Both the position numbers and the translations under genes were made by a program. A DNA stretch of 64,000 bases from a virus. Below are positions 1-64,000 of the stretch, piece after piece. Positions within the stretch are counted from its first letter, which is position 1, and every line of letters starts with the position of its first letter. The notes beneath the pieces were generated by a model. The model ran no database searches, was not told the DNA's origin, and saw only the letters and a list, made by a program, of their open reading frames with translations. The stretch lies in IMG/VR virus record IMGVR_UViG_3300011116_000709, positions 1 to 64,000 of that record, one strand, 5' to 3'.

Positions 1-1144
1 ATACAAAGAACACTTTACGAGTGGAGCCTACACGCTCGCTCACTAACTTATGTAGTTCTGTTCCGTGTCCCTCAACAAATTGAAATAATACAAGTGTGTT
101 GCCTTTTAGTTTTTGGCACATGTCTGCAATGAACCCGTTTCGTCGTTGTGAAGAAATGATCCACTTGATTTCGTCTTGGTACTTGGCTCGCTTGACTGCA
201 AGTCTGTCTTCTGCGGGATAGTTCAACACCAAGCAATCAATTTTTAGATCGCTTAGGATTTTCTTCTCCATGAGTTCTTTGGTCTTGGTGACTTCGTATG
301 CACGACCAAACAGCCCTTCAAGTACGAGGCGATGTGTCTGTGTGCCGTCTAGTGTGCCTGTTGTGCCTACACGGAATGGGCAGGTCTTGAGTTTGGTCAT
401 AATAGAGGTAAGCGACTTGGCTTTGAACAGGTGAGCCTCGTCACCAACCACCGCACCAAACTGCTGAAAGTATTTTTCATTCTGCTTGAACACGCTTTGC
501 CATGTGGAAATGACCACACGCTTGTCTGTGGTTTTGGTTGCACCTGCTAGAATCTTGTGGCAGTTCTGATTCACCCGCCAATTGTTGTCATACGAGTAAT
601 CAATAAAGTCGGAATACATCTGCTCTACGAGAGACACCGTAGGCACAAGAATGAGTATCTTTTTGCCCTTTGGAATCTTATCCAAATAGTAACGAATCAG
701 GGAGTAGATAATGAGACTCTTACCACTGCCTGTGGGAGACAAGAGCAAGCACCGTTCCTTCTCTATGGCGTGGTGCACGGCATTTATTTGGTGATCGTGG
801 GCTTGGGCTTTCTTGCCTCCCACACAAACCTGTAAGAAATCCTCTATAAATTTTCTTACAGTTTCAGGTGTGGTTTTGACCTGATTGGTGTTGGGCATGG
901 AGATGCTGTAGCCACGCTCATTGGCAAATTTTTCAATGTATTCGGCAAGCCCACCGTATATCTGTTGTGTGTGGATGTTGTACAGGCATATCTCACCGTT
1001 CCACATACGGGAACGATAAGCAGGCATGAACTTGTAACCGGGAACCTTGAATGTAAAGTAATCAGCCAACTCTTTGGCTATACCACGCTCACATCCGACG
1101 CGAAGCCAAACCGAGTCAACTATGTTTACATCAAGGTCTACCAT
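1..1144 (-). CDS. uvsW: UvsW-like ATP-dependent DNA helicase (3' end beyond window)
   Basis: This superfamily 2 helicase would unwind branched recombination and replication intermediates and R-loops, as T4 UvsW does. The frame stays open from an ATG at 1144 to the window edge, about 381 codons against about 503 in T4, so the C-terminus is missing from the window. Visible motifs are Walker A SPTGSGKS (around 715-740) and a DEAH box in the context VVGDEAHLFKA (around 430-465), followed by helicase motif III-like GTTGTLDG. The first ~120 residues match the position of the T4 N-terminal DNA-binding domain. The start codon overlaps the stop of the deaminase gene as TAATG, which indicates translational coupling. 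It lies in a uvsY-deaminase-uvsW unit read from the promoter near 2134-2161. Assignment is by motifs and synteny. Confidence 0.9.
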   Translation of the reverse strand, partial: MVDLDVNIVDSVWLRVGCERGIAKELADYFTFKVPGYKFMPAYRSRMWNGEICLYNIHTQQIYGGLAEYIEKFANERGYSISMPNTNQVKTTPETVRKFIEDFLQVCVGGKKAQAHDHQINAVHHAIEKERCLLLSPTGSGKSLIIYSLIRYYLDKIPKGKKILILVPTVSLVEQMYSDFIDYSYDNNWRVNQNCHKILAGATKTTDKRVVISTWQSVFKQNEKYFQQFGAVVGDEAHLFKAKSLTSIMTKLKTCPFRVGTTGTLDGTQTHRLVLEGLFGRAYEVTKTKELMEKKILSDLKIDCLVLNYPAEDRLAVKRAKYQDEIKWIISSQRRNGFIADMCQKLKGNTLVLFQFVEGHGTELHKLVSERVGSTRKVFFV

Positions 1145-1689
1145 TACTTTAGTGTTTCTTGTGTTATCACAGTTCCACCGAAACGAATAGATTCGCTGCT
1201 GCCCAAATCTCCACTCCAACCAACCACATCCACTCCTGAATCGTGCATCATCTGAAGCCCTGCACGAACAGACCCTTCCCATTTTGGTGCAGTCATTTCC
1301 ACAAGCCTCCGCAGAGTCACAACCCTCTTGATGCCAAATTCAATTATTGCACGGGCACACTCTGCACACGAAGCCCATGTGCAGTACATATGAAGCCCTG
1401 CTGTGGGAAGCCCGTTCTTTAACGCTTTGAATATCACAGATCGTTCTGCGTGTTCTGTGCAGTAGTTTTTTGATTCAATCGTCAAATTGTCTCCTGTGAG
1501 GCGAACGGATTCAGGAATCCTGTTCCACGCAGCCAAAACAATTCCGCCACCACCGGGAACCACAAGAGCAGCACCCACCTGTGTGCGTGGATCAGTAGAG
1601 TGTTTGACAGCAATGCCCCACACATCCTGTAGGTGCATACGATCAATCCACCAATTTAATCGGTCTTCTCGGAGCAGATTACTGTCCAT
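1144..1689 (-). CDS. dCMP/cytidine deaminase family protein
   Basis: This is a zinc-dependent deaminase of the CMP/dCMP family, probably converting dCMP to dUMP for thymidylate synthesis. The zinc ligands are visible as HAERSVI (His, with the catalytic Glu) and SCAEC (two Cys, with Ser in place of the usual Pro before the first Cys). The protein is 181 aa from the ATG at 1689, close to the T4 cd protein (193 aa). I chose 1689 over the upstream ATG at 1716 because GGAGAAAG lies at good distance before it and the overlap with uvsY falls to 11 nt. It sits between uvsY and uvsW, which are neighbours in many T4-like phages, so it appears to be an insertion of a nucleotide-metabolism gene into a recombination unit. 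The substrate (dCMP versus another cytosine nucleotide) is inferred. Confidence 0.85.
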   Translation of the reverse strand: MDSNLLREDRLNWWIDRMHLQDVWGIAVKHSTDPRTQVGAALVVPGGGGIVLAAWNRIPESVRLTGDNLTIESKNYCTEHAERSVIFKALKNGLPTAGLHMYCTWASCAECARAIIEFGIKRVVTLRRLVEMTAPKWEGSVRAGLQMMHDSGVDVVGWSGDLGSSESIRFGGTVITQETLK

Positions 1690-2113
1690 TGACAAACTTT
1701 CTCCACTCAATTGCATTACGAATCTTCCAGTGGCGATTGTTCAACTCCTTGACTATCTCTTCAAGCAGCCCAATCTTTTCCCGCTGGTAATACACCTTCT
1801 GCTTGGCTTTCACAATATCTGCATCTGCGTTCAGATACATGTCTAGATCGTTACGCAAAATCTTGAGATTGAAAGGCTCCCATCCACGAGCAGCCAATTG
1901 CTCTTCACTCATCTTGCCTGTGTAGTACTCCCACTTGTCGCGTAGGATCACAGCCACATCGTTCTCGTAGCGAGCGAGGCATAGACGCTCTTCCATGAGA
2001 AAGTTCAGATACTTGTTGTGGAGTTGTGGAATCCGTAGTGACTCCGCATCCAATGCAGAATCGTCAATACGGGTGTCCTTTTCCAATTCTTTGCGAATAT
2101 CGTCTAGGGTCAT
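1679..2113 (-). CDS. uvsY: UvsY-like recombination mediator
   Basis: T4 UvsY loads the UvsX recombinase onto gp32-coated single-stranded DNA. This 144-aa protein has the same size and layout: an N-terminal MTLDDIRKELEKDTRID (T4 begins MRLEDLQEELKKDVFID), a charged helical middle, and a C-terminal segment WKIRNAIEWRKF matching the T4 tail. The ATG at 2113 is preceded by a strong GGAGG seven bases upstream, so the longer reading frame from a TTG at 2161 is rejected; that TTG lies inside the promoter. The gene is first in the uvsY-deaminase-uvsW unit. gp32, its partner, is at 52158-53102. Confidence 0.88.
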   Translation of the reverse strand: MTLDDIRKELEKDTRIDDSALDAESLRIPQLHNKYLNFLMEERLCLARYENDVAVILRDKWEYYTGKMSEEQLAARGWEPFNLKILRNDLDMYLNADADIVKAKQKVYYQREKIGLLEEIVKELNNRHWKIRNAIEWRKFVNGQ

Positions 2114-2133
2114 AAACAAACCTCCATCGGAGG

Positions 2134-2161
2134 AGTATACACGAGATTCTATAGAAGTCAA
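2134..2161 (-). promoter_or_regulatory. sigma70-type promoter for uvsY unit
   Basis: On the minus strand TTGACT (2161-2156) is followed after 16 nt by TATACT (2139-2134). The predicted transcript starts just ahead of the GGAGG of uvsY. No late box is seen here, consistent with early or middle expression of recombination genes. Confidence 0.7.
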
Positions 2162-2183
2162 GCGGAAGTATTTGTCAAAAATA

Positions 2184-2717
2184 TTATAACACCTCTATGT
2201 CAAAACTGCGATACTTGAAAGTGCAGTTTGCCACAAAGGGTTCAGGATCAATCACGGTGGAACTAAAATCAACCGAAGATAGGCTGCGTGGATACAGGTC
2301 ATGGAATGTAATATTCATCTTGGGATTCTTGGTGGAATTCAAAATTACTAGGTTGGCTGTGGTCACATGAGTATTTGAAGGCTTGAACTCGTTGTAGTTC
2401 TCCACATTGGTCATAGATCGCATCCAATTAAATATTTCAAGATAGTTGCCCATCTGCTCGTCTATTACAAAACCCATATTCAATTCGTCAAAATCTAATT
2501 TGGACGGACGAGAAATCTGTTGGAACGGGGTGGGCATTATCACTTCGCTCATGTTCACGGTCGGAAGCGAAACGCTCTGACAAAAGAAAGACACCTTGGG
2601 AAGCCGTGCAATACTGAACCGATAATAGGTCGGCAGCAGCGGATTCATGTATTGAGGATATCGGCTAAGAATGCCGTCCTCAATAGTTGTGAAATCAAAT
2701 GGTTCGCCTTTAGCCAT
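2184..2717 (-). CDS. gp3-like tail completion protein (tail-tube fold)
   Basis: The gene lies between gp23 and uvsY, the position of gene 3 (tail completion, tube terminus) in cyanophage-type T4 relatives, and its length (177 aa) is that of T4 gp3 (about 176). The segment FFCQSVSLPTVNMSEVIMP followed by DFDELNMGFVIDE and NYLEIFNWM is typical of tail-tube-fold proteins. The function is therefore inferred from size, fold signature and synteny, not from a clear motif. The ATG at 2717 lies only 8 nt downstream of a late promoter box and has no ribosome binding site, so the true start may be the ATG at 2648 (MNPLLPTYYRF), where family similarity also seems to begin. Confidence 0.6.
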   Translation of the reverse strand: MAKGEPFDFTTIEDGILSRYPQYMNPLLPTYYRFSIARLPKVSFFCQSVSLPTVNMSEVIMPTPFQQISRPSKLDFDELNMGFVIDEQMGNYLEIFNWMRSMTNVENYNEFKPSNTHVTTANLVILNSTKNPKMNITFHDLYPRSLSSVDFSSTVIDPEPFVANCTFKYRSFDIEVL

Positions 2718-2724
2718 GTGCAAG

Positions 2725-2732
2725 TATTTAGA
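2725..2732 (-). promoter_or_regulatory. late promoter box upstream of gp3
   Basis: The minus strand reads TCTAAATA, a one-letter-class variant of the T4 late box TATAAATA. It sits between the gp23 terminator and gp3, so it would restart transcription for gp3 independently. Confidence 0.6.
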
Positions 2733-2734
2733 CA

Positions 2735-2771
2735 CCAAAAGAAAAGGGGGAGAGGTTTGATCCTCTCCCCC
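2735..2771 (-). terminator. intrinsic terminator after gp23
   Basis: A perfect 10-bp inverted repeat (GGGGGAGAGG / CCTCTCCCCC, 2746-2755 and 2762-2771) with a 6-nt loop is followed on the minus strand by TTTTCTTTT. It lies 24 nt after the gp23 stop codon and would end the abundant capsid transcript. Confidence 0.92.
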
Positions 2772-2794
2772 AAGTCTTCAGTTTACTTCAACTA

Positions 2795-4255
2795 TTACGA
2801 TGCAACACCGTGTAGGTTGTCTACGCGGAAGATGCGGTAATACTTGTTGGTGCGGGTGTTTAGACGACCACCACCATAAGTAGTACCTTCAGCGAAGGGG
2901 TTCGCAACCATGCCGTAGCGGGTCTTGAACGCCATTCTTGGCTGGAAGGTTGCAGTATCAACTGCACGCATCATTTGTAGCGGGACATAGGGGCAGTAGA
3001 AGATACCAGCATCGTATGGGCTGGTTCCCTTATATCCGACGCACACGAAGTTTCCGTTGCTAGTAGCACCAGTGTCGATGTAAGGATCAATGTAGACCTT
3101 GATCTTGCCGTTGAGTGTACCAGCAAAGGTGTTGCCAGTGTCATCAACATCAAGGTTGACATTTAGTGCAGGGCTGATGTTGAGGAATCCGCCCATTGCG
3201 AGAGCAGAAGCAACATCTGCCGAGCAGATGATGAAGTTGCCCTTGCCACGACGGGTATCCTTGGCGATCTGGTTGCACTCACGCTCAATCTGGAACATGA
3301 GTCCACGGAACTTCTCAGCACTCCAACGACCGTCAGAGTCCTGAATGAGATCGTATACACCACCGTACTTGGTAGAAGCAGCGGCGGAAATACCACCAAC
3401 TACTGTCTTGTAGTACAGGTCGCTCTGCTGTGCACCGAGTTTAGCAGTGCGGTAGATGGTACGAACCACTTCGCGGTTGATTTCAGACAGAATTTCTGTG
3501 CTGAGAATGTTGGCGAGTTCGGTTTCTGCGTCTAGACCGTGAACAGCCTTGAGGTCTTGTGCGAGTTCAACGCTGTAAGAAGCAGCGAGGGCACGGGTGT
3601 TGGCTTGTACTGCAACACGCTCAATGCTGAAGCCCATTTCGTTGGGAGTGAGATTCTCGCCAACAGAGGTCTTCATACCGACACCTTGGGTCAGACCGCT
3701 AGCAGAGGTCGGATCGTCTGAAGAACGAGAAAGCAGAGGATCAACAAATCCAAAGTTTCCGCCTAGAGCACCAGTTGCACCGCTACCAGCAGCACCAAGA
3801 GTTGCACCGCTGAATTCAGGAGCAGCAGTACCGCCTGAGAATGCAGAATCGACTTCGTTGAAGAGTGCTTCTTCACCAAAGGTGTTGTTTGCAGCAGCAG
3901 CGTACTTGCTACGCATTGCGAAAATTAGACCGGTGGGAGCAGACATTGCCTGAACGCCACAGATGTCGTAAGCCATTAGGTTTGGCATAGCACGACGAAC
4001 GAGTTGGATCAGGATTGGATCGTAACCCTTGATGTTACCTTCACCACCGATTACGGGGGACATACCACCGCTGGCAATGTTGGTTGGGGCTGCTTCGGCT
4101 AGCATCTGCTGACGAACTGCCTTCTCCTGATTCTCTAGGAGGGTGGCAGTTACAGCACGACGGTGCGGATCTGCGATTGGGGCCATATCGGCGTGATCTA
4201 GAACAGGCTTCCACTTGCGGAGAGCGTGTTCAGTTAGCATCTTGTTCTCTTCCAT
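2795..4255 (-). CDS. 23: major capsid protein gp23
   Basis: This is the HK97-fold major head protein that builds the prohead around the gp22 core. It is 486 aa (T4 gp23 is 521) and contains the family signature NTRALAASYSVELAQDLK and the following segment ending NREVVRTIYRTAKLGAQ, plus the C-terminal PRMAFKTRYGMVANPF. The N-terminal ~70 residues resemble the T4 propeptide region, and IGGE at about residues 69-72 fits the (I/L)xxE cleavage pattern of the gp21 protease; that cleavage site is inferred. The ATG at 4255 follows GGAG by 8 nt. It is flanked by scaffold gp22 upstream and a strong terminator downstream. Confidence 0.97.
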   Translation of the reverse strand: MEENKMLTEHALRKWKPVLDHADMAPIADPHRRAVTATLLENQEKAVRQQMLAEAAPTNIASGGMSPVIGGEGNIKGYDPILIQLVRRAMPNLMAYDICGVQAMSAPTGLIFAMRSKYAAAANNTFGEEALFNEVDSAFSGGTAAPEFSGATLGAAGSGATGALGGNFGFVDPLLSRSSDDPTSASGLTQGVGMKTSVGENLTPNEMGFSIERVAVQANTRALAASYSVELAQDLKAVHGLDAETELANILSTEILSEINREVVRTIYRTAKLGAQQSDLYYKTVVGGISAAASTKYGGVYDLIQDSDGRWSAEKFRGLMFQIERECNQIAKDTRRGKGNFIICSADVASALAMGGFLNISPALNVNLDVDDTGNTFAGTLNGKIKVYIDPYIDTGATSNGNFVCVGYKGTSPYDAGIFYCPYVPLQMMRAVDTATFQPRMAFKTRYGMVANPFAEGTTYGGGRLNTRTNKYYRIFRVDNLHGVAS

Positions 4256-4319
4256 TTTAGTGACTCCTTTGGGTTTTAACAGTCGGAATTGACTGGAAAG
4301 TGTGAATTGAAAAAGTAAA

Positions 4320-5510
4320 TTAGTCCTTGCTCTTGCTCATGGACTTGAGGTACGCCTCCATGAGCGGAGAAGCCTCTTCGGAACCTTCCTCGTAGGACTC
4401 TTCAAGAGACTCCTCTTCGGTGGCGGTTTCGGTTGTGGTTCCGATCTTCTCAATGTTCTCGCGGAGAACAGAGAGTTTCTCGGCAAACTGCTCTACGGAC
4501 TCAAACTCAACGCTCTCAGCGAGATCGCGTAGTTTCTGAGTCTCGGTGTCGGTTAGCCCTTCGGCTAGTTCGCGGAACAGGAGTTCGCAACGGAGTTGTT
4601 CGCACTCTTCGTTGATCTCCATGTTCTTGGAAACCTGCTCGTCTAGTTCACTCTTGAGGCTCTCGTAGTCCTCAACGGTGGACTCAAACAGATCAAGTTT
4701 CTCTTCGGGAATTTCAATGTACGACTCGGCAAACACGCCCTTGAGACGCTCAATGAATCCTTCGGTGATCTCGGTGCGAAGACCGTTGGCTACTGCAAGA
4801 CGGTTCTCCTGCATCCACTCTTCCACCACATAGTTGAGGTACTCGTCAATACGCTCAACCATTTCTTCGGTGACGGCGAGGGTGTGCTCTTCTAGGAGAG
4901 TCTCGTACTTGCCCTGTAGTTCCTCTTCGATCTCGCTTGTGCGAGAAGCGAGTTGAGCCTCAAACAAGGTTGCAGCCTCGCTCATAAACTCTTCGCTGAG
5001 TTCCTTGCCAGCGAACAAGGTTTCAATGCTCTCCTTCATGGAGGGCTTCTCTACCTTGCCGTTGGCATCGCTCTTCTTAGCCTTGATGGTTCCCATGTTC
5101 TTGCCAGCGTTGGCGTTGTGGGGTTCAGCAATCTTCTGACCCTTCTTGTTTGCGTCATGGGCAATATCAGTGCTAGAGAAATCAGAAGCGGCTTCCTTCA
5201 TGGACTTCTTGGAAGGCGTTTCGTCTTCCTCTTCGTCCTCCTCTTCCTCTTCTTCAGAGTCTTCCTCTTCTTCGTCCTTCTTGCTTTTCTTGGAGAACTT
5301 CTTGTACTTGTCCTCAGAGGCATCATCGTCCACATAAGTGCCTTCTTCTAGTTCACCTTCGTACTCCTCTTCCACGATCTCCTCCTCAACAACCTCTTCT
5401 TCGGCTTCGATAGCCTCGGTGGGTTCTTCGGTGGGTTCGGGGTTCTCTGCGAGGAAGCCTTCGCCTAGAATTACCTTCTTGATTACATCTTCGATCTTTT
5501 CGTTAGCCAT
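4320..5510 (-). CDS. 22: prohead core scaffolding protein gp22
   Basis: Scaffold protein that forms the inner core for gp23 assembly and is degraded by gp21 during maturation. The 396-aa protein is longer than T4 gp22 (269) because of an extremely acidic N-terminal segment (about residues 15-100, runs of Glu and Asp mixed with Lys-rich patches). The C-terminal ~240 residues carry the helical family core, including YLNYVVEEWMQENRLAVANG and the following GLRTEITEGFIERLKGVF. The C-terminus is acidic then basic (KSMSKSKD). ATG at 5510 with AAAGGAG 11 nt upstream. Order gp21-gp22-gp23 is as in T4. Confidence 0.92.
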   Translation of the reverse strand: MANEKIEDVIKKVILGEGFLAENPEPTEEPTEAIEAEEEVVEEEIVEEEYEGELEEGTYVDDDASEDKYKKFSKKSKKDEEEEDSEEEEEEDEEEDETPSKKSMKEAASDFSSTDIAHDANKKGQKIAEPHNANAGKNMGTIKAKKSDANGKVEKPSMKESIETLFAGKELSEEFMSEAATLFEAQLASRTSEIEEELQGKYETLLEEHTLAVTEEMVERIDEYLNYVVEEWMQENRLAVANGLRTEITEGFIERLKGVFAESYIEIPEEKLDLFESTVEDYESLKSELDEQVSKNMEINEECEQLRCELLFRELAEGLTDTETQKLRDLAESVEFESVEQFAEKLSVLRENIEKIGTTTETATEEESLEESYEEGSEEASPLMEAYLKSMSKSKD

Positions 5511-5543
5511 GACTGGAGTTCTCCTTTGAAATATGTAGACGCT

Positions 5544-6188
5544 TCAGAGTTTTGAGATGAAGTCTTTGAAGAGGCGAATTGCCTGTTCTTCTAGTTTGCG
5601 TGATGGGGTATTTTTAATTACTTTCTTGTAATTTTCAATAACCACTGGTTTGAGAACCCCGTTATCCCAAATCCATTCCTTGCCTTCCATAATACCGTTC
5701 ACAAACGCATTAGGTGCGGAGGGATCAGCCACCACATCTACTGCTGCCAGCATGAAGTCTTCCTGTACCACATTGACTCCATCTTGTTCCTTCAGGCTTC
5801 CCATGCCTCGGGACGAAACGCCTAGTTTGGCTCCTTCGTCAATCAGATTCTTTACAATCTTGCCGTAGGGGGTGTCCATGATCTTGGCTTCGCCAATGAT
5901 CTGCTTGCCGTCTACAGACAAGTTCTTGATGATGTGGGACACACGCTCTAGGTTTACGGTTGGACCTTCGGGATGTCCGAGTTCACCCATAGCACGGTTC
6001 TGCTTCACATACTCGGTGTTGTAGCGACCGATTTCTTTTTCCATGATCTCGCCGGGATACATTCTACCGTTACGGTTCTTGGTATCCGACTCCATGAATA
6101 CACCCTTAATGAAATAATTCTTCTGACCGTTCTTGTCTTCGGTCAGAACTTGGATTTCGCTCTGGGTTGTTTCGGTTATGAGTTTCAT
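5544..6188 (-). CDS. 21: prohead core protease gp21
   Basis: Serine protease that cleaves gp22, gp23 and other prohead proteins before DNA packaging. Catalytic regions are visible: His in GELGHPEG and Ser in LGVSSRGMGS, as in the herpes-type/T4 gp21 protease family. The length (214 aa) matches T4 gp21 (212). The start is taken as the ATG at 6188 (MKLITETT); an in-frame TTG at 6197 overlaps the preceding gene and is unlikely. No clear Shine-Dalgarno site is seen, so coupling to the upstream gene, which ends 5 nt away, is likely. Confidence 0.95.
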   Translation of the reverse strand: MKLITETTQSEIQVLTEDKNGQKNYFIKGVFMESDTKNRNGRMYPGEIMEKEIGRYNTEYVKQNRAMGELGHPEGPTVNLERVSHIIKNLSVDGKQIIGEAKIMDTPYGKIVKNLIDEGAKLGVSSRGMGSLKEQDGVNVVQEDFMLAAVDVVADPSAPNAFVNGIMEGKEWIWDNGVLKPVVIENYKKVIKNTPSRKLEEQAIRLFKDFISKL

Positions 6189-6193
6189 GGATT

Positions 6194-6523
6194 TCAATAA
6201 GAATCGCTATCGGTTACGGTGCTAGCCTTTCCACTCTTCTTGGAGGCAGTCTTGGTCTTGGTGGACTTCTCTTCCTCTGCCTCTTCGTACATGGAAGGCT
6301 TTTCTTCCTTGGACTTCTTCTTGTTCTTCTTAGCCTCTTCGTCCTGATCGTGGCTGTACATTCCCATCTTCTTGTCTTCGCTGAATAGTTCAGCAGCAAT
6401 ACCCACACGCTCTTCGTCTAGAAGGAGCGAAGCCTTGGCGTATAGAGCATTGAAAACGCACTCTTTAGCGTCCACATAGTTCTTCTCTAGCAGGGCTTTT
6501 ACGATCTTTTTGTTGTTGTCCAT
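6194..6523 (-). CDS. gp67-like prohead core protein
   Basis: A small, highly charged 109-aa protein in the position of T4 genes 67/68 between portal and protease. Residues 1-47 form a helical module (KKIVKALLEKNYVDAKECVF, then ALYAKASLLLDEERVGIAAELF) that resembles the T4 gp67 N-terminus (IEAIKSNDLVAARKLF). The rest is an acidic and lysine-rich tail, as in gp67. It would be an internal core component cleaved by gp21. ATG at 6523 is preceded by AAGGAG, and a late box lies further upstream, making this the first gene of a core-protease-scaffold-capsid transcript. Confidence 0.8.
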   Translation of the reverse strand: MDNNKKIVKALLEKNYVDAKECVFNALYAKASLLLDEERVGIAAELFSEDKKMGMYSHDQDEEAKKNKKKSKEEKPSMYEEAEEEKSTKTKTASKKSGKASTVTDSDSY

Positions 6524-6547
6524 AGGTTCTCCTTGTCAGACCTTATT

Positions 6548-6555
6548 TATTTAGT
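6548..6555 (-). promoter_or_regulatory. late promoter box upstream of gp67
   Basis: Minus strand ACTAAATA, directly followed by another AATA repeat, 25 nt before the gp67 start. It lies between gp20 and gp67 and would drive the capsid-forming gene set. Confidence 0.65.
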
Positions 6556-6582
6556 ATTCCCTGTATTTCTCGTGAATCGGGG

Positions 6583-8280
6583 TTATTCTTTAGGATTTCC
6601 GAATTCGTCTTCGTCTTCATCGCCACCAACGATTTCCCCGATTGTGACTTCTGGTTCAGCAGGAGTTTCTGCGGTTTGGGGTGCACCGGCTGCTCCTTCA
6701 GGGGCAGCCCCAACAGCCCCAACAGGGGTCATTTCGCCCTCTGGAGCCACAATCTTACCCTCTGCCATTTCTTTCTTGATGGCATCATCAATTTCTTCAA
6801 TATCTTCCGCAGTCTGTTTCAAAATATTGCGACGCACAAAGTCTCGGGAATAGTACTTGCCCACAAAGTCTTCGGCATCCCGTGCAGTCTGTAGACGATC
6901 CTTGAGCACTTCGCTTTCCTTGAGTTCGGAGAAGTGGGAGTCCTTGTTGAACTTGAATGCAATCTTGGGTTCAATATCCTTCCACTCGTCGTCACGAATA
7001 ATACCCTTGAGCACCAATTGGGTATGCAGAAGATTGAGGAATACTTCAGAGAACTTCATACGGAGCCGTTCCACAAACTTGAAGAACTTTACTTCGTCGC
7101 GGCTAATCTCTGAAGCACGACCAATGTTGAAACCTGTACTTTCTTCTAGACGAGAAGTAGGCACATTAAGAGACTGGAACAGTTTCTTCTGGAAATACTT
7201 GACATCTTCCATCTCGCCAAGATTCTGACCACCCTGTAGAGTGCTGACTTCTGTGCCCTTGCCGCCTTCACGACGAGGCATCCAAAAGTCTTCAAGCATA
7301 GACAGGTGCTTACGGGTATCAGTCATTTCTCCTGTGTTGGGATCGTACATGAGTTTGTTACGATACCGCTGCATAAGCCCACGCACATACTCTTCAGCCT
7401 TTTGCTTGGGTAGATTGCCCACATCCACATAGAAAATACGGCGTTCAGGAGCACGGGCTAGACGGTAAATAATTACTGCATCTTCAATCATTCGCAACTG
7501 ATTGAGTGCCTTGATAGCCTTGTGCAGATATCCCACGATCTTTTTGCGACGAGAATCGTACAGACCGCTGTGAACAAAACAAATAGAATCAGGGTTGATT
7601 TTGAGTCCGTCAAGCGTCATGGTAGATGACGCTTGATCTTGTTCGGTATAAATGTAAAACTCTTCTATTTCAGAAACAAGGTTGATGCCTAGCGGAATGT
7701 TTTGTGTTTTCCCGCCACTGGTATTTGCTGCGAGTGGCTTCTTCTTTACCTTACGAACCTTACGGATCTTTGTTGGATCAATAGGACGCAGTTCAAGAAT
7801 GCCCTTCTTGCGGTTCTTCTCGTCAATAATGATGTGGTAATAGATTCGGCTGTCCACATACCACTTACGGAACACTTCGTATCCACGACGGGTAAACTCC
7901 AGCAGTTGAAGCACTTCGTGGAATTCTTCTTCAATTTTATCTTTGATTGCCTTGCTTTGCTTGACTGAAGACACATCAATCTTTACTGCATCTAGTGTGT
8001 CGTTGTAAACAATGCTCTCGTTGCAAATATCTGCAATAGCACTTTCCACTTCAGGGTGGAGTGCCATTTCACGATACTTGTAGATGAGTTCAATGTCAGA
8101 CTTTACAGAACCGTCAAAGTCAACATACGCACCAAAGTATCCGCCCACTTCAATCGGTGTGGCTCCGTCATCGTAATCGGGTGGCACAAAAGAAACGGGC
8201 TTCTTGAGGATTTCCTCCGCAGAAGCCGCGTCTCTGCCATCCTTTTTACCGATGCTAAAGCCGAACAGGTTGATAGCCAT
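6583..8280 (-). CDS. 20: portal vertex protein gp20
   Basis: Dodecameric portal through which DNA is packaged and to which the neck attaches. At 565 aa it matches T4 gp20 (524) with an extra acidic, Pro/Ala-rich C-terminal tail (about residues 510-565). Family signatures include the segments LYDSRRKKIVGYLHKAIKAL and IIYRLARAPERRIFYVDVGN, LPKQKAEEY, and the region NVPTSRLEESTGFNIGRASE. ATG at 8280 is preceded by AAAAGG. Located directly downstream of gp19 on the transcript, as in T4. Confidence 0.97.
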   Translation of the reverse strand: MAINLFGFSIGKKDGRDAASAEEILKKPVSFVPPDYDDGATPIEVGGYFGAYVDFDGSVKSDIELIYKYREMALHPEVESAIADICNESIVYNDTLDAVKIDVSSVKQSKAIKDKIEEEFHEVLQLLEFTRRGYEVFRKWYVDSRIYYHIIIDEKNRKKGILELRPIDPTKIRKVRKVKKKPLAANTSGGKTQNIPLGINLVSEIEEFYIYTEQDQASSTMTLDGLKINPDSICFVHSGLYDSRRKKIVGYLHKAIKALNQLRMIEDAVIIYRLARAPERRIFYVDVGNLPKQKAEEYVRGLMQRYRNKLMYDPNTGEMTDTRKHLSMLEDFWMPRREGGKGTEVSTLQGGQNLGEMEDVKYFQKKLFQSLNVPTSRLEESTGFNIGRASEISRDEVKFFKFVERLRMKFSEVFLNLLHTQLVLKGIIRDDEWKDIEPKIAFKFNKDSHFSELKESEVLKDRLQTARDAEDFVGKYYSRDFVRRNILKQTAEDIEEIDDAIKKEMAEGKIVAPEGEMTPVGAVGAAPEGAAGAPQTAETPAEPEVTIGEIVGGDEDEDEFGNPKE

Positions 8281-8306
8281 AATATAATTACCTTTTCAAA
8301 AGGGCT

Positions 8307-8912
8307 TCAGAAGCCCTGACCGAAGTTGATACCAAGACCTTGTAGTACGGCTCCTAGACCGCTTCCACCTGTAGAGGGTACTGCTGCACCGGGTGCTGCC
8401 TCCCACCACGAGTAGTTTAGGGTTACGGGGAATTCAGCAATCTGATCGTTGTTCTCGTAAGACAGATCAATGCTGCCTACATCGCTGGGGAAGCAGCCGA
8501 TGAAATTGTAGGTGCGGACTGCTTCGCCGTCACGATGGAGTTGAGTAACCGACCAAGTAGGCATGAACTCCATGAAGTTACGGGGAGCGGTGTTAGCAGT
8601 GTGCTGATTGAAGATTGCACTCCAAGCCTCAAAGGCTGAACGGAGAGCAAGATTGGTGTCAGAGATGACTGTGAGCGACCAATCAGCAAACGAACGATCA
8701 CCGGGCAGTTTGATACGGCGACCACGATACGGAACTTCAATAGTTCCGAGCGAGGACGCAGGAATCTGTGCTGCTTTTACCAAGAAAGAAATTGCTCGGT
8801 TATCCGCATAACCCGGAATAGACCCGTTCACTACGAACAGGTTTGTGCGAGCACCACCGCCAGCGAAGGCGTTTACGAACCCTGAAATATTGTTTGTTGG
8901 TTCTACTGGCAT
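8307..8912 (-). CDS. 19: tail tube protein gp19
   Basis: Forms the inner tail tube under the sheath. The 201-aa protein carries the tube signature around residues 55-150: a PGDRSFADWSLTVISD segment (T4: AGDRTFDDWTVTVMND), then AFEAWSAIFN and a C-terminal GSIDLSYENNDQIAEFPVTL. It is somewhat longer than T4 gp19 (163), with a Gly-rich C-terminal extension. ATG at 8912 follows AAAAGGAG by 9 nt. Adjacent to sheath gp18, as expected. Confidence 0.95.
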   Translation of the reverse strand: MPVEPTNNISGFVNAFAGGGARTNLFVVNGSIPGYADNRAISFLVKAAQIPASSLGTIEVPYRGRRIKLPGDRSFADWSLTVISDTNLALRSAFEAWSAIFNQHTANTAPRNFMEFMPTWSVTQLHRDGEAVRTYNFIGCFPSDVGSIDLSYENNDQIAEFPVTLNYSWWEAAPGAAVPSTGGSGLGAVLQGLGINFGQGF

Positions 8913-8937
8913 TAGGAATTACTCCTTTTCTCTCTCT

Positions 8938-8945
8938 TATCTATA
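8938..8945 (-). promoter_or_regulatory. possible late promoter for gp19
   Basis: Minus strand TATAGATA, one mismatch from the T4 late box, 26 nt upstream of the gp19 start and just past the gp18 stop codon. The same variant occurs before gp48. Confidence 0.45.
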
Positions 8946-8948
8946 CGA

Positions 8949-11018
8949 TCAGCCGCCAACTTCGCTGAAGTTTACGCCTGTCTTGGTGGCGATAAAGTTC
9001 AACTGGATGAAGTTGATGCTGCGAGTGGGCTTGACGAAGATATCGGCTACGAACTCGTTACGATCAATGACTTCGCCGGTGTTGTTGGTTTCATCGCATA
9101 CCACCTTGAAATCGGTGATGCCGCGACGCTGTTGAACCGTCTTGAGGAACGGAACCACCAAGTTCTTGAACTGTGCCCGTGTGAAGGCATCGTTCTGCTC
9201 AAACAGGAAGAACTTGCTTGCGGTGGCAATTGCTTTCTCAAGAATGATGAACAGGCGACGAACATTGATGCGATCAAAGGCAGAGGGCTTGGTCTGCATG
9301 GTCTTATCACCGTACAGAATTACGCCTTCACCGGGGAACGATACGACAGGGTTTACCTGACGGGTATACAGTTCATCGCGGTGTGCTTCGCTGCTTGGGT
9401 TATAAGCCAACTTGACCACGCTCTTGACCTGTCCACGATTGAACCCTGCGGGCGAGAACCACGCTTCGTTGGTGAACTCGGTGCGAGCAACTAGACCTGC
9501 AATGTCTGCGTTGAGCGGAACAAGACGGACTAGGTTGTTGTAGGTGTCAAGTTGATACTTCCAACCGCTATCAAGTACAGCGTATGAAGAGTTTACATTG
9601 AATGTGCTGTCGCGGAAGGTCTTGATGTTGTTGAGAGCCTCGTATGGCAGTTTGTTCTCTACATTGCTTTGAGTTGGAGAGACGAATGCCATGCAGTCTA
9701 GACGCTTTTCACAAACTTGCTGAACGATGAGTTGAGCAAGAGTTGCAGAGGCGTTACCGCAAGGCAGTAGCGAAACATCAACGGTGTCTGCGTCTTGGAA
9801 TAGACTCCAACCGCTAGACCAACGCTCGCTGTCGTTTGGTGCGGCAGATACAGCACCAGTTAGTCCTAGAGAATTTACTCCCTGACCAACAGCGGAAGTT
9901 ACGCTCAGGTCTGGTCCTATCAGATTCAGACTTGAGAAGTTTTGAGTTGCCTGATAACCCGCACCAGCATTGTTACCGTAAAGGTCTGCACAAAGTGCCC
10001 AAACATAATCGGACTGATCGTTGATTACTGTGCGATAGTAGTTGCTGCTTCCGTCAAACTTGCGAGCATCGGTTGCACGAGATAGACCCTCAAACTTCTC
10101 AAGAAGGGTGTTTGCTGTTCCAGTCCACTTTCCTTCTTTGTCTAGAACTAGAACATTGATTATGTCGTTTGCACCACCTGCATCAGTAGCGTATGCAGAT
10201 GTTGTTGCACCTGTTGAGACATACTTCGAATATACACTCTTGATGCTTAGTGTGTTGCCAGCAGCCTGAGTCTTTGGCAGGATGCTGTCGATAAGAACAC
10301 GAACAACGGTTGGGCCACCTGATGCTAGAGTGTAACCACTGGTAACTCCGAAGAAGTCTCCAAATGTGGCAGTTACACCGAACAGTCCACCGCCAGTGGT
10401 TAGTGCTTTCTGCACTCCACTTACGGTTACTGTAGTGCCGTCTTCAAATACAATGTCGTCACCCTTGGCAAAGTACAGATATTTGCTGCTGGTTCCGGTG
10501 ACGATATCCATATAAGTAGCACCAATGTTGGCGGCTGCACCTAGTGTATAACCAGTTGTGGTTCCGTTTCCGTTAGTGACTACTACCTTGATGCTGTTTC
10601 CAAGAACTCCCGGATACTTTGACGCAAAAAGCACACCGTTTGTAGCCTGTGTGTTTGCAGAAGCACCTTCGTTTGCATTGAAATCTGTAGTGTTATTGAT
10701 GTCAAATGCACTCTGATATGTTGCACCACTCTTGGTTACATGAGAGTTCTTTGCGGCAGAACCAACTACACGCACCACTTGGCAGTTGTTGCCGTATTGC
10801 AGGAAGTTAGCCGCAGTGAAGAAGTCCACATAGTTGTTATTGTCGGGCTTCTGGAAAATGTTGGCTAGTTCACGCTCATTGGCAACAGTCACGATTTCGT
10901 TGACTGGGCCCCAATGGAAATAACCCGCGAATCCACCGGGTGTGGTGGCTACAGCGGGAACGATTGTGGTCAGGTCGATTTCTTTGATGCTTACGCCGGG
11001 GCTTACTCTAAATCCCAT
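8949..11018 (-). CDS. 18: tail sheath protein gp18
   Basis: Contractile sheath subunit, 689 aa against 659 in T4. The N-terminus (PGVSIKEIDLTTIVPAVATT) and the C-terminal core domain are typical of contractile sheath proteins; the latter includes NVRRLFIILEKAIATASKFF and FLFEQNDAFTRAQFKNLVVPF. The middle (about residues 110-330) is a variable, Gly/Thr-rich surface insertion. ATG at 11018 with GAAGGAG upstream; a late promoter box lies about 100 nt upstream, directly after gp17. Confidence 0.97.
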   Translation of the reverse strand: MGFRVSPGVSIKEIDLTTIVPAVATTPGGFAGYFHWGPVNEIVTVANERELANIFQKPDNNNYVDFFTAANFLQYGNNCQVVRVVGSAAKNSHVTKSGATYQSAFDINNTTDFNANEGASANTQATNGVLFASKYPGVLGNSIKVVVTNGNGTTTGYTLGAAANIGATYMDIVTGTSSKYLYFAKGDDIVFEDGTTVTVSGVQKALTTGGGLFGVTATFGDFFGVTSGYTLASGGPTVVRVLIDSILPKTQAAGNTLSIKSVYSKYVSTGATTSAYATDAGGANDIINVLVLDKEGKWTGTANTLLEKFEGLSRATDARKFDGSSNYYRTVINDQSDYVWALCADLYGNNAGAGYQATQNFSSLNLIGPDLSVTSAVGQGVNSLGLTGAVSAAPNDSERWSSGWSLFQDADTVDVSLLPCGNASATLAQLIVQQVCEKRLDCMAFVSPTQSNVENKLPYEALNNIKTFRDSTFNVNSSYAVLDSGWKYQLDTYNNLVRLVPLNADIAGLVARTEFTNEAWFSPAGFNRGQVKSVVKLAYNPSSEAHRDELYTRQVNPVVSFPGEGVILYGDKTMQTKPSAFDRINVRRLFIILEKAIATASKFFLFEQNDAFTRAQFKNLVVPFLKTVQQRRGITDFKVVCDETNNTGEVIDRNEFVADIFVKPTRSINFIQLNFIATKTGVNFSEVGG

Positions 11019-11120
11019 TGTGGTGTCTCCTTCGTCTGTGAAGCACGGGGGTTTGGTGTCGTTACTTCTACTCTTATGTATTATTTGGATATTTCTGCCG
11101 TACCGCCCGACCCGTTCCCA

Positions 11121-11128
11121 TATTTAGC
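11121..11128 (-). promoter_or_regulatory. late promoter box for gp18
   Basis: Minus strand GCTAAATA in the gp17-gp18 gap, leaving a leader of about 100 nt before the gp18 start at 11018. The leader holds no other gene. Confidence 0.65.
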
Positions 11129-11131
11129 CGT

Positions 11132-12769
11132 TCAGTCGCCCCAATTCCACGCCGTTCCGCTGCCGTCCGTGAACGAAGTTGGGTCGCTTCCGTCGTCCAC
11201 AAAGCCAAAAGGGGTCATTTCTTCTTCCAAATTTTTCATTTGGTCTTCGTACAGATCACGCCGAATATCGCTGCCCGTGATGTCCTTGAAGTACGCTTGG
11301 GTTGTGAGCCACCCAAACAGCACCAGCGTCATCACTAAATCGTCGTTGTGGTTGTCTTCGGCTTCGTAGGAATCGCCTTTAGCCACAAACGAACAGAACT
11401 CGTCCACCACACCAAAGTCTTCAACAATCAGTTTAGTGTCTTCAATCAAATTTTTGAGAATGGCACACCCGATACGCTTTACCGCTGTGGATGTCTTGAC
11501 ACCTTTCATAGCCGAGCCACCACGCCCGAAGCCACCGTTCACCACTTGCCCTTTGCGTCCCTGCATCTGGACATAGATGATGTTGTCGTATTCCATATCA
11601 TCGTGGAGAATGTCTGCTATCTGCTGCCCGATGTCGTTGATCTCTACCAGTACGAATGCGTTGTTGTACTGCCGTGCCACAGGGTAGATGGCATTAGGAT
11701 ACAACATGGGAGCCAACTGGTTGTTGCGGAAGGTGGCTACGAGCCTGTACGGCATCTGTGTGACATCTATAACGGTAAACGCATGGTAGTCCTGTCCCAC
11801 ACCACGAGAAGTGTCCACCACGGTCACATACTTGTGGTTAGGTTGTGGCTTGGCATATACCCGTAGCCCCTCACTATTGAAATATTCAGGAGTGCGGTAC
11901 ACAAGACATTTTAGTTTTTCAGGATGGATCAGAGTGTGAACCGATCCCAAGAATTCAGTTTCAAACTCGGTGCGGAACTGCTCTTCAGAGGTGTTGGCAA
12001 TGGTTTGCTTTTTCCATTCCTCGTCTCGTCCGGGTACATCGCTCCAATGCACCTCAATAGGATAGTATTCGTTCTTGCCTTCTTCGCCTGTTCTTTTATT
12101 TGCATTTACCCACAGGCGGTAGAACATGTTCAAGCCCTTTGGGGTTGACACAATAATCACTTTGGTTTCTTTACCGCTTGTGATAGTGGGATACACGGAC
12201 GAGAAAAACTCTTCTGCTACATTCTGTGGCACATACGCAAACTCGTCCAACATGATGCAGTTGTACGAACCACCACGAACAGCAGATGACGAAGTAGCGG
12301 CTGCAAGCACTTTGGAGCCGTTTTCAAGCACAATTGAGCCTTTGTTCCATTCCACCACGCCCTGCTGCAACCATGTGGGCAGATACTCGTAGGCTAGTTT
12401 TAGGCGACCAAGCAGTTCACGGGCAGTAGCCAGTTTGTTAGCGAGGATGGCTACACTCATGTTCTGATTGAACAGGATATAGTGCAGCAGGAATGAAATC
12501 ATGGTTGTAGACTTACCGCTCTGACGAGGCATCTTGCAGATCACGAAACGGTTCTTGTGAACTGCCTCAATCATGTCCTCTTGGAACTCATACGGTTCAA
12601 ACGGAACCAAGCCCTTGTCAAGCGACACAATTTTCACATAGTGCTTGATGAAATATAGAGGGTCTTGAGAACACTTCACATACTCCTCAATCTGCTTGGG
12701 AGTAAAGTTGATATTGACTCCAGCCGCTTTCAGGTTGGAGTTGCCAAGATACTTTTGACTCTTGTTCAT
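11132..12769 (-). CDS. 17: terminase large subunit gp17
   Basis: DNA packaging motor ATPase and headful nuclease. The 545-aa protein has a Walker A-type motif CKMPRQSGKSTTM (about residues 78-90), Walker B IMLDEFAYV with the catalytic Glu, the coupling motif VSTPKG, and a C-terminal RNase H-like nuclease with VVDTSRG and VEINDIG acidic residues, and a late Asp pair near HNDDLVMTL. T4 gp17 is 610 aa. The start overlaps the gp16 stop as ATGA. The large/small subunit pair and their coupling are typical of T4-like phages. Confidence 0.97.
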   Translation of the reverse strand: MNKSQKYLGNSNLKAAGVNINFTPKQIEEYVKCSQDPLYFIKHYVKIVSLDKGLVPFEPYEFQEDMIEAVHKNRFVICKMPRQSGKSTTMISFLLHYILFNQNMSVAILANKLATARELLGRLKLAYEYLPTWLQQGVVEWNKGSIVLENGSKVLAAATSSSAVRGGSYNCIMLDEFAYVPQNVAEEFFSSVYPTITSGKETKVIIVSTPKGLNMFYRLWVNANKRTGEEGKNEYYPIEVHWSDVPGRDEEWKKQTIANTSEEQFRTEFETEFLGSVHTLIHPEKLKCLVYRTPEYFNSEGLRVYAKPQPNHKYVTVVDTSRGVGQDYHAFTVIDVTQMPYRLVATFRNNQLAPMLYPNAIYPVARQYNNAFVLVEINDIGQQIADILHDDMEYDNIIYVQMQGRKGQVVNGGFGRGGSAMKGVKTSTAVKRIGCAILKNLIEDTKLIVEDFGVVDEFCSFVAKGDSYEAEDNHNDDLVMTLVLFGWLTTQAYFKDITGSDIRRDLYEDQMKNLEEEMTPFGFVDDGSDPTSFTDGSGTAWNWGD

Positions 12770-13251
12770 GTGCCGCCCTCTGGCTGTACATCAATAAAGG
12801 CTTTGGTGCTGGATCGTGCAGAGTTTATTATGTCCTGCAATTCACGAGTCGATCCCACATAGATGGCATTGTTTGTGGTGTGGTTGTTTGTGGTGTTGTT
12901 TTCAGTCTTGCGAATCGTCTTTACCTTGTCGTGCAAGTCTAGCAGATCACGATTGGTTTCTGAAAGGGTCTTTATCATTTGGGCTACCACCTCATACGCA
13001 CGAGGAGAGTCACCTTCTTGGGCTACAGCAATCACACCGTCCAGTGCGTTCTTGCCTGCTTCTACAAGTTCTCGCAGGTTCTTGCGAGCCGTCTCGTAGT
13101 CGTGTGTAAGGTCTTTTGCCAAGCCTTCATCAGTCAGGGGCGGTGTTTGCACCTTGACCATAGGCATGGGTGCAGAAGGCACAATGGCTACGCTGTCTGC
13201 TGTGTTTCCAACCCCTAGAACGCTTTCAATATGAGAAAACCCGTCACTCAT
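12766..13251 (-). CDS. 16: terminase small subunit gp16
   Basis: Recognises phage DNA and regulates the gp17 ATPase. The 161-aa protein matches T4 gp16 (164 aa) in length and in the central coiled-coil segment: YETARKNLRELVEAGKNALD, then PRAYEVVAQMIKTLSETN and RDLLDLHDKVKTI. The Thr/Asn-rich stretch KTENNTTNNHTTNN follows, also typical of the family. ATG at 13251 with AAAGGA upstream. Coupled to gp17 by a 4-nt overlap. Confidence 0.93.
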   Translation of the reverse strand: MSDGFSHIESVLGVGNTADSVAIVPSAPMPMVKVQTPPLTDEGLAKDLTHDYETARKNLRELVEAGKNALDGVIAVAQEGDSPRAYEVVAQMIKTLSETNRDLLDLHDKVKTIRKTENNTTNNHTTNNAIYVGSTRELQDIINSARSSTKAFIDVQPEGGT

Positions 13252-13262
13252 AAATTATTCCT

Positions 13263-14117
13263 TTATCCTGTAGTGCCTGTCAGCCCTGTTGTTCCCAACC
13301 AATCAACCGTTACACCGGCTGCAAGTGTAGAGTTGTTTTGATACTCGTAAATCTTGGCATATGGAGTGTAGTTGTACTTGGCTGAACTTGCACCGCTTGG
13401 GCCAGTAATACCAACAAATACTTTGGAATCTGTTCCCGTAACTCCACCGAGTGTATTTCCTCCAGTGAAACTTGGAAAGTAATTGAAATCGTAAATCTTG
13501 GCATCCACTTTGCGAATCTCGCTATAACTGCGAACATTACCAAAGATGTAGGACTTCATGGTGAAGTTGAGGGTAAAGATAATGCTACGACGGTTTTGAA
13601 AATCGCCTTCGTAGTCCTCTTCAGAAGACACAGAGTTCAAGTAGATGGGCACATCTACTTTGGTGTTCACCGCATCAAAGTTGATGGTGGCTACAAACTC
13701 GGGAGCAAAATACGGAAGAATCTGCTCTATGATCTGTAGCCCGTCGTCCATGTTTCGCACATACACATACAGCCCAAAGTCAATGTTGTATGGAACTTCG
13801 GAAAATGTGTACTTTACACCAGACGAAGTACTGTCTCGCACAATGTTTCGCTGGCTGCTGTTTCGTTTTCGTGTGGGATCGTATGCAAATCCTGTGATTT
13901 CAAATGCCATTCGGGGCAGGGTAATCTGCATGGGATTCTGTAGATACGGATCGCCTGCAATACGCACTTTATATTTTTCTTTGGGTGCATACGCTAGAGG
14001 AACCTCAATGTACTTGGTTCCGCTGCTCTCGGTGCGTGATATCTTGATTTGGTTGAATATAGCACCAAATGCAACCACCATTCGTCTGATGGACTGATTA
14101 TAGAACTGTGTAAACAT
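13263..14117 (-). CDS. 15: tail sheath stabiliser / completion protein gp15
   Basis: Caps the tail tube and sheath and joins the tail to the neck. The 284-aa protein begins MFTQFYNQSIRRMVVAFGAI, close to the T4 gp15 N-terminus (MFGYFYNSSFRRY), and is near the T4 length (272). The C-terminal 35 residues are Gly/Thr-rich with short G-x-T repeats, an extension. The start overlaps the gp14 stop as TGATG. The gp13-14-15 order is that of T4. Confidence 0.92.
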   Translation of the reverse strand: MFTQFYNQSIRRMVVAFGAIFNQIKISRTESSGTKYIEVPLAYAPKEKYKVRIAGDPYLQNPMQITLPRMAFEITGFAYDPTRKRNSSQRNIVRDSTSSGVKYTFSEVPYNIDFGLYVYVRNMDDGLQIIEQILPYFAPEFVATINFDAVNTKVDVPIYLNSVSSEEDYEGDFQNRRSIIFTLNFTMKSYIFGNVRSYSEIRKVDAKIYDFNYFPSFTGGNTLGGVTGTDSKVFVGITGPSGASSAKYNYTPYAKIYEYQNNSTLAAGVTVDWLGTTGLTGTTG

Positions 14118-15001
14118 CAGTACTGTCCTTCAGAGAACGGATCTTTCTCTGTGAAATCAAAGATGTTGTCACGATTGGCTTCAAGATCAATGGCTTCGTT
14201 GTCTTGGATATTTGCGTTGGTTGTGCGGGTATCGGTGTCACTTATAGCAGTAATTGTGGAAGACGCACCGCTTGTTCTGCCTATTACGATATCACCAATA
14301 TCAAAAACGCCTTTTGTGACATTCACAGTCAAGTAGTAGACATTTTCAGCGGTATCGGTTACTGCGTCTACCCTACCAACTGCATGGGGAGAAGACGAAC
14401 TACCAGCGTAGACCTCTTCACCAACCGTGAATGCTTTAGCCGAACTGGTAATGGTAAACCGCTTCTTGTAAGTGGCAACTGCCTGAACTGCTGCATCCAT
14501 ATCGCTTTCGCCTGTGTCAATTTCTTCTTGTGTGTACTTGAAGGCTTCGCAATACAGTTTGAAAGAGTAACGCTGACCCAGTGGATAGAACGGGTTGTCG
14601 TGCTCCACAAACTTGATCTCAAACAGATTATACGGATAGTCAAAATAGATCAAGTCACCTTCACGGGGGCGACCCATATCACGAATGGTTGCGTTGTGTG
14701 ACATGACTTCAAGAAAGCGTCGCTTGGACACAATAAAAGTACAGTTCTCACGAATGTCCAAACCAAAACGAGTCATGTCACTTTCGCCGTCAAACCCCTC
14801 TGCGTTCTCCATGTACATTTCAATACGGTTGGCATCCTTGAACTTGGACACCTCTTCACCAAGAATCTTGTCGTCCACAACCGTTTCTCGCGGAATGTAC
14901 ACCATCTCGTGACCGTGAATCTTGATGGCTTCGGTCGTGAGTGATTCTAGTAGGTTCTGCTCGCCTACATTGTTCCTGCGAAAATACGGGTTTACTGCCA
15001 T
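14117..15001 (-). CDS. 14: neck protein gp14
   Basis: Head-tail connector (neck) protein. The 294-aa protein carries the family N-terminus: NPYFRRNNVGEQNLLESLTT, then EAIKIHGHEMVYIPR, and later RENCTFIVSKRRFLEV and IYFDYPYNLFEIKFVEHDNP. Compared with T4 gp14 (256 aa), about 70 extra residues near 175-250 form a small Gly/Ser-rich beta module (FTVGEEVYAGSSS and a second FDIGDIVIGRTSG), which reads like a duplicated beta-barrel motif. It is placed between gp13 and gp15. Confidence 0.93.
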   Translation of the reverse strand: MAVNPYFRRNNVGEQNLLESLTTEAIKIHGHEMVYIPRETVVDDKILGEEVSKFKDANRIEMYMENAEGFDGESDMTRFGLDIRENCTFIVSKRRFLEVMSHNATIRDMGRPREGDLIYFDYPYNLFEIKFVEHDNPFYPLGQRYSFKLYCEAFKYTQEEIDTGESDMDAAVQAVATYKKRFTITSSAKAFTVGEEVYAGSSSSPHAVGRVDAVTDTAENVYYLTVNVTKGVFDIGDIVIGRTSGASSTITAISDTDTRTTNANIQDNEAIDLEANRDNIFDFTEKDPFSEGQY

Positions 15002-15004
15002 GCT

Positions 15005-15760
15005 TTATCCTGTAATGAAATCGGGCGGCAACTGATACCGTGTCTCAATTTCTTCTTCTAGTTTGGCGATCTGCTCTTGTGCTTCTTCGTAAATCTTTGT
15101 GCCGTTGAATGTAACATTACCGGGGAGAGGCATACCCTCGTACTTGGACAGGTTGGCTCCCCACTGCCGTTTGATAAGAGCGGTAGAGTATTTCTTTAGC
15201 CAAATGTCGTCGTAAATTTCGGTTGCTGTTTGTGGATCGTTGGCACTGTACGCTTCAATCATCAGGTAAGTGCCAGCGGTCATGTCTGTGGTTGTCGCAT
15301 CAATATACAGTTTGTTGCTGACACGATTGAACCGTATTTGCTTTTCAGGATCAAGCAACTGCTCTAACATCTCAATATACTGCATGGTGGACACATAGTA
15401 GTTCAGGTTGGTCTGCCCTGTACGCAATCCGTAAAAATCGTTGAGTGCCAACTGGTAGCGAATATTGAAGATGTTGTGGGTTGTCAGGTTGAAACCCATA
15501 TGAAATATACGATTGATGGTCAGAATAGACGGATCAATAGGATCAGTATTGATCCACTTTCGGGAGATGTCTTCTGCTGTCAGGCTATAGGTGTAATACA
15601 TCTTCATTCCACCGTCGTGGTGGAAATTAGCGTAATACTCAAGGGCTTCGTCTATGCGATCTTCTACCTGTGAGTCTTCCACATTGACTTCAATCACAGG
15701 CTGTCCCAATGCACGAAGGCAATAGTCTTTTAGTTCTTGGCGAGTATGTGGGCGAGCCAT
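15005..15760 (-). CDS. 13: neck protein gp13
   Basis: Head-tail connector protein acting with gp14 after DNA packaging. The 251-aa protein shows the family features RQELKDYCLRALGQPVIEVN and VEDRIDEALEYYANFHHDG near the N-terminus, and later HNIFNIRYQLALNDFY and LLDPEKQIRFNRVSNKLYI. T4 gp13 is 309 aa. ATG at 15760 is preceded by AAAGGAG and a late promoter box, so this begins a gp13-gp17 transcription unit. Confidence 0.93.
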   Translation of the reverse strand: MARPHTRQELKDYCLRALGQPVIEVNVEDSQVEDRIDEALEYYANFHHDGGMKMYYTYSLTAEDISRKWINTDPIDPSILTINRIFHMGFNLTTHNIFNIRYQLALNDFYGLRTGQTNLNYYVSTMQYIEMLEQLLDPEKQIRFNRVSNKLYIDATTTDMTAGTYLMIEAYSANDPQTATEIYDDIWLKKYSTALIKRQWGANLSKYEGMPLPGNVTFNGTKIYEEAQEQIAKLEEEIETRYQLPPDFITG

Positions 15761-15777
15761 GCAGTCTCCTTTTCAAG

Positions 15778-15785
15778 TATTTAGG
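15778..15785 (-). promoter_or_regulatory. late promoter box for gp13-gp17
   Basis: Minus strand CCTAAATA in the 40-nt gap ahead of gp13, with the AAAGGAG of gp13 just downstream. Confidence 0.7.
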
Positions 15786-15800
15786 AGATACGCACGGTCG

Positions 15801-16073
15801 CTATTCTCCGTTTTCAGCCTGTAGACGCTGCACTAGAATGGCTAGTTCAGGTTCTCGGCTGCACCATCGGTCACACCCCGCATCGTCTTTTCGGAGATAC
15901 AGGGTATTGTCTCCATCGGTTATGTAGTGGCGTACACCCTTTTCATATACTCGTGTGTGAAACCCAAAAGGAACGCTGTAGTCGCCACACACTTTTAAAA
16001 AATCATCCCACGAGTACTCTCTCCCGTTTAGAACCACTTTGCTGTGCCCATAATGTATAAGAGAGATGGACAT
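15801..16073 (-). CDS. hypothetical protein, 90 aa
   Basis: I do not recognise this protein. It is 90 aa with mixed charge, aromatic residues (YSWDDFLKVCGD, FHTRVYEKGVRHYI) and three cysteines, with no signal peptide or membrane segment. It starts with ATG at 16073 only 6 nt after the lectin-domain gene and has no clear ribosome binding site, which suggests coupling. It lies between the adhesin genes and the neck genes, where T4 carries wac; it is much too short to be fibritin and lacks a coiled coil. Confidence 0.7.
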   Translation of the reverse strand: MSISLIHYGHSKVVLNGREYSWDDFLKVCGDYSVPFGFHTRVYEKGVRHYITDGDNTLYLRKDDAGCDRWCSREPELAILVQRLQAENGE

Positions 16074-16079
16074 GGGAGA

Positions 16080-17870
16080 TTATGGTGCGTATTCTACAGG
16101 AGTTTTCTCTACACTTATATTCCAATAATTTTCAGGTGAACGAGCGGTTTTTGTTGCAATAGAAATTGGGCTAATGAACAGGGATTGGTTGCCTGAAGCA
16201 GCAAGTTTACTCACCAAACCTGAAGCAGTTGTTCCCACGAGCAATTTCAGAGCACCGAATGTGGCTTGAGCATCAATCCTATTAGAAACTGCTGTAAAAG
16301 AAGTGTTGGCTGCGTTGTAATATGTCAGCACATCTTTGTAGAGATTCACGGCATCTGCTGTGGCAAAATTGTAATAGACCCCATAAGAATCGGCTACAGA
16401 AACAGGAGCAGTGCTTCCGGCTACTATGATGGCATCGTAAATATTTTTTAGATAATTCAAATTGGCTTCTAGCGGAGTGTATGTGAAAGAATTTGGATAA
16501 GTGGAGCCGCTGTATAGATTCTTGAAATCTCCGCTGCTTCCACTTGAACCGTACATGGTAAGCCCAAGATAGTATCTGAAAGTGTAATCGTTCAGGTTCT
16601 TTCGGTATTGCTTGGCTGCTGTTAGCCCTGTAGACAATTCTGTGACAGCCGTAGGAATCCAACACGCACCGCTGTCGTAACCAAAAATGTAACCAGCGGA
16701 ACTGCCTGCGGCTGCATGACCACCACACACTCCACTAAAAGCGGGTTTCCATTGGTTTGAAGCGGTGACACCTATACATCCGTATGTGTATAGACTACCT
16801 CCTGCAAATGCCACATTGCTAGTCATCTTGTTTGAAGTATCGCAGGGGAAATATGATGTTCCGATTGGGCCATCCATACTTAGATAAAACACAGTATAGT
16901 AACCAGCGTCTTGATGTACGCTCGGAACGGGTGCTGTACTTCCGTGTTGGAAGCCACGAAGTGCTTCAAGAGTGGTTCCTGCACTGATGATAATATCGTC
17001 CAACCATCCCTTGAACGGCTTCTTGCCGCTTCCACCACATCCAAGATAAACAGAGGATTGTGATCCACGAATAGAACCTGTTGCACCAGTATATTTTTGT
17101 ACTTGATTTCCGTTCCAATACGAACTGACTGCTGCACTGTTTCCAGCATTTGTATATGCCACAGCAAAATGATGCCATTCGTTTAGGGTAACTCCCACAG
17201 GGGACACATTCATATTGTGGTCAAATCCTGTAGAAGTTGTGTTTGCTGCGGTTGAGAAATGGAACTGAAAACGAGAAGACGAGTAGTCATATTCAAGACG
17301 GAACGAATCGCTTGTGCTTCCGCTAACTCCATCTGGGCTACGAGTGATTATGATTGGATCGTATGCAGAAGTGGGAGAAGTTTCCATATACACCCAACCA
17401 GAAACCAAGAAATAAGTAGCAGAAGAAATTCCTGGAAGTGATATGCCTGCGGCAGCGGTATCGGTATCCAAATACGATCCCTTGAACTGTGCTGCTCCCG
17501 ATCCCACATATCCTGTGGCTCCTATTGTTCCAACTGTTGGATTGTACTCGGTTGCAGTAGTACCGCTCAAAGTCAAGTAATTGATTACTTGTGGTGTTAT
17601 GGTGGATTGAAACACCAACTCGGTGGGAATGAAAACTCCGTATCCGCTTCCGTCTATCTTTTGTTCGGCTAGAGGAAACACAGAAACAGCCTTATTGTAC
17701 CTGCCCTGTCCTTCTTCCAAAGTGACTCCATAAAAATCAATTACTTCTGGTATAGTAGAGTCTACAATAAAAATATTTGTATCATTTGTAGAAAAATTTT
17801 TGGCATCATAGTCGGAAGACAATACACCAGTTTGTCCGTTTCCATTTAGTTGTAACAGTTTTTTTGCCAT
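16080..17870 (-). CDS. virion adhesin with LamG/ConA-like lectin domain
   Basis: A 596-aa probable tail-associated adhesin. Residues ~100-295 form a laminin-G/concanavalin-like jelly roll: YFLVSGWVYMETSP, RLEYDYSSSRFQFHFS, LNEWHHFAVAYTNAG and FKGWLDDIIISAGT are the classical strand motifs of LamG-type domains. The N-terminal ~95 residues probably attach it to the virion, and the C-terminal ~250 residues are Ser/Gly/Tyr-rich with no recognised domain. The sugar-binding role is inferred from the fold. It has its own consensus late promoter and lies in the fibre cluster between gp13 and the long fibre genes. Confidence 0.75.
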   Translation of the reverse strand: MAKKLLQLNGNGQTGVLSSDYDAKNFSTNDTNIFIVDSTIPEVIDFYGVTLEEGQGRYNKAVSVFPLAEQKIDGSGYGVFIPTELVFQSTITPQVINYLTLSGTTATEYNPTVGTIGATGYVGSGAAQFKGSYLDTDTAAAGISLPGISSATYFLVSGWVYMETSPTSAYDPIIITRSPDGVSGSTSDSFRLEYDYSSSRFQFHFSTAANTTSTGFDHNMNVSPVGVTLNEWHHFAVAYTNAGNSAAVSSYWNGNQVQKYTGATGSIRGSQSSVYLGCGGSGKKPFKGWLDDIIISAGTTLEALRGFQHGSTAPVPSVHQDAGYYTVFYLSMDGPIGTSYFPCDTSNKMTSNVAFAGGSLYTYGCIGVTASNQWKPAFSGVCGGHAAAGSSAGYIFGYDSGACWIPTAVTELSTGLTAAKQYRKNLNDYTFRYYLGLTMYGSSGSSGDFKNLYSGSTYPNSFTYTPLEANLNYLKNIYDAIIVAGSTAPVSVADSYGVYYNFATADAVNLYKDVLTYYNAANTSFTAVSNRIDAQATFGALKLLVGTTASGLVSKLAASGNQSLFISPISIATKTARSPENYWNISVEKTPVEYAP

Positions 17871-17880
17871 TTTACTCTTC

Positions 17881-17888
17881 TATTTATA
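17881..17888 (-). promoter_or_regulatory. late promoter (consensus) for lectin-domain gene
   Basis: Minus strand TATAAATA, an exact match to the T4 late box, 10 nt before the ATG at 17870. The box overlaps the stop codon of the upstream beta-helix gene. Confidence 0.8.
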
Positions 17889-20800
17889 GTTCTGGTGGTA
17901 TAAATTTACAAGTTCCTTGTGATGTCATTATGATGGGTATAGGATAAACAGCATTCCAAGAACCTGCTGGAATAGTGGATGGACTCGTATCTGGGTGCAT
18001 CCATTTCGCCCATTCTCCGCGATTGGGTTTTGGTTGCGTAGCAGTTGAGATGTAACCATCACCACTCGCTTCAAAATTTTTGTTGCCGTCTGCTGCCGAA
18101 CCATCTGAAATTTTGTTTGCAACTCCTGCCCATTTTCCGTAAACAGGATAATTCGGTTGAGCACCTGTTCCGTTATTTGGAAAACCACCAAAACTTGCAC
18201 CCCTTAAACTGTCCCACCATTGGTAATATTTATTGCTTGAATTTACATTATAATTTGCAAAAGGATTGGCTTGTGTAAAGTTGGTAAGTGGAACTCGTGT
18301 TGCAATTTTTGCATTAGAATTTCCTGTGATATCCGCAACATGTGCCCACGAATACAGGTTATTTACTCCTATTTCTTGAGAGGCATAAGTGGTTAAGGTG
18401 TAAAGGGGTAGTGGATAAACTGAAGAACTGTCAAACAATCGCACTTTACCACAACTTCCTATAGTCAAAGATAACTGATATGGCCACAAACCGGTTGAAG
18501 CAGCAGCCTCCGTAAATGTGGCAACATTTCCTATATTTCCTGCTGAAGTTGCTACGCCATTCACTGTTGTGGGCACAAAATACGATTGTGCATTGTTATA
18601 TCTAGAAAACCCTTCTGTGATTCCTGTGTTCCACCCGTCACACATGGACACTCGATGCCCACTGTTTATGGGGTAGTAGAGTCCACCGTCTACGCCGAAG
18701 GTGCTACCAACAGAAGCATTGAATGGTCTTCCGTAGTAACTAGAATTCGTTTCCAGCAACAACATTCCAGAATAGTTGAAAGAATATCTAACTGCGTTTA
18801 ATGCTATACTTCCACCACACAAAGTATGGGAGACGGCATAAGAGCCTGCTCCAAACCCAAGACTTATGCCTGAATATGTGCTGAACGCATGGCTTGTAAA
18901 TGGCCAACAAAGAGCAACCAAATTTCCATCTTGATAAATTTTTGAGTTTTGTGTGGCTCTTATTGCGTGGTTTTGTCCGTCATAAACATTACCATAACTA
19001 GAAGAATATCCTCTTGAAAACCATTGTTGATTTTTAGATATAACATTTCCTAACCGTGCTTCAGATCCCAAATCAACGACTATGGAACCATCTGCTACTT
19101 CAGACACAACTATGGAAGCCTGTCCTCTAGGACGACACGACAGCCTACTGCTTTCACTAATTCTTAAACCACGCCTACCACCTTTTACGACCATCAATTT
19201 ATTGATGTACAGTTCAGAATTATTGTAAACATGAACAGGATATAGTCCAGAATTTTTAAATCCGCTCCAACCATTACTCCATCCAAACTGCATATCCTGA
19301 CAAGCGTTTGATGTGGTAGTTCCAGAAATGGTGCTACCATTTTGACCAGAGAATTGGCTTCGATTTCTGTGAAGTGTTATTCCACTTAAAAAATTTGTTC
19401 CCTCAGAGTCGCTGTATGCACGGAAATATAGAGTGCAACCGTCTGTTGAGAGGAATTTAACCCAATCGTCCGATTCGTGCATATTCACATTGCCCATCTT
19501 ATATCCGTAGACTATAACTCTTTGCTGATAGATGGGTTGTCCGTTTCCGTATGCGGCAGAATTGCTCCATATCGAACCGCTATATCCAGCACCTAATCCA
19601 TAAGGAGAAGCAGTTGTAAACTTAGTAACAGTTGGTTGACCAATACTGAAAACTCTACCGAGAGTAATACCAGTAGAAGTACTGGAAAAATCTGCACTAA
19701 TAGTAATATTTCGATAAATAGATGAATTGAAAGATTCTACATTATAAAAACCAGCACTGAGTCCACTGGTAGAACCTGGATATACAGGAACATTAAAAGA
19801 CATATTAAACATTGGGAGTCCGCCAACAGCAGATGTCCAAAAATGACCCAAAGAAACTTTACTGTTGTTGGAAGCCTTTATTGCATTTCCAACATAACTC
19901 ACAGTCTGAATCCATATACTACTATCTGTCAAATAACGACCAAGAGGATTTGATCTGCTTCCGCCAGCAATTTTATCGTTTGGCGGATCGTATTGTGGTA
20001 TATCAGCACCCTCAAGGAAATTGATCTGGGAATTGTTACACAAGATTCCGTTAATCATATGGGAAGCAGTAATCAATGGAGTATTATACAAGTATCCATC
20101 TACTCCTGGAGCATTAACATTAGAAACTCCAGCAGAATGTCCCGGATGATTATCAGAAAATGCGTAATCCAACCCGTAACCGTCCCATCTAGTAACTTTG
20201 CTGTTCACGCAGTTCAAAACAGACATATACCCCAAAGCACCAATATGTGCAATTCCTATTTCAGAATCTTCAACATTCAATAGATGGGGTCTTGGAGAAA
20301 GAGTATCGCTATTTGCTTCAGTAAGAGAAAAAGTACTAGAATATGTTCCAGCAGTTGCTCCTAACGGACCAGTTGCACCAAGAGGATACTGTTCTGTAAA
20401 TCCGTCAATTCTTGCATTTACAAACATCAAATTCCTGATGGCTTTTAATTTTCCACCACGAATATTTAGAGGAGACTTGGATTCAAATGCGTATGGTGTA
20501 GAAGACCCATAGTATGTGTGACGAATCACAACTGGGAAATTGGTTACAAGATGAACATCATCGCTGATGTGTGTGACTCCACTTGGGCGAGAAGGATATG
20601 TGAATCCACTAGAAACTGTTGGTGCGTTGTTCCATGCAGTAAGCCCGTAGTATCCGTTTGGTTCACTATATTGGGCTTCAGGATAAGAAGAAGCCATTCC
20701 ACCCCAAGACACATTGTTTCCTAGCCCACTTGGAATTCTTCCAGCATTTCCACTGGCATCAGACATTCCAACCAATCCAGTTTGACTGTTTCCAACAAAA

Positions 20801-21591
20801 CTTGGAACTCGGGTATCCACATTTGCATTTTTAAACACAAGACTCAAAGCATCAACAGAACCAGTAGCACCAGAAATTTTTGCAAGTCCAAGAATTCCAT
20901 CACCTTCTTCATACGGCAATTTGTGGTTAAAGAAGTGGTTTCCAATACTCTGTGTCATGGTTCTAGAACTATTAAGTGATATACTGTACTTAGTGTCTTC
21001 AAAAGCCGAACTGCTACCTGCTGCGGTTGAATACAGATCAGAATAGTAGTCATGCGAACCTAGACTGGCATTTGAAATTGCAACATATCCACCAACATCT
21101 TCTGCTGTAAACCCGTGTGCTGTGCCGCCGTCTCTGCTCCACAGATAAACATCACCCGTGTGTCCGTAACCACTAAATTTGCTCAAGTCCCATTGGTAGT
21201 TTGCAACCTGCCACAAATACCTTTGTTTTACAGCAGCAGCATCTCCCTGAATTATAATATTTCCACCCTGTGGATGGTACAGATTATCGGGCCAATCACT
21301 CGCAGATGTAGAGGTGTAAATTCCTTTTTGGAACTGAATAGTTAGTGTTGCATTTCCAAATATTGTATATTTTTGTGCTTCTGCCCAAGCCTTTGCTAGC
21401 GTGGCAAAAGGCTTGGCAAGAGTTCCGTTACCAGTGGTATCGTTTCCCAGAGTAAGTCCTGTCCATGTGGAGGTAGAACCAGTTTTTCCTCTACCATCAG
21501 GAGCAATATAGATGGTGGTGTCCTCTGCAATAACCTTGAGGTTTTGCAGGGGGTTGTTGGACGGTGACGGTATTGGGGAAAAGTCTGGCAT
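17884..21591 (-). CDS. large beta-helix (pectate-lyase-like) tail protein
   Basis: A 1235-aa probable tail spike or fibre. Near residues 27-95 it shows the entry pattern of right-handed beta-helix proteins: TIYIAPDGRGKTGS, then GNGTLAKPFATLAKAWAEAQ and LTIQFQKGIY, and the rest is rich in Asn, Ser, Gly and short alternating hydrophobic strands compatible with a long solenoid. No catalytic lyase residues could be assigned, so enzyme activity is not claimed. A Pro-rich N-terminus (PDFSPIPSPSNNP) may link it to the virion. The ATG at 21591 lies 8 nt from a consensus late box and has no ribosome binding site. Confidence 0.75.
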   Translation of the reverse strand: MPDFSPIPSPSNNPLQNLKVIAEDTTIYIAPDGRGKTGSTSTWTGLTLGNDTTGNGTLAKPFATLAKAWAEAQKYTIFGNATLTIQFQKGIYTSTSASDWPDNLYHPQGGNIIIQGDAAAVKQRYLWQVANYQWDLSKFSGYGHTGDVYLWSRDGGTAHGFTAEDVGGYVAISNASLGSHDYYSDLYSTAAGSSSAFEDTKYSISLNSSRTMTQSIGNHFFNHKLPYEEGDGILGLAKISGATGSVDALSLVFKNANVDTRVPSFVGNSQTGLVGMSDASGNAGRIPSGLGNNVSWGGMASSYPEAQYSEPNGYYGLTAWNNAPTVSSGFTYPSRPSGVTHISDDVHLVTNFPVVIRHTYYGSSTPYAFESKSPLNIRGGKLKAIRNLMFVNARIDGFTEQYPLGATGPLGATAGTYSSTFSLTEANSDTLSPRPHLLNVEDSEIGIAHIGALGYMSVLNCVNSKVTRWDGYGLDYAFSDNHPGHSAGVSNVNAPGVDGYLYNTPLITASHMINGILCNNSQINFLEGADIPQYDPPNDKIAGGSRSNPLGRYLTDSSIWIQTVSYVGNAIKASNNSKVSLGHFWTSAVGGLPMFNMSFNVPVYPGSTSGLSAGFYNVESFNSSIYRNITISADFSSTSTGITLGRVFSIGQPTVTKFTTASPYGLGAGYSGSIWSNSAAYGNGQPIYQQRVIVYGYKMGNVNMHESDDWVKFLSTDGCTLYFRAYSDSEGTNFLSGITLHRNRSQFSGQNGSTISGTTTSNACQDMQFGWSNGWSGFKNSGLYPVHVYNNSELYINKLMVVKGGRRGLRISESSRLSCRPRGQASIVVSEVADGSIVVDLGSEARLGNVISKNQQWFSRGYSSSYGNVYDGQNHAIRATQNSKIYQDGNLVALCWPFTSHAFSTYSGISLGFGAGSYAVSHTLCGGSIALNAVRYSFNYSGMLLLETNSSYYGRPFNASVGSTFGVDGGLYYPINSGHRVSMCDGWNTGITEGFSRYNNAQSYFVPTTVNGVATSAGNIGNVATFTEAAASTGLWPYQLSLTIGSCGKVRLFDSSSVYPLPLYTLTTYASQEIGVNNLYSWAHVADITGNSNAKIATRVPLTNFTQANPFANYNVNSSNKYYQWWDSLRGASFGGFPNNGTGAQPNYPVYGKWAGVANKISDGSAADGNKNFEASGDGYISTATQPKPNRGEWAKWMHPDTSPSTIPAGSWNAVYPIPIIMTSQGTCKFIPPEL

Positions 21592-21598
21592 ATGTGGT

Positions 21599-21606
21599 TA
21601 TTTATA
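21599..21606 (-). promoter_or_regulatory. late promoter (consensus) for beta-helix gene
   Basis: Minus strand TATAAATA, exact T4 late consensus, ending 8 nt before the ATG at 21591. A transcript starting 5-6 nt downstream would be almost leaderless. Confidence 0.75.
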
Positions 21607-21610
21607 GGAG

Positions 21611-24076
21611 TTATGCTAGCCGTTGAATGTATCCGTATCCTGACCCAAGCGGTGTATTATTTCCAGTTCCACGAACACCATAAGTGTCGTATTCAGCGTA
21701 TCCAAAAACATAGCCTGACATTGCTGTAACTGTATCTGATCCTACTGTTGTGGCACTAGGATTGAGAGTCGGAGGAATTACAAAAGCGGTCCACCCACCC
21801 CCCCAATTGCTAACTGCACCTTTTATTGTTTCTATGGCATTATTACTCATCTTCCAATGCAAGTTTATTTTTCCACCTTTCCCATCATCAGTCGTACCCG
21901 TACCCCACAACTGATCGTCACTAGCAATATGTAAATACTTACCTGTTGGAACTGTCCATACTTTAGCCATATAATTGGTGGGATCGTTGTCATAAGCACT
22001 GTTTGTATTTTCCACCCATTGTCCGTAAACAAACCAAGTTCCAGCAGGAATTCCATTAGATGTTATACCACCACTAGATGCAAAATAAAATGGTTGAACA
22101 TACCCAACCGCTCCCGGAGTGGTATTGCTTGGTTTCACCATCACATTCGTAGCACCACCAAAATCTCCAACCTTGAGAGTGCCGTTCACATCAAGAGACG
22201 CACCTGGAGTGCCTGTGTGGATTCCTACATTCCCTAAATTGTTAACATACAATCTGGTTTGTGAGGATGTGTCATTTTGTCCACGAGTAGCAAGTTGCCA
22301 TTCAGTATACTTTAGTGATTGAGTGCTGTACCCATTAAAACCAAAATATCCAACGGTTGTTCCGTCTTGTTTGGTGGAGATAAAGAAAGCATCGTCCTTG
22401 TTGTTGGTTATTTGGCTTCCACCAACACTCAGTATTAGTGGATTTCTGCTAGTGTTATTTGTGTCACCAGAGAACAGGATGTCACCTGGGTTTCCACTGC
22501 CGTATATCCGCATCCGCTCTGTGCCTGTCTTGGATGTCTCGCCGCCGTTGGTGTAGAACACCAAGTCGCCACCGCTTGCACCACTCAGCAGTTCGCTGCG
22601 GAGCGAATTGGAGTCGGTGGAACGAATCAGGAGGTTACTGTACGGCAGGTCAACCCCGTCAATGATGGCTGCACGGGTGTACGGCTTGGCTTTAATGATG
22701 TAACGAACTGCCAGATACGGTGGCATGTTGTTGTGGGGGGTGTTGGAGCCAGTATCAGAGATAAAGACAGGATACTCGGAAGCAGCCGTACCAACATTAA
22801 CCTGTAGTTCACCTGCACCTGCGGTACGAGCAAGTGCCGTTGTCAGAGTTCCGAAAAGAGCGTGATCGTGGGCAGGCATCTCTGCAATTGTGAGTTGATG
22901 CCGATCTTCTCCACCCATTGCTCCAAGAGCGATTGGGCCATATTGTCCAGTAATATGAATATAAGGATTATCGCCTTCTGCACCAGCAGCATCAGAATCC
23001 GTACTCATTACGCCGATAGGAGTTCGCCCAGACAGATCGGGAACATTAAACGCAAGAACTTGCACAGTATTGATACTGGCAACGCCTCTGTCTGTTTTTG
23101 CATCTGCTCCGCTAATCACACGAACCGCTGAAGCAGCAGGATTAGGATTGGTGTTGGAACCCAATCCCTGAACAAAAAAGTTAGGCATTATGAATCTGCG
23201 TGTGTTGCTTGGTCCAGTAGCAGTCCATTTAGGAAGTATTTGAACCTGAAGCCCATATGCTCCACCGTCATGCCCAACGCCTTTAGACACAACTAATCCG
23301 TATACATCCCATGTGTTTTCGTGAGACGCTACATCCGTTCCATTCAGAGTTCCCCAAGGGGTGGAACTAGGATTAGTCAGAGTTCCAGCCGCAGCATTAT
23401 TGTGATTTTTTACAAATACATAGTCACCAACTTGGGTTGCGGTGTGAATCGAAGCCGATCCAGCACTCAAAGAAATACTTACAATGTGCCCGTAAATAGG
23501 AGCACGATCACCTGTGGTGTAGCACAGTTTAGAATACAATTCAGTATACGAACCTATAGAGTAGGTTCCACCATTGCACTCCAACCATGTATCAGGAATG
23601 CTTGTGCCTGCAAACGGCATGATTGTGCCCACAGGCTGAATCTCGTCTATTCCAATGGTGGACGATCCGCCAATCTGTGTGCCCAAGTAGTTGTTCAGCA
23701 CAAAGCCGTTCAGGGTGGGGTGGCGTGTAACCACAGGCTTCACAACGGTTCCCAAAGCACTGGGTGGATTGTGGGTCAAGCCGCCTGCACACACTCCCGA
23801 CAGGAAAAGTACTGGATACGAAATGCCTGCAAACTGGGGCAGATCAATGTAGCCACCGTAAGTAAGTTCAAAAGTGTTGGTGTCTACTTTGGCACTCACA
23901 ATACCCAACACTTCAGCGTTAACAGCAGAGTCCGCTTGTGCTCGCACATACGAGGGCGATCCGTTGTTCCACCGAAGCACATCACCCACAGTAAAGCCGT
24001 GAGACGCAAGAGAAATGCTCTCTTTCAGAGTTCTGGCTGTTGCTGCACCGCCTGTTAATACGAGTGATGATCCCAT
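21611..24076 (-). CDS. tail fibre protein with tail-collar domain
   Basis: An 821-aa probable short-fibre-like protein. Residues ~15-130 hold a beta module (FTVGDVLRWNNGSPSYVRAQ, AEVLGIVSAKVDTNTFELTY, SGVCAGGLTHNPPSA) that is also present in the next fibre gene. Residues ~140-175 and ~385-420 hold a phage tail-collar domain: QPVGTIMPFAGTSIPDTWLE, CNGGTYSIGSYTELYSKL, then HQLTIAEMPAHDHALFG. A GASLDVNGTLKVG motif follows, as in many fibre shafts. T4 gp12 has the same collar domain. The receptor-binding role is inferred. ATG at 24076 is preceded by AAAAGGA at long distance. Confidence 0.8.
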   Translation of the reverse strand: MGSSLVLTGGAATARTLKESISLASHGFTVGDVLRWNNGSPSYVRAQADSAVNAEVLGIVSAKVDTNTFELTYGGYIDLPQFAGISYPVLFLSGVCAGGLTHNPPSALGTVVKPVVTRHPTLNGFVLNNYLGTQIGGSSTIGIDEIQPVGTIMPFAGTSIPDTWLECNGGTYSIGSYTELYSKLCYTTGDRAPIYGHIVSISLSAGSASIHTATQVGDYVFVKNHNNAAAGTLTNPSSTPWGTLNGTDVASHENTWDVYGLVVSKGVGHDGGAYGLQVQILPKWTATGPSNTRRFIMPNFFVQGLGSNTNPNPAASAVRVISGADAKTDRGVASINTVQVLAFNVPDLSGRTPIGVMSTDSDAAGAEGDNPYIHITGQYGPIALGAMGGEDRHQLTIAEMPAHDHALFGTLTTALARTAGAGELQVNVGTAASEYPVFISDTGSNTPHNNMPPYLAVRYIIKAKPYTRAAIIDGVDLPYSNLLIRSTDSNSLRSELLSGASGGDLVFYTNGGETSKTGTERMRIYGSGNPGDILFSGDTNNTSRNPLILSVGGSQITNNKDDAFFISTKQDGTTVGYFGFNGYSTQSLKYTEWQLATRGQNDTSSQTRLYVNNLGNVGIHTGTPGASLDVNGTLKVGDFGGATNVMVKPSNTTPGAVGYVQPFYFASSGGITSNGIPAGTWFVYGQWVENTNSAYDNDPTNYMAKVWTVPTGKYLHIASDDQLWGTGTTDDGKGGKINLHWKMSNNAIETIKGAVSNWGGGWTAFVIPPTLNPSATTVGSDTVTAMSGYVFGYAEYDTYGVRGTGNNTPLGSGYGYIQRLA

Positions 24077-24092
24077 GTGTGTGTTCCTTTTA

Positions 24093-24296
24093 TCAGCCTA
24101 CTACTATAAAACTAACATCTGCTATGAGATTGTAATCCGTAGAATCTGTTGAATTGTCCCAAATAGTATAATAGAATTCTGTGGTTGTGTTAGCATAAGT
24201 ATCATGCCCATCGGCTACACTCAATCCAGCAACTGGTGCTCCCAGAGTCAGAGTTGAACCGATTGGACTTATTGTGTTGGCTTTAAGAGTGCTCAT
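24093..24296 (-). CDS. small fibre-cluster protein, 67 aa
   Basis: A 67-aa acidic, Thr/Ser-rich protein beginning MSTLKANTISPIGSTLTLG, which resembles the short N-terminal or shaft motifs (TLKANTI...STLTLG) of phage fibre and structural proteins. The remainder (EFYYTIWDNSTDST...ADVSFIVVG) looks like beta strands. It could be a small fibre accessory or attachment protein, but no function is assigned. It sits between two fibre genes with 8- and 16-nt gaps. Confidence 0.6.
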   Translation of the reverse strand: MSTLKANTISPIGSTLTLGAPVAGLSVADGHDTYANTTTEFYYTIWDNSTDSTDYNLIADVSFIVVG

Positions 24297-24301
24297 GTGT
24301 G

Positions 24302-24309
24302 TATTTACC
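24302..24309 (-). promoter_or_regulatory. weak late-box candidate before 67-aa gene
   Basis: Minus strand GGTAAATA, 5 nt upstream of the ATG at 24296. It keeps the TAAATA core but lacks the usual first bases, so it may be chance. Confidence 0.3.
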
Positions 24310-27300
24310 CCACGAAAATTACAGTAACCACTTCTGGATCGGTGTTATTATTTAAGTCGATATTTGCTATTGTTATTGTACAAACACTTGTTGCCGCAGC
24401 AGCACCGCTCCACAAACCAACTGCGGTTTGATAAACTCCTCCTTGTCCACCACCCGGATTAGGGTGCACAACATTTGGATTTCTTTCGTTTGCGGCTCCA
24501 GCAACAGCATAATTATCCGGAAGTGGTGTAGTGAAATAAATGCTGTATTGTCCAACAGCGTCTCTGTATACTGAAGATATGTTTCCACTACCTTGAATCG
24601 TTATGCTACCTGTTCCAACTGCTGGATTAGCAGCAACATAAAATCTAACCCACGCACGAACACCAAACAAGGGTGCAGTCCCAGTCGGAGCAGCAAAAGT
24701 GGCTCCACCAATCACCATTCCGCTTGTTGCACGGACATAAGTGCTTGACTTAATATCACCGTTCACATCAAGGGCTACGGCAGGATTGCTCTTATTGATA
24801 CCAACATTCATATTAGTACCACTAAAAGCCATCAGCAATCCGTGTGTTCCGCTAGACCACGGGCCAATTCCAAATGTGTGTCCTTGATCTATTGCACCAA
24901 CTTTTCCAAATACTAGGTAACTTCCACCTTTATACGCATTTGTGCCATTATAATCTCCCTGACCACCACTGGTATTGAAAATCAAGAAATTGTTGTCTGT
25001 ACTGGTTGCAACTATTTGTGGACTAGAATAGCCGTATGTCCAGCCCTGAACAACCAAACGAGGCTGATATCCAAAAGAACTAGTAGTAGAAACACGATCA
25101 TATGTGGTTCCAATATTAAAACTACCAGAAAAACTAGCAGTGCTTCCAACAATACTGAAAGTATCGCTCATAGACACCGCTCCACCCAACGACGGGCTAA
25201 CAGCACCCGAAGTCTTCCACACAAGAGACGGCTCGCTTCCGCTAGCACCCACGACCAGTGCACTTCGTGCGGAAGAAAGTGCAGGAACACTGCTGATCCA
25301 TCCGTCTGAAGACACAGCAGAACGCACTCCGTAACCAATTGCTAGGCTTGGAGTGGACGGGCGTGTGCTAATCACATTCCACGAAGCAGCAGTGTATCCT
25401 CCACCTGCAACTGATGGGCTAGTGTCCGATGTGTAACGAGACACCAACAGGTCACGACCTTGTGCGGTTGCGGCTAGAGTGGCTCCCACGCGAACTTCAC
25501 CAAGCACATCAAGCGGGCACAAGATACGATTACCAGCAGCAGAATCATCAACGCCTAGCCACTTGCTAGACGCTCCACCCGCAGCCACTCCCACATATCC
25601 TGTCACACCCACAGTGCTGGTGTAACTGCCTGGACCAGAAGCAATTCGTATGGCTTCACGCCCATTAGAAGTGCCGTCGTACACACCTACTTGCAAATCA
25701 CCAGTAATACCATCCAAAATATTTGTAATCAAGAAGTTGTCAAGATTGGCGTAACTGATACCTGTGGCAGCACCACGAACATCGCCACGATACGAGAACA
25801 GGTATCCGGTAAGAGGGCCAGTTGCCATCAACATGGGCTTACGAACTGTGCCTTCTGCTGATGGTGGGCTACTTGAAAGAGAAGAAACTCCACTCTCAAA
25901 AGAACCAGTTGTTCCAGCACAATCTTTAGCCAAGAAGTAAACAGTTCCAGCAGTAAGTGGCGACAAATTACACGAGAAGAATCCGTCCATTAGTATATCA
26001 AAATTTTCGTTCACATCACCAGTCGCTCCAACAGAAATCACCATTCCTGCAATTTCTGCTTCTTCAGGAGTATTGGCTTGCCCCTTTACATAAATTCCGT
26101 TGGGATAATACGCTTCAGCAGTCTTTCCACCTGTTAGACTGTATGTGAGAGTGACTCCGGGTGTATACGCTTTGAATCGCACCACATCACCCACACTAAA
26201 CTTGTTGAACTGTTGAATTCGTGTGGCAACCGAAGACGAATTAGCAATCTGAATTGGGGTTTGCAACACACCACCAGTAAAAGGAATAACAATTGCCGAG
26301 TTTGTTCCTGTGGCAATCAGAACTGCTTTTTGGATGGTTCCGGGTGAACTCGGTTGAACTGGTGTAATAGTTCCTGCTGAAGACGGAGACAGGTAATACG
26401 CTCTGCCTGCCACAAGAGAAGTAGCCGCTTGATTCACAGGGGCAAAATTTCCAAAAATTTCACCTATGAATGTTATTTCAAATTCAGGATCGCCTGATTT
26501 GGAAACAATTCCAACAACTTCTGCACTGTCAGCATCAGAGGCAACCGCTGTTTCATATAGACCATTGGTTTGATTTAAACGAACAGGAGTACCAAACAAG
26601 AAAGTGTTGCCCGATTGATTGATGGTCTTTCGGTTTGCACCGTCAGAAATGTTGACAAACGGGCGTGCTCCGTATGTGGTTCCGTTCAAAACTTCCATGA
26701 ATACAGTAGCACCTGCGGGAGAATACCGTCCAAACTGAACCGAACGATTGCTTGTGGTTCCTGCGTCTCCACTGGAAGTCAGTTGAACAAGCAATCCGTG
26801 ATCGCTGGTGCTGCCACCGTCTAGACGGATTCCTGTTCCGTGAACAGGTAGAACCCCACCCGCATTTGGATAAATTCCAAAAGTAGCCCCGCTGATACCA
26901 ATATGAGCATTGGCTTGCCACACACCCGTCAGCCCATGAACATTCGTAGTTTTCCACAGCCACTCTGCGGTGTTTCCGCTACCCCCACGATCAATCAGCA
27001 GACCACCACCACCTGCTGCATCAATTTTGGTGTCGCTAGACCCCGCAGCAGTATTTCCTAGAATCAGGTTGTAGTCATCAATAGTTACCACATTTGCGTT
27101 TACAGTGAATGTAGACGCATTGAATGTGACATCACCGTTGAATGTGACTCCACTTTGGAATGTCACAGGCTGCATGAAAGTAATGCCCTTGTTTACATTA
27201 TCTGCAATAGCAGCAGACAGGGTTCCACCCGCAGCCACAGTAATATCAATAGACGAAGACGAAACTCCGTCGTACACACGCATCTTGTTCAGTTTGTAAA

Positions 27301-27400
27301 TTTCTGTATTGGTAACATCCCTCCAAGTGTTGAAGGTGTCGCCAAGAGCCACTTCAGGAATAGCGTATGTGTTTATGTCTGGGCCGGTGTTTGCTGCCAT
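24305..27400 (-). CDS. long tail fibre / structural protein, 1031 aa
   Basis: A probable tail fibre. The N-terminus (residues 1-45, FNTWRDVTNTEIYKLNKMRV) has the helical look of baseplate- or fibre-attachment segments seen in cyanophage-type fibres. Residues ~105-165 have a NVVTIDDYNLILGNT and WLWKTTNVHGLTGVWQ shaft motif. Two copies of a beta module follow: AEVVGIVSKSGDPEFEITFI with AGRAYYLSPSSAGTITPVQ, and AEIAGMVISVGATGDVNENF with AGTVYFLAKDCAGTTGSFE. Both are related to the N-terminal module of the collar fibre. Near the C-terminus VGINKSNPAVALDVNGDIK is a fibre shaft motif. ATG at 27400 overlaps the small coiled-coil gene by 28 nt. Confidence 0.75.
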   Translation of the reverse strand: MAANTGPDINTYAIPEVALGDTFNTWRDVTNTEIYKLNKMRVYDGVSSSSIDITVAAGGTLSAAIADNVNKGITFMQPVTFQSGVTFNGDVTFNASTFTVNANVVTIDDYNLILGNTAAGSSDTKIDAAGGGGLLIDRGGSGNTAEWLWKTTNVHGLTGVWQANAHIGISGATFGIYPNAGGVLPVHGTGIRLDGGSTSDHGLLVQLTSSGDAGTTSNRSVQFGRYSPAGATVFMEVLNGTTYGARPFVNISDGANRKTINQSGNTFLFGTPVRLNQTNGLYETAVASDADSAEVVGIVSKSGDPEFEITFIGEIFGNFAPVNQAATSLVAGRAYYLSPSSAGTITPVQPSSPGTIQKAVLIATGTNSAIVIPFTGGVLQTPIQIANSSSVATRIQQFNKFSVGDVVRFKAYTPGVTLTYSLTGGKTAEAYYPNGIYVKGQANTPEEAEIAGMVISVGATGDVNENFDILMDGFFSCNLSPLTAGTVYFLAKDCAGTTGSFESGVSSLSSSPPSAEGTVRKPMLMATGPLTGYLFSYRGDVRGAATGISYANLDNFLITNILDGITGDLQVGVYDGTSNGREAIRIASGPGSYTSTVGVTGYVGVAAGGASSKWLGVDDSAAGNRILCPLDVLGEVRVGATLAATAQGRDLLVSRYTSDTSPSVAGGGYTAASWNVISTRPSTPSLAIGYGVRSAVSSDGWISSVPALSSARSALVVGASGSEPSLVWKTSGAVSPSLGGAVSMSDTFSIVGSTASFSGSFNIGTTYDRVSTTSSFGYQPRLVVQGWTYGYSSPQIVATSTDNNFLIFNTSGGQGDYNGTNAYKGGSYLVFGKVGAIDQGHTFGIGPWSSGTHGLLMAFSGTNMNVGINKSNPAVALDVNGDIKSSTYVRATSGMVIGGATFAAPTGTAPLFGVRAWVRFYVAANPAVGTGSITIQGSGNISSVYRDAVGQYSIYFTTPLPDNYAVAGAANERNPNVVHPNPGGGQGGVYQTAVGLWSGAAAATSVCTITIANIDLNNNTDPEVVTVIFVG

Positions 27401-27579
27401 GTGTGTCCTGTGCTGATTCGTGCTTCTAGTTCACTTACCCGTGCTGTCAGAGTATTTATCTGATCTTGTAAAGACTGTATGGTTATACTGACGGTTTCTT
27501 GGTGTGCTCGGTGGACAAGAGCATTCTTGTCTTTCAAATATAGAGCACCTGTGTGGGGATCACGAATGTACTTGCTCAC
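27373..27579 (-). CDS. small coiled-coil protein, 68 aa
   Basis: A 68-aa protein with a clear heptad region at residues ~30-57 (VSITIQSLQDQINTLTARVS, then ELEARIS), preceded by SKYIRDPHTGALYLKD, which reads like a virion-attachment tag. The start is a GTG at 27579 because GGAGG lies just ahead of it and overlaps the stop codon of the DUF4815-type gene; no ATG is suitable. It overlaps the long-fibre gene start by 28 nt, so its synthesis is probably coupled to both neighbours. A trimerising or fibre-linking role is plausible but inferred. Confidence 0.65.
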   Translation of the reverse strand: MSKYIRDPHTGALYLKDKNALVHRAHQETVSITIQSLQDQINTLTARVSELEARISTGHTWQQTPAQT

Positions 27580-27580
27580 C

Positions 27581-30500
27581 TTACCTCCATGTCACTACGC
27601 GAATATTTTTGAGAGCAGGGGTCTTGCTGTAGTCTGCGGTTGTGGGAGCCAAGAATTCGGCTTTGATCTGATACGCACTAATGCTGTTTGCCAGCGAACT
27701 GGTATTGGAAGCCGGAGCGGTTATTCCGTAAACTGCTTCTCGGAAATCGTTGTCTGTGGCACTCGTAAATCTATTACCCGCATAAGTCATCAGCCTCCAC
27801 GGTGCTTGATATAGTCCGCTTTCGCCGTTGGTTGAATATTTGCAATACATGTTCACGGTTGCACCTGTGGGAATCAATGCGTTGGTAAACACAAACACGC
27901 CCTGAGATGTAGAGTCTGTTGGGAGAACTACCGCACGAGACACATACGAAGATGTTCCGTATGGAGTTGTGGTTGATGGAGTTGTAGTCACAAACATATC
28001 TACCGCTTTGCCACAGAAAGTTCCAGTATCCAACACAGGAGAAATTGCGTTGTTGGTTCCTCGTGTCAAAGTATACTGTACGGTAGAAGAAGATTTAGAA
28101 GAAGTGAAATAAGCATTTTGGTTATTGCTTATTAGTGTTCCGCCCACAGTTCGGGTCAAAAAGCACCCAACAGGTACAATTTCTGTGTTGCAGAGTTTCA
28201 TAATCTCTGCTGCTCCACTCCAACTAGCAGACGAATACTGTAGAGTTCCGCTTGTTGCACTAAAACTGCAACGGTTCAGACGGAAAGCAATATCGGTGGT
28301 GTTGTTTGCAACCCATGTGCTGGTGTTTTGTGGAACATAAAGAGTTCCAACCGCAGAATTATTGCCTGCTCGTCCTCCAACTGTTGTGTTCAAAGAAGTG
28401 TTGGAAGCGTACAACTCGTATTTGCCGCTGTTTGTGATTACGGCAATAGCGTATTCTCCCGGTTCAAGATACACAGGGCTAGTGAACGAGAAAGTTGTAG
28501 CCAACGGATTTCCGTTGTTGGAATTAACGGTTACGGCAGATGCCTGCTTGGTTACTGTAGAGAATGGCAGCGAAACAGATGGAGACGGATATCCGTTTAC
28601 TGTGGGACGAATCTGAACAGTAACAGGAAGAAGTGGATCAGCCTTTGCAAAGAACAGATCAAGGCTTGTCAAGAACAAACCGTCAGGATATGTCTTCTTG
28701 TCCACAATAAAGGTCTGACAGAGTGGATCAGCCCACTGGTTGTTTTCAACCGTATCCGTAACGCTGTCATACGATACTTCTCGGTTGAATGGAGTCTTGA
28801 TTATTCCATTACTGGTCACGCATTGACGGCGTAGAACAGGCGGGCGGGTAGAATACGATCCTGAATCACGCTGCTCAAATGTTCCAGTTGAATAGAATAC
28901 TGCATCGGCTGCGGTGGACGCATTTTGAGGATCAAACGAATCGCTTACTCTTACAAGTTTCTCACCAACCGTGAATGTTCCTGCGGGAATAGTGAATGAT
29001 GTAGCCAATGTTCCGTTAGAAGTGGCAGACAGCCCTGTTTTTATAGCCACACCATCAAAGAACACAGACAAACCAGTTGCATTAGGCTTAAGCCCGTATG
29101 CAGTAATACCAACAGTTTGGGTTGGAATATAAGGCAGAACGCTGTTATCAACGGTTCGGTTTGCTGATGTTTTCTTGATGCGATTTTTTAGTCGCTTGGA
29201 TTTTACATACGACATCATCTTTTCAGATGTGGTTGCATCTATTCTGCGATTCACTCCGATAGACGGATTTCCAGAATCAATTCCAGCAACAGAAGATGGA
29301 GCAGCGTTTCTAGGCAGTTCAAGAATTGAACGCTGAACTGTGTCGTTTTCTTCTTCTCGGTTTTCAATACCTGTCCACAGGCTTTCCCAATCGTTCCATT
29401 GTGTTCCGAATCCACGCTTGTCTCTTGCATCAGAAGAAATCCAGTTGTCGTTTTCTCCCAGTGCATTTGTCTTTACTAAAGGACGATAAGAGGTGTCCCA
29501 TGTGGTGTCTATGGTCTTGGACATTTCCAAGAAACCAAGCCAATTTGTGGTGTTGGTTGGATTAGGTTTGACTGTGGTAGTATAACCCAAGTTCTCCACA
29601 TAAGCAGTTGCACCGTATGCAAGAGTGCAAATACCGTCAGAAGAAAGTGAAATTTGCGTATTAAGTGACGCGGCTCCTAAAGCCACATCAGATGTGGTAA
29701 AGAACGGACGCAGTTCTCCGTATTCGTAATCCACAGAGCAAATGTGTTCGTCAGAAACAACATCGCCCGAATTGTGTCCAACAAACTCGTCCACATACAG
29801 AGAGGTCTTTAGTGGTTCAGAAGTTATAGAAGAGCCTACTGTACGAGCATATCCAAGCAACTGCCTGCTTTCCAATTCGGTTTCAGATATTGAAAGTGAA
29901 GCGTATGTTTCCACATCATCTACACGCCGTTCAATCTTTCCAATATCAGACATGGTGTATCGTCGGTTGTCGTGTGGTGTCACAACAATATCAGATGCCT
30001 TATGGGTATAAGCAGGAACAAGAACGGTGTATAGCGTAAGTGCGTCTTCGCTATCCGGTGGAGGAACGGGAACCATGTCAGGAATTCCCTGATCCACGAA
30101 GAACAAAGGCGAACCGTTATTTGGATCTGCTTTGATCTTTATCTTGTCAATTCGTGGCAGATAGTGAGAATATGTCACCTTTGTGTTTGCAAATGCAGCA
30201 GGGAACTCGTAAGCACCATACGGCTTGAGAACCGGAGCGTCTAGAGTTGGGCCAGAATGACGGAAATCCAAACAGTTTGCTAGAGATACAGTCTTGCCTG
30301 TTCTTGTATTGGTGTAAAGAGGAATGTGACTATAAGTAACACCAATGTACGAATTAGAACCCACAAACGGAGCCATAGTCAGACCACCGTGAAGGAAGTA
30401 ATTGTAACTTACCTGATAGGTTCCAGCACCAGCAGAACCAGCCTTCTCTGATTTAACATATACACGAGAATAATCGTAATTGCTTTCTCGTTGTCCGTCG

Positions 30501-32662
30501 TCTAGTTCAAACCACGATGTGGCATTCTGTGCTGCACCAACACTTGGAGTATAGGTAATTCCAACAATTGAATACACATCCCAGTGTGGAAGTTGGATGT
30601 ATTTTCTACTATTTCTAGACGGATCTGTTGGAACAGATGTTGTGCTGTGTGTGTAAGCAGTAGAGGTCTTGGTTCGGATATTAGATGATGCTGCGGTTGT
30701 AAGTGCAGAGGCATCCAACTGATAAAAAATTGGTGCACTCATTCTTACAGCACCTTGAGTGTATCCGATGGGATGCTTACTTCCCGCAATCTGCAACTTC
30801 AAATAGGTTCCATCAGAAGACAGAGTAAATCCTGTAAGAGTCGGCTCGTGACCTGGGCTGTATCCAAATGCGGTTGTTCCAGTCAATCCAGTAGAAATCA
30901 AAACTACTTGTTGGATATCTGTTGCATTGTTTGTTCCATTCACTCCATATTGTGACGGGAACTTTACGGCTGTATTGGAAGCAGCACTAAAAATACCACT
31001 CAATTTGGATTTATCTATCTGATAAGTTATGGGAGAAGCAGCAGCGTATGATGCTGTTTCGTTTATATTGATTGCATCGCTAATAACTTTGGTGTAGAAT
31101 TCTGCTGCACTAAACCCTGCCACAGCGTATCCCGGACGCACATCGCAAACCAATCCAAGATCGTTGCTTCCGTTTAGGGTAATTCCTGTAGAAGTCATAG
31201 TAATACCAAACACGGCAAGAGTTCTGCCACTAGCAACACCAAATCCATGAGGCATCACTACAGCACTTGACGCTCCAGCAATGGTAGAACCAGCACAAAC
31301 ACCGTACAGATACATTTTATAAATTCCACGAGTCAGTCCTGAAGCAGATGAATTAAAACCAAAAGGAACAAGACCGTGAACTTTTGCTTGACCAACTACT
31401 ACATTAGTTGAGTTTCTGAAATACACATCAGCAGAACCGTGATTTAGAGTTGTGCCAATAGCGGTGCTGAATGTGCTGCCCCATGTAGAAATTCCTTCCA
31501 AACTAAAACCAGCACACACACCAATCCAATTACCAACACCGTATGGGAACAGCAAATCTGTTTCGGTTGCGGTTGTGCGAGCGGCTGGTACAGAAATGGT
31601 TTGAGGATATTGCGACTCTACTTCATACCCCTGAATATACGCTTTACCTGATCCAAATGTATAGTTTAGTGTTGCACCACTCAAATCAATCTTGATATCA
31701 AACGGACGAACAATATACGAACCAGATTCGTCATATGTTCTGCGAGACAGGGTTTTTTCAATCTCGCCGTAGGTAATACGCTCAATCTTTCGTGTGATCT
31801 TTCCGCTTTCAAACCGAAGTAGTTCAACAAAATCGTCTGTGTCTTCTGTGGGGCGGCGTTGATCCAAAACCAAATCAATCTTGAAACGATCAGCACCCGG
31901 AGCATTGTAGTTGTAGGAACCGATAGCAGGATCGCGTAGAGTTGCGTCTTCACTTTCGGTAACAGAATCACGGGTAATTACCAAACCCACTTTGGTTGTC
32001 AGGTCTGTGAATGCTGTTCCGTACTCAAAGTCTCTGCGGCTACCGCTGCCGTTTGCAAGAGTTCTTCCGGGAACAAAATATTGAGACGGATTGCGGGCAA
32101 AGAAACCGTCAACATAAAAAATTCCATCGTCTACAGAAACCAGTTTGCAGCGACCGTTTGCCCATGTGTCTGTGGCAGGAGAAAGGGTATAGTCGGTTGG
32201 GGTATCAGACGATGTGGTTAGAGTTACTTGTGTATTGGTATCAAAACTAGCACCAGAAATAAAGTCCACAACCAATACCAACTTGCCGTCTGTGGAATCA
32301 GGCTCAATATAATGAACTACTCGTCCTTCAGGCTGTGCTGTAGCAGCACCACTTCCAACCTTTACTGTGCTGCCCAATACAAACGAATAATCTGTAATAC
32401 TTGTCAGCCCCGCAGTATTTGGCTGTACCATCAGGTAGTTTGTATTACGAACGCTGATAGCACCACCAACAATACGAGAACCGTCTTTGAATAGGTGATC
32501 GCCAACTTTGGACACCTGATCCTGTAGAATGGACTGGAGTTGGGTCAGTTCACGAGCCTGAACCGCGTATCCGGGCTTGAAAAGCACACGAAGAAAGGAC
32601 TTGGCAGGATCGTAGTCGTCGTAATACGGGTTGATATTAAAGATGCTGGGATCGTAAGCCAT
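27581..32662 (-). CDS. DUF4815-type large baseplate/structural protein
   Basis: A 1693-aa virion protein. The N-terminus has the DUF4815 signature found in T4-like cyanophage structural proteins: FNINPYYDDYDPAKSFLRVL, FKPGYAVQARELTQLQSILQ, VSKVGDHLFKDGS. A region near residues 930-1010 (VVTPHDNRRYTMSDIGKIER then RVDDVETYASLS) is also characteristic. The rest is beta-rich with Thr/Ser/Gly repeats. By position (after gp8, before fibres) it corresponds to the T4 gp9/gp10 region that connects the baseplate rim to fibres; the gp10 equivalence is inferred. ATG at 32662 with AGAGGAAA upstream. Confidence 0.8.
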   Translation of the reverse strand: MAYDPSIFNINPYYDDYDPAKSFLRVLFKPGYAVQARELTQLQSILQDQVSKVGDHLFKDGSRIVGGAISVRNTNYLMVQPNTAGLTSITDYSFVLGSTVKVGSGAATAQPEGRVVHYIEPDSTDGKLVLVVDFISGASFDTNTQVTLTTSSDTPTDYTLSPATDTWANGRCKLVSVDDGIFYVDGFFARNPSQYFVPGRTLANGSGSRRDFEYGTAFTDLTTKVGLVITRDSVTESEDATLRDPAIGSYNYNAPGADRFKIDLVLDQRRPTEDTDDFVELLRFESGKITRKIERITYGEIEKTLSRRTYDESGSYIVRPFDIKIDLSGATLNYTFGSGKAYIQGYEVESQYPQTISVPAARTTATETDLLFPYGVGNWIGVCAGFSLEGISTWGSTFSTAIGTTLNHGSADVYFRNSTNVVVGQAKVHGLVPFGFNSSASGLTRGIYKMYLYGVCAGSTIAGASSAVVMPHGFGVASGRTLAVFGITMTSTGITLNGSNDLGLVCDVRPGYAVAGFSAAEFYTKVISDAININETASYAAASPITYQIDKSKLSGIFSAASNTAVKFPSQYGVNGTNNATDIQQVVLISTGLTGTTAFGYSPGHEPTLTGFTLSSDGTYLKLQIAGSKHPIGYTQGAVRMSAPIFYQLDASALTTAASSNIRTKTSTAYTHSTTSVPTDPSRNSRKYIQLPHWDVYSIVGITYTPSVGAAQNATSWFELDDGQRESNYDYSRVYVKSEKAGSAGAGTYQVSYNYFLHGGLTMAPFVGSNSYIGVTYSHIPLYTNTRTGKTVSLANCLDFRHSGPTLDAPVLKPYGAYEFPAAFANTKVTYSHYLPRIDKIKIKADPNNGSPLFFVDQGIPDMVPVPPPDSEDALTLYTVLVPAYTHKASDIVVTPHDNRRYTMSDIGKIERRVDDVETYASLSISETELESRQLLGYARTVGSSITSEPLKTSLYVDEFVGHNSGDVVSDEHICSVDYEYGELRPFFTTSDVALGAASLNTQISLSSDGICTLAYGATAYVENLGYTTTVKPNPTNTTNWLGFLEMSKTIDTTWDTSYRPLVKTNALGENDNWISSDARDKRGFGTQWNDWESLWTGIENREEENDTVQRSILELPRNAAPSSVAGIDSGNPSIGVNRRIDATTSEKMMSYVKSKRLKNRIKKTSANRTVDNSVLPYIPTQTVGITAYGLKPNATGLSVFFDGVAIKTGLSATSNGTLATSFTIPAGTFTVGEKLVRVSDSFDPQNASTAADAVFYSTGTFEQRDSGSYSTRPPVLRRQCVTSNGIIKTPFNREVSYDSVTDTVENNQWADPLCQTFIVDKKTYPDGLFLTSLDLFFAKADPLLPVTVQIRPTVNGYPSPSVSLPFSTVTKQASAVTVNSNNGNPLATTFSFTSPVYLEPGEYAIAVITNSGKYELYASNTSLNTTVGGRAGNNSAVGTLYVPQNTSTWVANNTTDIAFRLNRCSFSATSGTLQYSSASWSGAAEIMKLCNTEIVPVGCFLTRTVGGTLISNNQNAYFTSSKSSSTVQYTLTRGTNNAISPVLDTGTFCGKAVDMFVTTTPSTTTPYGTSSYVSRAVVLPTDSTSQGVFVFTNALIPTGATVNMYCKYSTNGESGLYQAPWRLMTYAGNRFTSATDNDFREAVYGITAPASNTSSLANSISAYQIKAEFLAPTTADYSKTPALKNIRVVTWR

Positions 32663-32672
32663 TGTTTCCTCT

Positions 32673-35072
32673 TTAGAAGCCTAACCGCATTCGGAACTCT
32701 TCGGATTGACCTTTTACTCGTGAAATTGGGCGTATATTGTTTATGTATATGATTTCTCCAGAGGCAGGATCAATGTCTGGTTGGGTCACAGAAGTCACAA
32801 TATATCCACCAAGAGTGCTACCTGTGATCCCATTTGCCTGTACGCTATTGAACGATCCAAACACATCGGTCAGGTACAACTTTCCGCTTGAAGAATTTAC
32901 AAATTCCCAGTTATAAACCTTTCCGCTAGCATAATAACCAAAAGCGTCTCCACTCGCTCCCTGCTGTACAAAATCTCCATTAGAGAACGAGTTTTGTGTT
33001 AGTTCAGACGAGGTAACATCCAAACCACCAGTAGAACCACTAACACTCGTTCCCAAGTCTAAAATAGTAAGCCCAGTAAACGAAGGGGTTTCGTTCAGAT
33101 CAAAATAGGGAGAACCAACCTCAACGATTCGGAACAGGTCATATGTTCCGCCCTCATTTATAAATGAGTTTGCATTTGTCTTGTACACCCAAGCGTATTC
33201 GCCGTATCTTGGAGCCACGCTTGACGGAGCACCTGACGCACCACTCTTTTGTCCTATTACCTTTTGAGAACCTGTGACGAATGCGTTTTTGCTAGTTCTT
33301 ACAACTATATTCGTATTGGATTTATCCATCACAATTCCGCTTGCTTGTATATCGTATCCGTAAGACAACCCAGCAGCAGTCAATGTGGTTCCAGCAGGTA
33401 TAGTTTGGTTTACAGTTTCGCCTACTATAAAATTAGAAGCAGTAGATACGCTACCAAGATTCATTATAAAATCATTTGGTCTGGTTTGGTATGTTACAAA
33501 ATTACCACCTATATTTTTTACCTTTATTAGCAATCGTCGTTCATTGTTCAGCGTGGATACAGATTTTAGTTGAGCAATTTTTGCACCAACTGAAGACTCG
33601 GTTCCTATGATGAAATTCTTGGAAGAGGCATCGAACCCGCCAGCCTTCCACCCATCCAAATCTCTGCTAGTTTCTGCACCGCTGTAAACCAATGAAATGT
33701 CTCGGTAGTACGGAGAATCAGAACCAGCAACCGTATCCGATCCATCGTTCAGTATGGGATTTTTCACTATACCAAACTGACGATACGATCCTCCCCCAAT
33801 AAATTTGTCTGCGTCTTCTTCCAACACTTCCACAATAATGATAATGTCTTTTACATTCAGTTCTTTCAGAATGTTGCTGCCGTGACCGCCCTTTGGAGCC
33901 AAAACTGCCGTGATGGTGGGCTGTATTTTTGTTGGCTGTGTTGCAATAGAAGTGGTTACTGCCACATTGGTTTGTGTGTAATCTTCTCCACCGCTTATCA
34001 GATTCACACCTGTTATCTGTTTGCTAGAAGAATCAACCACAGGGAAAGCGTAAGCACCCGATCCGTCTCCAGTTATTCGTATACGAGGAAGAACTTCAAA
34101 ATTTGTAAAATCTGTTCCGTTGGGAGTAGGATTGTCTACTGTAAAGGTAATCGCATCATCTCTTACTATGAAATAAGGAACATTGTTTCCACCAGTTGTT
34201 CCACTCTCTATAATCACACCGTAATTGTTGTTTGTTTGCGGATTTGTGGTGGATTGAACCACTCTCAAAATATAACCAACTCTGGATATCGTCATGTCAA
34301 GACTTCCGATATCAGATGATAGAACCTTTACCAATTTGGTTCCACCCGTATTGGTGTATTCTCCAAGACGAAGTGGCTTGTTGTCACTAGCCAATTTGGT
34401 TCCATTGTATACCGCAGCAGACACACCACCATTAGTTACAAAATTTAGACGAGTAATCTGACCTGATACAGCAGTTTGCTGCACAGCATATTGATTGGTG
34501 GATTCTGTGTCGTCACGACTAGAAATAAAGTCTACAGGAATATAATCGGTCAGTTCGTATGGCAAATCCGAAGATCGCACAGTAGCCAAATACTTCCACA
34601 CATAACCATCAGACAACCGAATTGGTGTGGTCAAAGTTCCTGTTGGTTTTACTGTTGATGGACTTCCTGTTCCATTATATGTTCCGTCTATCGTTGGGCG
34701 AGTCAAACACTTGTAAATATTGTTTTCATCTGTGATTACATAAAAAATCTTGGGATCATCTGTGTCAAACAATCCAACGGCATCGTCATATTGATCGTAA
34801 ACGGTTCCGCTTGTCCACTCGTAACGGGGCAGAGCAAACAGCACATTCTTTGGATTTAGTTTCTTGTATCCAATCACATTACGCATGATCTCGCGTTCGT
34901 TTTCGTCGCTGTCAGGATACTCTGTTGTGCCAGGTGTGGGTGGCGTATTGTCGTCTGTCCAAGCGGTAGGCTTGGCTACAAAGAAAAAATACTGGTTATC
35001 GTTGCGTTCCAGTTCATTCAGGAAGCCTTCAGCATAGGATCGCTTGATTGACGCTTTCAGATAGGCAGGCAT
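32673..35072 (-). CDS. 8: baseplate wedge protein gp8-like
   Basis: Baseplate wedge component. The N-terminal ~200 residues resemble T4 gp8: a segment KNVLFALPRYEWTSGTVYDQ, then YVITDENNIYKCLTRPT and the hallmark LSDGYVWKYLATV (T4: DGYVWKYLFEIP). The protein is 799 aa against 334 in T4; the C-terminal ~550 residues are repeated small beta modules with no recognised domain. ATG at 35072 with GGAG 9 nt upstream. It follows the gp6 and gp7-position genes, as gene 8 does in T4. Confidence 0.82.
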   Translation of the reverse strand: MPAYLKASIKRSYAEGFLNELERNDNQYFFFVAKPTAWTDDNTPPTPGTTEYPDSDENEREIMRNVIGYKKLNPKNVLFALPRYEWTSGTVYDQYDDAVGLFDTDDPKIFYVITDENNIYKCLTRPTIDGTYNGTGSPSTVKPTGTLTTPIRLSDGYVWKYLATVRSSDLPYELTDYIPVDFISSRDDTESTNQYAVQQTAVSGQITRLNFVTNGGVSAAVYNGTKLASDNKPLRLGEYTNTGGTKLVKVLSSDIGSLDMTISRVGYILRVVQSTTNPQTNNNYGVIIESGTTGGNNVPYFIVRDDAITFTVDNPTPNGTDFTNFEVLPRIRITGDGSGAYAFPVVDSSSKQITGVNLISGGEDYTQTNVAVTTSIATQPTKIQPTITAVLAPKGGHGSNILKELNVKDIIIIVEVLEEDADKFIGGGSYRQFGIVKNPILNDGSDTVAGSDSPYYRDISLVYSGAETSRDLDGWKAGGFDASSKNFIIGTESSVGAKIAQLKSVSTLNNERRLLIKVKNIGGNFVTYQTRPNDFIMNLGSVSTASNFIVGETVNQTIPAGTTLTAAGLSYGYDIQASGIVMDKSNTNIVVRTSKNAFVTGSQKVIGQKSGASGAPSSVAPRYGEYAWVYKTNANSFINEGGTYDLFRIVEVGSPYFDLNETPSFTGLTILDLGTSVSGSTGGLDVTSSELTQNSFSNGDFVQQGASGDAFGYYASGKVYNWEFVNSSSGKLYLTDVFGSFNSVQANGITGSTLGGYIVTSVTQPDIDPASGEIIYINNIRPISRVKGQSEEFRMRLGF

Positions 35073-35084
35073 GGGTTCTCCGTG

Positions 35085-37994
35085 TTAAGCACCAGTATTT
35101 TCCAGATATCCATATGTATCGCCTGTAAGCACCGTTCCTCCAGACAATACTGTTCCCTTTGACTTGTATATGGTTTCAGGCATGTTCAAGAAATTGGTAA
35201 TAGTTATTCCTGCAAAACTGATTCCTGCGGGAACAGTCAATAGATTCTTTGAATTGGGGTGGTGGGCAATCTGCCAATAGGTAAGCCCCTTTTCGTAGCC
35301 GCTGGCATGAGCCAAGTAGTACGAATCGGGGAGTTTGGTGTCCATTTTATATTTGCGAGCCAAGTACCCGTAAACCTGTTGACGCTCTTCCTCTTGCAGT
35401 TTACGGTCAAACACTATAACTTCGTTTAAAACTCCTCTGAATCCATATGGAGTGTTTGTAATAGCAGACGAAACCCAAGAAGAGCCTCCAAACAGGTTAT
35501 CACTGGACAAACCGTCTATAGCAATAGCACCAAATCGTCCAATAGAAAGAGTTACTCCAGAAATAGGAGTTGGAGACTCTGAAACGGAAGAAGAAATGCT
35601 AGAGATATACAGTCCCGTAGATTTAGAATAATTGGTTGCCCTGTCTCCATTCACATAAGCATACAGAACACCATTATCGTCCCGTTGAGCCTCTCCAATA
35701 ATCATGCCCATGCACGCACCAGAAACATGAGGATCGTATACTATAAACTTTCTGTCAGAAAGTGATGTGGTAGAGACGCTACTACCCCAAGGCGTAAACC
35801 CAAAAACACCAGTGGCGTTGACTGAACTATTTGGAGACAGATATCGTTTCGTTCCATCTGCATCAATAGAATAGTAAATTGAATTAGACTGAACGCTGCT
35901 GTCTCTGTCTGCATAGTTCCAAGAACGAGAGAACACTATAGTGTCGTTGAAATTATTTTCATTAGAGAAACAAATTCCAGAACACACAAAACCAGAACCG
36001 TATGAATAAGAATCTACTTGCGGTCTAAACACCAAGAAAATATCAGTATCACCAACAACCTCTAGCGGTCTAGACAGATAGAAATGCCTACCAACTAGAA
36101 GAGATTCACCTGTTTTTCCTGGAGCAAAAGATATTCCGTTTCCTAGAGTGTAACCAGCAGAATATCCTGATCCGTTTGAAGCGTCTCCTGCTTGAGTCCA
36201 AACTGTATGCGGTGAAAATATCACTCCTCCATCAAAAGATATTCCTGTGGCTCCTGCTATTCCACCGTCATTTATCACCAAAGTAGGACGAAGTTTGTCT
36301 ATGGTAACTCCTGCATAAGCAGGATCGGTTGTCCATTTGTCCCATTTTGGTGGTACAGCATGATTTCCTTGAGGGGACGCATCCAACCACACATTCATGC
36401 TCGCACCAGCAACAACCGCACCACACACTCCAATATTTTCAGGCTTCAACCACAGCACCAATCCACGCATACCTTCAGGTGTTAGAGCGGTTTCTTTGCC
36501 TCTAAACCACGCGGTTGTGCTGCCTAGAGGAGCACCCAACGGATCGTGAGCCGTCTTGCCGCCTTCAGGAACGATGCAATAGGTGTATCCCAAAGATGTG
36601 CCGTAGAACAGGGTTCCAAGTGGAGCAGTCTTACCACTTGGGCCCACTTCACTTGTGCTGCCAATATACGGATTGTAACCTAGAGGATACAGATCGCCTT
36701 CTGCTCCACACCATCCACCACCGCCTGTCAATCCGTTATTTCGTAAATCAACTGTTGTGCCGTGAGTATATGGAGTGTAGTTTCCAATTATGGGATCGCG
36801 GAAAACTACACCCTGTGTTGATGTGGTTGTAGTATTGTCTATCGCGTCCTTCACCAAAATAGAACCAAACATCTTGGTTCCAGCAGGATGCACCAAATCT
36901 TTTAGTATTGTGAAATAGGTGTCTAGACTCACAGAGGTCTTGAGCACATACGAAAAGTCTTGGTAGTAGTTTCCGTCTTGTATCTTCTTTGTGGACGACA
37001 GTTTACCGCTATTGTTTGTGTAAAATCCTGGATATCGGGTAACTGCTGTTGGTTTGGCAATGACAACCGCAGAGTTTAGTGTACCAGTATCGCTTATGAA
37101 CGATACCGTAACCGTATTGAAATAGTTGATGCCTGAGTTTTTTACACCAATCTTCTTGATGGTTCCACCAAGCCCTGTCTGCTCAATGAATGCAGAAAAT
37201 CCTGTTCCTTTGGTGTCCGTGATGAACACTTTATCTCCCACACGGAAATTGCTTCCGGGAGTTTGAATAAAGAATTCAGACAGCACGCTGTACAGGGTTT
37301 CGGTGTATTGCTGTCCACCTATAGAAAAAGATACAGGATTAGAGTTTACAAAGTTTCCAACCAAGTTTTTCAAAAAGAACTCTGTGATTTCGTATCCGTC
37401 TTGATTGTACTGTACAACCGTATCAATATCAGCAGACGCTACAAGGGCATTTCCAATGTATTGGTAAACAGATGTTCCTTTGGCACTAAAGAGAACAGAA
37501 CCATTACTAGAAGTGGTTTTGATTGACAGATTTTCAACCCATCGTCCATCAGATGTTTTCAGGATATCTTCTTTGGGATAGTAGAATTCCACATCGCTAT
37601 CGTAAAGAACTCGGAAAAGAAACTTGTAAGCACTTTTGGTTCCTTTGTTACCGTAAAAGTCTCGGATGTGCTTCAGCAGGGTGTTTTTGTTTGGTTTTCT
37701 TCCGCTTGTATTGGTTGCCAATACATCAGGAAACCCTTCAAGATATGTGGATTTGAAATGTGAGTAGAACTCTTCTAGACTACGATCAATATCGTATATG
37801 GTGTCTAGATTGCTCAACACATATCCCGGATTTCCTTTGGATTCAGACCACTCGTAGTATGCTTTCAAAAACAGAACAAGTTTTCTGTAGTCTCTACGAA
37901 CAAATGACGGAAACTGCTCCTCAATAAACGGAGACAAAATCCGTTCAAGGTCTTCTGTTGGCTTGGTTAGAATGATGTTTTTCAGATCAACCAT
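35085..37994 (-). CDS. gp7-position baseplate protein with LamG-like domain
   Basis: A 969-aa structural protein in the position of T4 gene 7 (between gp6 and gp8). The N-terminal ~150 residues are helical and conserved in cyanophage-type baseplate proteins: LSPFIEEQFPSFVRRDYRKL, VLFLKAYYEWSES, GTKSAYKFLFRVLYDSDVEF. Residues ~515-895 form a concanavalin/LamG-like domain: GLVLWLKPENIG, WLDASPQGNHAVPP, LRPTLVINDGG, and the closing GVLNEVIVFDRKLQEEERQQ then VYGYLARKYKMD. Whether it is a true gp7 homologue cannot be told. The lectin domain suggests surface binding by the baseplate itself. No clear Shine-Dalgarno site precedes the ATG. Confidence 0.7.
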   Translation of the reverse strand: MVDLKNIILTKPTEDLERILSPFIEEQFPSFVRRDYRKLVLFLKAYYEWSESKGNPGYVLSNLDTIYDIDRSLEEFYSHFKSTYLEGFPDVLATNTSGRKPNKNTLLKHIRDFYGNKGTKSAYKFLFRVLYDSDVEFYYPKEDILKTSDGRWVENLSIKTTSSNGSVLFSAKGTSVYQYIGNALVASADIDTVVQYNQDGYEITEFFLKNLVGNFVNSNPVSFSIGGQQYTETLYSVLSEFFIQTPGSNFRVGDKVFITDTKGTGFSAFIEQTGLGGTIKKIGVKNSGINYFNTVTVSFISDTGTLNSAVVIAKPTAVTRYPGFYTNNSGKLSSTKKIQDGNYYQDFSYVLKTSVSLDTYFTILKDLVHPAGTKMFGSILVKDAIDNTTTTSTQGVVFRDPIIGNYTPYTHGTTVDLRNNGLTGGGGWCGAEGDLYPLGYNPYIGSTSEVGPSGKTAPLGTLFYGTSLGYTYCIVPEGGKTAHDPLGAPLGSTTAWFRGKETALTPEGMRGLVLWLKPENIGVCGAVVAGASMNVWLDASPQGNHAVPPKWDKWTTDPAYAGVTIDKLRPTLVINDGGIAGATGISFDGGVIFSPHTVWTQAGDASNGSGYSAGYTLGNGISFAPGKTGESLLVGRHFYLSRPLEVVGDTDIFLVFRPQVDSYSYGSGFVCSGICFSNENNFNDTIVFSRSWNYADRDSSVQSNSIYYSIDADGTKRYLSPNSSVNATGVFGFTPWGSSVSTTSLSDRKFIVYDPHVSGACMGMIIGEAQRDDNGVLYAYVNGDRATNYSKSTGLYISSISSSVSESPTPISGVTLSIGRFGAIAIDGLSSDNLFGGSSWVSSAITNTPYGFRGVLNEVIVFDRKLQEEERQQVYGYLARKYKMDTKLPDSYYLAHASGYEKGLTYWQIAHHPNSKNLLTVPAGISFAGITITNFLNMPETIYKSKGTVLSGGTVLTGDTYGYLENTGA

Positions 37995-37996
37995 GA

Positions 37997-39835
37997 TTAT
38001 GTGCTAGCCGATGCCTTTGATGCCATTTCATTAGATAGAGATATGGAAACCGAATCAGAATATCCTCTGTTGACTCGTATTACTCGGTTCTCTTTAACAA
38101 ACAGGTCTTGATTGCTTGGCTGAACCGTGATGGTTATTCCGTACACTATTCCTTCAGCAATCTGGGGAACAAATTTAGAATTTAGACGGACTATTCCTTT
38201 GGTGTAATCAATAGTTCCAACACCACCCAAAACTAGGCTCTTGTCTCCCGTCATTTCACACTTTATCACATTCAGAGTTCCGTATCCGTCGTCTTCAAGA
38301 ACACAACTGTAAATAACTGTTCCATCGTAGTTCTTGTGTGGGAACATATTTGAAGCCAAAATGGATACATGACCGTCATGTGGATGATACAGAGAGTTTC
38401 CAAAATCTATAACCAAACCTTTAGACGAAACAATACGACCAACCTCAACAGTCTTTCTCAACTTTATCTTGGTTTGATTGCTCAATATAGCGGGGTGTAG
38501 ATTGCTCATCCCCTTGACAAAATCCGAGTAGTAAAAATTAGAACCAAAAGAGTTCAGGTTGATGTTGGAATACGAAAATGCAAACGCTACGGCTAGTGCT
38601 TTCAGGGTTCCGACGCTTACATTCATTGCTGATTGGTTGTATGTAATCTTGCTGTCTATGATTAGATCAAGATAATCAGTATCCACTATCTCGGGAATAA
38701 TTGTGACCACCGAGGCGTTATCACGAAGATTATGCACTAGGCTTTCTTTTTCGCTGTCTGTTAGCGAAGATCCTGATGTTGGGCGAATAGCAATGAATAC
38801 TTTTCCGTATTGTGGTGGAGTCACCGTTTCTCCACCATAAACATACACGGAAGCAGCATCAGGATAATACCGATTGACTGCTGTGACATAATCGCTTTCG
38901 GTGACTGCACGGCTCTGTGAGCGGTAATACTTTGGAGCCATAAATTTGATTTTGGTGGAATTTTCAGGATCACCACCACCAGAAGATTCAGATACAGTTT
39001 CAACAGTTCCAAGCCCACTCACATTAGACGAGAAAGTACTGATACCATTGGCTAATGTTCCATTCGTTTCCAAATACTCAATTGAAACAAGGTTTCCGGT
39101 TTGGGGTTCTTGACCCAAAAAGCCGTCTCCAAAATACAGTTCATACAAGCCTTTTTCTTTTTCTTGTAGGAAATACGCTTTGGATGTGGGTGTCAGGTTA
39201 ATATACGATGTGGCTTCAGTCCACACATCAGAGTATCCTGTGGTGTCTGTCACAGAAGCCTGAACACGAACACGAATAGTGGTTGTGTCAATCTTGTCAT
39301 TAGGAATGAGCAGAACAGAAAGGTCTTTTCGGTTTCTGTCGTACACATAACTGACCCGACGAATGCTGCCTTCGTAAACATCTATGGTTTCAAAACGAGC
39401 AGGGGAGTCGGTATTAGCGTAAGCATTTTCTAAAAGAACAAACTTATATTGAGTCCCTTCAGGATCGGTTCCTGTGAACTCGCTTCCACGAGCAAGATAT
39501 GTGTCTGTAGTAGCCGAACCGCTTGAGATTGGAACAGTCAAGGTAGCCTTTGCTGCACGAGCCGACTGTGGTGTATATCCTAACTGCTTGGCATGAGACG
39601 CAATAGACGGACGCAGAACCGCACTATCCAAAAACATTTCGTTAGCCACCATGTTGGCATAGAATGACTGGTAATGGGTGTTGTACGCCATTACATCAAG
39701 AATGGTGCTCAATACCGAACCGTTGAAGTTATAGTCCTTCAGAGTATCCTGTGACTCAAGGAATGCTTTTAGAGAAGCCTTTGCTTCTGTAAAGTCCAAT
39801 CCCACCACATTCAGAGCGTTAGCGTTTGTAGCCAT
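37997..39835 (-). CDS. 6: baseplate wedge protein gp6
   Basis: Wedge protein that forms the continuous inner ring of the baseplate (baseplate J family). At 612 aa it is close to T4 gp6 (660). The N-terminus is highly typical: FTEAKASLKAFLESQDTLKD, YNFNGSVLSTILDVMAYNTH, YQSFYANMVANEMFLDSAV, then ASHAKQLGYTPQSARAAKAT. The start overlaps the gp25 stop at 39835 as TGATG. Order gp25-gp6-(gp7)-gp8 is conserved among contractile tails. Confidence 0.95.
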   Translation of the reverse strand: MATNANALNVVGLDFTEAKASLKAFLESQDTLKDYNFNGSVLSTILDVMAYNTHYQSFYANMVANEMFLDSAVLRPSIASHAKQLGYTPQSARAAKATLTVPISSGSATTDTYLARGSEFTGTDPEGTQYKFVLLENAYANTDSPARFETIDVYEGSIRRVSYVYDRNRKDLSVLLIPNDKIDTTTIRVRVQASVTDTTGYSDVWTEATSYINLTPTSKAYFLQEKEKGLYELYFGDGFLGQEPQTGNLVSIEYLETNGTLANGISTFSSNVSGLGTVETVSESSGGGDPENSTKIKFMAPKYYRSQSRAVTESDYVTAVNRYYPDAASVYVYGGETVTPPQYGKVFIAIRPTSGSSLTDSEKESLVHNLRDNASVVTIIPEIVDTDYLDLIIDSKITYNQSAMNVSVGTLKALAVAFAFSYSNINLNSFGSNFYYSDFVKGMSNLHPAILSNQTKIKLRKTVEVGRIVSSKGLVIDFGNSLYHPHDGHVSILASNMFPHKNYDGTVIYSCVLEDDGYGTLNVIKCEMTGDKSLVLGGVGTIDYTKGIVRLNSKFVPQIAEGIVYGITITVQPSNQDLFVKENRVIRVNRGYSDSVSISLSNEMASKASAST

Positions 39836-40245
39836 CAGCGTACCCTTTCAAGTAGTGTTGTTACCCTGTCTACCGCTCCTACCGACTGGATCGTATACTC
39901 TACTGCCACCTGATAGTCGTTGGAATCAGGATTAGACACCACATCTACTATTATATTGCTTACACGCGGTTCGTTTTTTCGTATAGTTTCAAGGATTCGG
40001 TCACGAATTTCAAACGCAGTAATGGAATCCACAGGCTCAAACAGGAGAGGACGCAAAGACGCACCGATTTGTGGCTGAAATAGCCGTTCGCCAAATGCGG
40101 TGGACAGTAGATTTTGAATTGCCACTTTGATGGCTTTGGTGTCTTTTGTTAGCACCACATCGCTAGTTTTGGGATTACGGGTAAACAGCGGATCAATATC
40201 CGTGTACACTGGTTCCTGCTGGGATGTTGAAATTTTTAGGGGCAT
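39835..40245 (-). CDS. 25: baseplate wedge protein gp25
   Basis: Small gpW/gp25-family wedge subunit that contacts gp6 and sheath. The 136-aa length matches T4 gp25 (132). Signature: STAFGERLFQPQIGASLRPL, LFEPVDSITAFEIRDRILET, and the NEPRV motif (the EPR motif of the family). The start overlaps the upstream stop as TAATG, showing tight coupling. Confidence 0.95.
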   Translation of the reverse strand: MPLKISTSQQEPVYTDIDPLFTRNPKTSDVVLTKDTKAIKVAIQNLLSTAFGERLFQPQIGASLRPLLFEPVDSITAFEIRDRILETIRKNEPRVSNIIVDVVSNPDSNDYQVAVEYTIQSVGAVDRVTTLLERVR

Positions 40246-40907
40246 TAGTGTTTACCTAGAGTAAGATGTGTGTTTATAGCCTTTGTGGAGGTGCAAATCA
40301 CCTCTCCCAATGAATTTTCAGATATTCCTTCAGCGTGAACCGAGTCCAATTCAGAAAAATCACACCAATGGCAGCACACAAATCCCATAGGAGTAAGCCC
40401 GTCTTCACATCGTAGAGGGCTAACCGCAAAGCACAGCACATTATTTATTTCAAGTCCGTAACGAAACGAGCATTGTGGAAGATCACTGGTTCTAATTATT
40501 TTATTACTGCTGGTGTCTAAAATATCAACCAATTCTTTATAACGAGTCAAAAGGACATCCTGTGACTCCAAAAGCATTCCTTGAACCCCGTTTCCACACG
40601 ATTCGTGGGTCACGGAGAACCGCTTAATAGAACTACCGTCTGCAAACTTGCCACCGTTATGAAACTGAAAAACTATTGACCGGGATGCACGAACCAACAA
40701 CCGCAATTCGGTAAGGGCTTCGTGAACTCGGCTGTGAACCTGTGCTATCTTTTCTTCTTTCCTCACATTTTCTCGTGCTGCATTTTTTCGCTTTTTAATC
40801 ATTGTCCACAGACCAACAACCAAGCCAACACCGAACACGCCCATAAGTTCTCCGAGCGAGTAAAATATTTCTTTGAAAGACGCAACCGCTGATACTTCTT
40901 CACTCAT
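40245..40907 (-). CDS. membrane-anchored GAF-like domain protein
   Basis: A 220-aa protein with one N-terminal membrane segment (about residues 15-37, LGELMGVFGVGLVVGLWTMI), then a basic stretch KKRKNAARENVRKE, a helix (HSRVHEALTELRLLVRAS), and a compact alpha/beta region (VFQFHNGGKFADGSSIKRFS, YKELVDILDTS, FAVSPLRCEDGLTPMGFVCC) resembling a GAF-type sensor fold. The fold call is tentative. It is coupled by ATGA overlap to the upstream gene and by TAATG to gp25, so it is made with baseplate proteins. It could be an inner-membrane protein acting after DNA entry or a virion component; no function is assigned. Confidence 0.7.
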   Translation of the reverse strand: MSEEVSAVASFKEIFYSLGELMGVFGVGLVVGLWTMIKKRKNAARENVRKEEKIAQVHSRVHEALTELRLLVRASRSIVFQFHNGGKFADGSSIKRFSVTHESCGNGVQGMLLESQDVLLTRYKELVDILDTSSNKIIRTSDLPQCSFRYGLEINNVLCFAVSPLRCEDGLTPMGFVCCHWCDFSELDSVHAEGISENSLGEVICTSTKAINTHLTLGKH

Positions 40908-41737
40908 CGCGTTGTTGTACTCCCTGAACTAGCAAATGGAGAAGCCACAGAAGCGTTTGCTGCTCCTGCCAACTGTTGAAATTCTGGAGTCAATAAATTA
41001 TTACTGTTAATTGCAACACTCATTTTGTTGCACGGATCATTTGCTTCACCTATAAGATTACTGAAGAAATTTATTTGGCTATATTTTCCTATCACACCCG
41101 CAGCCTGTTGAATCATGTTTACACTATCGTTTGTGACTTGGCTAATAGCAGAGGTTGCTTGATTTATTTTTGAACTGATTCCTTCAAGTGCAGCATTGAA
41201 CTCTTTTGCTGCATTTTCCATACCTGAACCAGCAGGATTCTTTGCAAAATTATCAAGTATTCGCTCCAAATCTGCATGAACTCCTCCACCAATTGAAATA
41301 GCATTTTGTCCATTTCCAGTCAAAACTCCTACAGAAAGTGTAACATCAAGACCTTCTATTCCAAGAGCACATCCAAGATTAGCATAAAAATTCATGCTAC
41401 CAATAGTACTCATTAGAGTTTGAGGATTGCTTAATTTATCTGCTTGGCTTTTGAAAGCATTCACAGCACCTTGCATAGTGTTTAGGTTTCCAATAATACC
41501 GTTTACTTTTGCTAAATCTATACCCGTCTGTCCTAGTGCATTTCCTAATGTTCCTGCACCACCTGGATTAACAACTGTTGACGCTATGGCAGTTAGTTTA
41601 GAGATAGATTGAGACAGATTGCTGCTAAGTGCACCAGCCTGCCCACCTGTTGGATTTTGCACAAAAGTCTTGCCTAGTTGGCTATTTACCAAATTCTTTT
41701 GTTCGTCAGTTAGTTTTTGCTTACATGGACATGTCAT
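40904..41737 (-). CDS. hypothetical baseplate-cluster protein, 277 aa
   Basis: I do not recognise a named family. The 277-aa protein is Ala/Gly/Asn/Ser-rich and mostly helical, with a CPCKQK motif at the N-terminus and repeated segments such as SNLSQSISKLTAIASTVVNP and SSKINQATSAISQVTNDSVN. Two further Cys occur (LGCALG and NDPCNK). It lacks a signal peptide. It lies between the PAAR spike tip and the GAF-like gene and overlaps the latter by 4 nt, so it is probably a virion or assembly protein of the hub/needle. Confidence 0.7.
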   Translation of the reverse strand: MTCPCKQKLTDEQKNLVNSQLGKTFVQNPTGGQAGALSSNLSQSISKLTAIASTVVNPGGAGTLGNALGQTGIDLAKVNGIIGNLNTMQGAVNAFKSQADKLSNPQTLMSTIGSMNFYANLGCALGIEGLDVTLSVGVLTGNGQNAISIGGGVHADLERILDNFAKNPAGSGMENAAKEFNAALEGISSKINQATSAISQVTNDSVNMIQQAAGVIGKYSQINFFSNLIGEANDPCNKMSVAINSNNLLTPEFQQLAGAANASVASPFASSGSTTTR

Positions 41738-41740
41738 AGT

Positions 41741-42001
41741 TTACCCCACTATTACTCGTGCTGAACCTGTTGGAACATCACCACACGATGCCTGACTGGC
41801 TTCTGTGCAGACAGGAATCCCCCCTACTACGACTCGTGGATTTCCGTTAATCATGGTTGCGTTGCTGTGTTCGTCTTTTCCGTGATTTTCAACAGGATTT
41901 CCCTCTACAACTACAGGCTGTCCTTCTATAACCACAGAAGAATCACCAACCAAAATAGTGCCTCCAGCAGTATCTATGTAAGCCCTACAAACGCCCGGCA
42001 T
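41741..42001 (-). CDS. PAAR-like spike tip protein (gp5.4-like)
   Basis: An 86-aa protein with the PAAR pattern: alternating Gly/Val strands (AGGTILVGDSSVVIEGQPVV, then VEGNPVENHG) and conserved His, Cys (VCTEASQASCGD) and a final SARVIVG. PAAR proteins cap the membrane-piercing spike of contractile tails; T4 gp5.4 is the counterpart. Its place just downstream of gp5 fits. The three Cys and one His could bind the tip metal ion; this is inferred. Confidence 0.85.
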   Translation of the reverse strand: MPGVCRAYIDTAGGTILVGDSSVVIEGQPVVVEGNPVENHGKDEHSNATMINGNPRVVVGGIPVCTEASQASCGDVPTGSARVIVG

Positions 42002-42222
42002 TAGATAACTCCTCCATCAATTACGGTTGGATTTGGAGACGGATCGGTTGTGATTGACATCAGCGTAAACCCTGATCCGCTTTCACTTGGAAGATAACCA
42101 TACGATTGGGTGATCCCGCAAATCCAAAAATATCCGTCTCGTGTTACCACATCTCCGTAGTTGTAAACGCGATATACAGATGAACCGGGTTCATATTTGC
42201 GATGGTCGCCTCTATAATTCAT
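42001..42222 (-). CDS. small baseplate-cluster protein, 73 aa
   Basis: A 73-aa protein coupled to gp5 upstream (4-nt overlap) and to the PAAR gene downstream (TAATG). The core YNYGDVVTRDGYFWICGITQ followed by a YLPSESGSGFTLMS segment recalls small chitin-binding-type (CBM5/12) beta folds, with paired aromatic residues. That resemblance is weak. It may decorate the spike or hub. Confidence 0.6.
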   Translation of the reverse strand: MNYRGDHRKYEPGSSVYRVYNYGDVVTRDGYFWICGITQSYGYLPSESGSGFTLMSITTDPSPNPTVIDGGVI

Positions 42223-43319
42223 TGTAGTTGAACCTTACTTGGGCGAACAGATGGCGATCCCGAATTCAATTCTATGCGGCTACCAATCACAGCAACCGAG
42301 CCGTCAGAGATGAACTCAACGGTCTTACCCGAGAACGCAATACTGTCAGCAGCAAAAAATTCCATCTGCTTGCCCGAAGCACGGAATTTGCCTTCACATT
42401 GCAGATTCACTTCAGCCTTTGCAAAAATATTGATGTTACCGTCTATCTGAATATTGCTGCCGTTACCATTGATAGTGAGATTCACAGGGCCATCAACCAC
42501 TACATTCAATCCTTCTTTGCCACCAATATACACTTTCTTGTTGCCCAAGCAGATTTCGTAGTCATCACCAACAATCTTTTGAACGCGGGTTCCATCAGGA
42601 TTGTTTTCCCAACCGTTTCCTACTTCAGTAAATGTACCTGATGCGTGATATTCGTGAATACGCTCTGCACCGGGAGTGTCGTCGTATTCTTTTACATGTC
42701 CACTCTCTGTAAACTGCACATGGTTGTGGGGATACGCTGCGTTGTATGGCGTAAGAGGCTCGCTCCATTGTGACTTGCCGTCTTTGATGCCCGGTGTGCT
42801 TTGTATATTTTGCTTTAGTGTGCTTGCTTTCTTTTCTGTAACTGTGCCCTGCCCATTAGTTTCGCCGTTGTTTCTTGCCAAACGATTAGTATCAGTTTCG
42901 CCAACCACAGACACACCAATAGGAAACAGCCCGTTGTTTACATCATCTGTTTTTGCGGGATATTGCCCTGACGGATCATCAAAACCTTTAGAAGTAACTG
43001 CTTCGGATTGTGGAATACCACCAAAAGAACCCATCATAACAGGTTCTTGTGCGTCTTCTCCGTCTCTAAAAAATCCAAACACATGGGAACCGTTCAACAG
43101 TCCTGTTGGAGACTGCCCGATACCAGACAGGGCAGCACTGGTAATTGGCTGCATGGGATACGCCCAAGGCAGAGCAGCGGTTGGCAGTTCCACCTTGTTA
43201 TCAGAATGAAAACCAAATATTCGGACGCGGCATCTGCCTAAAAATAACGGGTCGGCGTTGTCTTCCACAACACCGTGCCACCACACAAAGCCTTCTCGCC
43301 CTGAAAAACCTTTCATCAT
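42219..43319 (-). CDS. 5: baseplate hub spike protein gp5 (no lysozyme domain)
   Basis: Central spike of the baseplate. Residues ~10-110 form the gp5/VgrG OB fold (GFVWWHGVVEDNADPLFLGR, RVRIFGFHSDN, ALPWAYPMQPITSAALSGIG). Residues ~240-345 form the C-terminal triple-stranded beta-helix with regular alternating strands (DDYEICLGNKKVYIGGKEGL, LTINGNGSNIQIDGNINIFA). The T4 lysozyme domain, normally between these parts, is absent: the linker (about 115-240) has no E-D-T catalytic pattern and total length is 366 aa against 575 in T4. Two ATGs lie at 43319 and 43316, preceded by GGGGGT. Confidence 0.9.
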   Translation of the reverse strand: MMKGFSGREGFVWWHGVVEDNADPLFLGRCRVRIFGFHSDNKVELPTAALPWAYPMQPITSAALSGIGQSPTGLLNGSHVFGFFRDGEDAQEPVMMGSFGGIPQSEAVTSKGFDDPSGQYPAKTDDVNNGLFPIGVSVVGETDTNRLARNNGETNGQGTVTEKKASTLKQNIQSTPGIKDGKSQWSEPLTPYNAAYPHNHVQFTESGHVKEYDDTPGAERIHEYHASGTFTEVGNGWENNPDGTRVQKIVGDDYEICLGNKKVYIGGKEGLNVVVDGPVNLTINGNGSNIQIDGNINIFAKAEVNLQCEGKFRASGKQMEFFAADSIAFSGKTVEFISDGSVAVIGSRIELNSGSPSVRPSKVQLQ

Positions 43320-44641
43320 ACCCCCAATGCGTTTCTGGACAGTTCCATTTTACAACTGTATGCCGTACCAAAAGTATGCCTGACTGATGTTATAAGATAG
43401 TTTCCGCTAAAGTTCTTGTCTGCCTTGTCTGCCTTGACAGCGTGATCGGAAGCAAACTTTGGAGTATACAGATTTATGACCTGACCTACTCGTTTGGTGC
43501 TGTCCCCGTAAACATCTATTGCTATTTTTTGTGTCATTATGGCATTTAGGTGGTATTTTCTTTTTAGGAAAAACGATTCGAATCCGGTGTTGTCCACTAT
43601 ATTGTTTTGATCGGTGTATGCGGTGTAGTTTGTTGATGGCAAGAAGTAGTATGCACAGGGGTCTTTGTAAAAATACTCATCATCATTATCAGAGTTCTTA
43701 TAGTGAGACTTGGTTCCGAGTTTTGTTGAGTCTTGGAACACATCAGTTTCTCTGAATTGTGTTTCACGCTGTTCTTTTCTCAACATATCGTGGACCAACA
43801 ACCGAGACGAAACCACACCATTCATAATATTCTCTGCCATGTTGAAACGAGACAACTCTTCCAAAGCCTGAACTCGGTGAAATATGGCACTTAATGGGCC
43901 ATCGGTAGGCAGACTGCTTGGGCCACCATCAGGAGCAGCAATCTTGTCCTTTATGTAATAATAGTCCTGAACTTTAACAGAACCGTCCTCTATGATTTTG
44001 CTCAAACTTTTAAAGGTGTATCCGTCAAAAGTCTCGTAGAAAAAGAAAGGGCTATAGTCGGTTGCAACTCCACTTACTGCTTTGGATGTCAGCCACGAAA
44101 TAGCCTTGAATGGTGTGTGACTTTTTGGGAGAACGAAAGAGTAGTTGTCTACTGTTGGTTGAATATCAAACCGATCTTTCCAAATGTGATCGGGAAAGTG
44201 CTTTGTTACTATGGTTTCTATCATCTTGGAAACCGAACCGTTCACATGGTATCCGCAGCGTTGTGAATAGTTTATTAGCCCACCTTCGCTTATCAGGTGA
44301 ATGGTATATCGCTGCCCCTTTCCATTAGGATCAGCAGCGTGTTTGTCCAGTTTGTATATTCTAAAAATCTTTCTAACAGGTTTTACATTCTGAACATCGG
44401 TTTTAAATTCTATTTCCACAAACTCTTGCCCCGTGATAGGAACTATTTCAGGAGCATTAAAAGATTCGTTCATAGCAATCGTGCCAGACATATAAGGAGA
44501 GAACATGTCTTCAAACAATTCCATCTGCGTATACAGATTAGAAATGTCTAACTCTTTTTTGGTGACGGTTGATCTAATCAATAGTTTGGTGAGTTTATAA
44601 TCACCAGCCTTGAGAAGATTTTGTCCTCCGTTCTGTGACAT
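43316..44641 (-). CDS. gp27-like baseplate hub protein
   Basis: A 441-aa protein directly upstream of gp5, in the position of the hub ring subunit (T4 gp27, 391 aa). The N-terminal half has gp27/gpD-like hub features: ITGQEFVEIEFKTDVQNVKP, VRKIFRIYKLDKHAADPNGK, YTIHLISEGGLINYSQRCGY, and NYSFVLPKSHTPFKAISWLT; the C-terminus has VGQVINLYTPKF and ITSVRHTFG. These match the two-barrel plan of hub proteins. Assignment is by position and motif style, not a close T4 match. It overlaps gp5 by 4 nt. Confidence 0.72.
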   Translation of the reverse strand: MSQNGGQNLLKAGDYKLTKLLIRSTVTKKELDISNLYTQMELFEDMFSPYMSGTIAMNESFNAPEIVPITGQEFVEIEFKTDVQNVKPVRKIFRIYKLDKHAADPNGKGQRYTIHLISEGGLINYSQRCGYHVNGSVSKMIETIVTKHFPDHIWKDRFDIQPTVDNYSFVLPKSHTPFKAISWLTSKAVSGVATDYSPFFFYETFDGYTFKSLSKIIEDGSVKVQDYYYIKDKIAAPDGGPSSLPTDGPLSAIFHRVQALEELSRFNMAENIMNGVVSSRLLVHDMLRKEQRETQFRETDVFQDSTKLGTKSHYKNSDNDDEYFYKDPCAYYFLPSTNYTAYTDQNNIVDNTGFESFFLKRKYHLNAIMTQKIAIDVYGDSTKRVGQVINLYTPKFASDHAVKADKADKNFSGNYLITSVRHTFGTAYSCKMELSRNALGV

Positions 44642-44644
44642 ACT

Positions 44645-45562
44645 TTACACCTTCAACAAGTTTTGAATTTCTCGCTTCACGCTGTCTGCGTATCGTGGAT
44701 GCAGCACTTTTATTCGTCTACGAAGTTCGTTCTTTTCGTTTTCGTATGTGTAATTTGAAACCGCATATTGGTTCACATCATCTCCTGATATGCCCATGTA
44801 TCCGCCAATATAGGTTTCCCAAAGAGCAACCGAACCTGTTCCGCCAGTGCTTGTTCGTATACCCAGAACAGGAGTTCCTGATCCAACAACTCCTAATTGG
44901 CTATAATCAGAATACTGATTGGTCTGTTTGGCTAGAGGATCAAGAACAGGAATTTCTTCTGTTCCGTTTTCTCCTGTTGGGCCAACTGTAGCAGTGTATC
45001 CAACCGCTCGGAAATAATTCACGGCTGTGTACGAAGGCAACACTCTCTGTATTTTTACTGTGAGCAATCCACCGCCAGACAAACCAACTGTAGCAGAACC
45101 GGTTGTAAACGACGGAGAGTCCACAACCAATTTACATAAAGTTGGATGATACTCGGTTATGGCAGAAGACACACCATTTTGCGTCAAAACAGAACCCGCA
45201 AACAGATTGGTATTGTACAGGAATTCATCGCTGCTGCTTGTAAAGAAAACAGAGAACCCACCGTACTTCGTGGAAATATACTCTTCCATTGCAGCAGAAG
45301 ACTTGTACCAGTCGTGATACGGATCAATTATGTCATTTGATAGCAGGACAATCCAATGATCTTCTGGATTTCCGTATACACGATCTGCAATATGTTCAGG
45401 GCGTTCACCGTCTTTGATGTGGTACTCAACAAATGCACCACGAGACGCTTTGGTTTCATCAGACATGACAACACGCCGAAGTATGTTTCTTGCCACAATA
45501 TTTTTAGTGGCATCACCAATCTGATACGGATACGATAGAATTGGAAAATTATTGAAATACAT
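44645..45562 (-). CDS. 53: baseplate wedge protein gp53
   Basis: Wedge subunit that completes the wedge assembly. The N-terminal ~110 residues match the gp53 family: MYFNNFPILSYPYQIGDATK, YHIKDGERPEHIADRVYGNP, EDHWIVLLSNDIIDPYHDWY, a LysM-like arrangement. The protein is 305 aa (T4 196), with a C-terminal extension holding a short collagen-like TVGPTGENG stretch and ending in a basic helix (ELRRRIKVLHPRYADSVKRE). The start overlaps the gp48 stop as TGATG. Confidence 0.9.
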   Translation of the reverse strand: MYFNNFPILSYPYQIGDATKNIVARNILRRVVMSDETKASRGAFVEYHIKDGERPEHIADRVYGNPEDHWIVLLSNDIIDPYHDWYKSSAAMEEYISTKYGGFSVFFTSSSDEFLYNTNLFAGSVLTQNGVSSAITEYHPTLCKLVVDSPSFTTGSATVGLSGGGLLTVKIQRVLPSYTAVNYFRAVGYTATVGPTGENGTEEIPVLDPLAKQTNQYSDYSQLGVVGSGTPVLGIRTSTGGTGSVALWETYIGGYMGISGDDVNQYAVSNYTYENEKNELRRRIKVLHPRYADSVKREIQNLLKV

Positions 45563-47052
45563 CAGTAACCAGCCTCCACATGCTCACGAGTCATCTGGGT
45601 TACTTCGTTTACGGTCATGCTAAAAGATATTGCTGTTGGGGCATTGTTTTGGAATGTAGAAAAGACTCCATTAGTTGTGTAGTCAACAGTTATATCTGTA
45701 ATAACACACCTTCCAATTTTTGGAATATATTCGTTTTCGGTATAGCCAACAATTCCAGGATTAGGAGTGGAGGATAAGAAACGAACTTCAAACTCCGCAG
45801 GTACGCGAAGCATTATTTTAGTGTGGGCTTGCTTTTGTTCAGCCGATGCGTCTTTATGTGCATCCGATGACATTGAAATAGCAGGATGTGAATGGTATCG
45901 GAAAGTATCAATAATACTTTTTATGTTGTTGACTTCGCTTTGGTTTCTTGGATAGAAATCCCAAGCAAAAGTAAAGGTTCTGATGCCTTTTTGTTGGAAG
46001 ATTTTTTCCAGACGCGGATTGATTACTGTGCCTGTGAATGCAGAAACAGCATCACCCAACCCTTTAGTGTCTCCAACTTTGGTTGCAAGAGCCTGTGCTC
46101 CTTGAATAGCCGATTCTTTCATTGGGCCACCAAGAATATCCATAAGCCCACCCGCAACAGCCATATTTGCGTCCTTATACACAAACATATCTGCTTGGTT
46201 TATCTTTGTGCATATGGGCAGATACACCGATACCATCTGATCGTATACAGGTTGGGCTTGTGTGTACTTTGCAAGAGCAGTAGCAACCGCTGTTCCTGCA
46301 CCAACAGCAAGACCAGTAACACCACCCTTAACAGTTGCCTTTGCTAAACGAGACTTAACCGATCCAGTAGTGGAAAAGAATGTGGATGCAGCCTGAAATA
46401 ATCCAGCAAATGCACCTGCCTTTGCTCCTGCCTCTAGTGGATTAGTGTTCGCTATCTGTTCATTTACACCACTTCGCAGAGCAAGTCGCTCATCTGCATC
46501 GGGCGGTGTCTTGCCTAGAAGTTCTGCACGGTGTTGGCTTATGGTATCTACTTTAGCCTGTTCGCTAGTAACCTTTTCTTCAAGAATAGATTTGGCTTCC
46601 CATCCTTCCAAATCACCACGCTCAAACAGATTTCGTAGATTGTTTTGGTCTATGATCTTTCCTACTTGTGGATTCTCTAATGCTTCAGCAGCATAGGTGG
46701 AAGATTCCGAGTCTCCTGTTGATATTGTGCTACTCAAAGCCTCAACATTCTTTTGGCTTTCTGCCTTCATGTTATCCAAACTGTTAGCCAAATCTGGGCG
46801 TTCCCATCTCCAAAATATTTTGAACTGCATAACATGGGGGACTTCTGCCATCCCAATGTTGTCGGGATATTTCATTATTGACGGCTGGTTTCGTGATCCC
46901 CGATTTGTTTTGGGGGTATTCTCAAGTGCAGCAATTATGCTGTCTCCGCTTTGAGGGCCAAGCACACCGTCTCGGATTCCACCGTAGTTTTGGGGACGAT
47001 TGGACGCTCCGATTGGTTTTGAGGATACATTTTCGGGTGTTGATTCAGCCAT
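45562..47052 (-). CDS. 48: tail tube cap / baseplate protein gp48
   Basis: Sits on gp54 at the baseplate and starts tube polymerisation. The C-terminal ~170 residues show a tube-fold signature: RTFTFAWDFYPRNQSEVNNI, IDTFRYHSHPAISMSS, LRVPAEFEVRFLSS, then IGRCVITDITVDYTTNGVFS and AISFSMTVNEVTQMTREHVE. The N-terminal 300 residues are helical with a Gly/Ala-rich hydrophobic segment (about 215-265). Length 496 aa against 364 in T4. ATG at 47052 with AAGGA upstream and a TATAGATA box; divergent from gp4. Confidence 0.88.
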   Translation of the reverse strand: MAESTPENVSSKPIGASNRPQNYGGIRDGVLGPQSGDSIIAALENTPKTNRGSRNQPSIMKYPDNIGMAEVPHVMQFKIFWRWERPDLANSLDNMKAESQKNVEALSSTISTGDSESSTYAAEALENPQVGKIIDQNNLRNLFERGDLEGWEAKSILEEKVTSEQAKVDTISQHRAELLGKTPPDADERLALRSGVNEQIANTNPLEAGAKAGAFAGLFQAASTFFSTTGSVKSRLAKATVKGGVTGLAVGAGTAVATALAKYTQAQPVYDQMVSVYLPICTKINQADMFVYKDANMAVAGGLMDILGGPMKESAIQGAQALATKVGDTKGLGDAVSAFTGTVINPRLEKIFQQKGIRTFTFAWDFYPRNQSEVNNIKSIIDTFRYHSHPAISMSSDAHKDASAEQKQAHTKIMLRVPAEFEVRFLSSTPNPGIVGYTENEYIPKIGRCVITDITVDYTTNGVFSTFQNNAPTAISFSMTVNEVTQMTREHVEAGY

Positions 47053-47081
47053 TGGCTATTTTTTCCTTGTGGGCTTCTACA

Positions 47082-47089
47082 TATCTATA
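47082..47089 (-). promoter_or_regulatory. possible late promoter for gp48-baseplate operon
   Basis: Minus strand TATAGATA, 30 nt before the gp48 start, in the divergent gp48/gp4 gap. One mismatch from the T4 late box. The last base of the box is the first base of the gp4 ATG on the other strand. Confidence 0.45.
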
Positions 47090-47532
47090 TGCCCTATAAA
47101 GGATATTTTTCGCCAACAAACCCGTCCAAGTATATTGGAAACCCTACACAGATTGTGTATCGTTCCATGTGGGAACGGAGATTTATGAAATTCTGTGATT
47201 TGAGCGAAACAGTGATCCGATGGGGGTCAGAAGAGGTTGTTATACCGTACATCAGCCCACTAGACCGCAAACCACACCGCTACTATGTGGATTTTATTGT
47301 AGAGATGCGAACGGCTGAAGGTGGTGTGAAAACCATGCTCATAGAAGTAAAGCCCAAAAAACAAACACGAGAACCCAAGAAGCCCAAGCGGCAGTCGCGG
47401 AACTATATCTACGAAGCCCAAACATGGATCACAAACAAGGCTAAATGGGCAGCAGCCAAAACTGCTGCGGAGTCTCGTGGATGGGAGTTCCGAGTACTTA
47501 CCGAAGACGATCTGTTCAGGCACAAACAATGA
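47089..47532 (+). CDS. 4: head completion protein gp4
   Basis: Head completion protein with an endonuclease-like fold (T4 gp4, 150 aa; here 147 aa). Signature: YKGYFSPTNPSKYIGNPTQI, VYRSMWERRFMKFCDLSETV, IRWGSEEVVIPYISPLDRKP, RYYVDFIVEM, MLIEVKPKKQTREPK. The DFIVEM...IEVKPKK arrangement is the PD-(D/E)xK nuclease core seen in this family. It is the first gene of a plus-strand operon and overlaps the next gene as ATGA. Confidence 0.93.
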   Translation: MPYKGYFSPTNPSKYIGNPTQIVYRSMWERRFMKFCDLSETVIRWGSEEVVIPYISPLDRKPHRYYVDFIVEMRTAEGGVKTMLIEVKPKKQTREPKKPKRQSRNYIYEAQTWITNKAKWAAAKTAAESRGWEFRVLTEDDLFRHKQ

Positions 47533-48125
47533 TTGAACAAAAACAAGTAAAAGAACTGCAAGAACTACTGCAAGAAACTGTTGCGGGGCTTGGTGGAACC
47601 GACCAATCGTATCTGCAACTACTAAAATATTTGAACGGCATCGGAGAGTTGCGAATTCCTTCACGGCTCATGGCAGGGCAGATGGTATTTTTTAAATACA
47701 AACCACAAGACGACAGGTTTCTAGGCTCATCCAAAGCGTATGATGTGTTTCCCCTAGTAATAATAACAAAGGTACACAAAGACGGATTTGAAGGGCTAAA
47801 TCTGCACTACATTGCCCACAAGTGGAGACGGCAACTGTTTACGGCTATTGAAAAAAGCCTGCCCATGAAAAAGAGCGGAGACAAATCACTTACCCGTTTG
47901 GGGGTATCATATGATCGCTTGAATGGGCCTAGAAGATTTGGCTTCTTCAAGCCATGCTACCGACGATATGTAATAGGTGGGCTTCGCAAGCGTCCGATTC
48001 AAATACCTATGGAATTTTGGGATGTGTTGGTTGATGTGGATTTGGCTCTGTTTGTAAAGGGGCGGAAGATGGGTATTCGTCGTATGTCATACAACTCGTA
48101 TGTGCAATCAGGAAACAATCCATGA
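47529..48125 (+). CDS. conserved T4-type phage protein, 198 aa (possible DNA end/neck protein)
   Basis: A basic protein with the conserved pattern KYKPQDDRFLGSSKAYDVFP, then LVIITKVHKDGFEGLNLHYI and a C-terminal FGFFKPCYRRYVIGGLRKRP / IPMEFWDVLV. I recall this pattern from many T4-superfamily phages, where it lies beside gp4, but cannot name a proven function; a gp2-type DNA end-protector role is possible from position. The ATG at 47529 overlaps the gp4 stop (ATGA); a longer reading frame from 47445 lies inside gp4 and is rejected. It overlaps gp54 by 4 nt. Confidence 0.7.
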   Translation: MIEQKQVKELQELLQETVAGLGGTDQSYLQLLKYLNGIGELRIPSRLMAGQMVFFKYKPQDDRFLGSSKAYDVFPLVIITKVHKDGFEGLNLHYIAHKWRRQLFTAIEKSLPMKKSGDKSLTRLGVSYDRLNGPRRFGFFKPCYRRYVIGGLRKRPIQIPMEFWDVLVDVDLALFVKGRKMGIRRMSYNSYVQSGNNP

Positions 48126-48877
48126 CTTACATTCCTTCAAACATAAACGAAATGATGGGCGAAATCTATCGGGACAGCCTGATATACGCCAATCGTTTTG
48201 AAATGGTGATAAACACCCCTGCAATATTTGCGTATCGCCCAGCATCTCAAAAGCAGATGACTCTGCGTTGCAACTCTGCATCTATTCCCGGCAGATCGCT
48301 GACAACGCAGAACTACAGATTCTATGGGCCACAACGACAGTTTCCAACCGAACCTTTGTATTCGGGTGATCTTGCTCTAACTTATATTCTGTCTGCTGAT
48401 CTAAAAGAACGAGCATATTTTGAAGAATGGTTAAATTTCATTTGCAATCCATCAAACTACAAGTTTTCATTCTATGATGAGTACACCACATCAGGAGTGA
48501 TAAACATTCTAGACAAAACAGATCAAGTTGTATACTCTGCAACCATTGAAGAGATGTATCCCAAACAAATTGGAGAAATTGCTCTAGGGTACGAAAAAGA
48601 CAATGAGTTTTTGACTCAAGACATAGTTCTTGCGTACAGAAAATACACACCGGCAACCACAGCAGTTTCAAATCCACCAACAACAAGCCAAGCAGCGGCA
48701 GCACAACAACTAACACCTTCTGGACTGATACCACCACAGTTCTCTCAATTCCTACGCCCATTACAACAGACTGCTTCACGAGTACAGCAAGTTTTTGGTA
48801 TAGATCCCAAAACAGGACGAGTAAACAGATACGGAAGCGATGGCAGCGTAAACGGAGTAATAAACGGTCAAGGTTGA
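48122..48877 (+). CDS. 54: baseplate-tail tube junction protein gp54
   Basis: Tube-fold protein at the base of the tail tube on which gp48 and gp19 assemble. Signature residues: ANRFEMVINTPAIFAYRPAS, MTLRCNSASIPGRSLTTQNY, FYGPQRQFPTEPLYSGDLAL, and ERAYFEEWLNFICNPSNYKF ending with DIVLAYRKYTP. The 251-aa length is shorter than T4 gp54 (320), and a Gln/Ala/Thr-rich C-terminal tail follows. gp54 and gp48 share the fold; the missing N-terminal helical part makes gp54 the better match. ATG at 48122 overlaps the preceding gene. Confidence 0.8.
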   Translation: MTYIPSNINEMMGEIYRDSLIYANRFEMVINTPAIFAYRPASQKQMTLRCNSASIPGRSLTTQNYRFYGPQRQFPTEPLYSGDLALTYILSADLKERAYFEEWLNFICNPSNYKFSFYDEYTTSGVINILDKTDQVVYSATIEEMYPKQIGEIALGYEKDNEFLTQDIVLAYRKYTPATTAVSNPPTTSQAAAAQQLTPSGLIPPQFSQFLRPLQQTASRVQQVFGIDPKTGRVNRYGSDGSVNGVINGQG

Positions 48878-48885
48878 TATAAATA
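48878..48885 (+). promoter_or_regulatory. late promoter (consensus) for gp26-like/tape-measure genes
   Basis: TATAAATA, an exact T4 late box, directly after the gp54 stop codon and 30 nt before the ATG at 48916. Confidence 0.8.
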
Positions 48886-48915
48886 TAATACCTCATTTAT
48901 TTGAACGGAGATAGT

Positions 48916-49626
48916 ATGGAAAAACTGAAACTGATTCCTTCGCAAGTGCCGTCGTATACCATGACTCTGCCCGTATCAGGGATTGTGGCAAAATACAGAC
49001 CATTCCTAGTCAAAGAAGAAAAAGTACTACTCGTAGCCGCACAGTCTGGTGACATGAATCAGATAGTGGACGCTATGCGTAATATCATTTCTGCGTGCAC
49101 CAACGGGCTACTAGACACTAAAAAACTGTGCACAGCCGATTCAGAGTATGCGTTTTTACAAATACGCATGAAGTCTGTGGGAGAAGAAGTCAAACCCCAA
49201 ATTACCTGCTCCAAGTGCAACAACAAGACCAGCATAAAGATCAATCTGCAAGAGGTAAAGGTAAAGAAGGTTGAGAAAGAAGCGGTTGATTCCACAGTAA
49301 AGATAACCGACAACATATCATTGGTTCTTCGGTATCCGTCCATGCACGATGTGGACTACAGCAAAACCGAAATTGACGCTATCTTTGGTGTGGCTAAAGA
49401 TTGTATTGAAAGCGTAATATTTGACGATGCTGTTCATAGCCACGACGAGATTGATCCAAAGGAGTTGTCAGACTTTGTGGACAATCTGCTACCCGAGCAA
49501 TTTGAGCAGATAATGAAATTTGTCAAAACCACTCCTGAACTCCACTACTCCTTTAAATACATCTGCCCGTCTTGCAAGGAAAAGGTGGAAACGGAGGTGA
49601 AGTCTGTCTCCGATTTTTTTCAATAG
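48916..49626 (+). CDS. gp26-like baseplate hub protein (0-frame product)
   Basis: A 236-aa protein of the T4 baseplate hub gp26 type (T4 gp26, 208 aa). The N-terminus (LIPSQVPSYTMTLPVSGIVA, KYRPFLVKEEKVLLVAAQSG) and the segment GLLDTKKLCTADSEYAFLQI are typical. It carries two Cys pairs, CSKC (about residue 98) and CPSC (about 218), suggesting a zinc ribbon. The ATG at 48916 is preceded by CGGAG; a TTG at 48901 is rejected. The gene ends in GAT TTT TTT CAA TAG, a slippery site that would allow a -1 frameshift into the next reading frame. Confidence 0.8.
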   Translation: MEKLKLIPSQVPSYTMTLPVSGIVAKYRPFLVKEEKVLLVAAQSGDMNQIVDAMRNIISACTNGLLDTKKLCTADSEYAFLQIRMKSVGEEVKPQITCSKCNNKTSIKINLQEVKVKKVEKEAVDSTVKITDNISLVLRYPSMHDVDYSKTEIDAIFGVAKDCIESVIFDDAVHSHDEIDPKELSDFVDNLLPEQFEQIMKFVKTTPELHYSFKYICPSCKEKVETEVKSVSDFFQ

Positions 49627-49808
49627 CACTCTGCCATAACACACTGGCAGCGTATTATAACACTAATTTTTCACTAATGCAGCACCACAAGTACTCTCTA
49701 TCTGAAATAGAGAACCTACTGCCTTGGGAGCGTGAAGTATACATAAATTTGTTAATACAATTCTTGAAAGAAGAGAAAGAACGAGCCAAACGACAAGGGC
49801 ATCAGTAA
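48916..49808 (+). CDS. predicted -1 frameshift fusion: gp26-like + 62-aa extension
   Basis: Reading 48916-49620 and then re-reading base 49620 in the -1 frame to the TAA at 49806-49808 gives a 297-aa fusion. The extension begins SIALCHNTLAAYYNTNF and contains SLSEIENLLPWEREVYINLL, which looks protein-like and, as I recall, is conserved in T4-type phages. The downstream frame has no ribosome binding site before its only ATG (49678), yet is open through the overlap. It ends directly at the tape measure ATG (TAAATG). This is the arrangement of tail assembly chaperone pairs (lambda G/GT). The frameshift itself is inferred from sequence. Confidence 0.72.
49614..49650 (+). promoter_or_regulatory. 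-1 ribosomal frameshift signal
   Basis: The heptamer T_TTT_TTT (49614-49620) is in register with the gp26-like frame. After a 10-nt spacer that contains the 0-frame TAG comes a 6-bp perfect stem CTGCCA/TGGCAG (49631-49636 and 49645-49650) with an 8-nt loop, extendable by two outer pairs across a mismatch. Confidence 0.75.
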
Positions 49809-52106
49809 ATGGCAAAAAAAGGTTCAGGTAGGGGAAGACGAGGTGCTGTTCCACGAGTAGGTGGACGGTTTGCCAAAACCACACCCGTAACCGTGACTCC
49901 ACCTACACCTCCTGCGGCAACTGTTGAATCCGCAGCAGTAGAGGTTGATAAAAAAATTGGTATTCTGGAAGCCCTGTTAGAAAAACAAAAAGAACTAACT
50001 GGCGGCGAAACCGAACTGTCTACGGCTGTTCTTGGCAAAGGCGGAACCAAAGGCGTTCGTGCTCAAATTGAAGATTTGGTACGAGAAAACCGAGAGCGTC
50101 TTCAAGACCTAGACGATCCCAATAACGCTGCTAATTTTGCTGTTATTGAATCTGCACTTGCTCTATCTGAACGAGCGGTTCGCTCCAAAGACCGAAAAGA
50201 ACAAGTAGACATATACAATAAACTAAAATTCATAAGACAGGTTGCGGAGAAAACCACAGGTGAAAAATCTGATATTACTCAAAAAGTATCAGAGATAATC
50301 AAACCTGTTGAAACTGTTCTTCAAAGAAAAACAGGATTTGCTGCATTTGCCAAAGAACGATTTGCAGAAAAAGTAAAGGCTGTTCCCGAAGCCGTAGTTC
50401 GTCAAATTCCTCTGGTTGGGGGATTGATTGGTGATTACCTGCAAGAAAAACGAGCAGGGCGTGAAGAACTAGAGGCTTATGCAGGAAGACGGATTGAAAG
50501 TATTTCTCAAGCAGGCAGCAAAACCAACGAACTAGAACGAATCCTCACAGGAAGAGGAGGTGGAGGTGGTGGTCTTCCTCCGTTTAGAGGAGCGTCTACA
50601 GTAGGAGGAATGTTTGGTGGTGCTGCTGGTGCTGGTCTAGCAGGAATAGCAGCAGGAGACAAAGGCACACTTGGTCAGATTGCAGCGGATGTACGAGCCA
50701 TCAAAGACCGAATCGTTACCAAACGATCAGGCACAGAAGGATTAAAAGAAAAAGAGTCCGCACTAAAGGCTGTTGCTTCTGCTGCCAAAAGTGACGAGAA
50801 ACAAAAAGGATTGTTTGGTGGGTTAGGTAAAACCTTGTCGGGGCTTTTGGGTGGAGGTGGCTTATTAGGAATGCTTGGTGGAATGTTTGGAATGGGAGGT
50901 GGAGGTGGAGCAGATGGACAACCCGGAATAATGTCATCTGTAACAGATTGGGCAACCGATAAAGCAACCGATTGGGGATTAAAGAAAGCATGGCAAGGCA
51001 CTAAAAATGTGGCATCCAAAGCATGGCAAGGCACTAAAGGACTTGCATCAAAAGCATGGCAAGGCACTAAAGGACTTGCATCAAAAGCATGGCAGGGAAC
51101 AAAATCTATGCTTGGATTTGGTGCTAATGCTGGTGAAAGTGCTGCAAAGGGTGCTGTTAGTGCTGCTGAAAGTGCGGCTGGTGGTGCTGCAAAGGGTGCT
51201 GTTAGTGCTGCTGAAAGTGCGGCTGGTGGTGCTGCAAAGGGTGCTGTTAGTGCTGCTGAAACAGTTGCAGAAAATAAGTCGTGGTGGAAAAGTGCATGGG
51301 AAGGCACTAAAAACATGGCATCTAAAGGATGGGAAGGTGCAAAATCTGCTGGAAGTGCTACATGGGAGGCGGGAAAAGCCGTAGCAAGCGAAGCAGCAGC
51401 AGTAGCAGAAGCCGTAGCACATCCAACCACTTTTTTGAAAGGAAATATGGGCAAAATTTTGGGCGGGATGAAATCTCTTGGCCCAATTACTGCTGCTCTT
51501 GAAGGACTTATAGGTGCATTTAATATTTACAGCATCAAGAATGATCCTAATCTTGGACCAGAAGAAAAGAAAGAAGCCATCGGAGCAGAAATAGCAAAAC
51601 GGTTTGGTTCTGCTATTGGAGGAATAATTGGAGGTGGTCTTGGAACCGCTATTGGGCCAGTTGGAACTGTTCTCGGTGGATTGGCTGGTGCTCTTGGTGG
51701 AGAGTGGGTAGGCAATCAAATCGCTGATTTGGTAGGACCAAAAGGCATATATGATTTTGTCGCATCAATACCCGCAGTAGGCGATCTTATAAAAGTAGAT
51801 GGTGGAACTCCGTCTGCAACACCAGAAGGATCAACAGCAACAGGAAGTATTTCACCCACACCAACATCAGCAACACCCGCAGGACAGCAGGCAAATGCTA
51901 TGGAAATGAATCGTCGCGGAGTAGAAGAAGTACGAGATTATGCTGCAAAACAATCTCAAGCACAGGCAGCATTTGTAAGCCAACAAAGAACAGCAGCAGC
52001 AAACATGTACAATCAAAACAATACAGTTGTAAACAATTATAATGACGATCTGCGTGTTCGCAACAGCGAATCTACTCTAAAAAACATGGAGCGTAGCACT
52101 CTATAA
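49809..52106 (+). CDS. tail tape measure protein (gp29-like)
   Basis: A 765-aa protein that would set tail length and be ejected ahead of DNA. It starts with a basic Gly/Arg-rich segment (KKGSGRGRRGAVPR), then helices, several Gly-rich hydrophobic stretches (about residues 340-360 and 600-645, the latter GGIIGGGLGTAIGPVGTVLG), and two tandem repeats (11-aa AWQGTK units and 15-aa AAKGAVSAAESAAGG units). It ends in a Gln/Asn-rich tail. T4 gp29 is 590 aa. Position directly after the frameshift pair, length and hydrophobic pattern support the call; there is no single diagnostic motif. ATG abuts the TAA of the frameshift extension. Confidence 0.82.
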   Translation: MAKKGSGRGRRGAVPRVGGRFAKTTPVTVTPPTPPAATVESAAVEVDKKIGILEALLEKQKELTGGETELSTAVLGKGGTKGVRAQIEDLVRENRERLQDLDDPNNAANFAVIESALALSERAVRSKDRKEQVDIYNKLKFIRQVAEKTTGEKSDITQKVSEIIKPVETVLQRKTGFAAFAKERFAEKVKAVPEAVVRQIPLVGGLIGDYLQEKRAGREELEAYAGRRIESISQAGSKTNELERILTGRGGGGGGLPPFRGASTVGGMFGGAAGAGLAGIAAGDKGTLGQIAADVRAIKDRIVTKRSGTEGLKEKESALKAVASAAKSDEKQKGLFGGLGKTLSGLLGGGGLLGMLGGMFGMGGGGGADGQPGIMSSVTDWATDKATDWGLKKAWQGTKNVASKAWQGTKGLASKAWQGTKGLASKAWQGTKSMLGFGANAGESAAKGAVSAAESAAGGAAKGAVSAAESAAGGAAKGAVSAAETVAENKSWWKSAWEGTKNMASKGWEGAKSAGSATWEAGKAVASEAAAVAEAVAHPTTFLKGNMGKILGGMKSLGPITAALEGLIGAFNIYSIKNDPNLGPEEKKEAIGAEIAKRFGSAIGGIIGGGLGTAIGPVGTVLGGLAGALGGEWVGNQIADLVGPKGIYDFVASIPAVGDLIKVDGGTPSATPEGSTATGSISPTPTSATPAGQQANAMEMNRRGVEEVRDYAAKQSQAQAAFVSQQRTAAANMYNQNNTVVNNYNDDLRVRNSESTLKNMERSTL
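50988..51119 (+). repeat. 33-bp tandem repeat in tape measure gene
   Basis: Four copies of a 33-bp unit starting with GCATGGCA(A/G)GG at 50988, 51021, 51054 and 51087, in frame, encoding the 11-residue unit AWQGTKGLASK. The two middle copies are nearly identical at DNA level, suggesting recent duplication. Confidence 0.85.
51141..51262 (+). repeat. 45-bp tandem repeat in tape measure gene
   Basis: Copies of a 45-bp unit begin GCTGCAAAGGGTGCTG at 51141, 51186 and 51231, with the third partial. They encode the 15-residue unit AAKGAVSAAESAAGG. The first two copies are essentially identical. Confidence 0.85.
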
Positions 52107-52110
52107 AAGA

Positions 52111-52137
52111 AAAAGGCACACCGAAGTGTGCCTCTTT
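52111..52137 (-). terminator. bidirectional terminator between tape measure and gp32
   Basis: Perfect 8-bp stem AGGCACAC/GTGTGCCT (52114-52121, 52126-52133). On the minus strand the loop is TTCG and a TTTTTCTTTT tract follows, an excellent terminator for gp32. On the plus strand the loop is CGAA and only CTTTC follows, so it is weaker for the tape measure transcript. Confidence 0.9.
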
Positions 52138-52157
52138 CATGCTGCTAGGCAGGTGGC

Positions 52158-53102
52158 TTACTCGTCGCCAGCCAACTTCTCAAAGTAAGAGAGCGAATCC
52201 TCTACCTCGTCATCGGACTCAACAACCCGCTTGATCTCCTTCTTGGGAGCAGGAGGAGCAGGCTTCCGCGTTTGGGGACGCGGTGTCTCGTCTTCATCAT
52301 CAAAAGAGGCAGATTCCGCACCGCCCTTTGCAGCGGACTCGTTGACAGAAGCACGGATATCACCACCGAGAACCTCGTGGAGCCGTGTCTTCAACTCGTC
52401 GTAAGACTTGAAATTCTTGGGATCGGTGAACTCCTTGAGAGGATACTGCTTCTTCCACAACTCCTCTAGAGCCTTGTCATCACCGCCCATCAGGGGAGCC
52501 GCTTCTGCAAACTCACTACGCTCGTAGTTCACATAGCCGTCCACCTGACGAATCTTCAACTTGAAGTCTGCACCACCCCAGAAGTCGAACGGATTCATGG
52601 GCTTCTCGTCCTGATACTCAGGATTCATAGCACTCTGAATCTTCTCAAAAATCTTCTTTCCGTAGCGATACAGGAACACCTTGCCCTCGTTTTCAGGATT
52701 CTTGGGGTCGCTGACCACGAGAATGTTGCTGACATACGACAGGCGACGCTTGCGGTCACGAGCCAACTTCTTGTCCTCGTCGCTGCCGCTGTTCCACAAC
52801 TGCGAATTCAGTTCTGAAACCGGATCCTTTAGACCGATGGTAGTGAGCGAATTCTCAATGTACCAACCGCCCGGACCGCGGAAACCGTGATTCCACACCC
52901 GTGCCCACGGCAGGTCTTCGCCTTCAACCGCAGGCAGGAAACGGATAACCGCGAATCCGTTGGAAGTCTTGTCTAGTGTGGGCTTCCAAAATCGGTCGTC
53001 CTTGTAGGACTCTGAACGCTTGTTCAGTTTCTCCATTTCAGCCGCAAGCGACTGATACGAGGTGGGCGACTTGGAACGATTCTTCATATCCTTGAAACTC
53101 AT
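52158..53102 (-). CDS. 32: single-stranded DNA-binding protein gp32
   Basis: Coats single-stranded DNA in replication and recombination. The 314-aa protein (T4 301) has an N-terminal basic segment with Ser/Thr (KNRSKSPTS, like the T4 LAST motif), the OB-fold core (DDRFWKPTLDKTSNGFAVIR, FLPAVEGEDLPWARVWNHGF, RRLSYVSNILVVSDPKNPEN), and an acidic C-terminus (DDEVEDSLSYFEKLAGDE) for partner binding. The zinc-binding Cys residues of T4 gp32 are absent; there is no Cys in the protein. ATG at 53102 with AAGGAG upstream. It has both a sigma70-type and a late promoter. Confidence 0.95.
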   Translation of the reverse strand: MSFKDMKNRSKSPTSYQSLAAEMEKLNKRSESYKDDRFWKPTLDKTSNGFAVIRFLPAVEGEDLPWARVWNHGFRGPGGWYIENSLTTIGLKDPVSELNSQLWNSGSDEDKKLARDRKRRLSYVSNILVVSDPKNPENEGKVFLYRYGKKIFEKIQSAMNPEYQDEKPMNPFDFWGGADFKLKIRQVDGYVNYERSEFAEAAPLMGGDDKALEELWKKQYPLKEFTDPKNFKSYDELKTRLHEVLGGDIRASVNESAAKGGAESASFDDEDETPRPQTRKPAPPAPKKEIKRVVESDDEVEDSLSYFEKLAGDE

Positions 53103-53166
53103 GCGTATCTCCTTGTACTTGTTGTACTGTGTGTGTTTGTATGTTGACGAACAATTCAGACACAGG

Positions 53167-53174
53167 TATTTAGG
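53167..53174 (-). promoter_or_regulatory. late promoter box for gp32
   Basis: Minus strand CCTAAATA, just downstream of the sigma70-type -10 box and about 65 nt before the gp32 start. Confidence 0.6.
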
Positions 53175-53176
53175 TA

Positions 53177-53205
53177 ACTATACCTCAAGCCCTGCGGGTT
53201 GTCAA
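53177..53205 (-). promoter_or_regulatory. strong sigma70 promoter for gp32
   Basis: Minus strand TTGACA (53205-53200), 17-nt spacer, TATAGT (53182-53177). A near-consensus early promoter that would give host-polymerase expression of gp32 before late genes. Confidence 0.85.
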
Positions 53206-53208
53206 GTG

Positions 53209-53451
53209 TCAAATAGGAAGTTTTGCCTTCTTGGGGAGCAGATTTAGATTCTGCCCTTCAGCCCGTATCTTTTCAATTATAGGCTTGTTCAAAAATTTAG
53301 CAGCCACCTGTGGCTCTATGCCGTATCGCTCACACACCGCAATCACCGAGTCAATATACGAAACTCCGTATTTTTGAGCGTGAGTTTCTACTTCTTTAGG
53401 AAAACGAGCGTTATTGACTTCCATTTCAGACCTACTTTCAATTTTATACAT
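53209..53451 (-). CDS. 33: late transcription coactivator gp33
   Basis: T4 gp33 bridges RNA polymerase and the sliding clamp to activate late promoters. This 80-aa protein matches the shorter cyanophage-type gp33: YIDSVIAVCERYGIEPQVAA, then IIEKIRAEGQNLNLLPKKAK ending LPI. It is adjacent to gp32, as gene 33 is near gene 32 in T4. The first ATG (53451) lies too close to a late box for a leader; the second ATG (53424, MEVNNARFPK) has a weak TAGG ahead and may be the true start, giving 71 aa. Confidence 0.8.
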   Translation of the reverse strand: MYKIESRSEMEVNNARFPKEVETHAQKYGVSYIDSVIAVCERYGIEPQVAAKFLNKPIIEKIRAEGQNLNLLPKKAKLPI

Positions 53452-53452
53452 A
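53445..53452 (+). promoter_or_regulatory. possible late promoter for plus-strand virion genes
   Basis: TATACATA on the plus strand, one mismatch from the T4 late box, about 50 nt before the ATG at 53504. Overlaps the gp33 start region. Confidence 0.4.
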
Positions 53453-53461
53453 AGTTAGCAG

Positions 53462-53469
53462 TATTTAGG
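53462..53469 (-). promoter_or_regulatory. late-type box upstream of gp33
   Basis: Minus strand CCTAAATA, 10 nt before the first gp33 ATG. If used, the transcript would start between the box and that ATG. Confidence 0.5.
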
Positions 53470-53503
53470 ATTCTAACACCCCCAAGACGGAGCAAAATAT
53501 CCA

Positions 53504-55237
53504 ATGGGAGCAACCAGCGACAACTACGCCATTGTTACTAGCGGCACTACTTATACCATAGCCAGCGATTATGTCAAGCCCGCAGGTGCAGGAGAAACTG
53601 CACATTTTCAGGTTGTCAAGGTTGCTCACGGTGCAGACAATACTGTAAATTATGCGTCTAGCAGTGCTCCACTTCCTGTTGGACTTTGTGGTGCGTGGCC
53701 CACATACAACTATACAAATGGTGCGTACAGCACGGTTGCAACCACAGTAATAGGAAATCTCAACGCACTAACCGTTGCAGGTGTTAGTGGCGGAACTGCT
53801 ATCGGGGTTACTTTTGGTTCAGTAGTAATTTCAAGTATTGGAACCACAGTATCCACCAGATTGCTAGCAGGTGGAAACGCTTCAGGCGGCACTGCTGGAG
53901 ACTACCTTGCCGTTCAAGGATTGTCAGGTGGCTTCCCTGTTGGTATCACCGTATCTTCTGCGATACCAGTAAGCGGCTCGTTTGGAATTACAGGATCGGT
54001 TGCTGTTTATGGCGTTTCAGGAGCAACCGCAATTGGCGTAACGGTCGGAACCATCAGTATTCGTGGGCTGACTGCTGCAAGCGACACAGTTACCGTTTAC
54101 GGTGGTGGAACCGCTTCTACTGTCTCTGTTGGTCTGTTTGGATTCACAGGTGCGACCGCTGCTCCTCTGTATGCAGAAGGTAATGCTCTAAATGTGAATG
54201 TCAAGACCTTCAGCGGTGGCATCAGCGGAGTAACTGTAACTGCCAATAATCTAGACATACGAGATATTGACTACACTATCGATGACATCACAGTTGTTGG
54301 TCAAGGTGCAGCAGATGATGCGTCTCTTGCAACAGTTCCAACATATTTGACTGCAAGAGCGGCTAACGGAAACCTGTACAGAGTTGGCGGTATAACTGGT
54401 GCAGGTTGGAGTTACGCTGCCATCAACACATATTTGGTAAACAGCGGATTCTCGTTTACTGCACAAGTAACTCTAGGAGCGGCTGTTGGTATCTCTCAAG
54501 AATACAACAACCCCATTCGTGTTGCGGGTTCAACTTATGCAGTAACCGGTCTTTGGGTTGCAGGAGACACTTCTAATGGCCCCGTAACCGTCAAGGGATA
54601 TTCGGGCGGACTGCTGCCAGTTGAACTACAATCGTCTACTCTAGTAACTCAAACCAATTTTGATGCGAAGATTGCACAACTTAAAACCAATACCGATTTC
54701 TTGATTGCAACCAAAAAGGCTCTTTACGATCCTTCAGTAAGCATTGGTGCTCTTGACTTCAACGATTCGCTGTCTCTCTACAGTCTCGTCAAGAGCGGGA
54801 TAAATACGCAACTTCAAACTCTAGCCAACACCGTAAACACTAGCAGCGGAACAATTGGAGTGGCAGTAGAAGCATACACTCTACAGCCGTCTTTCATGGC
54901 TCGCACAAATTATGTGAGCAACACCGCAAAGAACCTGACTGAATATAACGGAAACGCAGGATTCACCTGTGCCAACGGTATTCGCATCAAGGTGTCACGA
55001 GTGGCAACAGGAGCAAACGCTTCACAAAATGAAATTCTGTGTGTAATTTCTGAAGCAGATGCAGCACTTTACGGTGCTACAGCAGGAACCGCTTCATACA
55101 CCATGTATCACGGTGATGAAATGTTCTTTGAAGTAGACAACATCAACAAGATCAAGGTGTTCTATCCACCATATTCTACAAATTTTGCTCCACATAACAC
55201 AGGAAGCGGAATAACTTTCTCATTCTACGCTTCGTAA
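53504..55237 (+). CDS. probable virion protein with beta-solenoid repeats, 577 aa
   Basis: I do not recognise a named family. Residues ~60-260 contain irregular repeats of the type V-x-G-x-S-G-G-x-A-I-G-V-T (AGVSGGTAIGVTFGSVVISS, YGVSGATAIGVTVGTISIRG), consistent with a beta-solenoid or fibre shaft. The C-terminal ~160 residues are a compact domain (TYNYV... style strands: GNAGFTCANGIRIKVSRVAT, MYHGDEMFFEVDNINKIKVF). No signal peptide. ATG at 53504 with CGGAG 11 nt upstream. It is followed after 9 nt by another beta-rich gene; both are probably structural or head-decoration/fibre proteins. Confidence 0.65.
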   Translation: MGATSDNYAIVTSGTTYTIASDYVKPAGAGETAHFQVVKVAHGADNTVNYASSSAPLPVGLCGAWPTYNYTNGAYSTVATTVIGNLNALTVAGVSGGTAIGVTFGSVVISSIGTTVSTRLLAGGNASGGTAGDYLAVQGLSGGFPVGITVSSAIPVSGSFGITGSVAVYGVSGATAIGVTVGTISIRGLTAASDTVTVYGGGTASTVSVGLFGFTGATAAPLYAEGNALNVNVKTFSGGISGVTVTANNLDIRDIDYTIDDITVVGQGAADDASLATVPTYLTARAANGNLYRVGGITGAGWSYAAINTYLVNSGFSFTAQVTLGAAVGISQEYNNPIRVAGSTYAVTGLWVAGDTSNGPVTVKGYSGGLLPVELQSSTLVTQTNFDAKIAQLKTNTDFLIATKKALYDPSVSIGALDFNDSLSLYSLVKSGINTQLQTLANTVNTSSGTIGVAVEAYTLQPSFMARTNYVSNTAKNLTEYNGNAGFTCANGIRIKVSRVATGANASQNEILCVISEADAALYGATAGTASYTMYHGDEMFFEVDNINKIKVFYPPYSTNFAPHNTGSGITFSFYAS

Positions 55238-55246
55238 AACCAATCT

Positions 55247-56662
55247 ATGTTTCGGACACAACACAGACAACGCGAAGCACATTCGCTACTGAATCGTGAT
55301 GTGACACCAAGTGTCCGTGCTACTATTTACGGAGCAGACGGAAATAGCGACACATACATCACCAATAAAGAAGCAGTCAAGCCTGTTGCTGTTTATGAAA
55401 TTGTGGGATCAAAGTTTATTGATATTCCTGATGAAACTCAAGAAATAGCAGTCACGGACGAAAGCCCCACAGTAAATTATTCAGGTGGAGCGGGAGGCAA
55501 CCTACTGTATCGCTCTCGTGAATATTTGAGAGTTGGTGGCAATACTTTTGAAAATTATCGGGCTGTGATTATTTTAGAACCAACCACGGCTATCGCCTCT
55601 GCTCTGTCCACCGTGAGCGGCTACACGGCAGGAGCCGCCTACAGCGTGGGCAACGCCACCTTGACCCTAGCCCTGCAATCAGGAGCCACGGGAACCGCCC
55701 TAGAAGCCGTCCTGCTGCCTCTAGGAGTGACTGTGGACGCTTCTGTGTCGTGGTATAAGCCATCAGAAGGGGCAGGAACCACATGGGCTAATGGGGGAGG
55801 AGACACCGAGCCTGCTGCGGCTGAAATCTTCTCCACGGGCGTGTGGAGCGGCTCAAATATTTCATTTGATATCACCCCATTTTTAAATATTTGGAACACC
55901 AGCGGAAAACCAAAATTAGCAATTACTGTAAAGACTAAAGAACAAACAGGACAAATACTTCAATTTCACTCTTGGGAGTCTCAAGGAACTTCCATAGGTG
56001 GAAGCCTTTTACAGAATTGCAAATTCTTGACAGGTGGAGAAGCCAACTACACCACAACCGAAGGAATACGAGTGCTTGTATCTACCTCTGGTTCCACAGC
56101 AGCAGGAGTCACCGCAACAGTATCTCTTGCAGACGAGCGAGCCACAGCAGTTCAGCAATGGAATTCTTTTGGTGCATCCACAACCACAGGCAGCACCTTC
56201 ACATTCTTTTCACCAGATAGCGAACAGGGATTAGTATTGGGCAGTGTCACCTGCACATTGAATGACAAAGTATCAAACAGCACAGGCTCGCCACTCGTGG
56301 TTACAGGAATTTCTCTTGGTGGAATAACTGCGTACTACACAACTGTGGAATTGTCTAGTGTTTCAGTTCTACCATCAGGAACAGGCATCATTGAAATATC
56401 CAACCCAACAGCACAAACTCTGTCTGATATCGGTGGATTGGCTACAAACCAAAACATCTATGTGGATTACCGTGCAGGATCAGCAGTAAATAATGTTCGT
56501 TCGTTTACTGTGAAATTCACAGCAGATGAAACAACCAAACAAAGCCGTGCACGAATCTATCTGAACGAAACTCCTGTTTCAGAAAACAGAAACGGATTGA
56601 ACACACGGATCAGCGTGGTTCAAACCAAGCCATCGCTCACGATGGATTTGCTGTTGGGGTGA
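55247..56662 (+). CDS. probable virion protein, 471 aa
   Basis: Unrecognised, beta-rich, Thr/Ser/Gly-rich protein with a basic N-terminus (FRTQHRQREAHSLLNRD). Residues ~25-110 and 205-300 look like jelly-roll or immunoglobulin-like strands (VWSGSNISFDITPFLNIWNT, LQFHSWESQGTSIGG). The segment coded at about 55585-55855 has much higher GC and different codon choice from its surroundings, which suggests an acquired piece. It is downstream of the solenoid gene and ends back to back with the convergent Dps-like gene with no spacer or terminator. Confidence 0.65.
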   Translation: MFRTQHRQREAHSLLNRDVTPSVRATIYGADGNSDTYITNKEAVKPVAVYEIVGSKFIDIPDETQEIAVTDESPTVNYSGGAGGNLLYRSREYLRVGGNTFENYRAVIILEPTTAIASALSTVSGYTAGAAYSVGNATLTLALQSGATGTALEAVLLPLGVTVDASVSWYKPSEGAGTTWANGGGDTEPAAAEIFSTGVWSGSNISFDITPFLNIWNTSGKPKLAITVKTKEQTGQILQFHSWESQGTSIGGSLLQNCKFLTGGEANYTTTEGIRVLVSTSGSTAAGVTATVSLADERATAVQQWNSFGASTTTGSTFTFFSPDSEQGLVLGSVTCTLNDKVSNSTGSPLVVTGISLGGITAYYTTVELSSVSVLPSGTGIIEISNPTAQTLSDIGGLATNQNIYVDYRAGSAVNNVRSFTVKFTADETTKQSRARIYLNETPVSENRNGLNTRISVVQTKPSLTMDLLLG

Positions 56663-57037
56663 TTACTTTAGTGAAAGCAGATACTTGGTCTGGTTGAGCA
56701 CCCCAAGCATCTCGTCACGGATGTTTAGAAGATCGGTATCGTCTTCGTCCACATACTTCTCAACTTCAGTCTTCACAAAAGCGATTCCGTCCTCAATTAG
56801 TTCTTGAGGAGTAATATCACCGTAGTCTGCAAGTTCAAGAGGAGCACGAGACTCACCGCTAGACGCAACTGCGGTGTGACGATCATGTGCACCAAAGTAC
56901 ACTTCCACGAATTGGTCAATCAGAGGATCAAGGGCTTCGTAGCACTTGCCAAGAGCCTTGTGTTCAGCATAGGACTTGGTTTGCCAATGCAGTACGCGAA
57001 TCTGATTCTGTAGCCCAAGAAACTTTGGAATAATCAT
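56663..57037 (-). CDS. ferritin/Dps-like helical protein (DUF5856-type)
   Basis: A 124-aa helical protein whose N-terminal segment KFLGLQNQIRVLHWQTKSYA followed by EHKALGKCYEALDPLIDQFV resembles the first helices of Dps/ferritin-like proteins (H-W-x-T near a later E/D), a group seen in several viruses. The second half (ELIEDGIAFVKTEVEKYVDE, NIRDEMLGVLNQTKYLLSL) continues the helical bundle. Iron binding or DNA protection is only inferred. ATG at 57037 with AGGAGG upstream and a late box ahead. Confidence 0.7.
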   Translation of the reverse strand: MIIPKFLGLQNQIRVLHWQTKSYAEHKALGKCYEALDPLIDQFVEVYFGAHDRHTAVASSGESRAPLELADYGDITPQELIEDGIAFVKTEVEKYVDEDDTDLLNIRDEMLGVLNQTKYLLSLK

Positions 57038-57050
57038 GCCGCCCTCCTGT

Positions 57051-57239
57051 TCAACTATTTAGGAGATAGCGTTCCTTCCGCTTGGCTCGTTCAGCGGCTT
57101 TCCACAAGCCTTCGGTAAAGCCTGAATGATGCCCGTGAGCGTATCCCTGTGAATACGACCACCGATAAAACTTCATTTGGGCAGCAACGAATGCGGACAC
57201 TCCCGAAACGATAAGAAATGCAATCTGTAGGTCTTCCAT
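57051..57239 (-). CDS. small membrane protein, 62 aa
   Basis: A 62-aa protein with one N-terminal membrane helix (LQIAFLIVSGVSAFVAAQMK) followed by an aromatic/His-rich stretch (YRWSYSQGYAHGHHSGFTEG) and a basic C-terminus (AAERAKRKERYLL). Function unknown. It follows the tRNA cluster on the same strand and precedes the Dps-like gene by 13 nt. Confidence 0.65.
   Translation of the reverse strand: MEDLQIAFLIVSGVSAFVAAQMKFYRWSYSQGYAHGHHSGFTEGLWKAAERAKRKERYLLNS
57056..57063 (-). promoter_or_regulatory. late promoter box for Dps-like gene
   Basis: Minus strand CCTAAATA, 18 nt upstream of the ATG at 57037, overlapping the end of the 62-aa gene. Confidence 0.6.
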
Positions 57240-57291
57240 ACTGGTATATTGGCTTGGAAACAGGCTTGAACAGGTTCTTTACAAACAAAAA

Positions 57292-57362
57292 TTCCTTCGC
57301 TTGGATTCGAACCAAGACAAGGAGGACCAAAATCTCCGGTGCTACCGTTACACCACGAAGGA
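57292..57362 (-). tRNA. tRNA-Gln (anticodon UUG)
   Basis: Acceptor TCCTTCG/CGAAGGA, D-arm GTGT...GCAC, anticodon loop TTTTGGT giving UUG, T-arm CTTGG/CCAAG with TTCGAAT loop, discriminator A; CCA is not encoded. The last anticodon-stem pair (31-39) is A-C, a mismatch. The next tRNA lies 1 nt away. Confidence 0.88.
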
Positions 57363-57363
57363 A

Positions 57364-57435
57364 CTGGCTCGGCTGGATTCGAACCAGCAACCAACAAATT
57401 AACAGTTTGCCGCACTACCGTTGTGCTACGAGCCA
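57364..57435 (-). tRNA. tRNA-Asn (anticodon GUU)
   Basis: Acceptor TGGCTCG/CGAGCCA, D-arm GCAC...GTGC, anticodon stem GCAAA/TTTGT with loop CTGTTAA (GUU), T-arm GCTGG/CCAGC, discriminator G as expected for Asn. CCA not encoded. Confidence 0.93.
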
Positions 57436-57441
57436 AAGCAG

Positions 57442-57528
57442 CGGGCAAGGTGGGATTCGAACCCACGATACGATTACTCGTATACAGCATTTCCAATGCT
57501 GCTCCTTCAACCGCTCGGACACCTGCCC
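57442..57528 (-). tRNA. tRNA-Ser (anticodon GGA)
   Basis: Acceptor GGGCAGG/CTTGCCC, anticodon stem CAGCA/TGCTG with loop TTGGAAA (GGA), a long class II variable arm (TACGAGTAATCGTA hairpin), T-arm GTGGG/CCCAC, discriminator G. CCA not encoded. Confidence 0.93.
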
Positions 57529-57533
57529 TGAAA

Positions 57534-57698
57534 TCAGATGCCCTTTTCAGCCTTTACCCAAGCAGGAAGACGATCTTGTGCTTCCAGTTTGCGAAGGGTT
57601 TCCTTTTTGGCATTCAGTAGTTGTGCTTGACGAGCCTTCTTGCGGGACTCGTAGCGACGCTTCCGACGACGATTCAATTCACGAAACTTGTTTACCAT
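57534..57698 (-). CDS. small basic protein inside tRNA cluster, 54 aa
   Basis: An ATG at 57698 preceded by AAGGAG opens a 54-codon frame ending TGA at 57534, between tRNA-Ser and tRNA-Glu. The protein is very basic: NKFRELNRRRKRRYESRKKA, then RQAQLLNAKKETLRKLEAQD and a Trp near the end (LPAWVKAEKGI). It looks like a single amphipathic helix that could bind nucleic acid. No known family is recognised. The good ribosome binding site and the exact fit between tRNAs support it being real. Confidence 0.72.
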   Translation of the reverse strand: MVNKFRELNRRRKRRYESRKKARQAQLLNAKKETLRKLEAQDRLPAWVKAEKGI

Positions 57699-57721
57699 TT
57701 TAGTGTTCTCCTTGTGTTGAG

Positions 57722-57794
57722 TGAGCCTACGGAGATTCGAACTCCGGTCAAGAGGATGAAAGCCTCCTATCCTAGACCACTAGACGATAGGCCC
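57722..57794 (-). tRNA. tRNA-Glu (anticodon UUC)
   Basis: Acceptor GGGCCTA/TAGGCTC (one G-T pair), anticodon stem GGAGG/CCTCT with loop CTTTCAT (UUC), T-arm CCGGA/TCTCC-type with TTCGAAT loop, discriminator A. First tRNA of the four-tRNA cluster. Confidence 0.92.
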
Positions 57795-57798
57795 AGAT

Positions 57799-57844
57799 GC
57801 TAGTTTTTTCAACCGACTGCAACGGTTCCGTGGACAAAACTAGC
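57799..57844 (-). repeat. nested inverted repeat before tRNA-Glu
   Basis: Outer 9-bp arms GCTAGTTTT (57799-57807) and AAAACTAGC (57836-57844) enclose an inner stem AACCG/CGGTT. It lies 14 nt after the secreted-protein gene and 4 nt before tRNA-Glu. It could be a terminator or a processing structure. Confidence 0.5.
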
Positions 57845-57858
57845 AAAACCTGATCGGT

Positions 57859-58263
57859 TCACCGCACCCACGCCTGCCCGCAGCCGCCACCGTACACAAC
57901 GGGAGCAACCACGACGGCAGGCGGATAATACGGGTTGCCATAGCAACCAGTAAACGGCGAGTACGGCACATACGCAGGTGCACAGCCACCGTAGTACGGC
58001 AGCACAGCAGGAGCAGGATAGCCACCACAGTAGCCACCGTAGCCGCCACCGTAGTAGCCACTGTTGTAGCCCACACCAATGCCACCACCGAGTGTGGTGT
58101 TGGTGATGGTAGTGTTGCCACCGTAAGGGCCGCTGATACTGGTGCGACTATACGAGCCACCGAATCCCACACCCACCGAAGTACCACCCCACTGGGCAGA
58201 AGCGTTGGAAGCGAAGGCGGTGAGAGACAGGACGGCAGAGACGAAGAGAGACTTGAGGTTCAT
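57859..58263 (-). CDS. secreted Gly/Tyr-rich protein with signal peptide
   Basis: A 134-aa protein. MNLKSLFVSAVLSLTAFASN followed by ASA-Q is a classical Sec signal peptide with a likely cleavage after ASA (residue 23). The mature part is Gly/Tyr/Pro-rich with five Cys (GYYGGGYGGYCGGYPAPAVL, YYGGCAPAYVPYSPFTGCYG) and no known domain. The start at 58263 has AAAGGAG at good spacing; an upstream in-frame ATG-like start at 58284 is rejected. It has its own sigma70-type promoter and is followed by the tRNAs. An envelope or superinfection-exclusion role is a guess. Confidence 0.78.
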   Translation of the reverse strand: MNLKSLFVSAVLSLTAFASNASAQWGGTSVGVGFGGSYSRTSISGPYGGNTTITNTTLGGGIGVGYNSGYYGGGYGGYCGGYPAPAVLPYYGGCAPAYVPYSPFTGCYGNPYYPPAVVVAPVVYGGGCGQAWVR

Positions 58264-58284
58264 AGATGAACTCCTTTCACACAT

Positions 58285-58312
58285 ATGTTACCACAAAACT
58301 GTGCGGTGTCAA
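58285..58312 (-). promoter_or_regulatory. sigma70-type promoter for secreted protein gene
   Basis: Minus strand TTGACA (58312-58307), 16-nt spacer beginning CCGC, TAACAT (58290-58285). The same TTGACACCGC string occurs in the promoter at 60610-60637. Confidence 0.7.
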
Positions 58313-58316
58313 TGCC

Positions 58317-58445
58317 CTAACGAGAATTCTGATTATTTGATTTGGGCTTCTGACAACCACAGCGACCGCCGTTCCGTATTTTTTGAACAGCATTTTTTAA
58401 TAGTGCAGACTTGAGTTTTTCTCGTGAAGTCTGGGATTTAGACAT
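58317..58445 (-). CDS. small basic protein, 42 aa
   Basis: ATG at 58445 with TAGGAG upstream opens a 42-codon frame ending TAG at 58317. The product is basic and polar (SKSQTSREKLKSALLKNAVQ, then KIRNGGRCGCQKPKSNNQNS) with a CGC motif. A late box sits 14 nt ahead. Not recognised; the signals support expression. Confidence 0.65.
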   Translation of the reverse strand: MSKSQTSREKLKSALLKNAVQKIRNGGRCGCQKPKSNNQNSR

Positions 58446-58458
58446 TTTGCTCCTAAAC

Positions 58459-58466
58459 TATTTAGG
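58459..58466 (-). promoter_or_regulatory. late promoter box for 42-aa gene
   Basis: Minus strand CCTAAATA overlapping the stop codon of the 286-aa gene, followed by TAGGAG and the ATG at 58445. Confidence 0.6.
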
Positions 58467-59322
58467 AGTTTTCTGCGTCTAATTCTTCAAAAATTGTGAT
58501 CCACTTGGGGTCTTCACCTCGACGCAGGTACGCAGCCTTTGAAAAACTCCACTCTTCTCGCTCTTGAATGCGATATCCTGCCTTGTGCTTCTTGGCGTAA
58601 CGACGAGCAGCCTCTTGATCTTCAAAATACTCGTAGTTGCCTTCGTCATCCATCGCACCCCACAGACCGCTAGAGGTTTTCCACACATCGCCTGCTTTGT
58701 GCTTGTGTGCAGCAGCGGCACTTTCACCGCTCTTCTCTTGTTCACCGCCTGCTGCCTGCTGTGGTTCGTCCTTGACATTAAATACAAACTTCTTGCCGCT
58801 GTGTGGGCCCTTGCGAAGTTGTGAGAAGAACTGCACAACCTTGTGCTTGGCGAGTTCAAGGTTGTTCTGTCCTTCACCCTTCTTGAAACGCATGAGAACT
58901 TTACCAATTCCAGCACTTTCGTTCGTGCCGATATAGTAAAAGTCCTGATCGTTCTTGTACATCACCGAGTGTTGCTTGTAGTGGCGACCCAACTTGACGA
59001 TTTCTTCCTTTTTGATGTTGGGAATGAGCAGACTCAATTCCTCAACAACACCACCTTCTTCTTGGTAGCCGCCCTTCATCTCAATATAACCGTATCCCAT
59101 GTCGCGGACACGCTTCTTGAGGTCATCGTGGAGTTTCTTGTTCTCTTCGCGTGAGTTTTCACCACGGAAAGCACTCACAATACCAAAATCCTTGCTGTCG
59201 TCTTCCACATACTGGAAAACGCGAGACAGTTTGGCTTCAATTAGTGGAGTTTCGGTCGCGTTTTTGCGATCAAGCCACTCGTTTAGTCCGTTTTGGTCAA
59301 GAAATTGTGAAAACTTCTTCAT
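58462..59322 (-). CDS. DUF3293-like protein, 286 aa
   Basis: Residues ~45-140 resemble the DUF3293 type: FGIVSAFRGENSREENKKLH, a DLKKRVRDMGYGYIEMKGGY segment, VVEELSLLIPNIKKEE and LGRHYKQHSVMYKND. A charged Ala/Lys-rich linker follows (about 190-215), then a small C-terminal domain with aromatic residues (DVWKTSSGLWGAMDDEGNYE, RIQEREEWSFSKAAYL). The function of the family is unknown to me. ATG at 59322 with AGAAGGA upstream; a late box is further upstream. It overlaps the deaminase-fold gene by 26 nt. Confidence 0.7.
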   Translation of the reverse strand: MKKFSQFLDQNGLNEWLDRKNATETPLIEAKLSRVFQYVEDDSKDFGIVSAFRGENSREENKKLHDDLKKRVRDMGYGYIEMKGGYQEEGGVVEELSLLIPNIKKEEIVKLGRHYKQHSVMYKNDQDFYYIGTNESAGIGKVLMRFKKGEGQNNLELAKHKVVQFFSQLRKGPHSGKKFVFNVKDEPQQAAGGEQEKSGESAAAAHKHKAGDVWKTSSGLWGAMDDEGNYEYFEDQEAARRYAKKHKAGYRIQEREEWSFSKAAYLRRGEDPKWITIFEELDAENS

Positions 59323-59740
59323 TTGAATCCTTCTCCTGATGGGGCAGTACTATATTTAGCGGCATCAGAGACTCGCCGTGAAGCATTACACCCTCGTCGG
59401 TAGTGTACCAAATCTCTGAAAACGCTCCAATACACCACGGCATACACCGTTCACACGGTCTAGCCATCCGCATCTGCCCAAAACTGTTGAAACGGGCGTT
59501 GAAAAGCACCAAACCCCGTTCGGGAGCGTTCAATTTCAAAAATGCGTCCAATTCCGAGTGCATTTCTTCAAACATGTACCCCTTTTCCTTGGCTTGGGGG
59601 TGAGTTTTGAAGCGGTTGCAGCCGATTGTAACGATTCTGCCCTTGCGAAGAATGATGGAAATGTGCTTTTTCTGTCGTTTGATGTCCAAACACAGAGGAT
59701 GAGCAATTTCCAACAGTCTTTGTATGCGTTTTGCATTCAT
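59297..59740 (-). CDS. cytidine-deaminase-fold protein, 147 aa
   Basis: A second zinc deaminase-fold protein in the window. HSELDAFLKL (His and Glu) and PCERCMPWC (two Cys) form the HxE...PCxxC zinc site, preceded by beta strands (HISIILRKGRIVTIGCNRFK). The arrangement and small size suggest a nucleotide or free-base deaminase of the CDA superfamily, but sequence around the site differs from the dCMP deaminase at 1144-1689. The substrate is unknown. No ribosome binding site is evident before the ATG at 59740. Confidence 0.72.
   Translation of the reverse strand: MNAKRIQRLLEIAHPLCLDIKRQKKHISIILRKGRIVTIGCNRFKTHPQAKEKGYMFEEMHSELDAFLKLNAPERGLVLFNARFNSFGQMRMARPCERCMPWCIGAFSEIWYTTDEGVMLHGESLMPLNIVLPHQEKDSNEEVFTIS
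59353..59360 (-). promoter_or_regulatory. late promoter box for DUF3293-like gene
   Basis: Minus strand GCTAAATA inside the end of the deaminase-fold gene, about 30 nt before the ATG at 59322. Confidence 0.55.
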
Positions 59741-59792
59741 AAGAAAAGACGACAGAGAGAATTAACCCTCTGCCGCCCAAAAAAGTGTCAGT

Positions 59793-60170
59793 TCAGAGTG
59801 CCTTGCAGCAGTCTTCGGTCTTGGAGCAGTTGTTGTACCGCTCAAGTTCACGATAAAACGAACTAGACTCTGCGTCGATACGGCGACCCACCTTCTCGTT
59901 CTCGCTGTCGATGTAACGATAAACCGACTCAATCTCACGATTGCGGTCATTCGTCTCGTTGGCAAGAATTTCGTTGATGGTGTCCATGCTCTGCTTCTGA
60001 CTAGCAAGCACATAGAAAGTCACCGTAGTGGACAGGAAACCGTAGAACGCGAGGAATGCGTTGGTGGTAGACACGGCTTCGCCACCCTTCGCGGTCATCC
60101 ACCAGAAACCACCGAAACCGATCAGGCTCAACAGAGCGTAAGTGCTGAAAACAGAAAACTTGATACGCAT
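59793..60170 (-). CDS. two-transmembrane protein with coiled-coil tail, 125 aa
   Basis: Two membrane helices (about residues 7-27, FSTYALLSLIGFGGFWWMTA, and 38-60, NAFLAFYGFLSTTVTFYVLA) are followed by a charged helical tail (MDTINEILANETNDRNREIE and onward) and a Cys-containing end (NNCSKTEDCCKAL). The tail would be cytoplasmic if both ends face in. The ATG at 60170 has AGGAG upstream; longer in-frame starts lack this. No family recognised; a membrane-modifying early protein is possible. Confidence 0.72.
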   Translation of the reverse strand: MRIKFSVFSTYALLSLIGFGGFWWMTAKGGEAVSTTNAFLAFYGFLSTTVTFYVLASQKQSMDTINEILANETNDRNREIESVYRYIDSENEKVGRRIDAESSSFYRELERYNNCSKTEDCCKAL

Positions 60171-60213
60171 GAATTTCTCCTTGAAAAAGTGTGTAGTGAT
60201 GAAACACCTAAAG

Positions 60214-60251
60214 GGTGGGCATGTGGAGAATTTAGCAGCCACACACCCACC
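60214..60251 (-). terminator. long hairpin between 82-aa and two-TM genes
   Basis: Arms GGTGGG..TGTGG and CCACA..CCCACC pair over 13 positions with two mismatches around a 12-nt loop. On the minus strand it follows the 82-aa gene by about 25 nt; the following sequence is only moderately T-rich (CTTTAGGTGTTTC). It may be a terminator or a regulatory structure. Confidence 0.5.
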
Positions 60252-60275
60252 CCGCAGATGTCAGTCAGGACTGAA

Positions 60276-60527
60276 TTAGGCGACGAACACCTTCACGGTC
60301 GCGTCGCTCATGCCCGAACCGAGACGCTTCGTCCAACGGTTCAGCAGAATCGCCACGCCCTGCTCGCTGCACTTGAAGGTGTACGCACGACCCTCATCGG
60401 TGTCGCGGGTGCGAACGAGGTCGATGTTCGTGCCGCTGATGCGATCAGCGAAAGCATCAAACTTCTGCTCGTTGCTGTTGCTGTAGAGGGCGACATTCAC
60501 GGAAACGGTGTAGTTACGAGTCTTCAT
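60276..60527 (-). CDS. hypothetical protein, 83 aa
   Basis: Small soluble protein (KTRNYTVSVNVALYSNSNEQ, then DLVRTRDTDEGRAYTFKCSE, LLNRWTKRLG) with alternating strands and helices, one Cys. Not recognised. The ATG at 60527 is preceded by GGAGATACTCGTA; a TTG at 60542 is rejected. It stands alone behind a strong sigma70-type promoter with a leader of about 75 nt, consistent with early expression. Confidence 0.68.
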   Translation of the reverse strand: MKTRNYTVSVNVALYSNSNEQKFDAFADRISGTNIDLVRTRDTDEGRAYTFKCSEQGVAILLNRWTKRLGSGMSDATVKVFVA

Positions 60528-60609
60528 TACGAGTATCTCCAATCGGGCTTGAGTTGAATGAGCCGTGGATGCTGCCCGTGAGCATCGTTGGCTGACTTGT
60601 TACTCCCAT

Positions 60610-60637
60610 AGTATAGCATCATTTGCGGCGGTGTCAA
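60610..60637 (-). promoter_or_regulatory. strong sigma70-type promoter
   Basis: Minus strand TTGACA (60637-60632), 16-nt spacer, TATACT (60615-60610), upstream of the 83-aa gene and reading away from purA. Confidence 0.8.
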
Positions 60638-60679
60638 TACCCTTGGGAGAGTTTTCTATATTTGTTTTGATTACTTGAA

Positions 60680-61672
60680 TCAAATAGTCTCGGCATTATG
60701 TGAGAAACGAATATCGTGAAGTTCAGGAATATTACCGTATGACAATTCTTTAGCCAAATACATTTTGAATCCACCCAAATCATTGAATTGGACTATTTCA
60801 CCGTTGTGAATTAGTTTAAACACACCAACCCGAGACAGCACATCACACTTGTTGATGATTAGTTCAGAACAACCTGACAACTTAATTGCTGAAATCAACT
60901 TGTCTAGATTCAGCCAGTTCGCAAGCCGCTTTCGCCCTGTGGTTGTGCCGTATTCGCCACCCTCGCGGATAAGTGCGTCAATCTGCGGGTCTTCCCAAAG
61001 GGTTTCGGGGAACAGAGGATCGGTTCCGCTCTTGGTGTCGTATGCTTTGGCAACACCAATCAGCCTGTTCAGTTTTCTTGGGGAAAAGCCAATAGAACAA
61101 GCCCCGTAAGGCATAGTAGAACTGCTAGTAACATACGGGTAATCTCCGTGATCTATGTCTAGCCAAACACTCTGTGCTCCTTCACACAAGATGTGTCCGT
61201 CCAACTCTCCGTCCCACAACCAATCAGAAATGAAATACTCCGCTGCTCGCCGTCCGCAACGCAGCATCTTGTCTGCGTAACACGGGGCAATTCCTTGCTT
61301 GGTTGTTCCTAGATGAGACAGGTTCTTGGTGTCGTAATCAATATGTGCAGCAGTAATGATATGAGCCGCAGGTGAAATCTTGACAAGGCTGGTATCAAAA
61401 CCTTCACTACGGAGGTAGCGAATCTCTTCAAAAAACTTATCGGTGTTAATCACACAGCATGGTCCAATCAAACACCGCTTGCCTGCAAAAATTCCTGAAG
61501 GGATGATATGGGTCTTGTGCTTCTTGCCGTTCACCCATACGGTGTGCCCTGCGTTTGGGCCGCCGTTCCAACGACACACCCAATCGTATCGGGGAGCCAT
61601 TGCAGCAGACACCTTTCCCTTGCCTTCGTCACCCCATGCCAAACCGTACACCACATCAACGCTTTGAATCAT
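60680..61672 (-). CDS. purA: adenylosuccinate synthetase family enzyme (PurA/PurZ type)
   Basis: Joins aspartate to IMP with GTP to make adenylosuccinate; phage relatives (PurZ) act on dGMP to make diaminopurine. At 330 aa it is short like archaeal PurA and phage PurZ (bacterial PurA is about 430), but complete. Visible motifs: WGDEGKGK with the catalytic Asp (D15), NAGHT with catalytic His (H43), GTTKQGIAPCYADK, an EGAQSVWLDIDHGDYPYVTS segment, EYGTTTGRKR, and the nucleotide motif INKCD (NKxD, guanine type). Retention of Asp and NKxD fits a GTP-using PurA or PurZ0-like enzyme rather than ATP-using PurZ. The start overlaps the upstream gene as ATGA. Confidence 0.93.
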   Translation of the reverse strand: MIQSVDVVYGLAWGDEGKGKVSAAMAPRYDWVCRWNGGPNAGHTVWVNGKKHKTHIIPSGIFAGKRCLIGPCCVINTDKFFEEIRYLRSEGFDTSLVKISPAAHIITAAHIDYDTKNLSHLGTTKQGIAPCYADKMLRCGRRAAEYFISDWLWDGELDGHILCEGAQSVWLDIDHGDYPYVTSSSTMPYGACSIGFSPRKLNRLIGVAKAYDTKSGTDPLFPETLWEDPQIDALIREGGEYGTTTGRKRLANWLNLDKLISAIKLSGCSELIINKCDVLSRVGVFKLIHNGEIVQFNDLGGFKMYLAKELSYGNIPELHDIRFSHNAETI

Positions 61673-61923
61673 TGTAGCCCCAATTCTTCGTCTAGTTGTG
61701 CGAGGCGGTCAAGTGCTTCCAATCTTTTGCGAAGTTCGTCGTTCTTGTCTGCTACCTTTTCGCACACATGACAACTGCCCTCAAAACCTTCTTCAAAAGA
61801 CTTGATACGGTCTTCAAGACGAACAATCTCTGCATACGCATCAGAGATTGTGCGAATCACATCAGCAGGCAAATCTGTTCGTTTGCTCTGCTCTCGCAAG
61901 TGCATGGCTACATCATACTTCAT
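61669..61923 (-). CDS. small coiled-coil protein, 84 aa
   Basis: Charged helical protein with a CHVC motif (GSCHVCEKVADKNDELRKRL) that could bind zinc if paired in a dimer. The rest is coiled coil (AYAEIVRLEDRIKSFEEG; LEALDRLAQLDEELGL). It overlaps both neighbours by 4 nt (ATGA) and is therefore translated with purA. No known family. Confidence 0.7.
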   Translation of the reverse strand: MKYDVAMHLREQSKRTDLPADVIRTISDAYAEIVRLEDRIKSFEEGFEGSCHVCEKVADKNDELRKRLEALDRLAQLDEELGLQ

Positions 61924-62279
61924 TGCTCGTCCTCACTATCAAACTTTGGCGGTTCCGACTTCTTTACTTCAGACACAACACCATTCAAACTTTTTACAAC
62001 TTTTGATTTTGGTGTGTTAAAGCAATCCCAACCTTGATTTTCGGCATGTTCAACTGCATCAGGACTAATGTAGGCAGACTTGCCACCTTTACCTGCAACA
62101 ATCATACACACTTCACGCCGTGCCTCGTCACGCTCATTCTGCAACTGCTCACACTTTGTCACCAAATCTTCAATGTGAGAAGTAAGTTCTTCAATCGTAT
62201 CAGCGGCTTCCCGACAACGCAGTTCCACAGAACGGTCATTGTTCAAGACGCTTCGTAACCATTCAACAATATCACTCAT
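61920..62279 (-). CDS. coiled-coil protein, 119 aa
   Basis: The N-terminal ~60 residues form a helix with REAADTIEELTSHIEDLVTK and CEQLQNERDEARREV, a pattern common in small early phage proteins. The C-terminal half is polar, with NTPKSKVVKSLNGVVSEVKK and an acidic end. Function unknown. It begins just downstream of the tRNA-Lys 3' end and is coupled to the next gene (ATGA). Confidence 0.68.
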   Translation of the reverse strand: MSDIVEWLRSVLNNDRSVELRCREAADTIEELTSHIEDLVTKCEQLQNERDEARREVCMIVAGKGGKSAYISPDAVEHAENQGWDCFNTPKSKVVKSLNGVVSEVKKSEPPKFDSEDEQ

Positions 62280-62295
62280 AGTATTCTCCGTTTAG

Positions 62296-62557
62296 TGCCC
62301 CCAGCAGGACTTGAACCTGCAACCTACCGATTAACTTACCACTTCGGTTTGCACCGCCCTTACGGTTCGTGGTCTGGACTTTATCTTCATCCGTTCTGGA
62401 TGCCCGCCGTCAAGTCTCTACACCTTCCCTTTCGGGCTTGGCTCGGTATTGGGTCTTGTGACCGTCCACCGAATTTGACGGGATTCAGATATCGCATTCC
62501 TGCGAAACTGCTCCTATTATTTAAAGTCGGCTACTCTACCAATTGAGTTATGGAGGC
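62296..62557 (-). tRNA. tRNA-Lys (anticodon UUU), split by a group I intron
   Basis: Exon 1 (62557-62524): acceptor GCCTCCA, D-arm ACTC...GAGT, anticodon 5' stem GCCGA and CTT. Exon 2 (62334-62296): TTAA, 3' stem TCGGT, T-arm GCAGG/CCTGC with loop TTCAAGT, acceptor TGGGGGC, discriminator A. Joined, they give a 73-nt tRNA with a 7-nt anticodon loop CTTTTAA, anticodon UUU. CCA is not encoded. The splice sites follow from the need for a 7-nt loop and an intron ending in G. Confidence 0.9.
62335..62523 (-). other. group I intron (tRNA/IC3-like), about 189 nt
   Basis: The minus strand contains the conserved group I core. There is a P-region string ATACCGAGCCAAGCC, an R element GGTGTAGAGACTTGACGG (62424-62407) and an S element AAGATAAAGTCC (62387-62376), whose GACT and AGTC pair as P7, the guanosine site. 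These closely resemble the cyanobacterial tRNA-Leu intron core. The intron begins TAAATAATAGGAG, where GAG can pair with exon CTT including a U-G pair at the 5' splice site, and ends in G. There is no room for a homing endonuclease gene. Confidence 0.92.
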
Positions 62558-62569
62558 TGAAATCCTTTC

Positions 62570-62785
62570 TCAAAACAGACTAGGCTGTTGTGAATCGTTT
62601 TCTACACGAATGCGGACACGCAAATCGTCCAACGCATCGGTAAGACGCATAATCAAATTTTCAAGTTCCAACGCGGTGTAACTCTCCACCATCTCAATGG
62701 TGTCCACTCCGAAAACTGCCACACACGGCTTGTTACCCTTGTGAGGATTGCGAACAATCTGCGTTCTGAAATGTGTGTTGTCCAT
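62570..62785 (-). CDS. hypothetical protein, 71 aa
   Basis: Small mixed-charge protein: an N-terminal strand region (RTQIVRNPHKGNKPCVAVFG), then a helix (LELENLIMRLTDALDDLRVR) and a polar end. Not recognised. ATG at 62785 with AAGGAG upstream overlaps the end of the preceding gene (62786). It ends 13 nt before the tRNA-Lys. Confidence 0.65.
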   Translation of the reverse strand: MDNTHFRTQIVRNPHKGNKPCVAVFGVDTIEMVESYTALELENLIMRLTDALDDLRVRIRVENDSQQPSLF

Positions 62786-63037
62786 TTAAATCTCCTTTAG
62801 CCACTTGTGTCTAGCAACAATTCCAAATTCTTTTCTGATGGGCTTGCCTTCACGGAAAGCCTGCATCATGTCCATGAGGAACATTGTAATGTGTTCGTCA
62901 CCCGAAATCAAGACCTCATCGTGAAGAATCTCAAACAAATCCAAAGTTGCTTGGGCAGTCACAGGATACCGCTGCTCATCGTGAATATGAAACCACAGGG
63001 GCTTCTTCCGAGTCTTCTTTCGTACAGGCTTCTTCAT
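62786..63037 (-). CDS. hypothetical protein, 83 aa
   Basis: Basic N-terminus (KKPVRKKTRKKPLWFHIHDE), then helical segments (TLDLFEILHDEVLISGDEHI, MFLMDMMQAFREGKPIRKEF). Not recognised. The ATG at 63037 overlaps the stop of the upstream gene (ATGA), so I prefer it over a longer in-frame start at 63121. Confidence 0.62.
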   Translation of the reverse strand: MKKPVRKKTRKKPLWFHIHDEQRYPVTAQATLDLFEILHDEVLISGDEHITMFLMDMMQAFREGKPIRKEFGIVARHKWLKEI

Positions 63038-63288
63038 CGCTTGAACAGATATTTTAGTCTGCTCCAAAAGTTTTCGTATTGGGGGAAACCCATAACTCCA
63101 CGCTTCAGACTGTCCTGCCATCCACTTCCATCAGTCTCCCGCATATACTTTAGAATGCTTGCAGGAGGATACCGTCCGCTTACATCACGCCACGCATGGC
63201 ACTCGTCAGACAGGATACGAACCTGCCGCAGCAGTTCTTCCTGCCGTTGCAGCAACCGCTCTTGGCACTCGCGGTCACACAGGCACAT
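63034..63288 (-). CDS. hypothetical protein, 84 aa
   Basis: Starts [20 protein letters not shown], a Cys cluster followed by a coiled coil, then a segment with aromatic residues (YPPASILKYMRETDGSGWQD; YENFWSRLKYLFKR). Cysteines near the start may bind metal. The ATG at 63288 overlaps the GMP reductase stop as TGATG; the longer frame from 63390 lies inside that gene and is rejected. Function unknown. Confidence 0.62.
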   Translation of the reverse strand: MCLCDRECQERLLQRQEELLRQVRILSDECHAWRDVSGRYPPASILKYMRETDGSGWQDSLKRGVMGFPQYENFWSRLKYLFKR

Positions 63289-64000
63289 CAGGCTTCGTTG
63301 CCCCACACGGTGTTTAGTTGACGATTCACCCGAATGAAAGTTGTGCACTTGCTCAAATCCTTCAGACGAGACGCACCCACATAGGTGCAAGCAGAACGCA
63401 CACCGCCAAGAATCTGCTGCATCACGCCGTCCACCGAGCCGATATGGGGAACCACGACCCGCTTGCCTTCGGCTGCACGATAGGTAGCCACGCCTCCCGA
63501 ATGCTTGTTCATGGCTTCTGCGGAACTCATTCCGTAGAACACCTTGCCGTCTTCGGTGCTTTCGCCTGCCGCTTCGTCTGTGCCTGCAAACATCCCACCA
63601 ATCATCACAAAGTCCGCACCCGCTCCAAATGCCTTGGCTACATCACCGGGACAGGTGCATCCACCGTCCGACAGCACATAGCCACCTAGTCCGTGTGCGG
63701 CATCAGCACACTCCATGATGCACGACAATTGCGGGTAGCCAACACCTGCAACCTTTCGTGTCGTGCAGACTGATCCTGGACCGATCCCGATCTTGACAAT
63801 ATTTGCACCTGCCAAGATAAGGGCTTCGGTCATTTCTCGTGTCACCACATTGCCTGCAATCAGGACATGTCGTGGGAAAGTCTTGCGAACAAATTCCACA
63901 TATCGCACAAACTTTTCTGTATATCCGTTAGCCACATCAATACAAATAAATTGAATATGGCGATGGGTGTCAAGAATGTCTTGTGCCTTTTGGAGTTCAT
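63288..64000 (-). CDS. guaC: GMP reductase (5' end beyond window)
   Basis: Converts GMP to IMP with NADPH. The visible 237 residues match E. coli GuaC closely: [42 protein letters not shown] with the catalytic Cys, [78 protein letters not shown] and [11 protein letters not shown]. The YRAAEGK region and the C-terminus separate it from IMP dehydrogenase, and there is no sign of a CBS domain. The frame runs off the window edge, so about 110 N-terminal residues are missing. It lies upstream of small genes, tRNA-Lys and purA on the same strand. Confidence 0.94.

What the first reader, a model, noticed from the sequence alone, without database searches (positions are those of the whole stretch)
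48916..49808. -1 programmed frameshift in the gp26-like hub gene, just upstream of the tape measure
The gene ends GAT TTT TTT CAA TAG. T_TTT_TTT is an in-register slippery heptamer, followed after 10 nt by the perfect stem CTGCCA/TGGCAG. The -1 frame is open across the overlap and encodes 62 further protein-like residues (SEIENLLPWEREVYINLL) ending exactly at the tape measure ATG, and it has no ribosome binding site of its own. This is the G/GT tail-chaperone layout of lambda-type phages, which I do not know to be described for the T4 hub genes. It suggests that gp26/gp51-type hub proteins may be the T4-side equivalent of tail assembly chaperones.
Basis: partly seen in the sequence, partly recalled or inferred. 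Interest (0 to 1): 0.92.

Follow-up and report, generated by a model that had tools for sequence, protein, structure and literature searches.

The report
Frameshifted tail chaperone of T4-like phage
In this T4-like phage the ribosome very probably slips back one base near the end of the gp26-type gene to make a second, longer tail-assembly chaperone; the layout is real and strongly conserved, but chaperones of this kind in T4-like phages were already described in 2022.

Summary
The gp26-type gene (48916-49626) ends GAT TTT TTT CAA TAG. The -1 frame runs 62 residues from the slip to TAA 49806-49808, directly before the tape-measure ATG. In 81 of 81 loci (window plus the 80 best IMG/VR relatives) an in-register T_TTT_TT(C/T/A) heptamer precedes the 0-frame stop and a 53-70-residue -1 extension follows. 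Among 68 non-redundant loci the extension evolves as protein from its first codon, and the heptamer exceeds what codon bias predicts. So -1 programmed frameshifting is the best explanation. T4 gp26 aligns with the short product. T4 gp51 aligns end to end with the predicted long product, so T4 keeps as two genes what these phages make from one. The N-terminal domain resembles the HK97 tail assembly chaperone (Z 6.2). This is not new in kind: Vladimirov, Gautam and Davidson (Virology 2022) identified T4-like tail assembly chaperones, and papers citing them describe poly-T slippery sites and the T4 two-gene variant. New here: this member, a conserved upstream Shine-Dalgarno-like element, and relatives lacking the heptamer. 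No experiment was possible.

The parts
48916..49626 (+). Short tail assembly chaperone (TAC-N), gp26 type, 236 aa, 0 frame
   Evidence: PF12322 E 2.4e-57; PHROG 150 E 2.3e-58; model pLDDT 93.8; 80 IMG/VR relatives kept
49593..49600 (+). Shine-Dalgarno-like GGAGGTGA inside the gene, ending 13 nt before the heptamer; probable frameshift stimulator
   Evidence: 8-base match to the anti-SD complement; family-wide enrichment and synonymous bias
49614..49620 (+). Slippery heptamer T_TTT_TTT, in register with the 0 frame
   Evidence: T_TTT_TT(C/T/A) in 81 of 81 loci
49624..49626 (+). 0-frame stop TAG, one codon after the heptamer
49631..49650 (+). Hairpin CTGCCA - 8-nt loop - TGGCAG, 10 nt after the heptamer; possible frameshift stimulator
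   Evidence: moderate family-wide support only
49620..49808 (+). -1-frame extension, 62 aa plus TAA (gp51-type C-terminal domain; with 48916-49620 it makes the long form, TAC-NC)
   Evidence: PHROG 634 E 1.7e-28; codon-position pattern and absence of stops across relatives; PHROG 150 matches in two adjoining frames, 48931-49632 and 49611-49757
49809..52106 (+). Tape measure protein (context; the presumed client of the chaperones)
   Evidence: PHROG 1272 tail length tape measure protein, E 2.5e-8

Best explanation
The locus encodes the two tail assembly chaperones of a T4-like myovirus from one gene. Most ribosomes stop at TAG 49624 and make the 236-residue short form (gp26 type, TAC-N). A minority slip back one base on T_TTT_TTT, probably helped by the upstream GGAGGTGA pairing with 16S rRNA and by the downstream hairpin, and add 62 residues to give the long form (TAC-NC). 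By analogy with lambda gpG/gpGT, the short form should coat the tape measure protein encoded next door, and the rare long form should bring in tail-tube subunits. Shown by sequence: site, frame, purifying selection on the -1 frame, homology to T4 gp26 and gp51. Supported but not proven: TAC-like N-terminal fold. Inferred: slippage itself, its efficiency, the stimulators, and client binding.
For: (1) 81 of 81 loci keep the heptamer in register 0-8 codons before the stop and a -1 extension of 53-70 aa. (2) In 68 loci under 80% identical, the codon before the first TTT ends in T in 68 of 68 (expected 61% from codon use) and the first Phe codon is TTT in 68 of 68 (75% elsewhere in the genes); naive log10 P -15.1 and -8.4, ignoring relatedness. 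(3) The -1 frame upstream of the internal Met is protein coding: 93/48/212 changes at codon positions 1/2/3 in 34 close pairs; over the whole extension 0 stops in the -1 frame against 445 and 374 in the other two. (4) Separate initiation is disfavoured: 75 of 81 have no ATG/GTG/TTG in the -1 frame upstream of the slip, 40 of 81 have a -1 stop within 15 nt upstream, and the internal Met is present in 49 of 68. (5) T4 gp51 aligns with the predicted fusion over 245 columns (E 7e-12); T4 gp26 aligns up to the slip site (E 3.3e-22). (6) 13 of 18 GenBank loci examined carry T_TTT_TT(C/T), including Kyanoviridae and Straboviridae outside the T-evens. (7) SD-like element: match of 4 or more bases in 63 of 68 (background 41%); Glu codon GAG in 30 of 40 Glu-Gly pairs beside the site against 8 of 39 elsewhere, P 1.4e-6. 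(8) Rbstp2171 3FGX (Z 6.9) and HK97 chaperone 2OB9 (Z 6.2) are the only PDB entries with Z above 2.2.
Against: No frameshift product has been seen. 49 of 68 keep an internal Met, so some separate translation of the extension is not excluded. The downstream stem is not universal, and perfect-stem counts match some control offsets. 5 of 18 GenBank loci lack the heptamer: T4, ECO07P2, two Ackermannviridae and Vibrio phage K393. The Z scores are under 8, which the tool says may mean only a common arrangement. The 80 relatives are the best of at least 596, not a random draw.
Confidence: 0.92

Rival explanations
1. The -1 ORF is a separate small gene ('gp51, baseplate hub assembly catalyst') translated from its own start, as most records annotate it.
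For: 8 of the 13 GenBank loci with the heptamer annotate a separate small ORF and none a joined gene. An ATG at 49678 lies in the window, and a Met sits at that column in 49 of 68 loci.
Against: Conserved -1-frame protein begins at the slip, before the Met. About half the loci (40 of 81) have a -1 stop within 15 nt upstream, and 75 of 81 have no upstream start. The Met is replaced by Ile, Val, Ala or Leu in 19 of 68. No Shine-Dalgarno precedes 49678 (by eye). T4 gp51 is a natural fusion of both halves.
Confidence: 0.05
2. Transcriptional slippage: RNA polymerase slips on the T run, so some mRNAs carry the fused frame.
For: The site is a run of T, 7 in the window.
Against: 54 of 81 heptamers end in C or A, mostly runs of only six T, short for efficient bacterial polymerase slippage (recalled). 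The heptamer register, the SD-like element at ribosomal spacing and the structure after the slip are translational features.
Confidence: 0.02
3. The T run and Phe-Phe are conserved only as protein, and the -1 ORF is chance or an assembly error.
For: Phe234-Phe235 are conserved at the protein end.
Against: Synonymous positions are fixed at the site, one locus (L058) keeps T_TTT_TTA with Phe changed to Leu, and the -1 frame is under selection in loci from many IMG/VR records.
Confidence: 0.01

Closest known systems
T4-like tail assembly chaperones TAC-N/TAC-NC (Vladimirov, Gautam and Davidson, Virology 2022)
   Same: Citing papers say poly-T slippery sites occur in TAC-N genes of T4-like phages and that some T4-likes carry a short gene plus a fused long gene. 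This locus fits the frameshifting branch.
   Different: Different phage. I could not read the paper, so I cannot say whether the SD-like element or the heptamer-less relatives were noted there.
Phage lambda gpG/gpGT
   Same: -1 shift near the 3' end of a tail chaperone gene, short product plus rare long product that act on the tape measure protein (review passages).
   Different: T6-7 heptamer rather than lambda's site (lambda's is recalled); stop one codon after the slip; a longer short form with a C-terminal half carrying CxxC pairs; no sequence match to any solved structure.
Phage T4 gp26 and gp51
   Same: Homologous to the short and to the predicted long product respectively.
   Different: In T4 they are two separate, divergently transcribed genes and gene 26 ends GTTCTTTGAG with no slippery heptamer.
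Pseudomonas phage Adele / Vandenendeviridae tail chaperone (PMC12846349)
   Same: Comparative evidence for -1 frameshifting at a T run before the tape measure gene, with the extension misannotated (passages).
   Different: GTTTTT motif; different phage family.

Membership tests
Frameshifted tail assembly chaperone (lambda G/GT type, T4-like TAC-N/TAC-NC) | Gene lies immediately upstream of the tape measure gene | tested here: met
   -1 stop 49808, next ATG 49809; that ORF matches tape-measure PHROGs
[quoted passage not shown]
   81 of 81 loci
Frameshifted tail assembly chaperone (lambda G/GT type, T4-like TAC-N/TAC-NC) | Overlapping -1 ORF conserved as protein, without its own start | tested here: met
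   Codon-position pattern and stop counts; start survey
Frameshifted tail assembly chaperone (lambda G/GT type, T4-like TAC-N/TAC-NC) | TAC fold in the short form | tested here: inconclusive
   3FGX Z 6.9 and 2OB9 Z 6.2 over residues 1-98, next row 2.2; plain Foldseek E above 0.5 for all PDB chains
Frameshifted tail assembly chaperone (lambda G/GT type, T4-like TAC-N/TAC-NC) | Frameshift product made in vivo in a defined ratio | not testable with these tools
   Needs a reporter or proteomics
Frameshifted tail assembly chaperone (lambda G/GT type, T4-like TAC-N/TAC-NC) | Binds tape measure and tail tube protein; absent from the virion | not testable with these tools
   For T4, gp51 is required for assembly but not in the particle (review passage)
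T4 gp26 / gp51 family | Short form matches gp26; long form matches gp51 end to end | tested here: met
   PF12322; hhalign; T4 gp51 matches PHROG 150 over residues 3-248
T4 two-gene arrangement | A second, full-length long-form gene in the genome | tested here: not met
   PHROG 150 and the extension are found only at this locus in the 67,972-base record, which may be incomplete

The most novel reading that the evidence does not exclude
The frameshift signal of this family is a three-part, dnaX-like device: an internal Shine-Dalgarno element about 8-13 nt upstream, the T6-7 heptamer, and a stem about 10 nt downstream. It is ancestral to T4-like tails. The T-evens replaced it by gene duplication (gp26 plus gp51), and Ackermannviridae and Vibrio phage K393-type phages by a different site (TTTTC, no heptamer), so one chaperone pair has been kept through at least three expression modes.
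Probability: 0.45. Interest if true: 0.45.

Novelty: new member of a known kind. Interest (0 to 1): 0.3.

Why it matters
It independently supports, across uncultured T4-like phages, that gp26/gp51 'hub' proteins are tail assembly chaperones, and explains why cyanophage 'gp51' looks truncated (noted in 2010 as about 20% of the length of other gp51 proteins, passages): it is the C-terminal half of a frameshift product. The GenBank records examined annotate the two halves as separate genes or miss the second, so the real long protein is absent from them. The SD-like element and the heptamer-less relatives give directly testable differences in how the same protein ratio is set.

Tried and rejected
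Independent translation, transcriptional slippage and chance were considered (see rivals). The downstream stem as a universal feature was not upheld: the window's exact pair positions are paired in 56% of cells over 68 loci, against 52% in shuffled partners and 28-50% when slid. A search for relatives of the Vibrio K393 gene in IMG/VR found none. Rfam gave nothing meaningful at the site (one SNORD75 hit far below its gathering score). No solved structure matches by sequence, and plain Foldseek against the PDB gave no significant hit. T4 gp28 was tested as a further relative and does not align. A script stopped with an error after printing part of its counts and was completed. Literature: six searches listed no open-access paper on this site in cyanophage-type phages apart from the citing papers named here, judged from listings and the passages cited; one more search was for Rbstp2171. 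The 2022 Virology paper is not held. I recall its abstract as saying that frameshifting is conserved in several T4-like groups while T4 itself uses separate genes, which agrees with the citing passages.

Full report
What was checked. The window's gp26-type ORF runs 48916-49626 and ends GAT TTT TTT CAA TAG; the heptamer T_TTT_TTT is at 49614-49620 in register. Reading on in the -1 frame gives 62 residues to TAA 49806-49808, and the tape-measure ATG follows at 49809. T7 runs are depleted in the window, 4 against 26.7 expected, and this is the only in-frame T_TTT_TTH close to the end of a long ORF.

Context. The order is tail tube (48122-48877), this gene, tape measure (49809-52106), then gp32-type single-strand binding protein on the other strand; cyanophage P-SSM2 also has gp26 followed at once by a small 'gp51'. 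The short ORF product matches PF12322 and PHROG 150; the -1 product matches PHROG 634, 'baseplate hub assembly catalyst'. PHROG 150, which matches T4 gp51 over residues 3-248, matches the window's own record in two adjoining frames that meet at the heptamer: 48931-49632 and 49611-49757. There is no second copy in the 67,972-base record, which may be incomplete.

Comparative evidence. In all 81 loci, window included, an in-register heptamer lies 0-8 codons before the 0-frame stop: T_TTT_TTC in 52, TTT in 27, TTA in 2. All 81 have a closed -1 extension of 53-70 residues. In 40 of 81 a -1-frame stop lies within 15 nt upstream of the heptamer, and in 75 of 81 no ATG, GTG or TTG lies in the -1 frame before the slip, so the conserved extension usually cannot be reached by starting upstream. 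Thirteen of the 81 were dropped as 80% or more identical to another, leaving 68. In these the codon before the first TTT ends in T in 68 of 68 (61% expected) and the first Phe codon is TTT in 68 of 68 (75% elsewhere); relatedness is ignored in the naive probabilities. Between the slip and the internal Met, changes in 34 close pairs (drawn from all 81) fall 93/48/212 on codon positions 1/2/3 of the -1 frame. There are no -1 stops in the extension, against 445 and 374 in the other frames. The internal Met is present in only 49 of 68.

Signals around the site. The 40 nt from about 6 nt after the heptamer are more folded than synonymous resampling predicts (mean z -1.46, s.e.m. 0.21, against -0.30 to -0.53 at four control places), but perfect stems are no commoner than at some other offsets, so the stem is a likely but variable helper. 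Upstream, a Shine-Dalgarno-like match of 4 or more bases occurs within 30 nt in 63 of 68 loci (41% background), most often ending 10 nt (21 loci), 24 nt (11) or 8 nt (9) before the heptamer. The window has an 8-base match, 13 nt away. In Glu-Gly pairs just before the slip Glu is GAG in 30 of 40, against 8 of 39 in Glu-Gly elsewhere (Fisher P 1.4e-6; relatedness again ignored), so the element appears selected at the nucleotide level. This resembles the known E. coli dnaX signal (recalled).

T4 and other relatives. Profile alignment places T4 gp26 on the short form up to the slip (E 3.3e-22) and T4 gp51 along the whole predicted long form over 245 columns (E 7e-12); T4 gp28 does not align. T4 genes 26 and 51 are separate and divergent, and gene 26 has no heptamer. 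Of 18 GenBank loci read, 13 have T_TTT_TT(C/T) and a -1 extension: P-SSM2, HTVC008M, Ps15, LG08, Astolliot, VH7D, Cr30, avDM12-TAAL, 7757, Atu_ph04, Aswh_1, D481, C48C1. Five do not: T4, ECO07P2, Ds9CZ, MK-13, K393. None of the 18 annotates a joined gene (one record, 7757, has no annotation). For Ackermannviridae, 18 IMG/VR loci were fetched and the 13 with distinct junctions were printed; these share GA(A/G)ATTTTCAT(T/C)TAA with a conserved -1 extension and no heptamer. Three of the 13 have TAATG at the stop; the others have no start codon there. A shift on T_TTC is the simplest reading, unproven.

Structure. The short form is predicted with high confidence (pLDDT 93.8). Among 508 PDB chains re-aligned, only 3FGX (Z 6.9) and the HK97 tail assembly chaperone 2OB9 (Z 6.2) stand out, over residues 1-98; the next is 2.2. 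A 2022 paper treats both as tail assembly chaperones (passages). Z under 8 may mean only a common arrangement, so this supports but does not prove the fold. The extension alone is predicted helical at moderate confidence (pLDDT 78.8).

Prior knowledge. A 2016 review says G-T frameshifting is conserved in long-tailed phages 'except T4' (passages). In 2022 Vladimirov, Gautam and Davidson identified T4-like tail assembly chaperones. The paper is not held, so I rely on its title and on citing passages: PRFect says some T4-likes carry a short gene and a fused long gene, and the Adele paper says poly-T slippery sequences are known in TAC-N genes of T4-like phages. So the phenomenon is published, and this locus is a well-supported new member.

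Verdict. Observation confirmed and interpretation supported, novelty claim not. The remaining interest is in the SD-like element and in the lineages that express the same pair without the heptamer.

Noticed in passing
L094, L095, L100-L117 (Ackermannviridae): No T6 heptamer: the gene ends GA(A/G)ATTTTCAT(T/C)TAA and continues as a conserved -1 extension, mostly without a start codon. Possible T_TTC tetramer shift.
   Followed up: partly
L088 about 4580-4770 (Vibrio phage K393): Ends CTTTTCAAGTAATGG with no heptamer; its -1 extension matches PHROG 9633, as the Ackermannviridae extension does. TAATG could allow reinitiation.
   Followed up: partly
window 49593-49600 and 68 non-redundant loci: Shine-Dalgarno-like element upstream of the slip, enriched and biased at synonymous positions.
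   Followed up: yes
L058 3001-3699: Slippery site kept as T_TTT_TTA although the second Phe changed to Leu.
   Followed up: yes
window 48916-49626: Two CxxC pairs (CSKCNN, CPSCKE) with weak zinc-ribbon matches below the Pfam cut-offs; similar pairs in T4 gp26.
   Followed up: no
GenBank loci L083-L087, L089-L093, L097-L099: Among the 13 with the heptamer the -1 extension is a separate small gene in 8, absent in 4, and 1 record is unannotated; no joined gene.
   Followed up: yes
window 57291-57794: Cluster of four tRNA genes (Gln, Asn, Ser, Glu) on the minus strand.
   Followed up: no

Follow-up and report, generated by a model that had tools for sequence, protein, structure and literature searches.

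Group I introns, predicted to be self-splicing, occur in tRNA genes of phages. The stretch of DNA analysed here (64,000 nucleotides, positions 1 to 64,000 of the IMG/VR virus record IMGVR_UViG_3300011116_000709; hereafter the window) carries on its minus strand a tRNA-Lys(UUU) gene (62557-62296), which is split after U34 by 189 nt (62523-62335). An Rfam match, covariation and natural intronless alleles bear out the sequence-only reading, which had taken the insertion for a group I intron. We are highly confident that it is an IC3-like intron without an open reading frame (ORF), which is predicted to be spliced by the group I mechanism and which would spread horizontally among tRNA genes with the anticodon loop CUU/NNAA (the slash marks the insertion point). 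The phage had been described as T4-type. Indeed, PHROGs profiles for the major head protein, the portal, the tail sheath and the terminase large subunit matched with E values of 2e-60 or lower, which identifies a T4-like myovirus. The record also contains genes for an adenylosuccinate synthetase and an IMP dehydrogenase as well as four intronless tRNAs at 57.3-57.8 kb.

The intron boundaries can be read directly. The anticodon loop is CUU/UUAA with U33 and U34 preceding the cut, and the intron ends in AAG/UUAA, which places a terminal G at the 3' splice site. The splice rules that had been invoked, a U-G pair at the 5' site and a terminal G at the 3' site, hold, since the U34.G pair is invariant in 12 of 12 introns and the terminal G is seen directly. 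The exons of 34 and 39 nt add up to 73 nt up to the discriminator base and adopt the canonical tRNA fold. ARAGORN called the joined exons tRNA-Lys(ttt), and this call together with the intronless alleles of relatives confirms the split gene. To name the joined tRNA perfect was a slight overstatement because its acceptor stem and its anticodon stem each contain one G-U pair. Similarly, the intron had been considered very short; the length of 189 nt stands, yet it is ordinary for the family, whose 12 distinct viral tRNA-Lys introns measure 181-238 nt. By default, ARAGORN did not report the split gene and called only four other tRNAs of the window. When introns were allowed, it misplaced the splice sites and returned 'tRNA-Stop'. 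The features of the locus are summarised in the table. The tRNA is probably co-transcribed with the flanking ORFs because these lie on the same strand and are separated from it by only 12 and 16 nt. The downstream ORF was considered as a candidate endonuclease and rejected, as it matches no such profile. An 83-aa open frame (62295-62546, plus strand) runs antisense across the tRNA and the intron and is most likely spurious.

Table. Features of the split tRNA-Lys(UUU) locus in the window
Feature	Position	Strand	Basis
Flanking ORF (71 aa), separated from the tRNA start by 12 nt	62570-62785	-	no Pfam or PHROG match
tRNA-Lys(UUU) 5' exon, 34 nt, ends with C32 U33 U34	62524-62557	-	ARAGORN on joined exons; alleles of relatives
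Group I intron, 189 nt, no ORF	62335-62523	-	RF00028, 64.3 bits; empty site in L145; covariance model R1
Internal guide GAG, partner CUU in the exon (62526-62524), forming P1 with U34.G	62511-62513	-	invariant in 12/12
P2 hairpin	62486-62510	-	changes on both sides in 9/10 pairs
P3 5' strand CCCGUC, partner 62408-62403	62477-62482	-	covariation
P4-P5: P4 62472-62467 with 62448-62443; P5 62463-62460 with 62455-62452	62443-62472	-	12-intron alignment
P6 and P6a with GAAA loop	62422-62442	-	12-intron alignment
P7 5' strand G(A)GACU, partner 62380-62376 AGUCC; expected guanosine site	62413-62418	-	invariant in 12/12
P3 3' strand GGCGGG	62403-62408	-	covariation
P8 hairpin CAUCC/GGAUG	62388-62402	-	single-sequence fold and alignment
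P7 3' strand AGUCC	62376-62380	-	alignment
P9 ACCAC/GUGGU with inner GNRA hairpin	62338-62373	-	single-sequence fold and alignment
tRNA-Lys(UUU) 3' exon, 39 nt, starts with U35 U36 A37 A38	62296-62334	-	ARAGORN on joined exons; alleles of relatives
Flanking ORF (119 aa), separated from the tRNA end by 16 nt; no endonuclease profile match	61920-62279	-	

The covariance search that had been proposed as a check gave a significant match to RF00028 (Intron_gpI) at 62533-62353 on the minus strand (64.3 bits, E 5.2e-14; gathering score 50), which is the sole group I match of the Rfam search in the whole 67,972-base record. For evaluating the fold, the 12 distinct viral tRNA-Lys introns were aligned by sequence only. 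Across this alignment, 97.0% of the cells in P1-P9 and the exon anticodon stem are paired, and 28 pairs show changes on both sides. Shuffled controls reached a mean of 83.3% (0 of 500 were as high as the real value), and sliding the structure by 1-3 columns reduced pairing to 30-42%. Compensatory changes were found in P2, P3, P5, P8 and the inner P9 hairpin. P1 (including U34.G) and P7 are invariant in all 12 introns and P4 is mostly so; lacking variation, P1 and P7 are consistent with the fold and count neither for nor against it by covariation. Thus, of the predicted architecture, P1-P9 is common to the 12 introns and P3 is backed by covariation, which is silent on the invariant P7. Together, these helices make up the P3-P8 and P4-P6 domains and the P3/P7 pseudoknot of group I introns. 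Folding the single RNA sequence recovered P1, P2, P4, P5, P8, P9 and the exon anticodon stem (z -2.4). An alternative register for P3 (CCGUCA with UGACGG) was rejected in favour of the one proposed by RNAalifold, which fits all 12 sequences. Furthermore, a covariance model built from the alignment (R1) detected the intron, at E values of 1e-11 or lower, in three phage loci (L006, L202 and L203).

The group I introns of T4-type phages belong to subgroup IA2 and are typically accompanied by endonuclease genes. In the window intron, only 4 nt lie between P7 and the 3' strand of P3; therefore, P7.1 and P7.2, which characterise this position in IA introns including IA2, are absent. P5 is a plain 4-bp hairpin, and there is no P5abc. 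Group IC3 introns are known from the cyanobacterial tRNA-Leu(UAA), where the insertion follows U34, from tRNA-Ile(CAU) of Azoarcus and from tRNA-Arg(CCU) of Agrobacterium; these introns are small, mostly ORF-less and located in the anticodon loop. The window intron shares the tRNA anticodon-loop site, the small size and the absence of P5abc, P7.1 and P7.2 with IC3 introns. By location, size and helix traits it may thus be classified as IC3-like, the Rfam match being one to the general group I model. It differs from the bacterial and plastid IC3 introns in that it resides in a phage gene for tRNA-Lys(UUU) and is present or absent in near-identical phages. Like the introns in td, nrdB and nrdD, it is a group I intron of a T4-like phage. 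However, those lie in protein genes (PMC3984707; PMC3706429), while that of the window lies in a tRNA gene and has no ORF.

When IMG/VR was scanned using the window's synthetase protein, 57 related loci were obtained. The nearest relative, L145, is syntenic, has a 98% identical synthetase and carries the same tRNA-Lys without the intron, the exons being joined exactly at the predicted splice point. The tRNA-Lys genes of L146 and L149 are likewise intronless, with their exons meeting at precisely this point, and R1 found no intron in L145, L146 or L149. The intron is present in L148 (same contig as L010; synthetase 84% identical), where it is 196 nt long and 94% identical to that of the window. 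L084 and L135, which are 84- and 119-kb contigs with related synthetase genes, contain 185-nt tRNA-Lys introns (88-89% identical). The empty site in L145 and the intron-bearing relatives thus put the intron boundaries on firm ground and show that the insertion was not created by misassembly of a single contig. In L147, no tRNA-Lys was found near the synthetase gene.

The intron belongs to a family that is widespread in phage tRNA genes. A first IMG/VR pattern requiring the exact intron start of the window had no matches, and loosened patterns for the core and for the tRNA-Lys 3' junction matched at least 120 and at least 16 stretches, respectively; the contigs with Lys introns are up to 381 kb long. 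Since the collecting patterns were made from the window sequence, the sampled diversity is biased towards its intron. Across all collected loci, introns were resolved using the splice rules and ARAGORN on the joined exons; ARAGORN's own intron calls were rejected because of wrong anticodons (Tyr, Ser, SeC, Val). At least 61 distinct introns were resolved, of which 46 interrupt tRNA-Leu(UAA), 11 tRNA-Lys(UUU), three tRNA-Thr(UGU) and one tRNA-Arg(UCU). All 61 are inserted after U34 behind a 5' exon ending in UU, which in nearly all cases is CUU. The viral tRNA-Leu(UAA) introns at this position belong to the same sequence family as the intron of the window. Moreover, in L011, the 3' half of the tRNA shares 89-98% identity with tRNA-Leu regions from Synechococcus phages and cyanophages. 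Interrupted tRNA-Leu(UAA) genes were also detected in three GenBank phages, namely the huge phages LR756501 and LR756511 and the cultured Agrobacterium phage Atu_ph07. As in the window, the tRNA is split in the anticodon loop; the introns, however, lie in tRNA-Leu, are about 205-700 nt long and none is annotated. All three are matched by R1. The group I-like intron of Atu_ph07 comprises 278 nt (L202:1495-1856; MF403008.1, about 112,927-113,228, minus strand), and only a hypothetical protein is annotated there. The Rfam search at E values of up to 1 did not detect this intron, whereas R1 does.

The same ribozyme family has moved between genes. The intron of L068 (1572-1756) interrupts a tRNA-Leu(UAA) whose variable arm is long, and that of L136 (10287-10467) interrupts a tRNA-Lys(UUU). 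Over their last 150 nt, the two are identical (150/150), and we conclude from this that introns move between different tRNA genes. When mapped on a tree built from 67 introns, the Lys label requires seven changes, at least four of which are forced by well-supported (starred) branches. The flanks of the window intron are of mixed affinity. Between 50 and 650 bp upstream of the splice site, the window shows 87-97% identity to the intronless L145 and 0-76% to the intron-bearing L148. By contrast, its tRNA exons share 100% identity with L148 and 92-97% with L145, in a short block with nine differences in all. To judge from the sequences, this pattern agrees with an L145-like genome having received the intron cassette through transfer of a short tract.

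It can be envisaged how splicing would proceed. In the precursor, the exons would be held together through the anticodon stem (GCCGA with UCGGU), and the internal guide GAG would pair with C32-U33-U34, giving a U.G wobble at the 5' splice site. By analogy with other group I introns, a guanosine bound at P7 would attack after U34, and the freed U34 would attack after the terminal G, thereby joining CUU to UUAA and yielding a functional tRNA-Lys. On this analysis, the intron RNA should splice itself out. Its presence is probably nearly neutral for the phage, given that near relatives lack it. Spread among tRNA genes with a CUU/NNAA loop (Leu-UAA, Lys-UUU, Thr-UGU and Arg-UCU) could be achieved in two ways. 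A free-standing HNH endonuclease might cut the target in trans, with the intron being copied during repair (collaborative homing), or guide-directed reverse splicing might be followed by recombination. The 189-nt intron contains no homing endonuclease ORF, the sole listed frame across it being antisense, and the profiles GIY-YIG, HNH, HNH_3 and LAGLIDADG_3 have no match in the 67,972-base record, which is possibly a fragment. HNH genes are present near the intron-bearing tRNA in L020, L068, L130 and L135.

Other explanations were weighed against this reading. There is next to no probability that the insertion is unrelated to group I introns and arose by chance or is removed by proteins: nothing was found in favour of such an origin, and the Rfam match, the empty sites, the covariation and the R1 results contradict it. 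It is also very unlikely that the intron is a dead remnant, with splicing lost and the tRNA-Lys reduced to a pseudogene. The intronless relatives and the missing tRNA-Lys near the synthetase gene of L147 would suit such a decay, but P1, P7 and most of P4 are invariant, compensatory changes have been kept across the 12 introns, and both exons are intact and identical to those of L148. We regard it as highly improbable that the intron is kept for a benefit, for example because it masks the anticodon loop of tRNA-Lys(UUU) until splicing from nucleases that cut at U34, such as PrrC. Phage tRNAs are known as targets and as counter-measures in anticodon-nuclease defence (PMC10264068), and the intron sits precisely at U34. 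However, such masking would not protect the mature tRNA, near relatives are intronless, and most introns of the family interrupt tRNA-Leu. No T4-type RNA ligase was found, in a search in which no control was detected either.

The possibility that the intron is old in the lineage, with losses in L145, L146 and L149, and not a recent acquisition of the phage of the window, deserves more attention, even though we consider it the unlikely course of events. Parsimony cannot separate gain from loss, and L148, L084 and L135, all of which have related synthetase genes, possess tRNA-Lys introns. On the other hand, an L145-like backbone is combined in the window with an L148-like tRNA cassette, and Lys introns arise several times in the tree, both of which favour recent gain by transfer. 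A more far-reaching proposal holds that IC3-like tRNA introns have in phages a main reservoir and means of transport, and that they move among Leu, Lys, Thr and Arg genes at CUU/NNAA via reverse splicing or trans-acting endonucleases and are exchanged with bacterial tRNA genes. This generalisation appears doubtful to us at present. When 84,980 bacterial and archaeal species, each represented by a single genome, were searched with the tRNA-Lys junction pattern, four contigs of metagenome-assembled genomes (MAGs) matched; these four bacterial and the 16 viral matches permit no comparison of rates because the pattern is virus-derived and the collections differ. Three of the four contigs (L141, L142 and L143; Bacteroidetes and Poribacteria) resolve as introns in tRNA-Lys(UUU) that share the insertion point and the match to the intron model with the window but are longer (315-327 nt). 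In the tree, they group with the viral L129, across a starred branch from the family of the window.

According to a review, the phage introns observed to date all resided in protein-coding genes, despite the many tRNA genes of phages (Hausner et al. 2014; PMC3984707). Recently, 'intronic sequences in tRNAs' of unnamed class have been mentioned for jumbo phages in a 2026 paper (PMC13037316). Some tRNAs with group I introns have been noted in genomes completed from metagenomes (PMC8172020), and putative group I introns occur in tRNA-Leu(UAA) and tRNA-Arg(UCU) of the giant sulfur bacteria BOGUAY and Thiomargarita (PMC4853749). The latter have tRNA identities in common with part of the viral set; they are chromosomal and tRNA-Lys is not mentioned. 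Thus, the ribozyme class is known, and its location in phage tRNA genes appears, provisionally, to be undescribed in the open-licence literature. The sequence-only reading had called a tRNA intron in such a phage rare or undescribed. The second term fits the open-licence literature searched so far; rarity is not supported because the two IMG/VR scans yielded at least dozens of phage contigs. Phage tRNA counts are probably too low, as default ARAGORN misses the gene of the window and Rfam misses the intron of Atu_ph07. The alleles with and without the intron that occur naturally within one T4-like lineage and the 150-nt part shared by Leu and Lys introns make the spread of tRNA introns between lineages directly testable, and the cultured phage Atu_ph07 could serve as a laboratory model for phage tRNA introns.

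Several further observations were made. In L003, L080, L092, L124, L140 and L203, at least two matches to the intron model lie within about 1 kb each; possibly, the introns are arranged in tandem or have taken up a gene. Members of the same family were found in Pelagibacter phage HTVC120P and in phage KT997847 (L002:2460-2679; L003:2444-2657 and 3158-3338), where they lie between pieces annotated as separate capsid proteins, which probably represent one intron-split gene. Moreover, L008 (2910-3146) and over 1,200 plasmid records from E. coli, Klebsiella and others contain an apparent 5' portion of a tRNA-Leu(UAA) that includes an IC3-like intron and is truncated beside an IS6-family transposase. 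In the window (60680-61672 and 63288-63998), the synthetase matches the PHROG '2-aminooxy adenylosuccinate synthetase' and the IMP dehydrogenase gene lies nearby, a combination that can point to modified adenine in phage DNA. Finally, a 286-aa protein encoded at 58462-59322 has a match to the S-adenosylmethionine lyase domain (E 2e-11).
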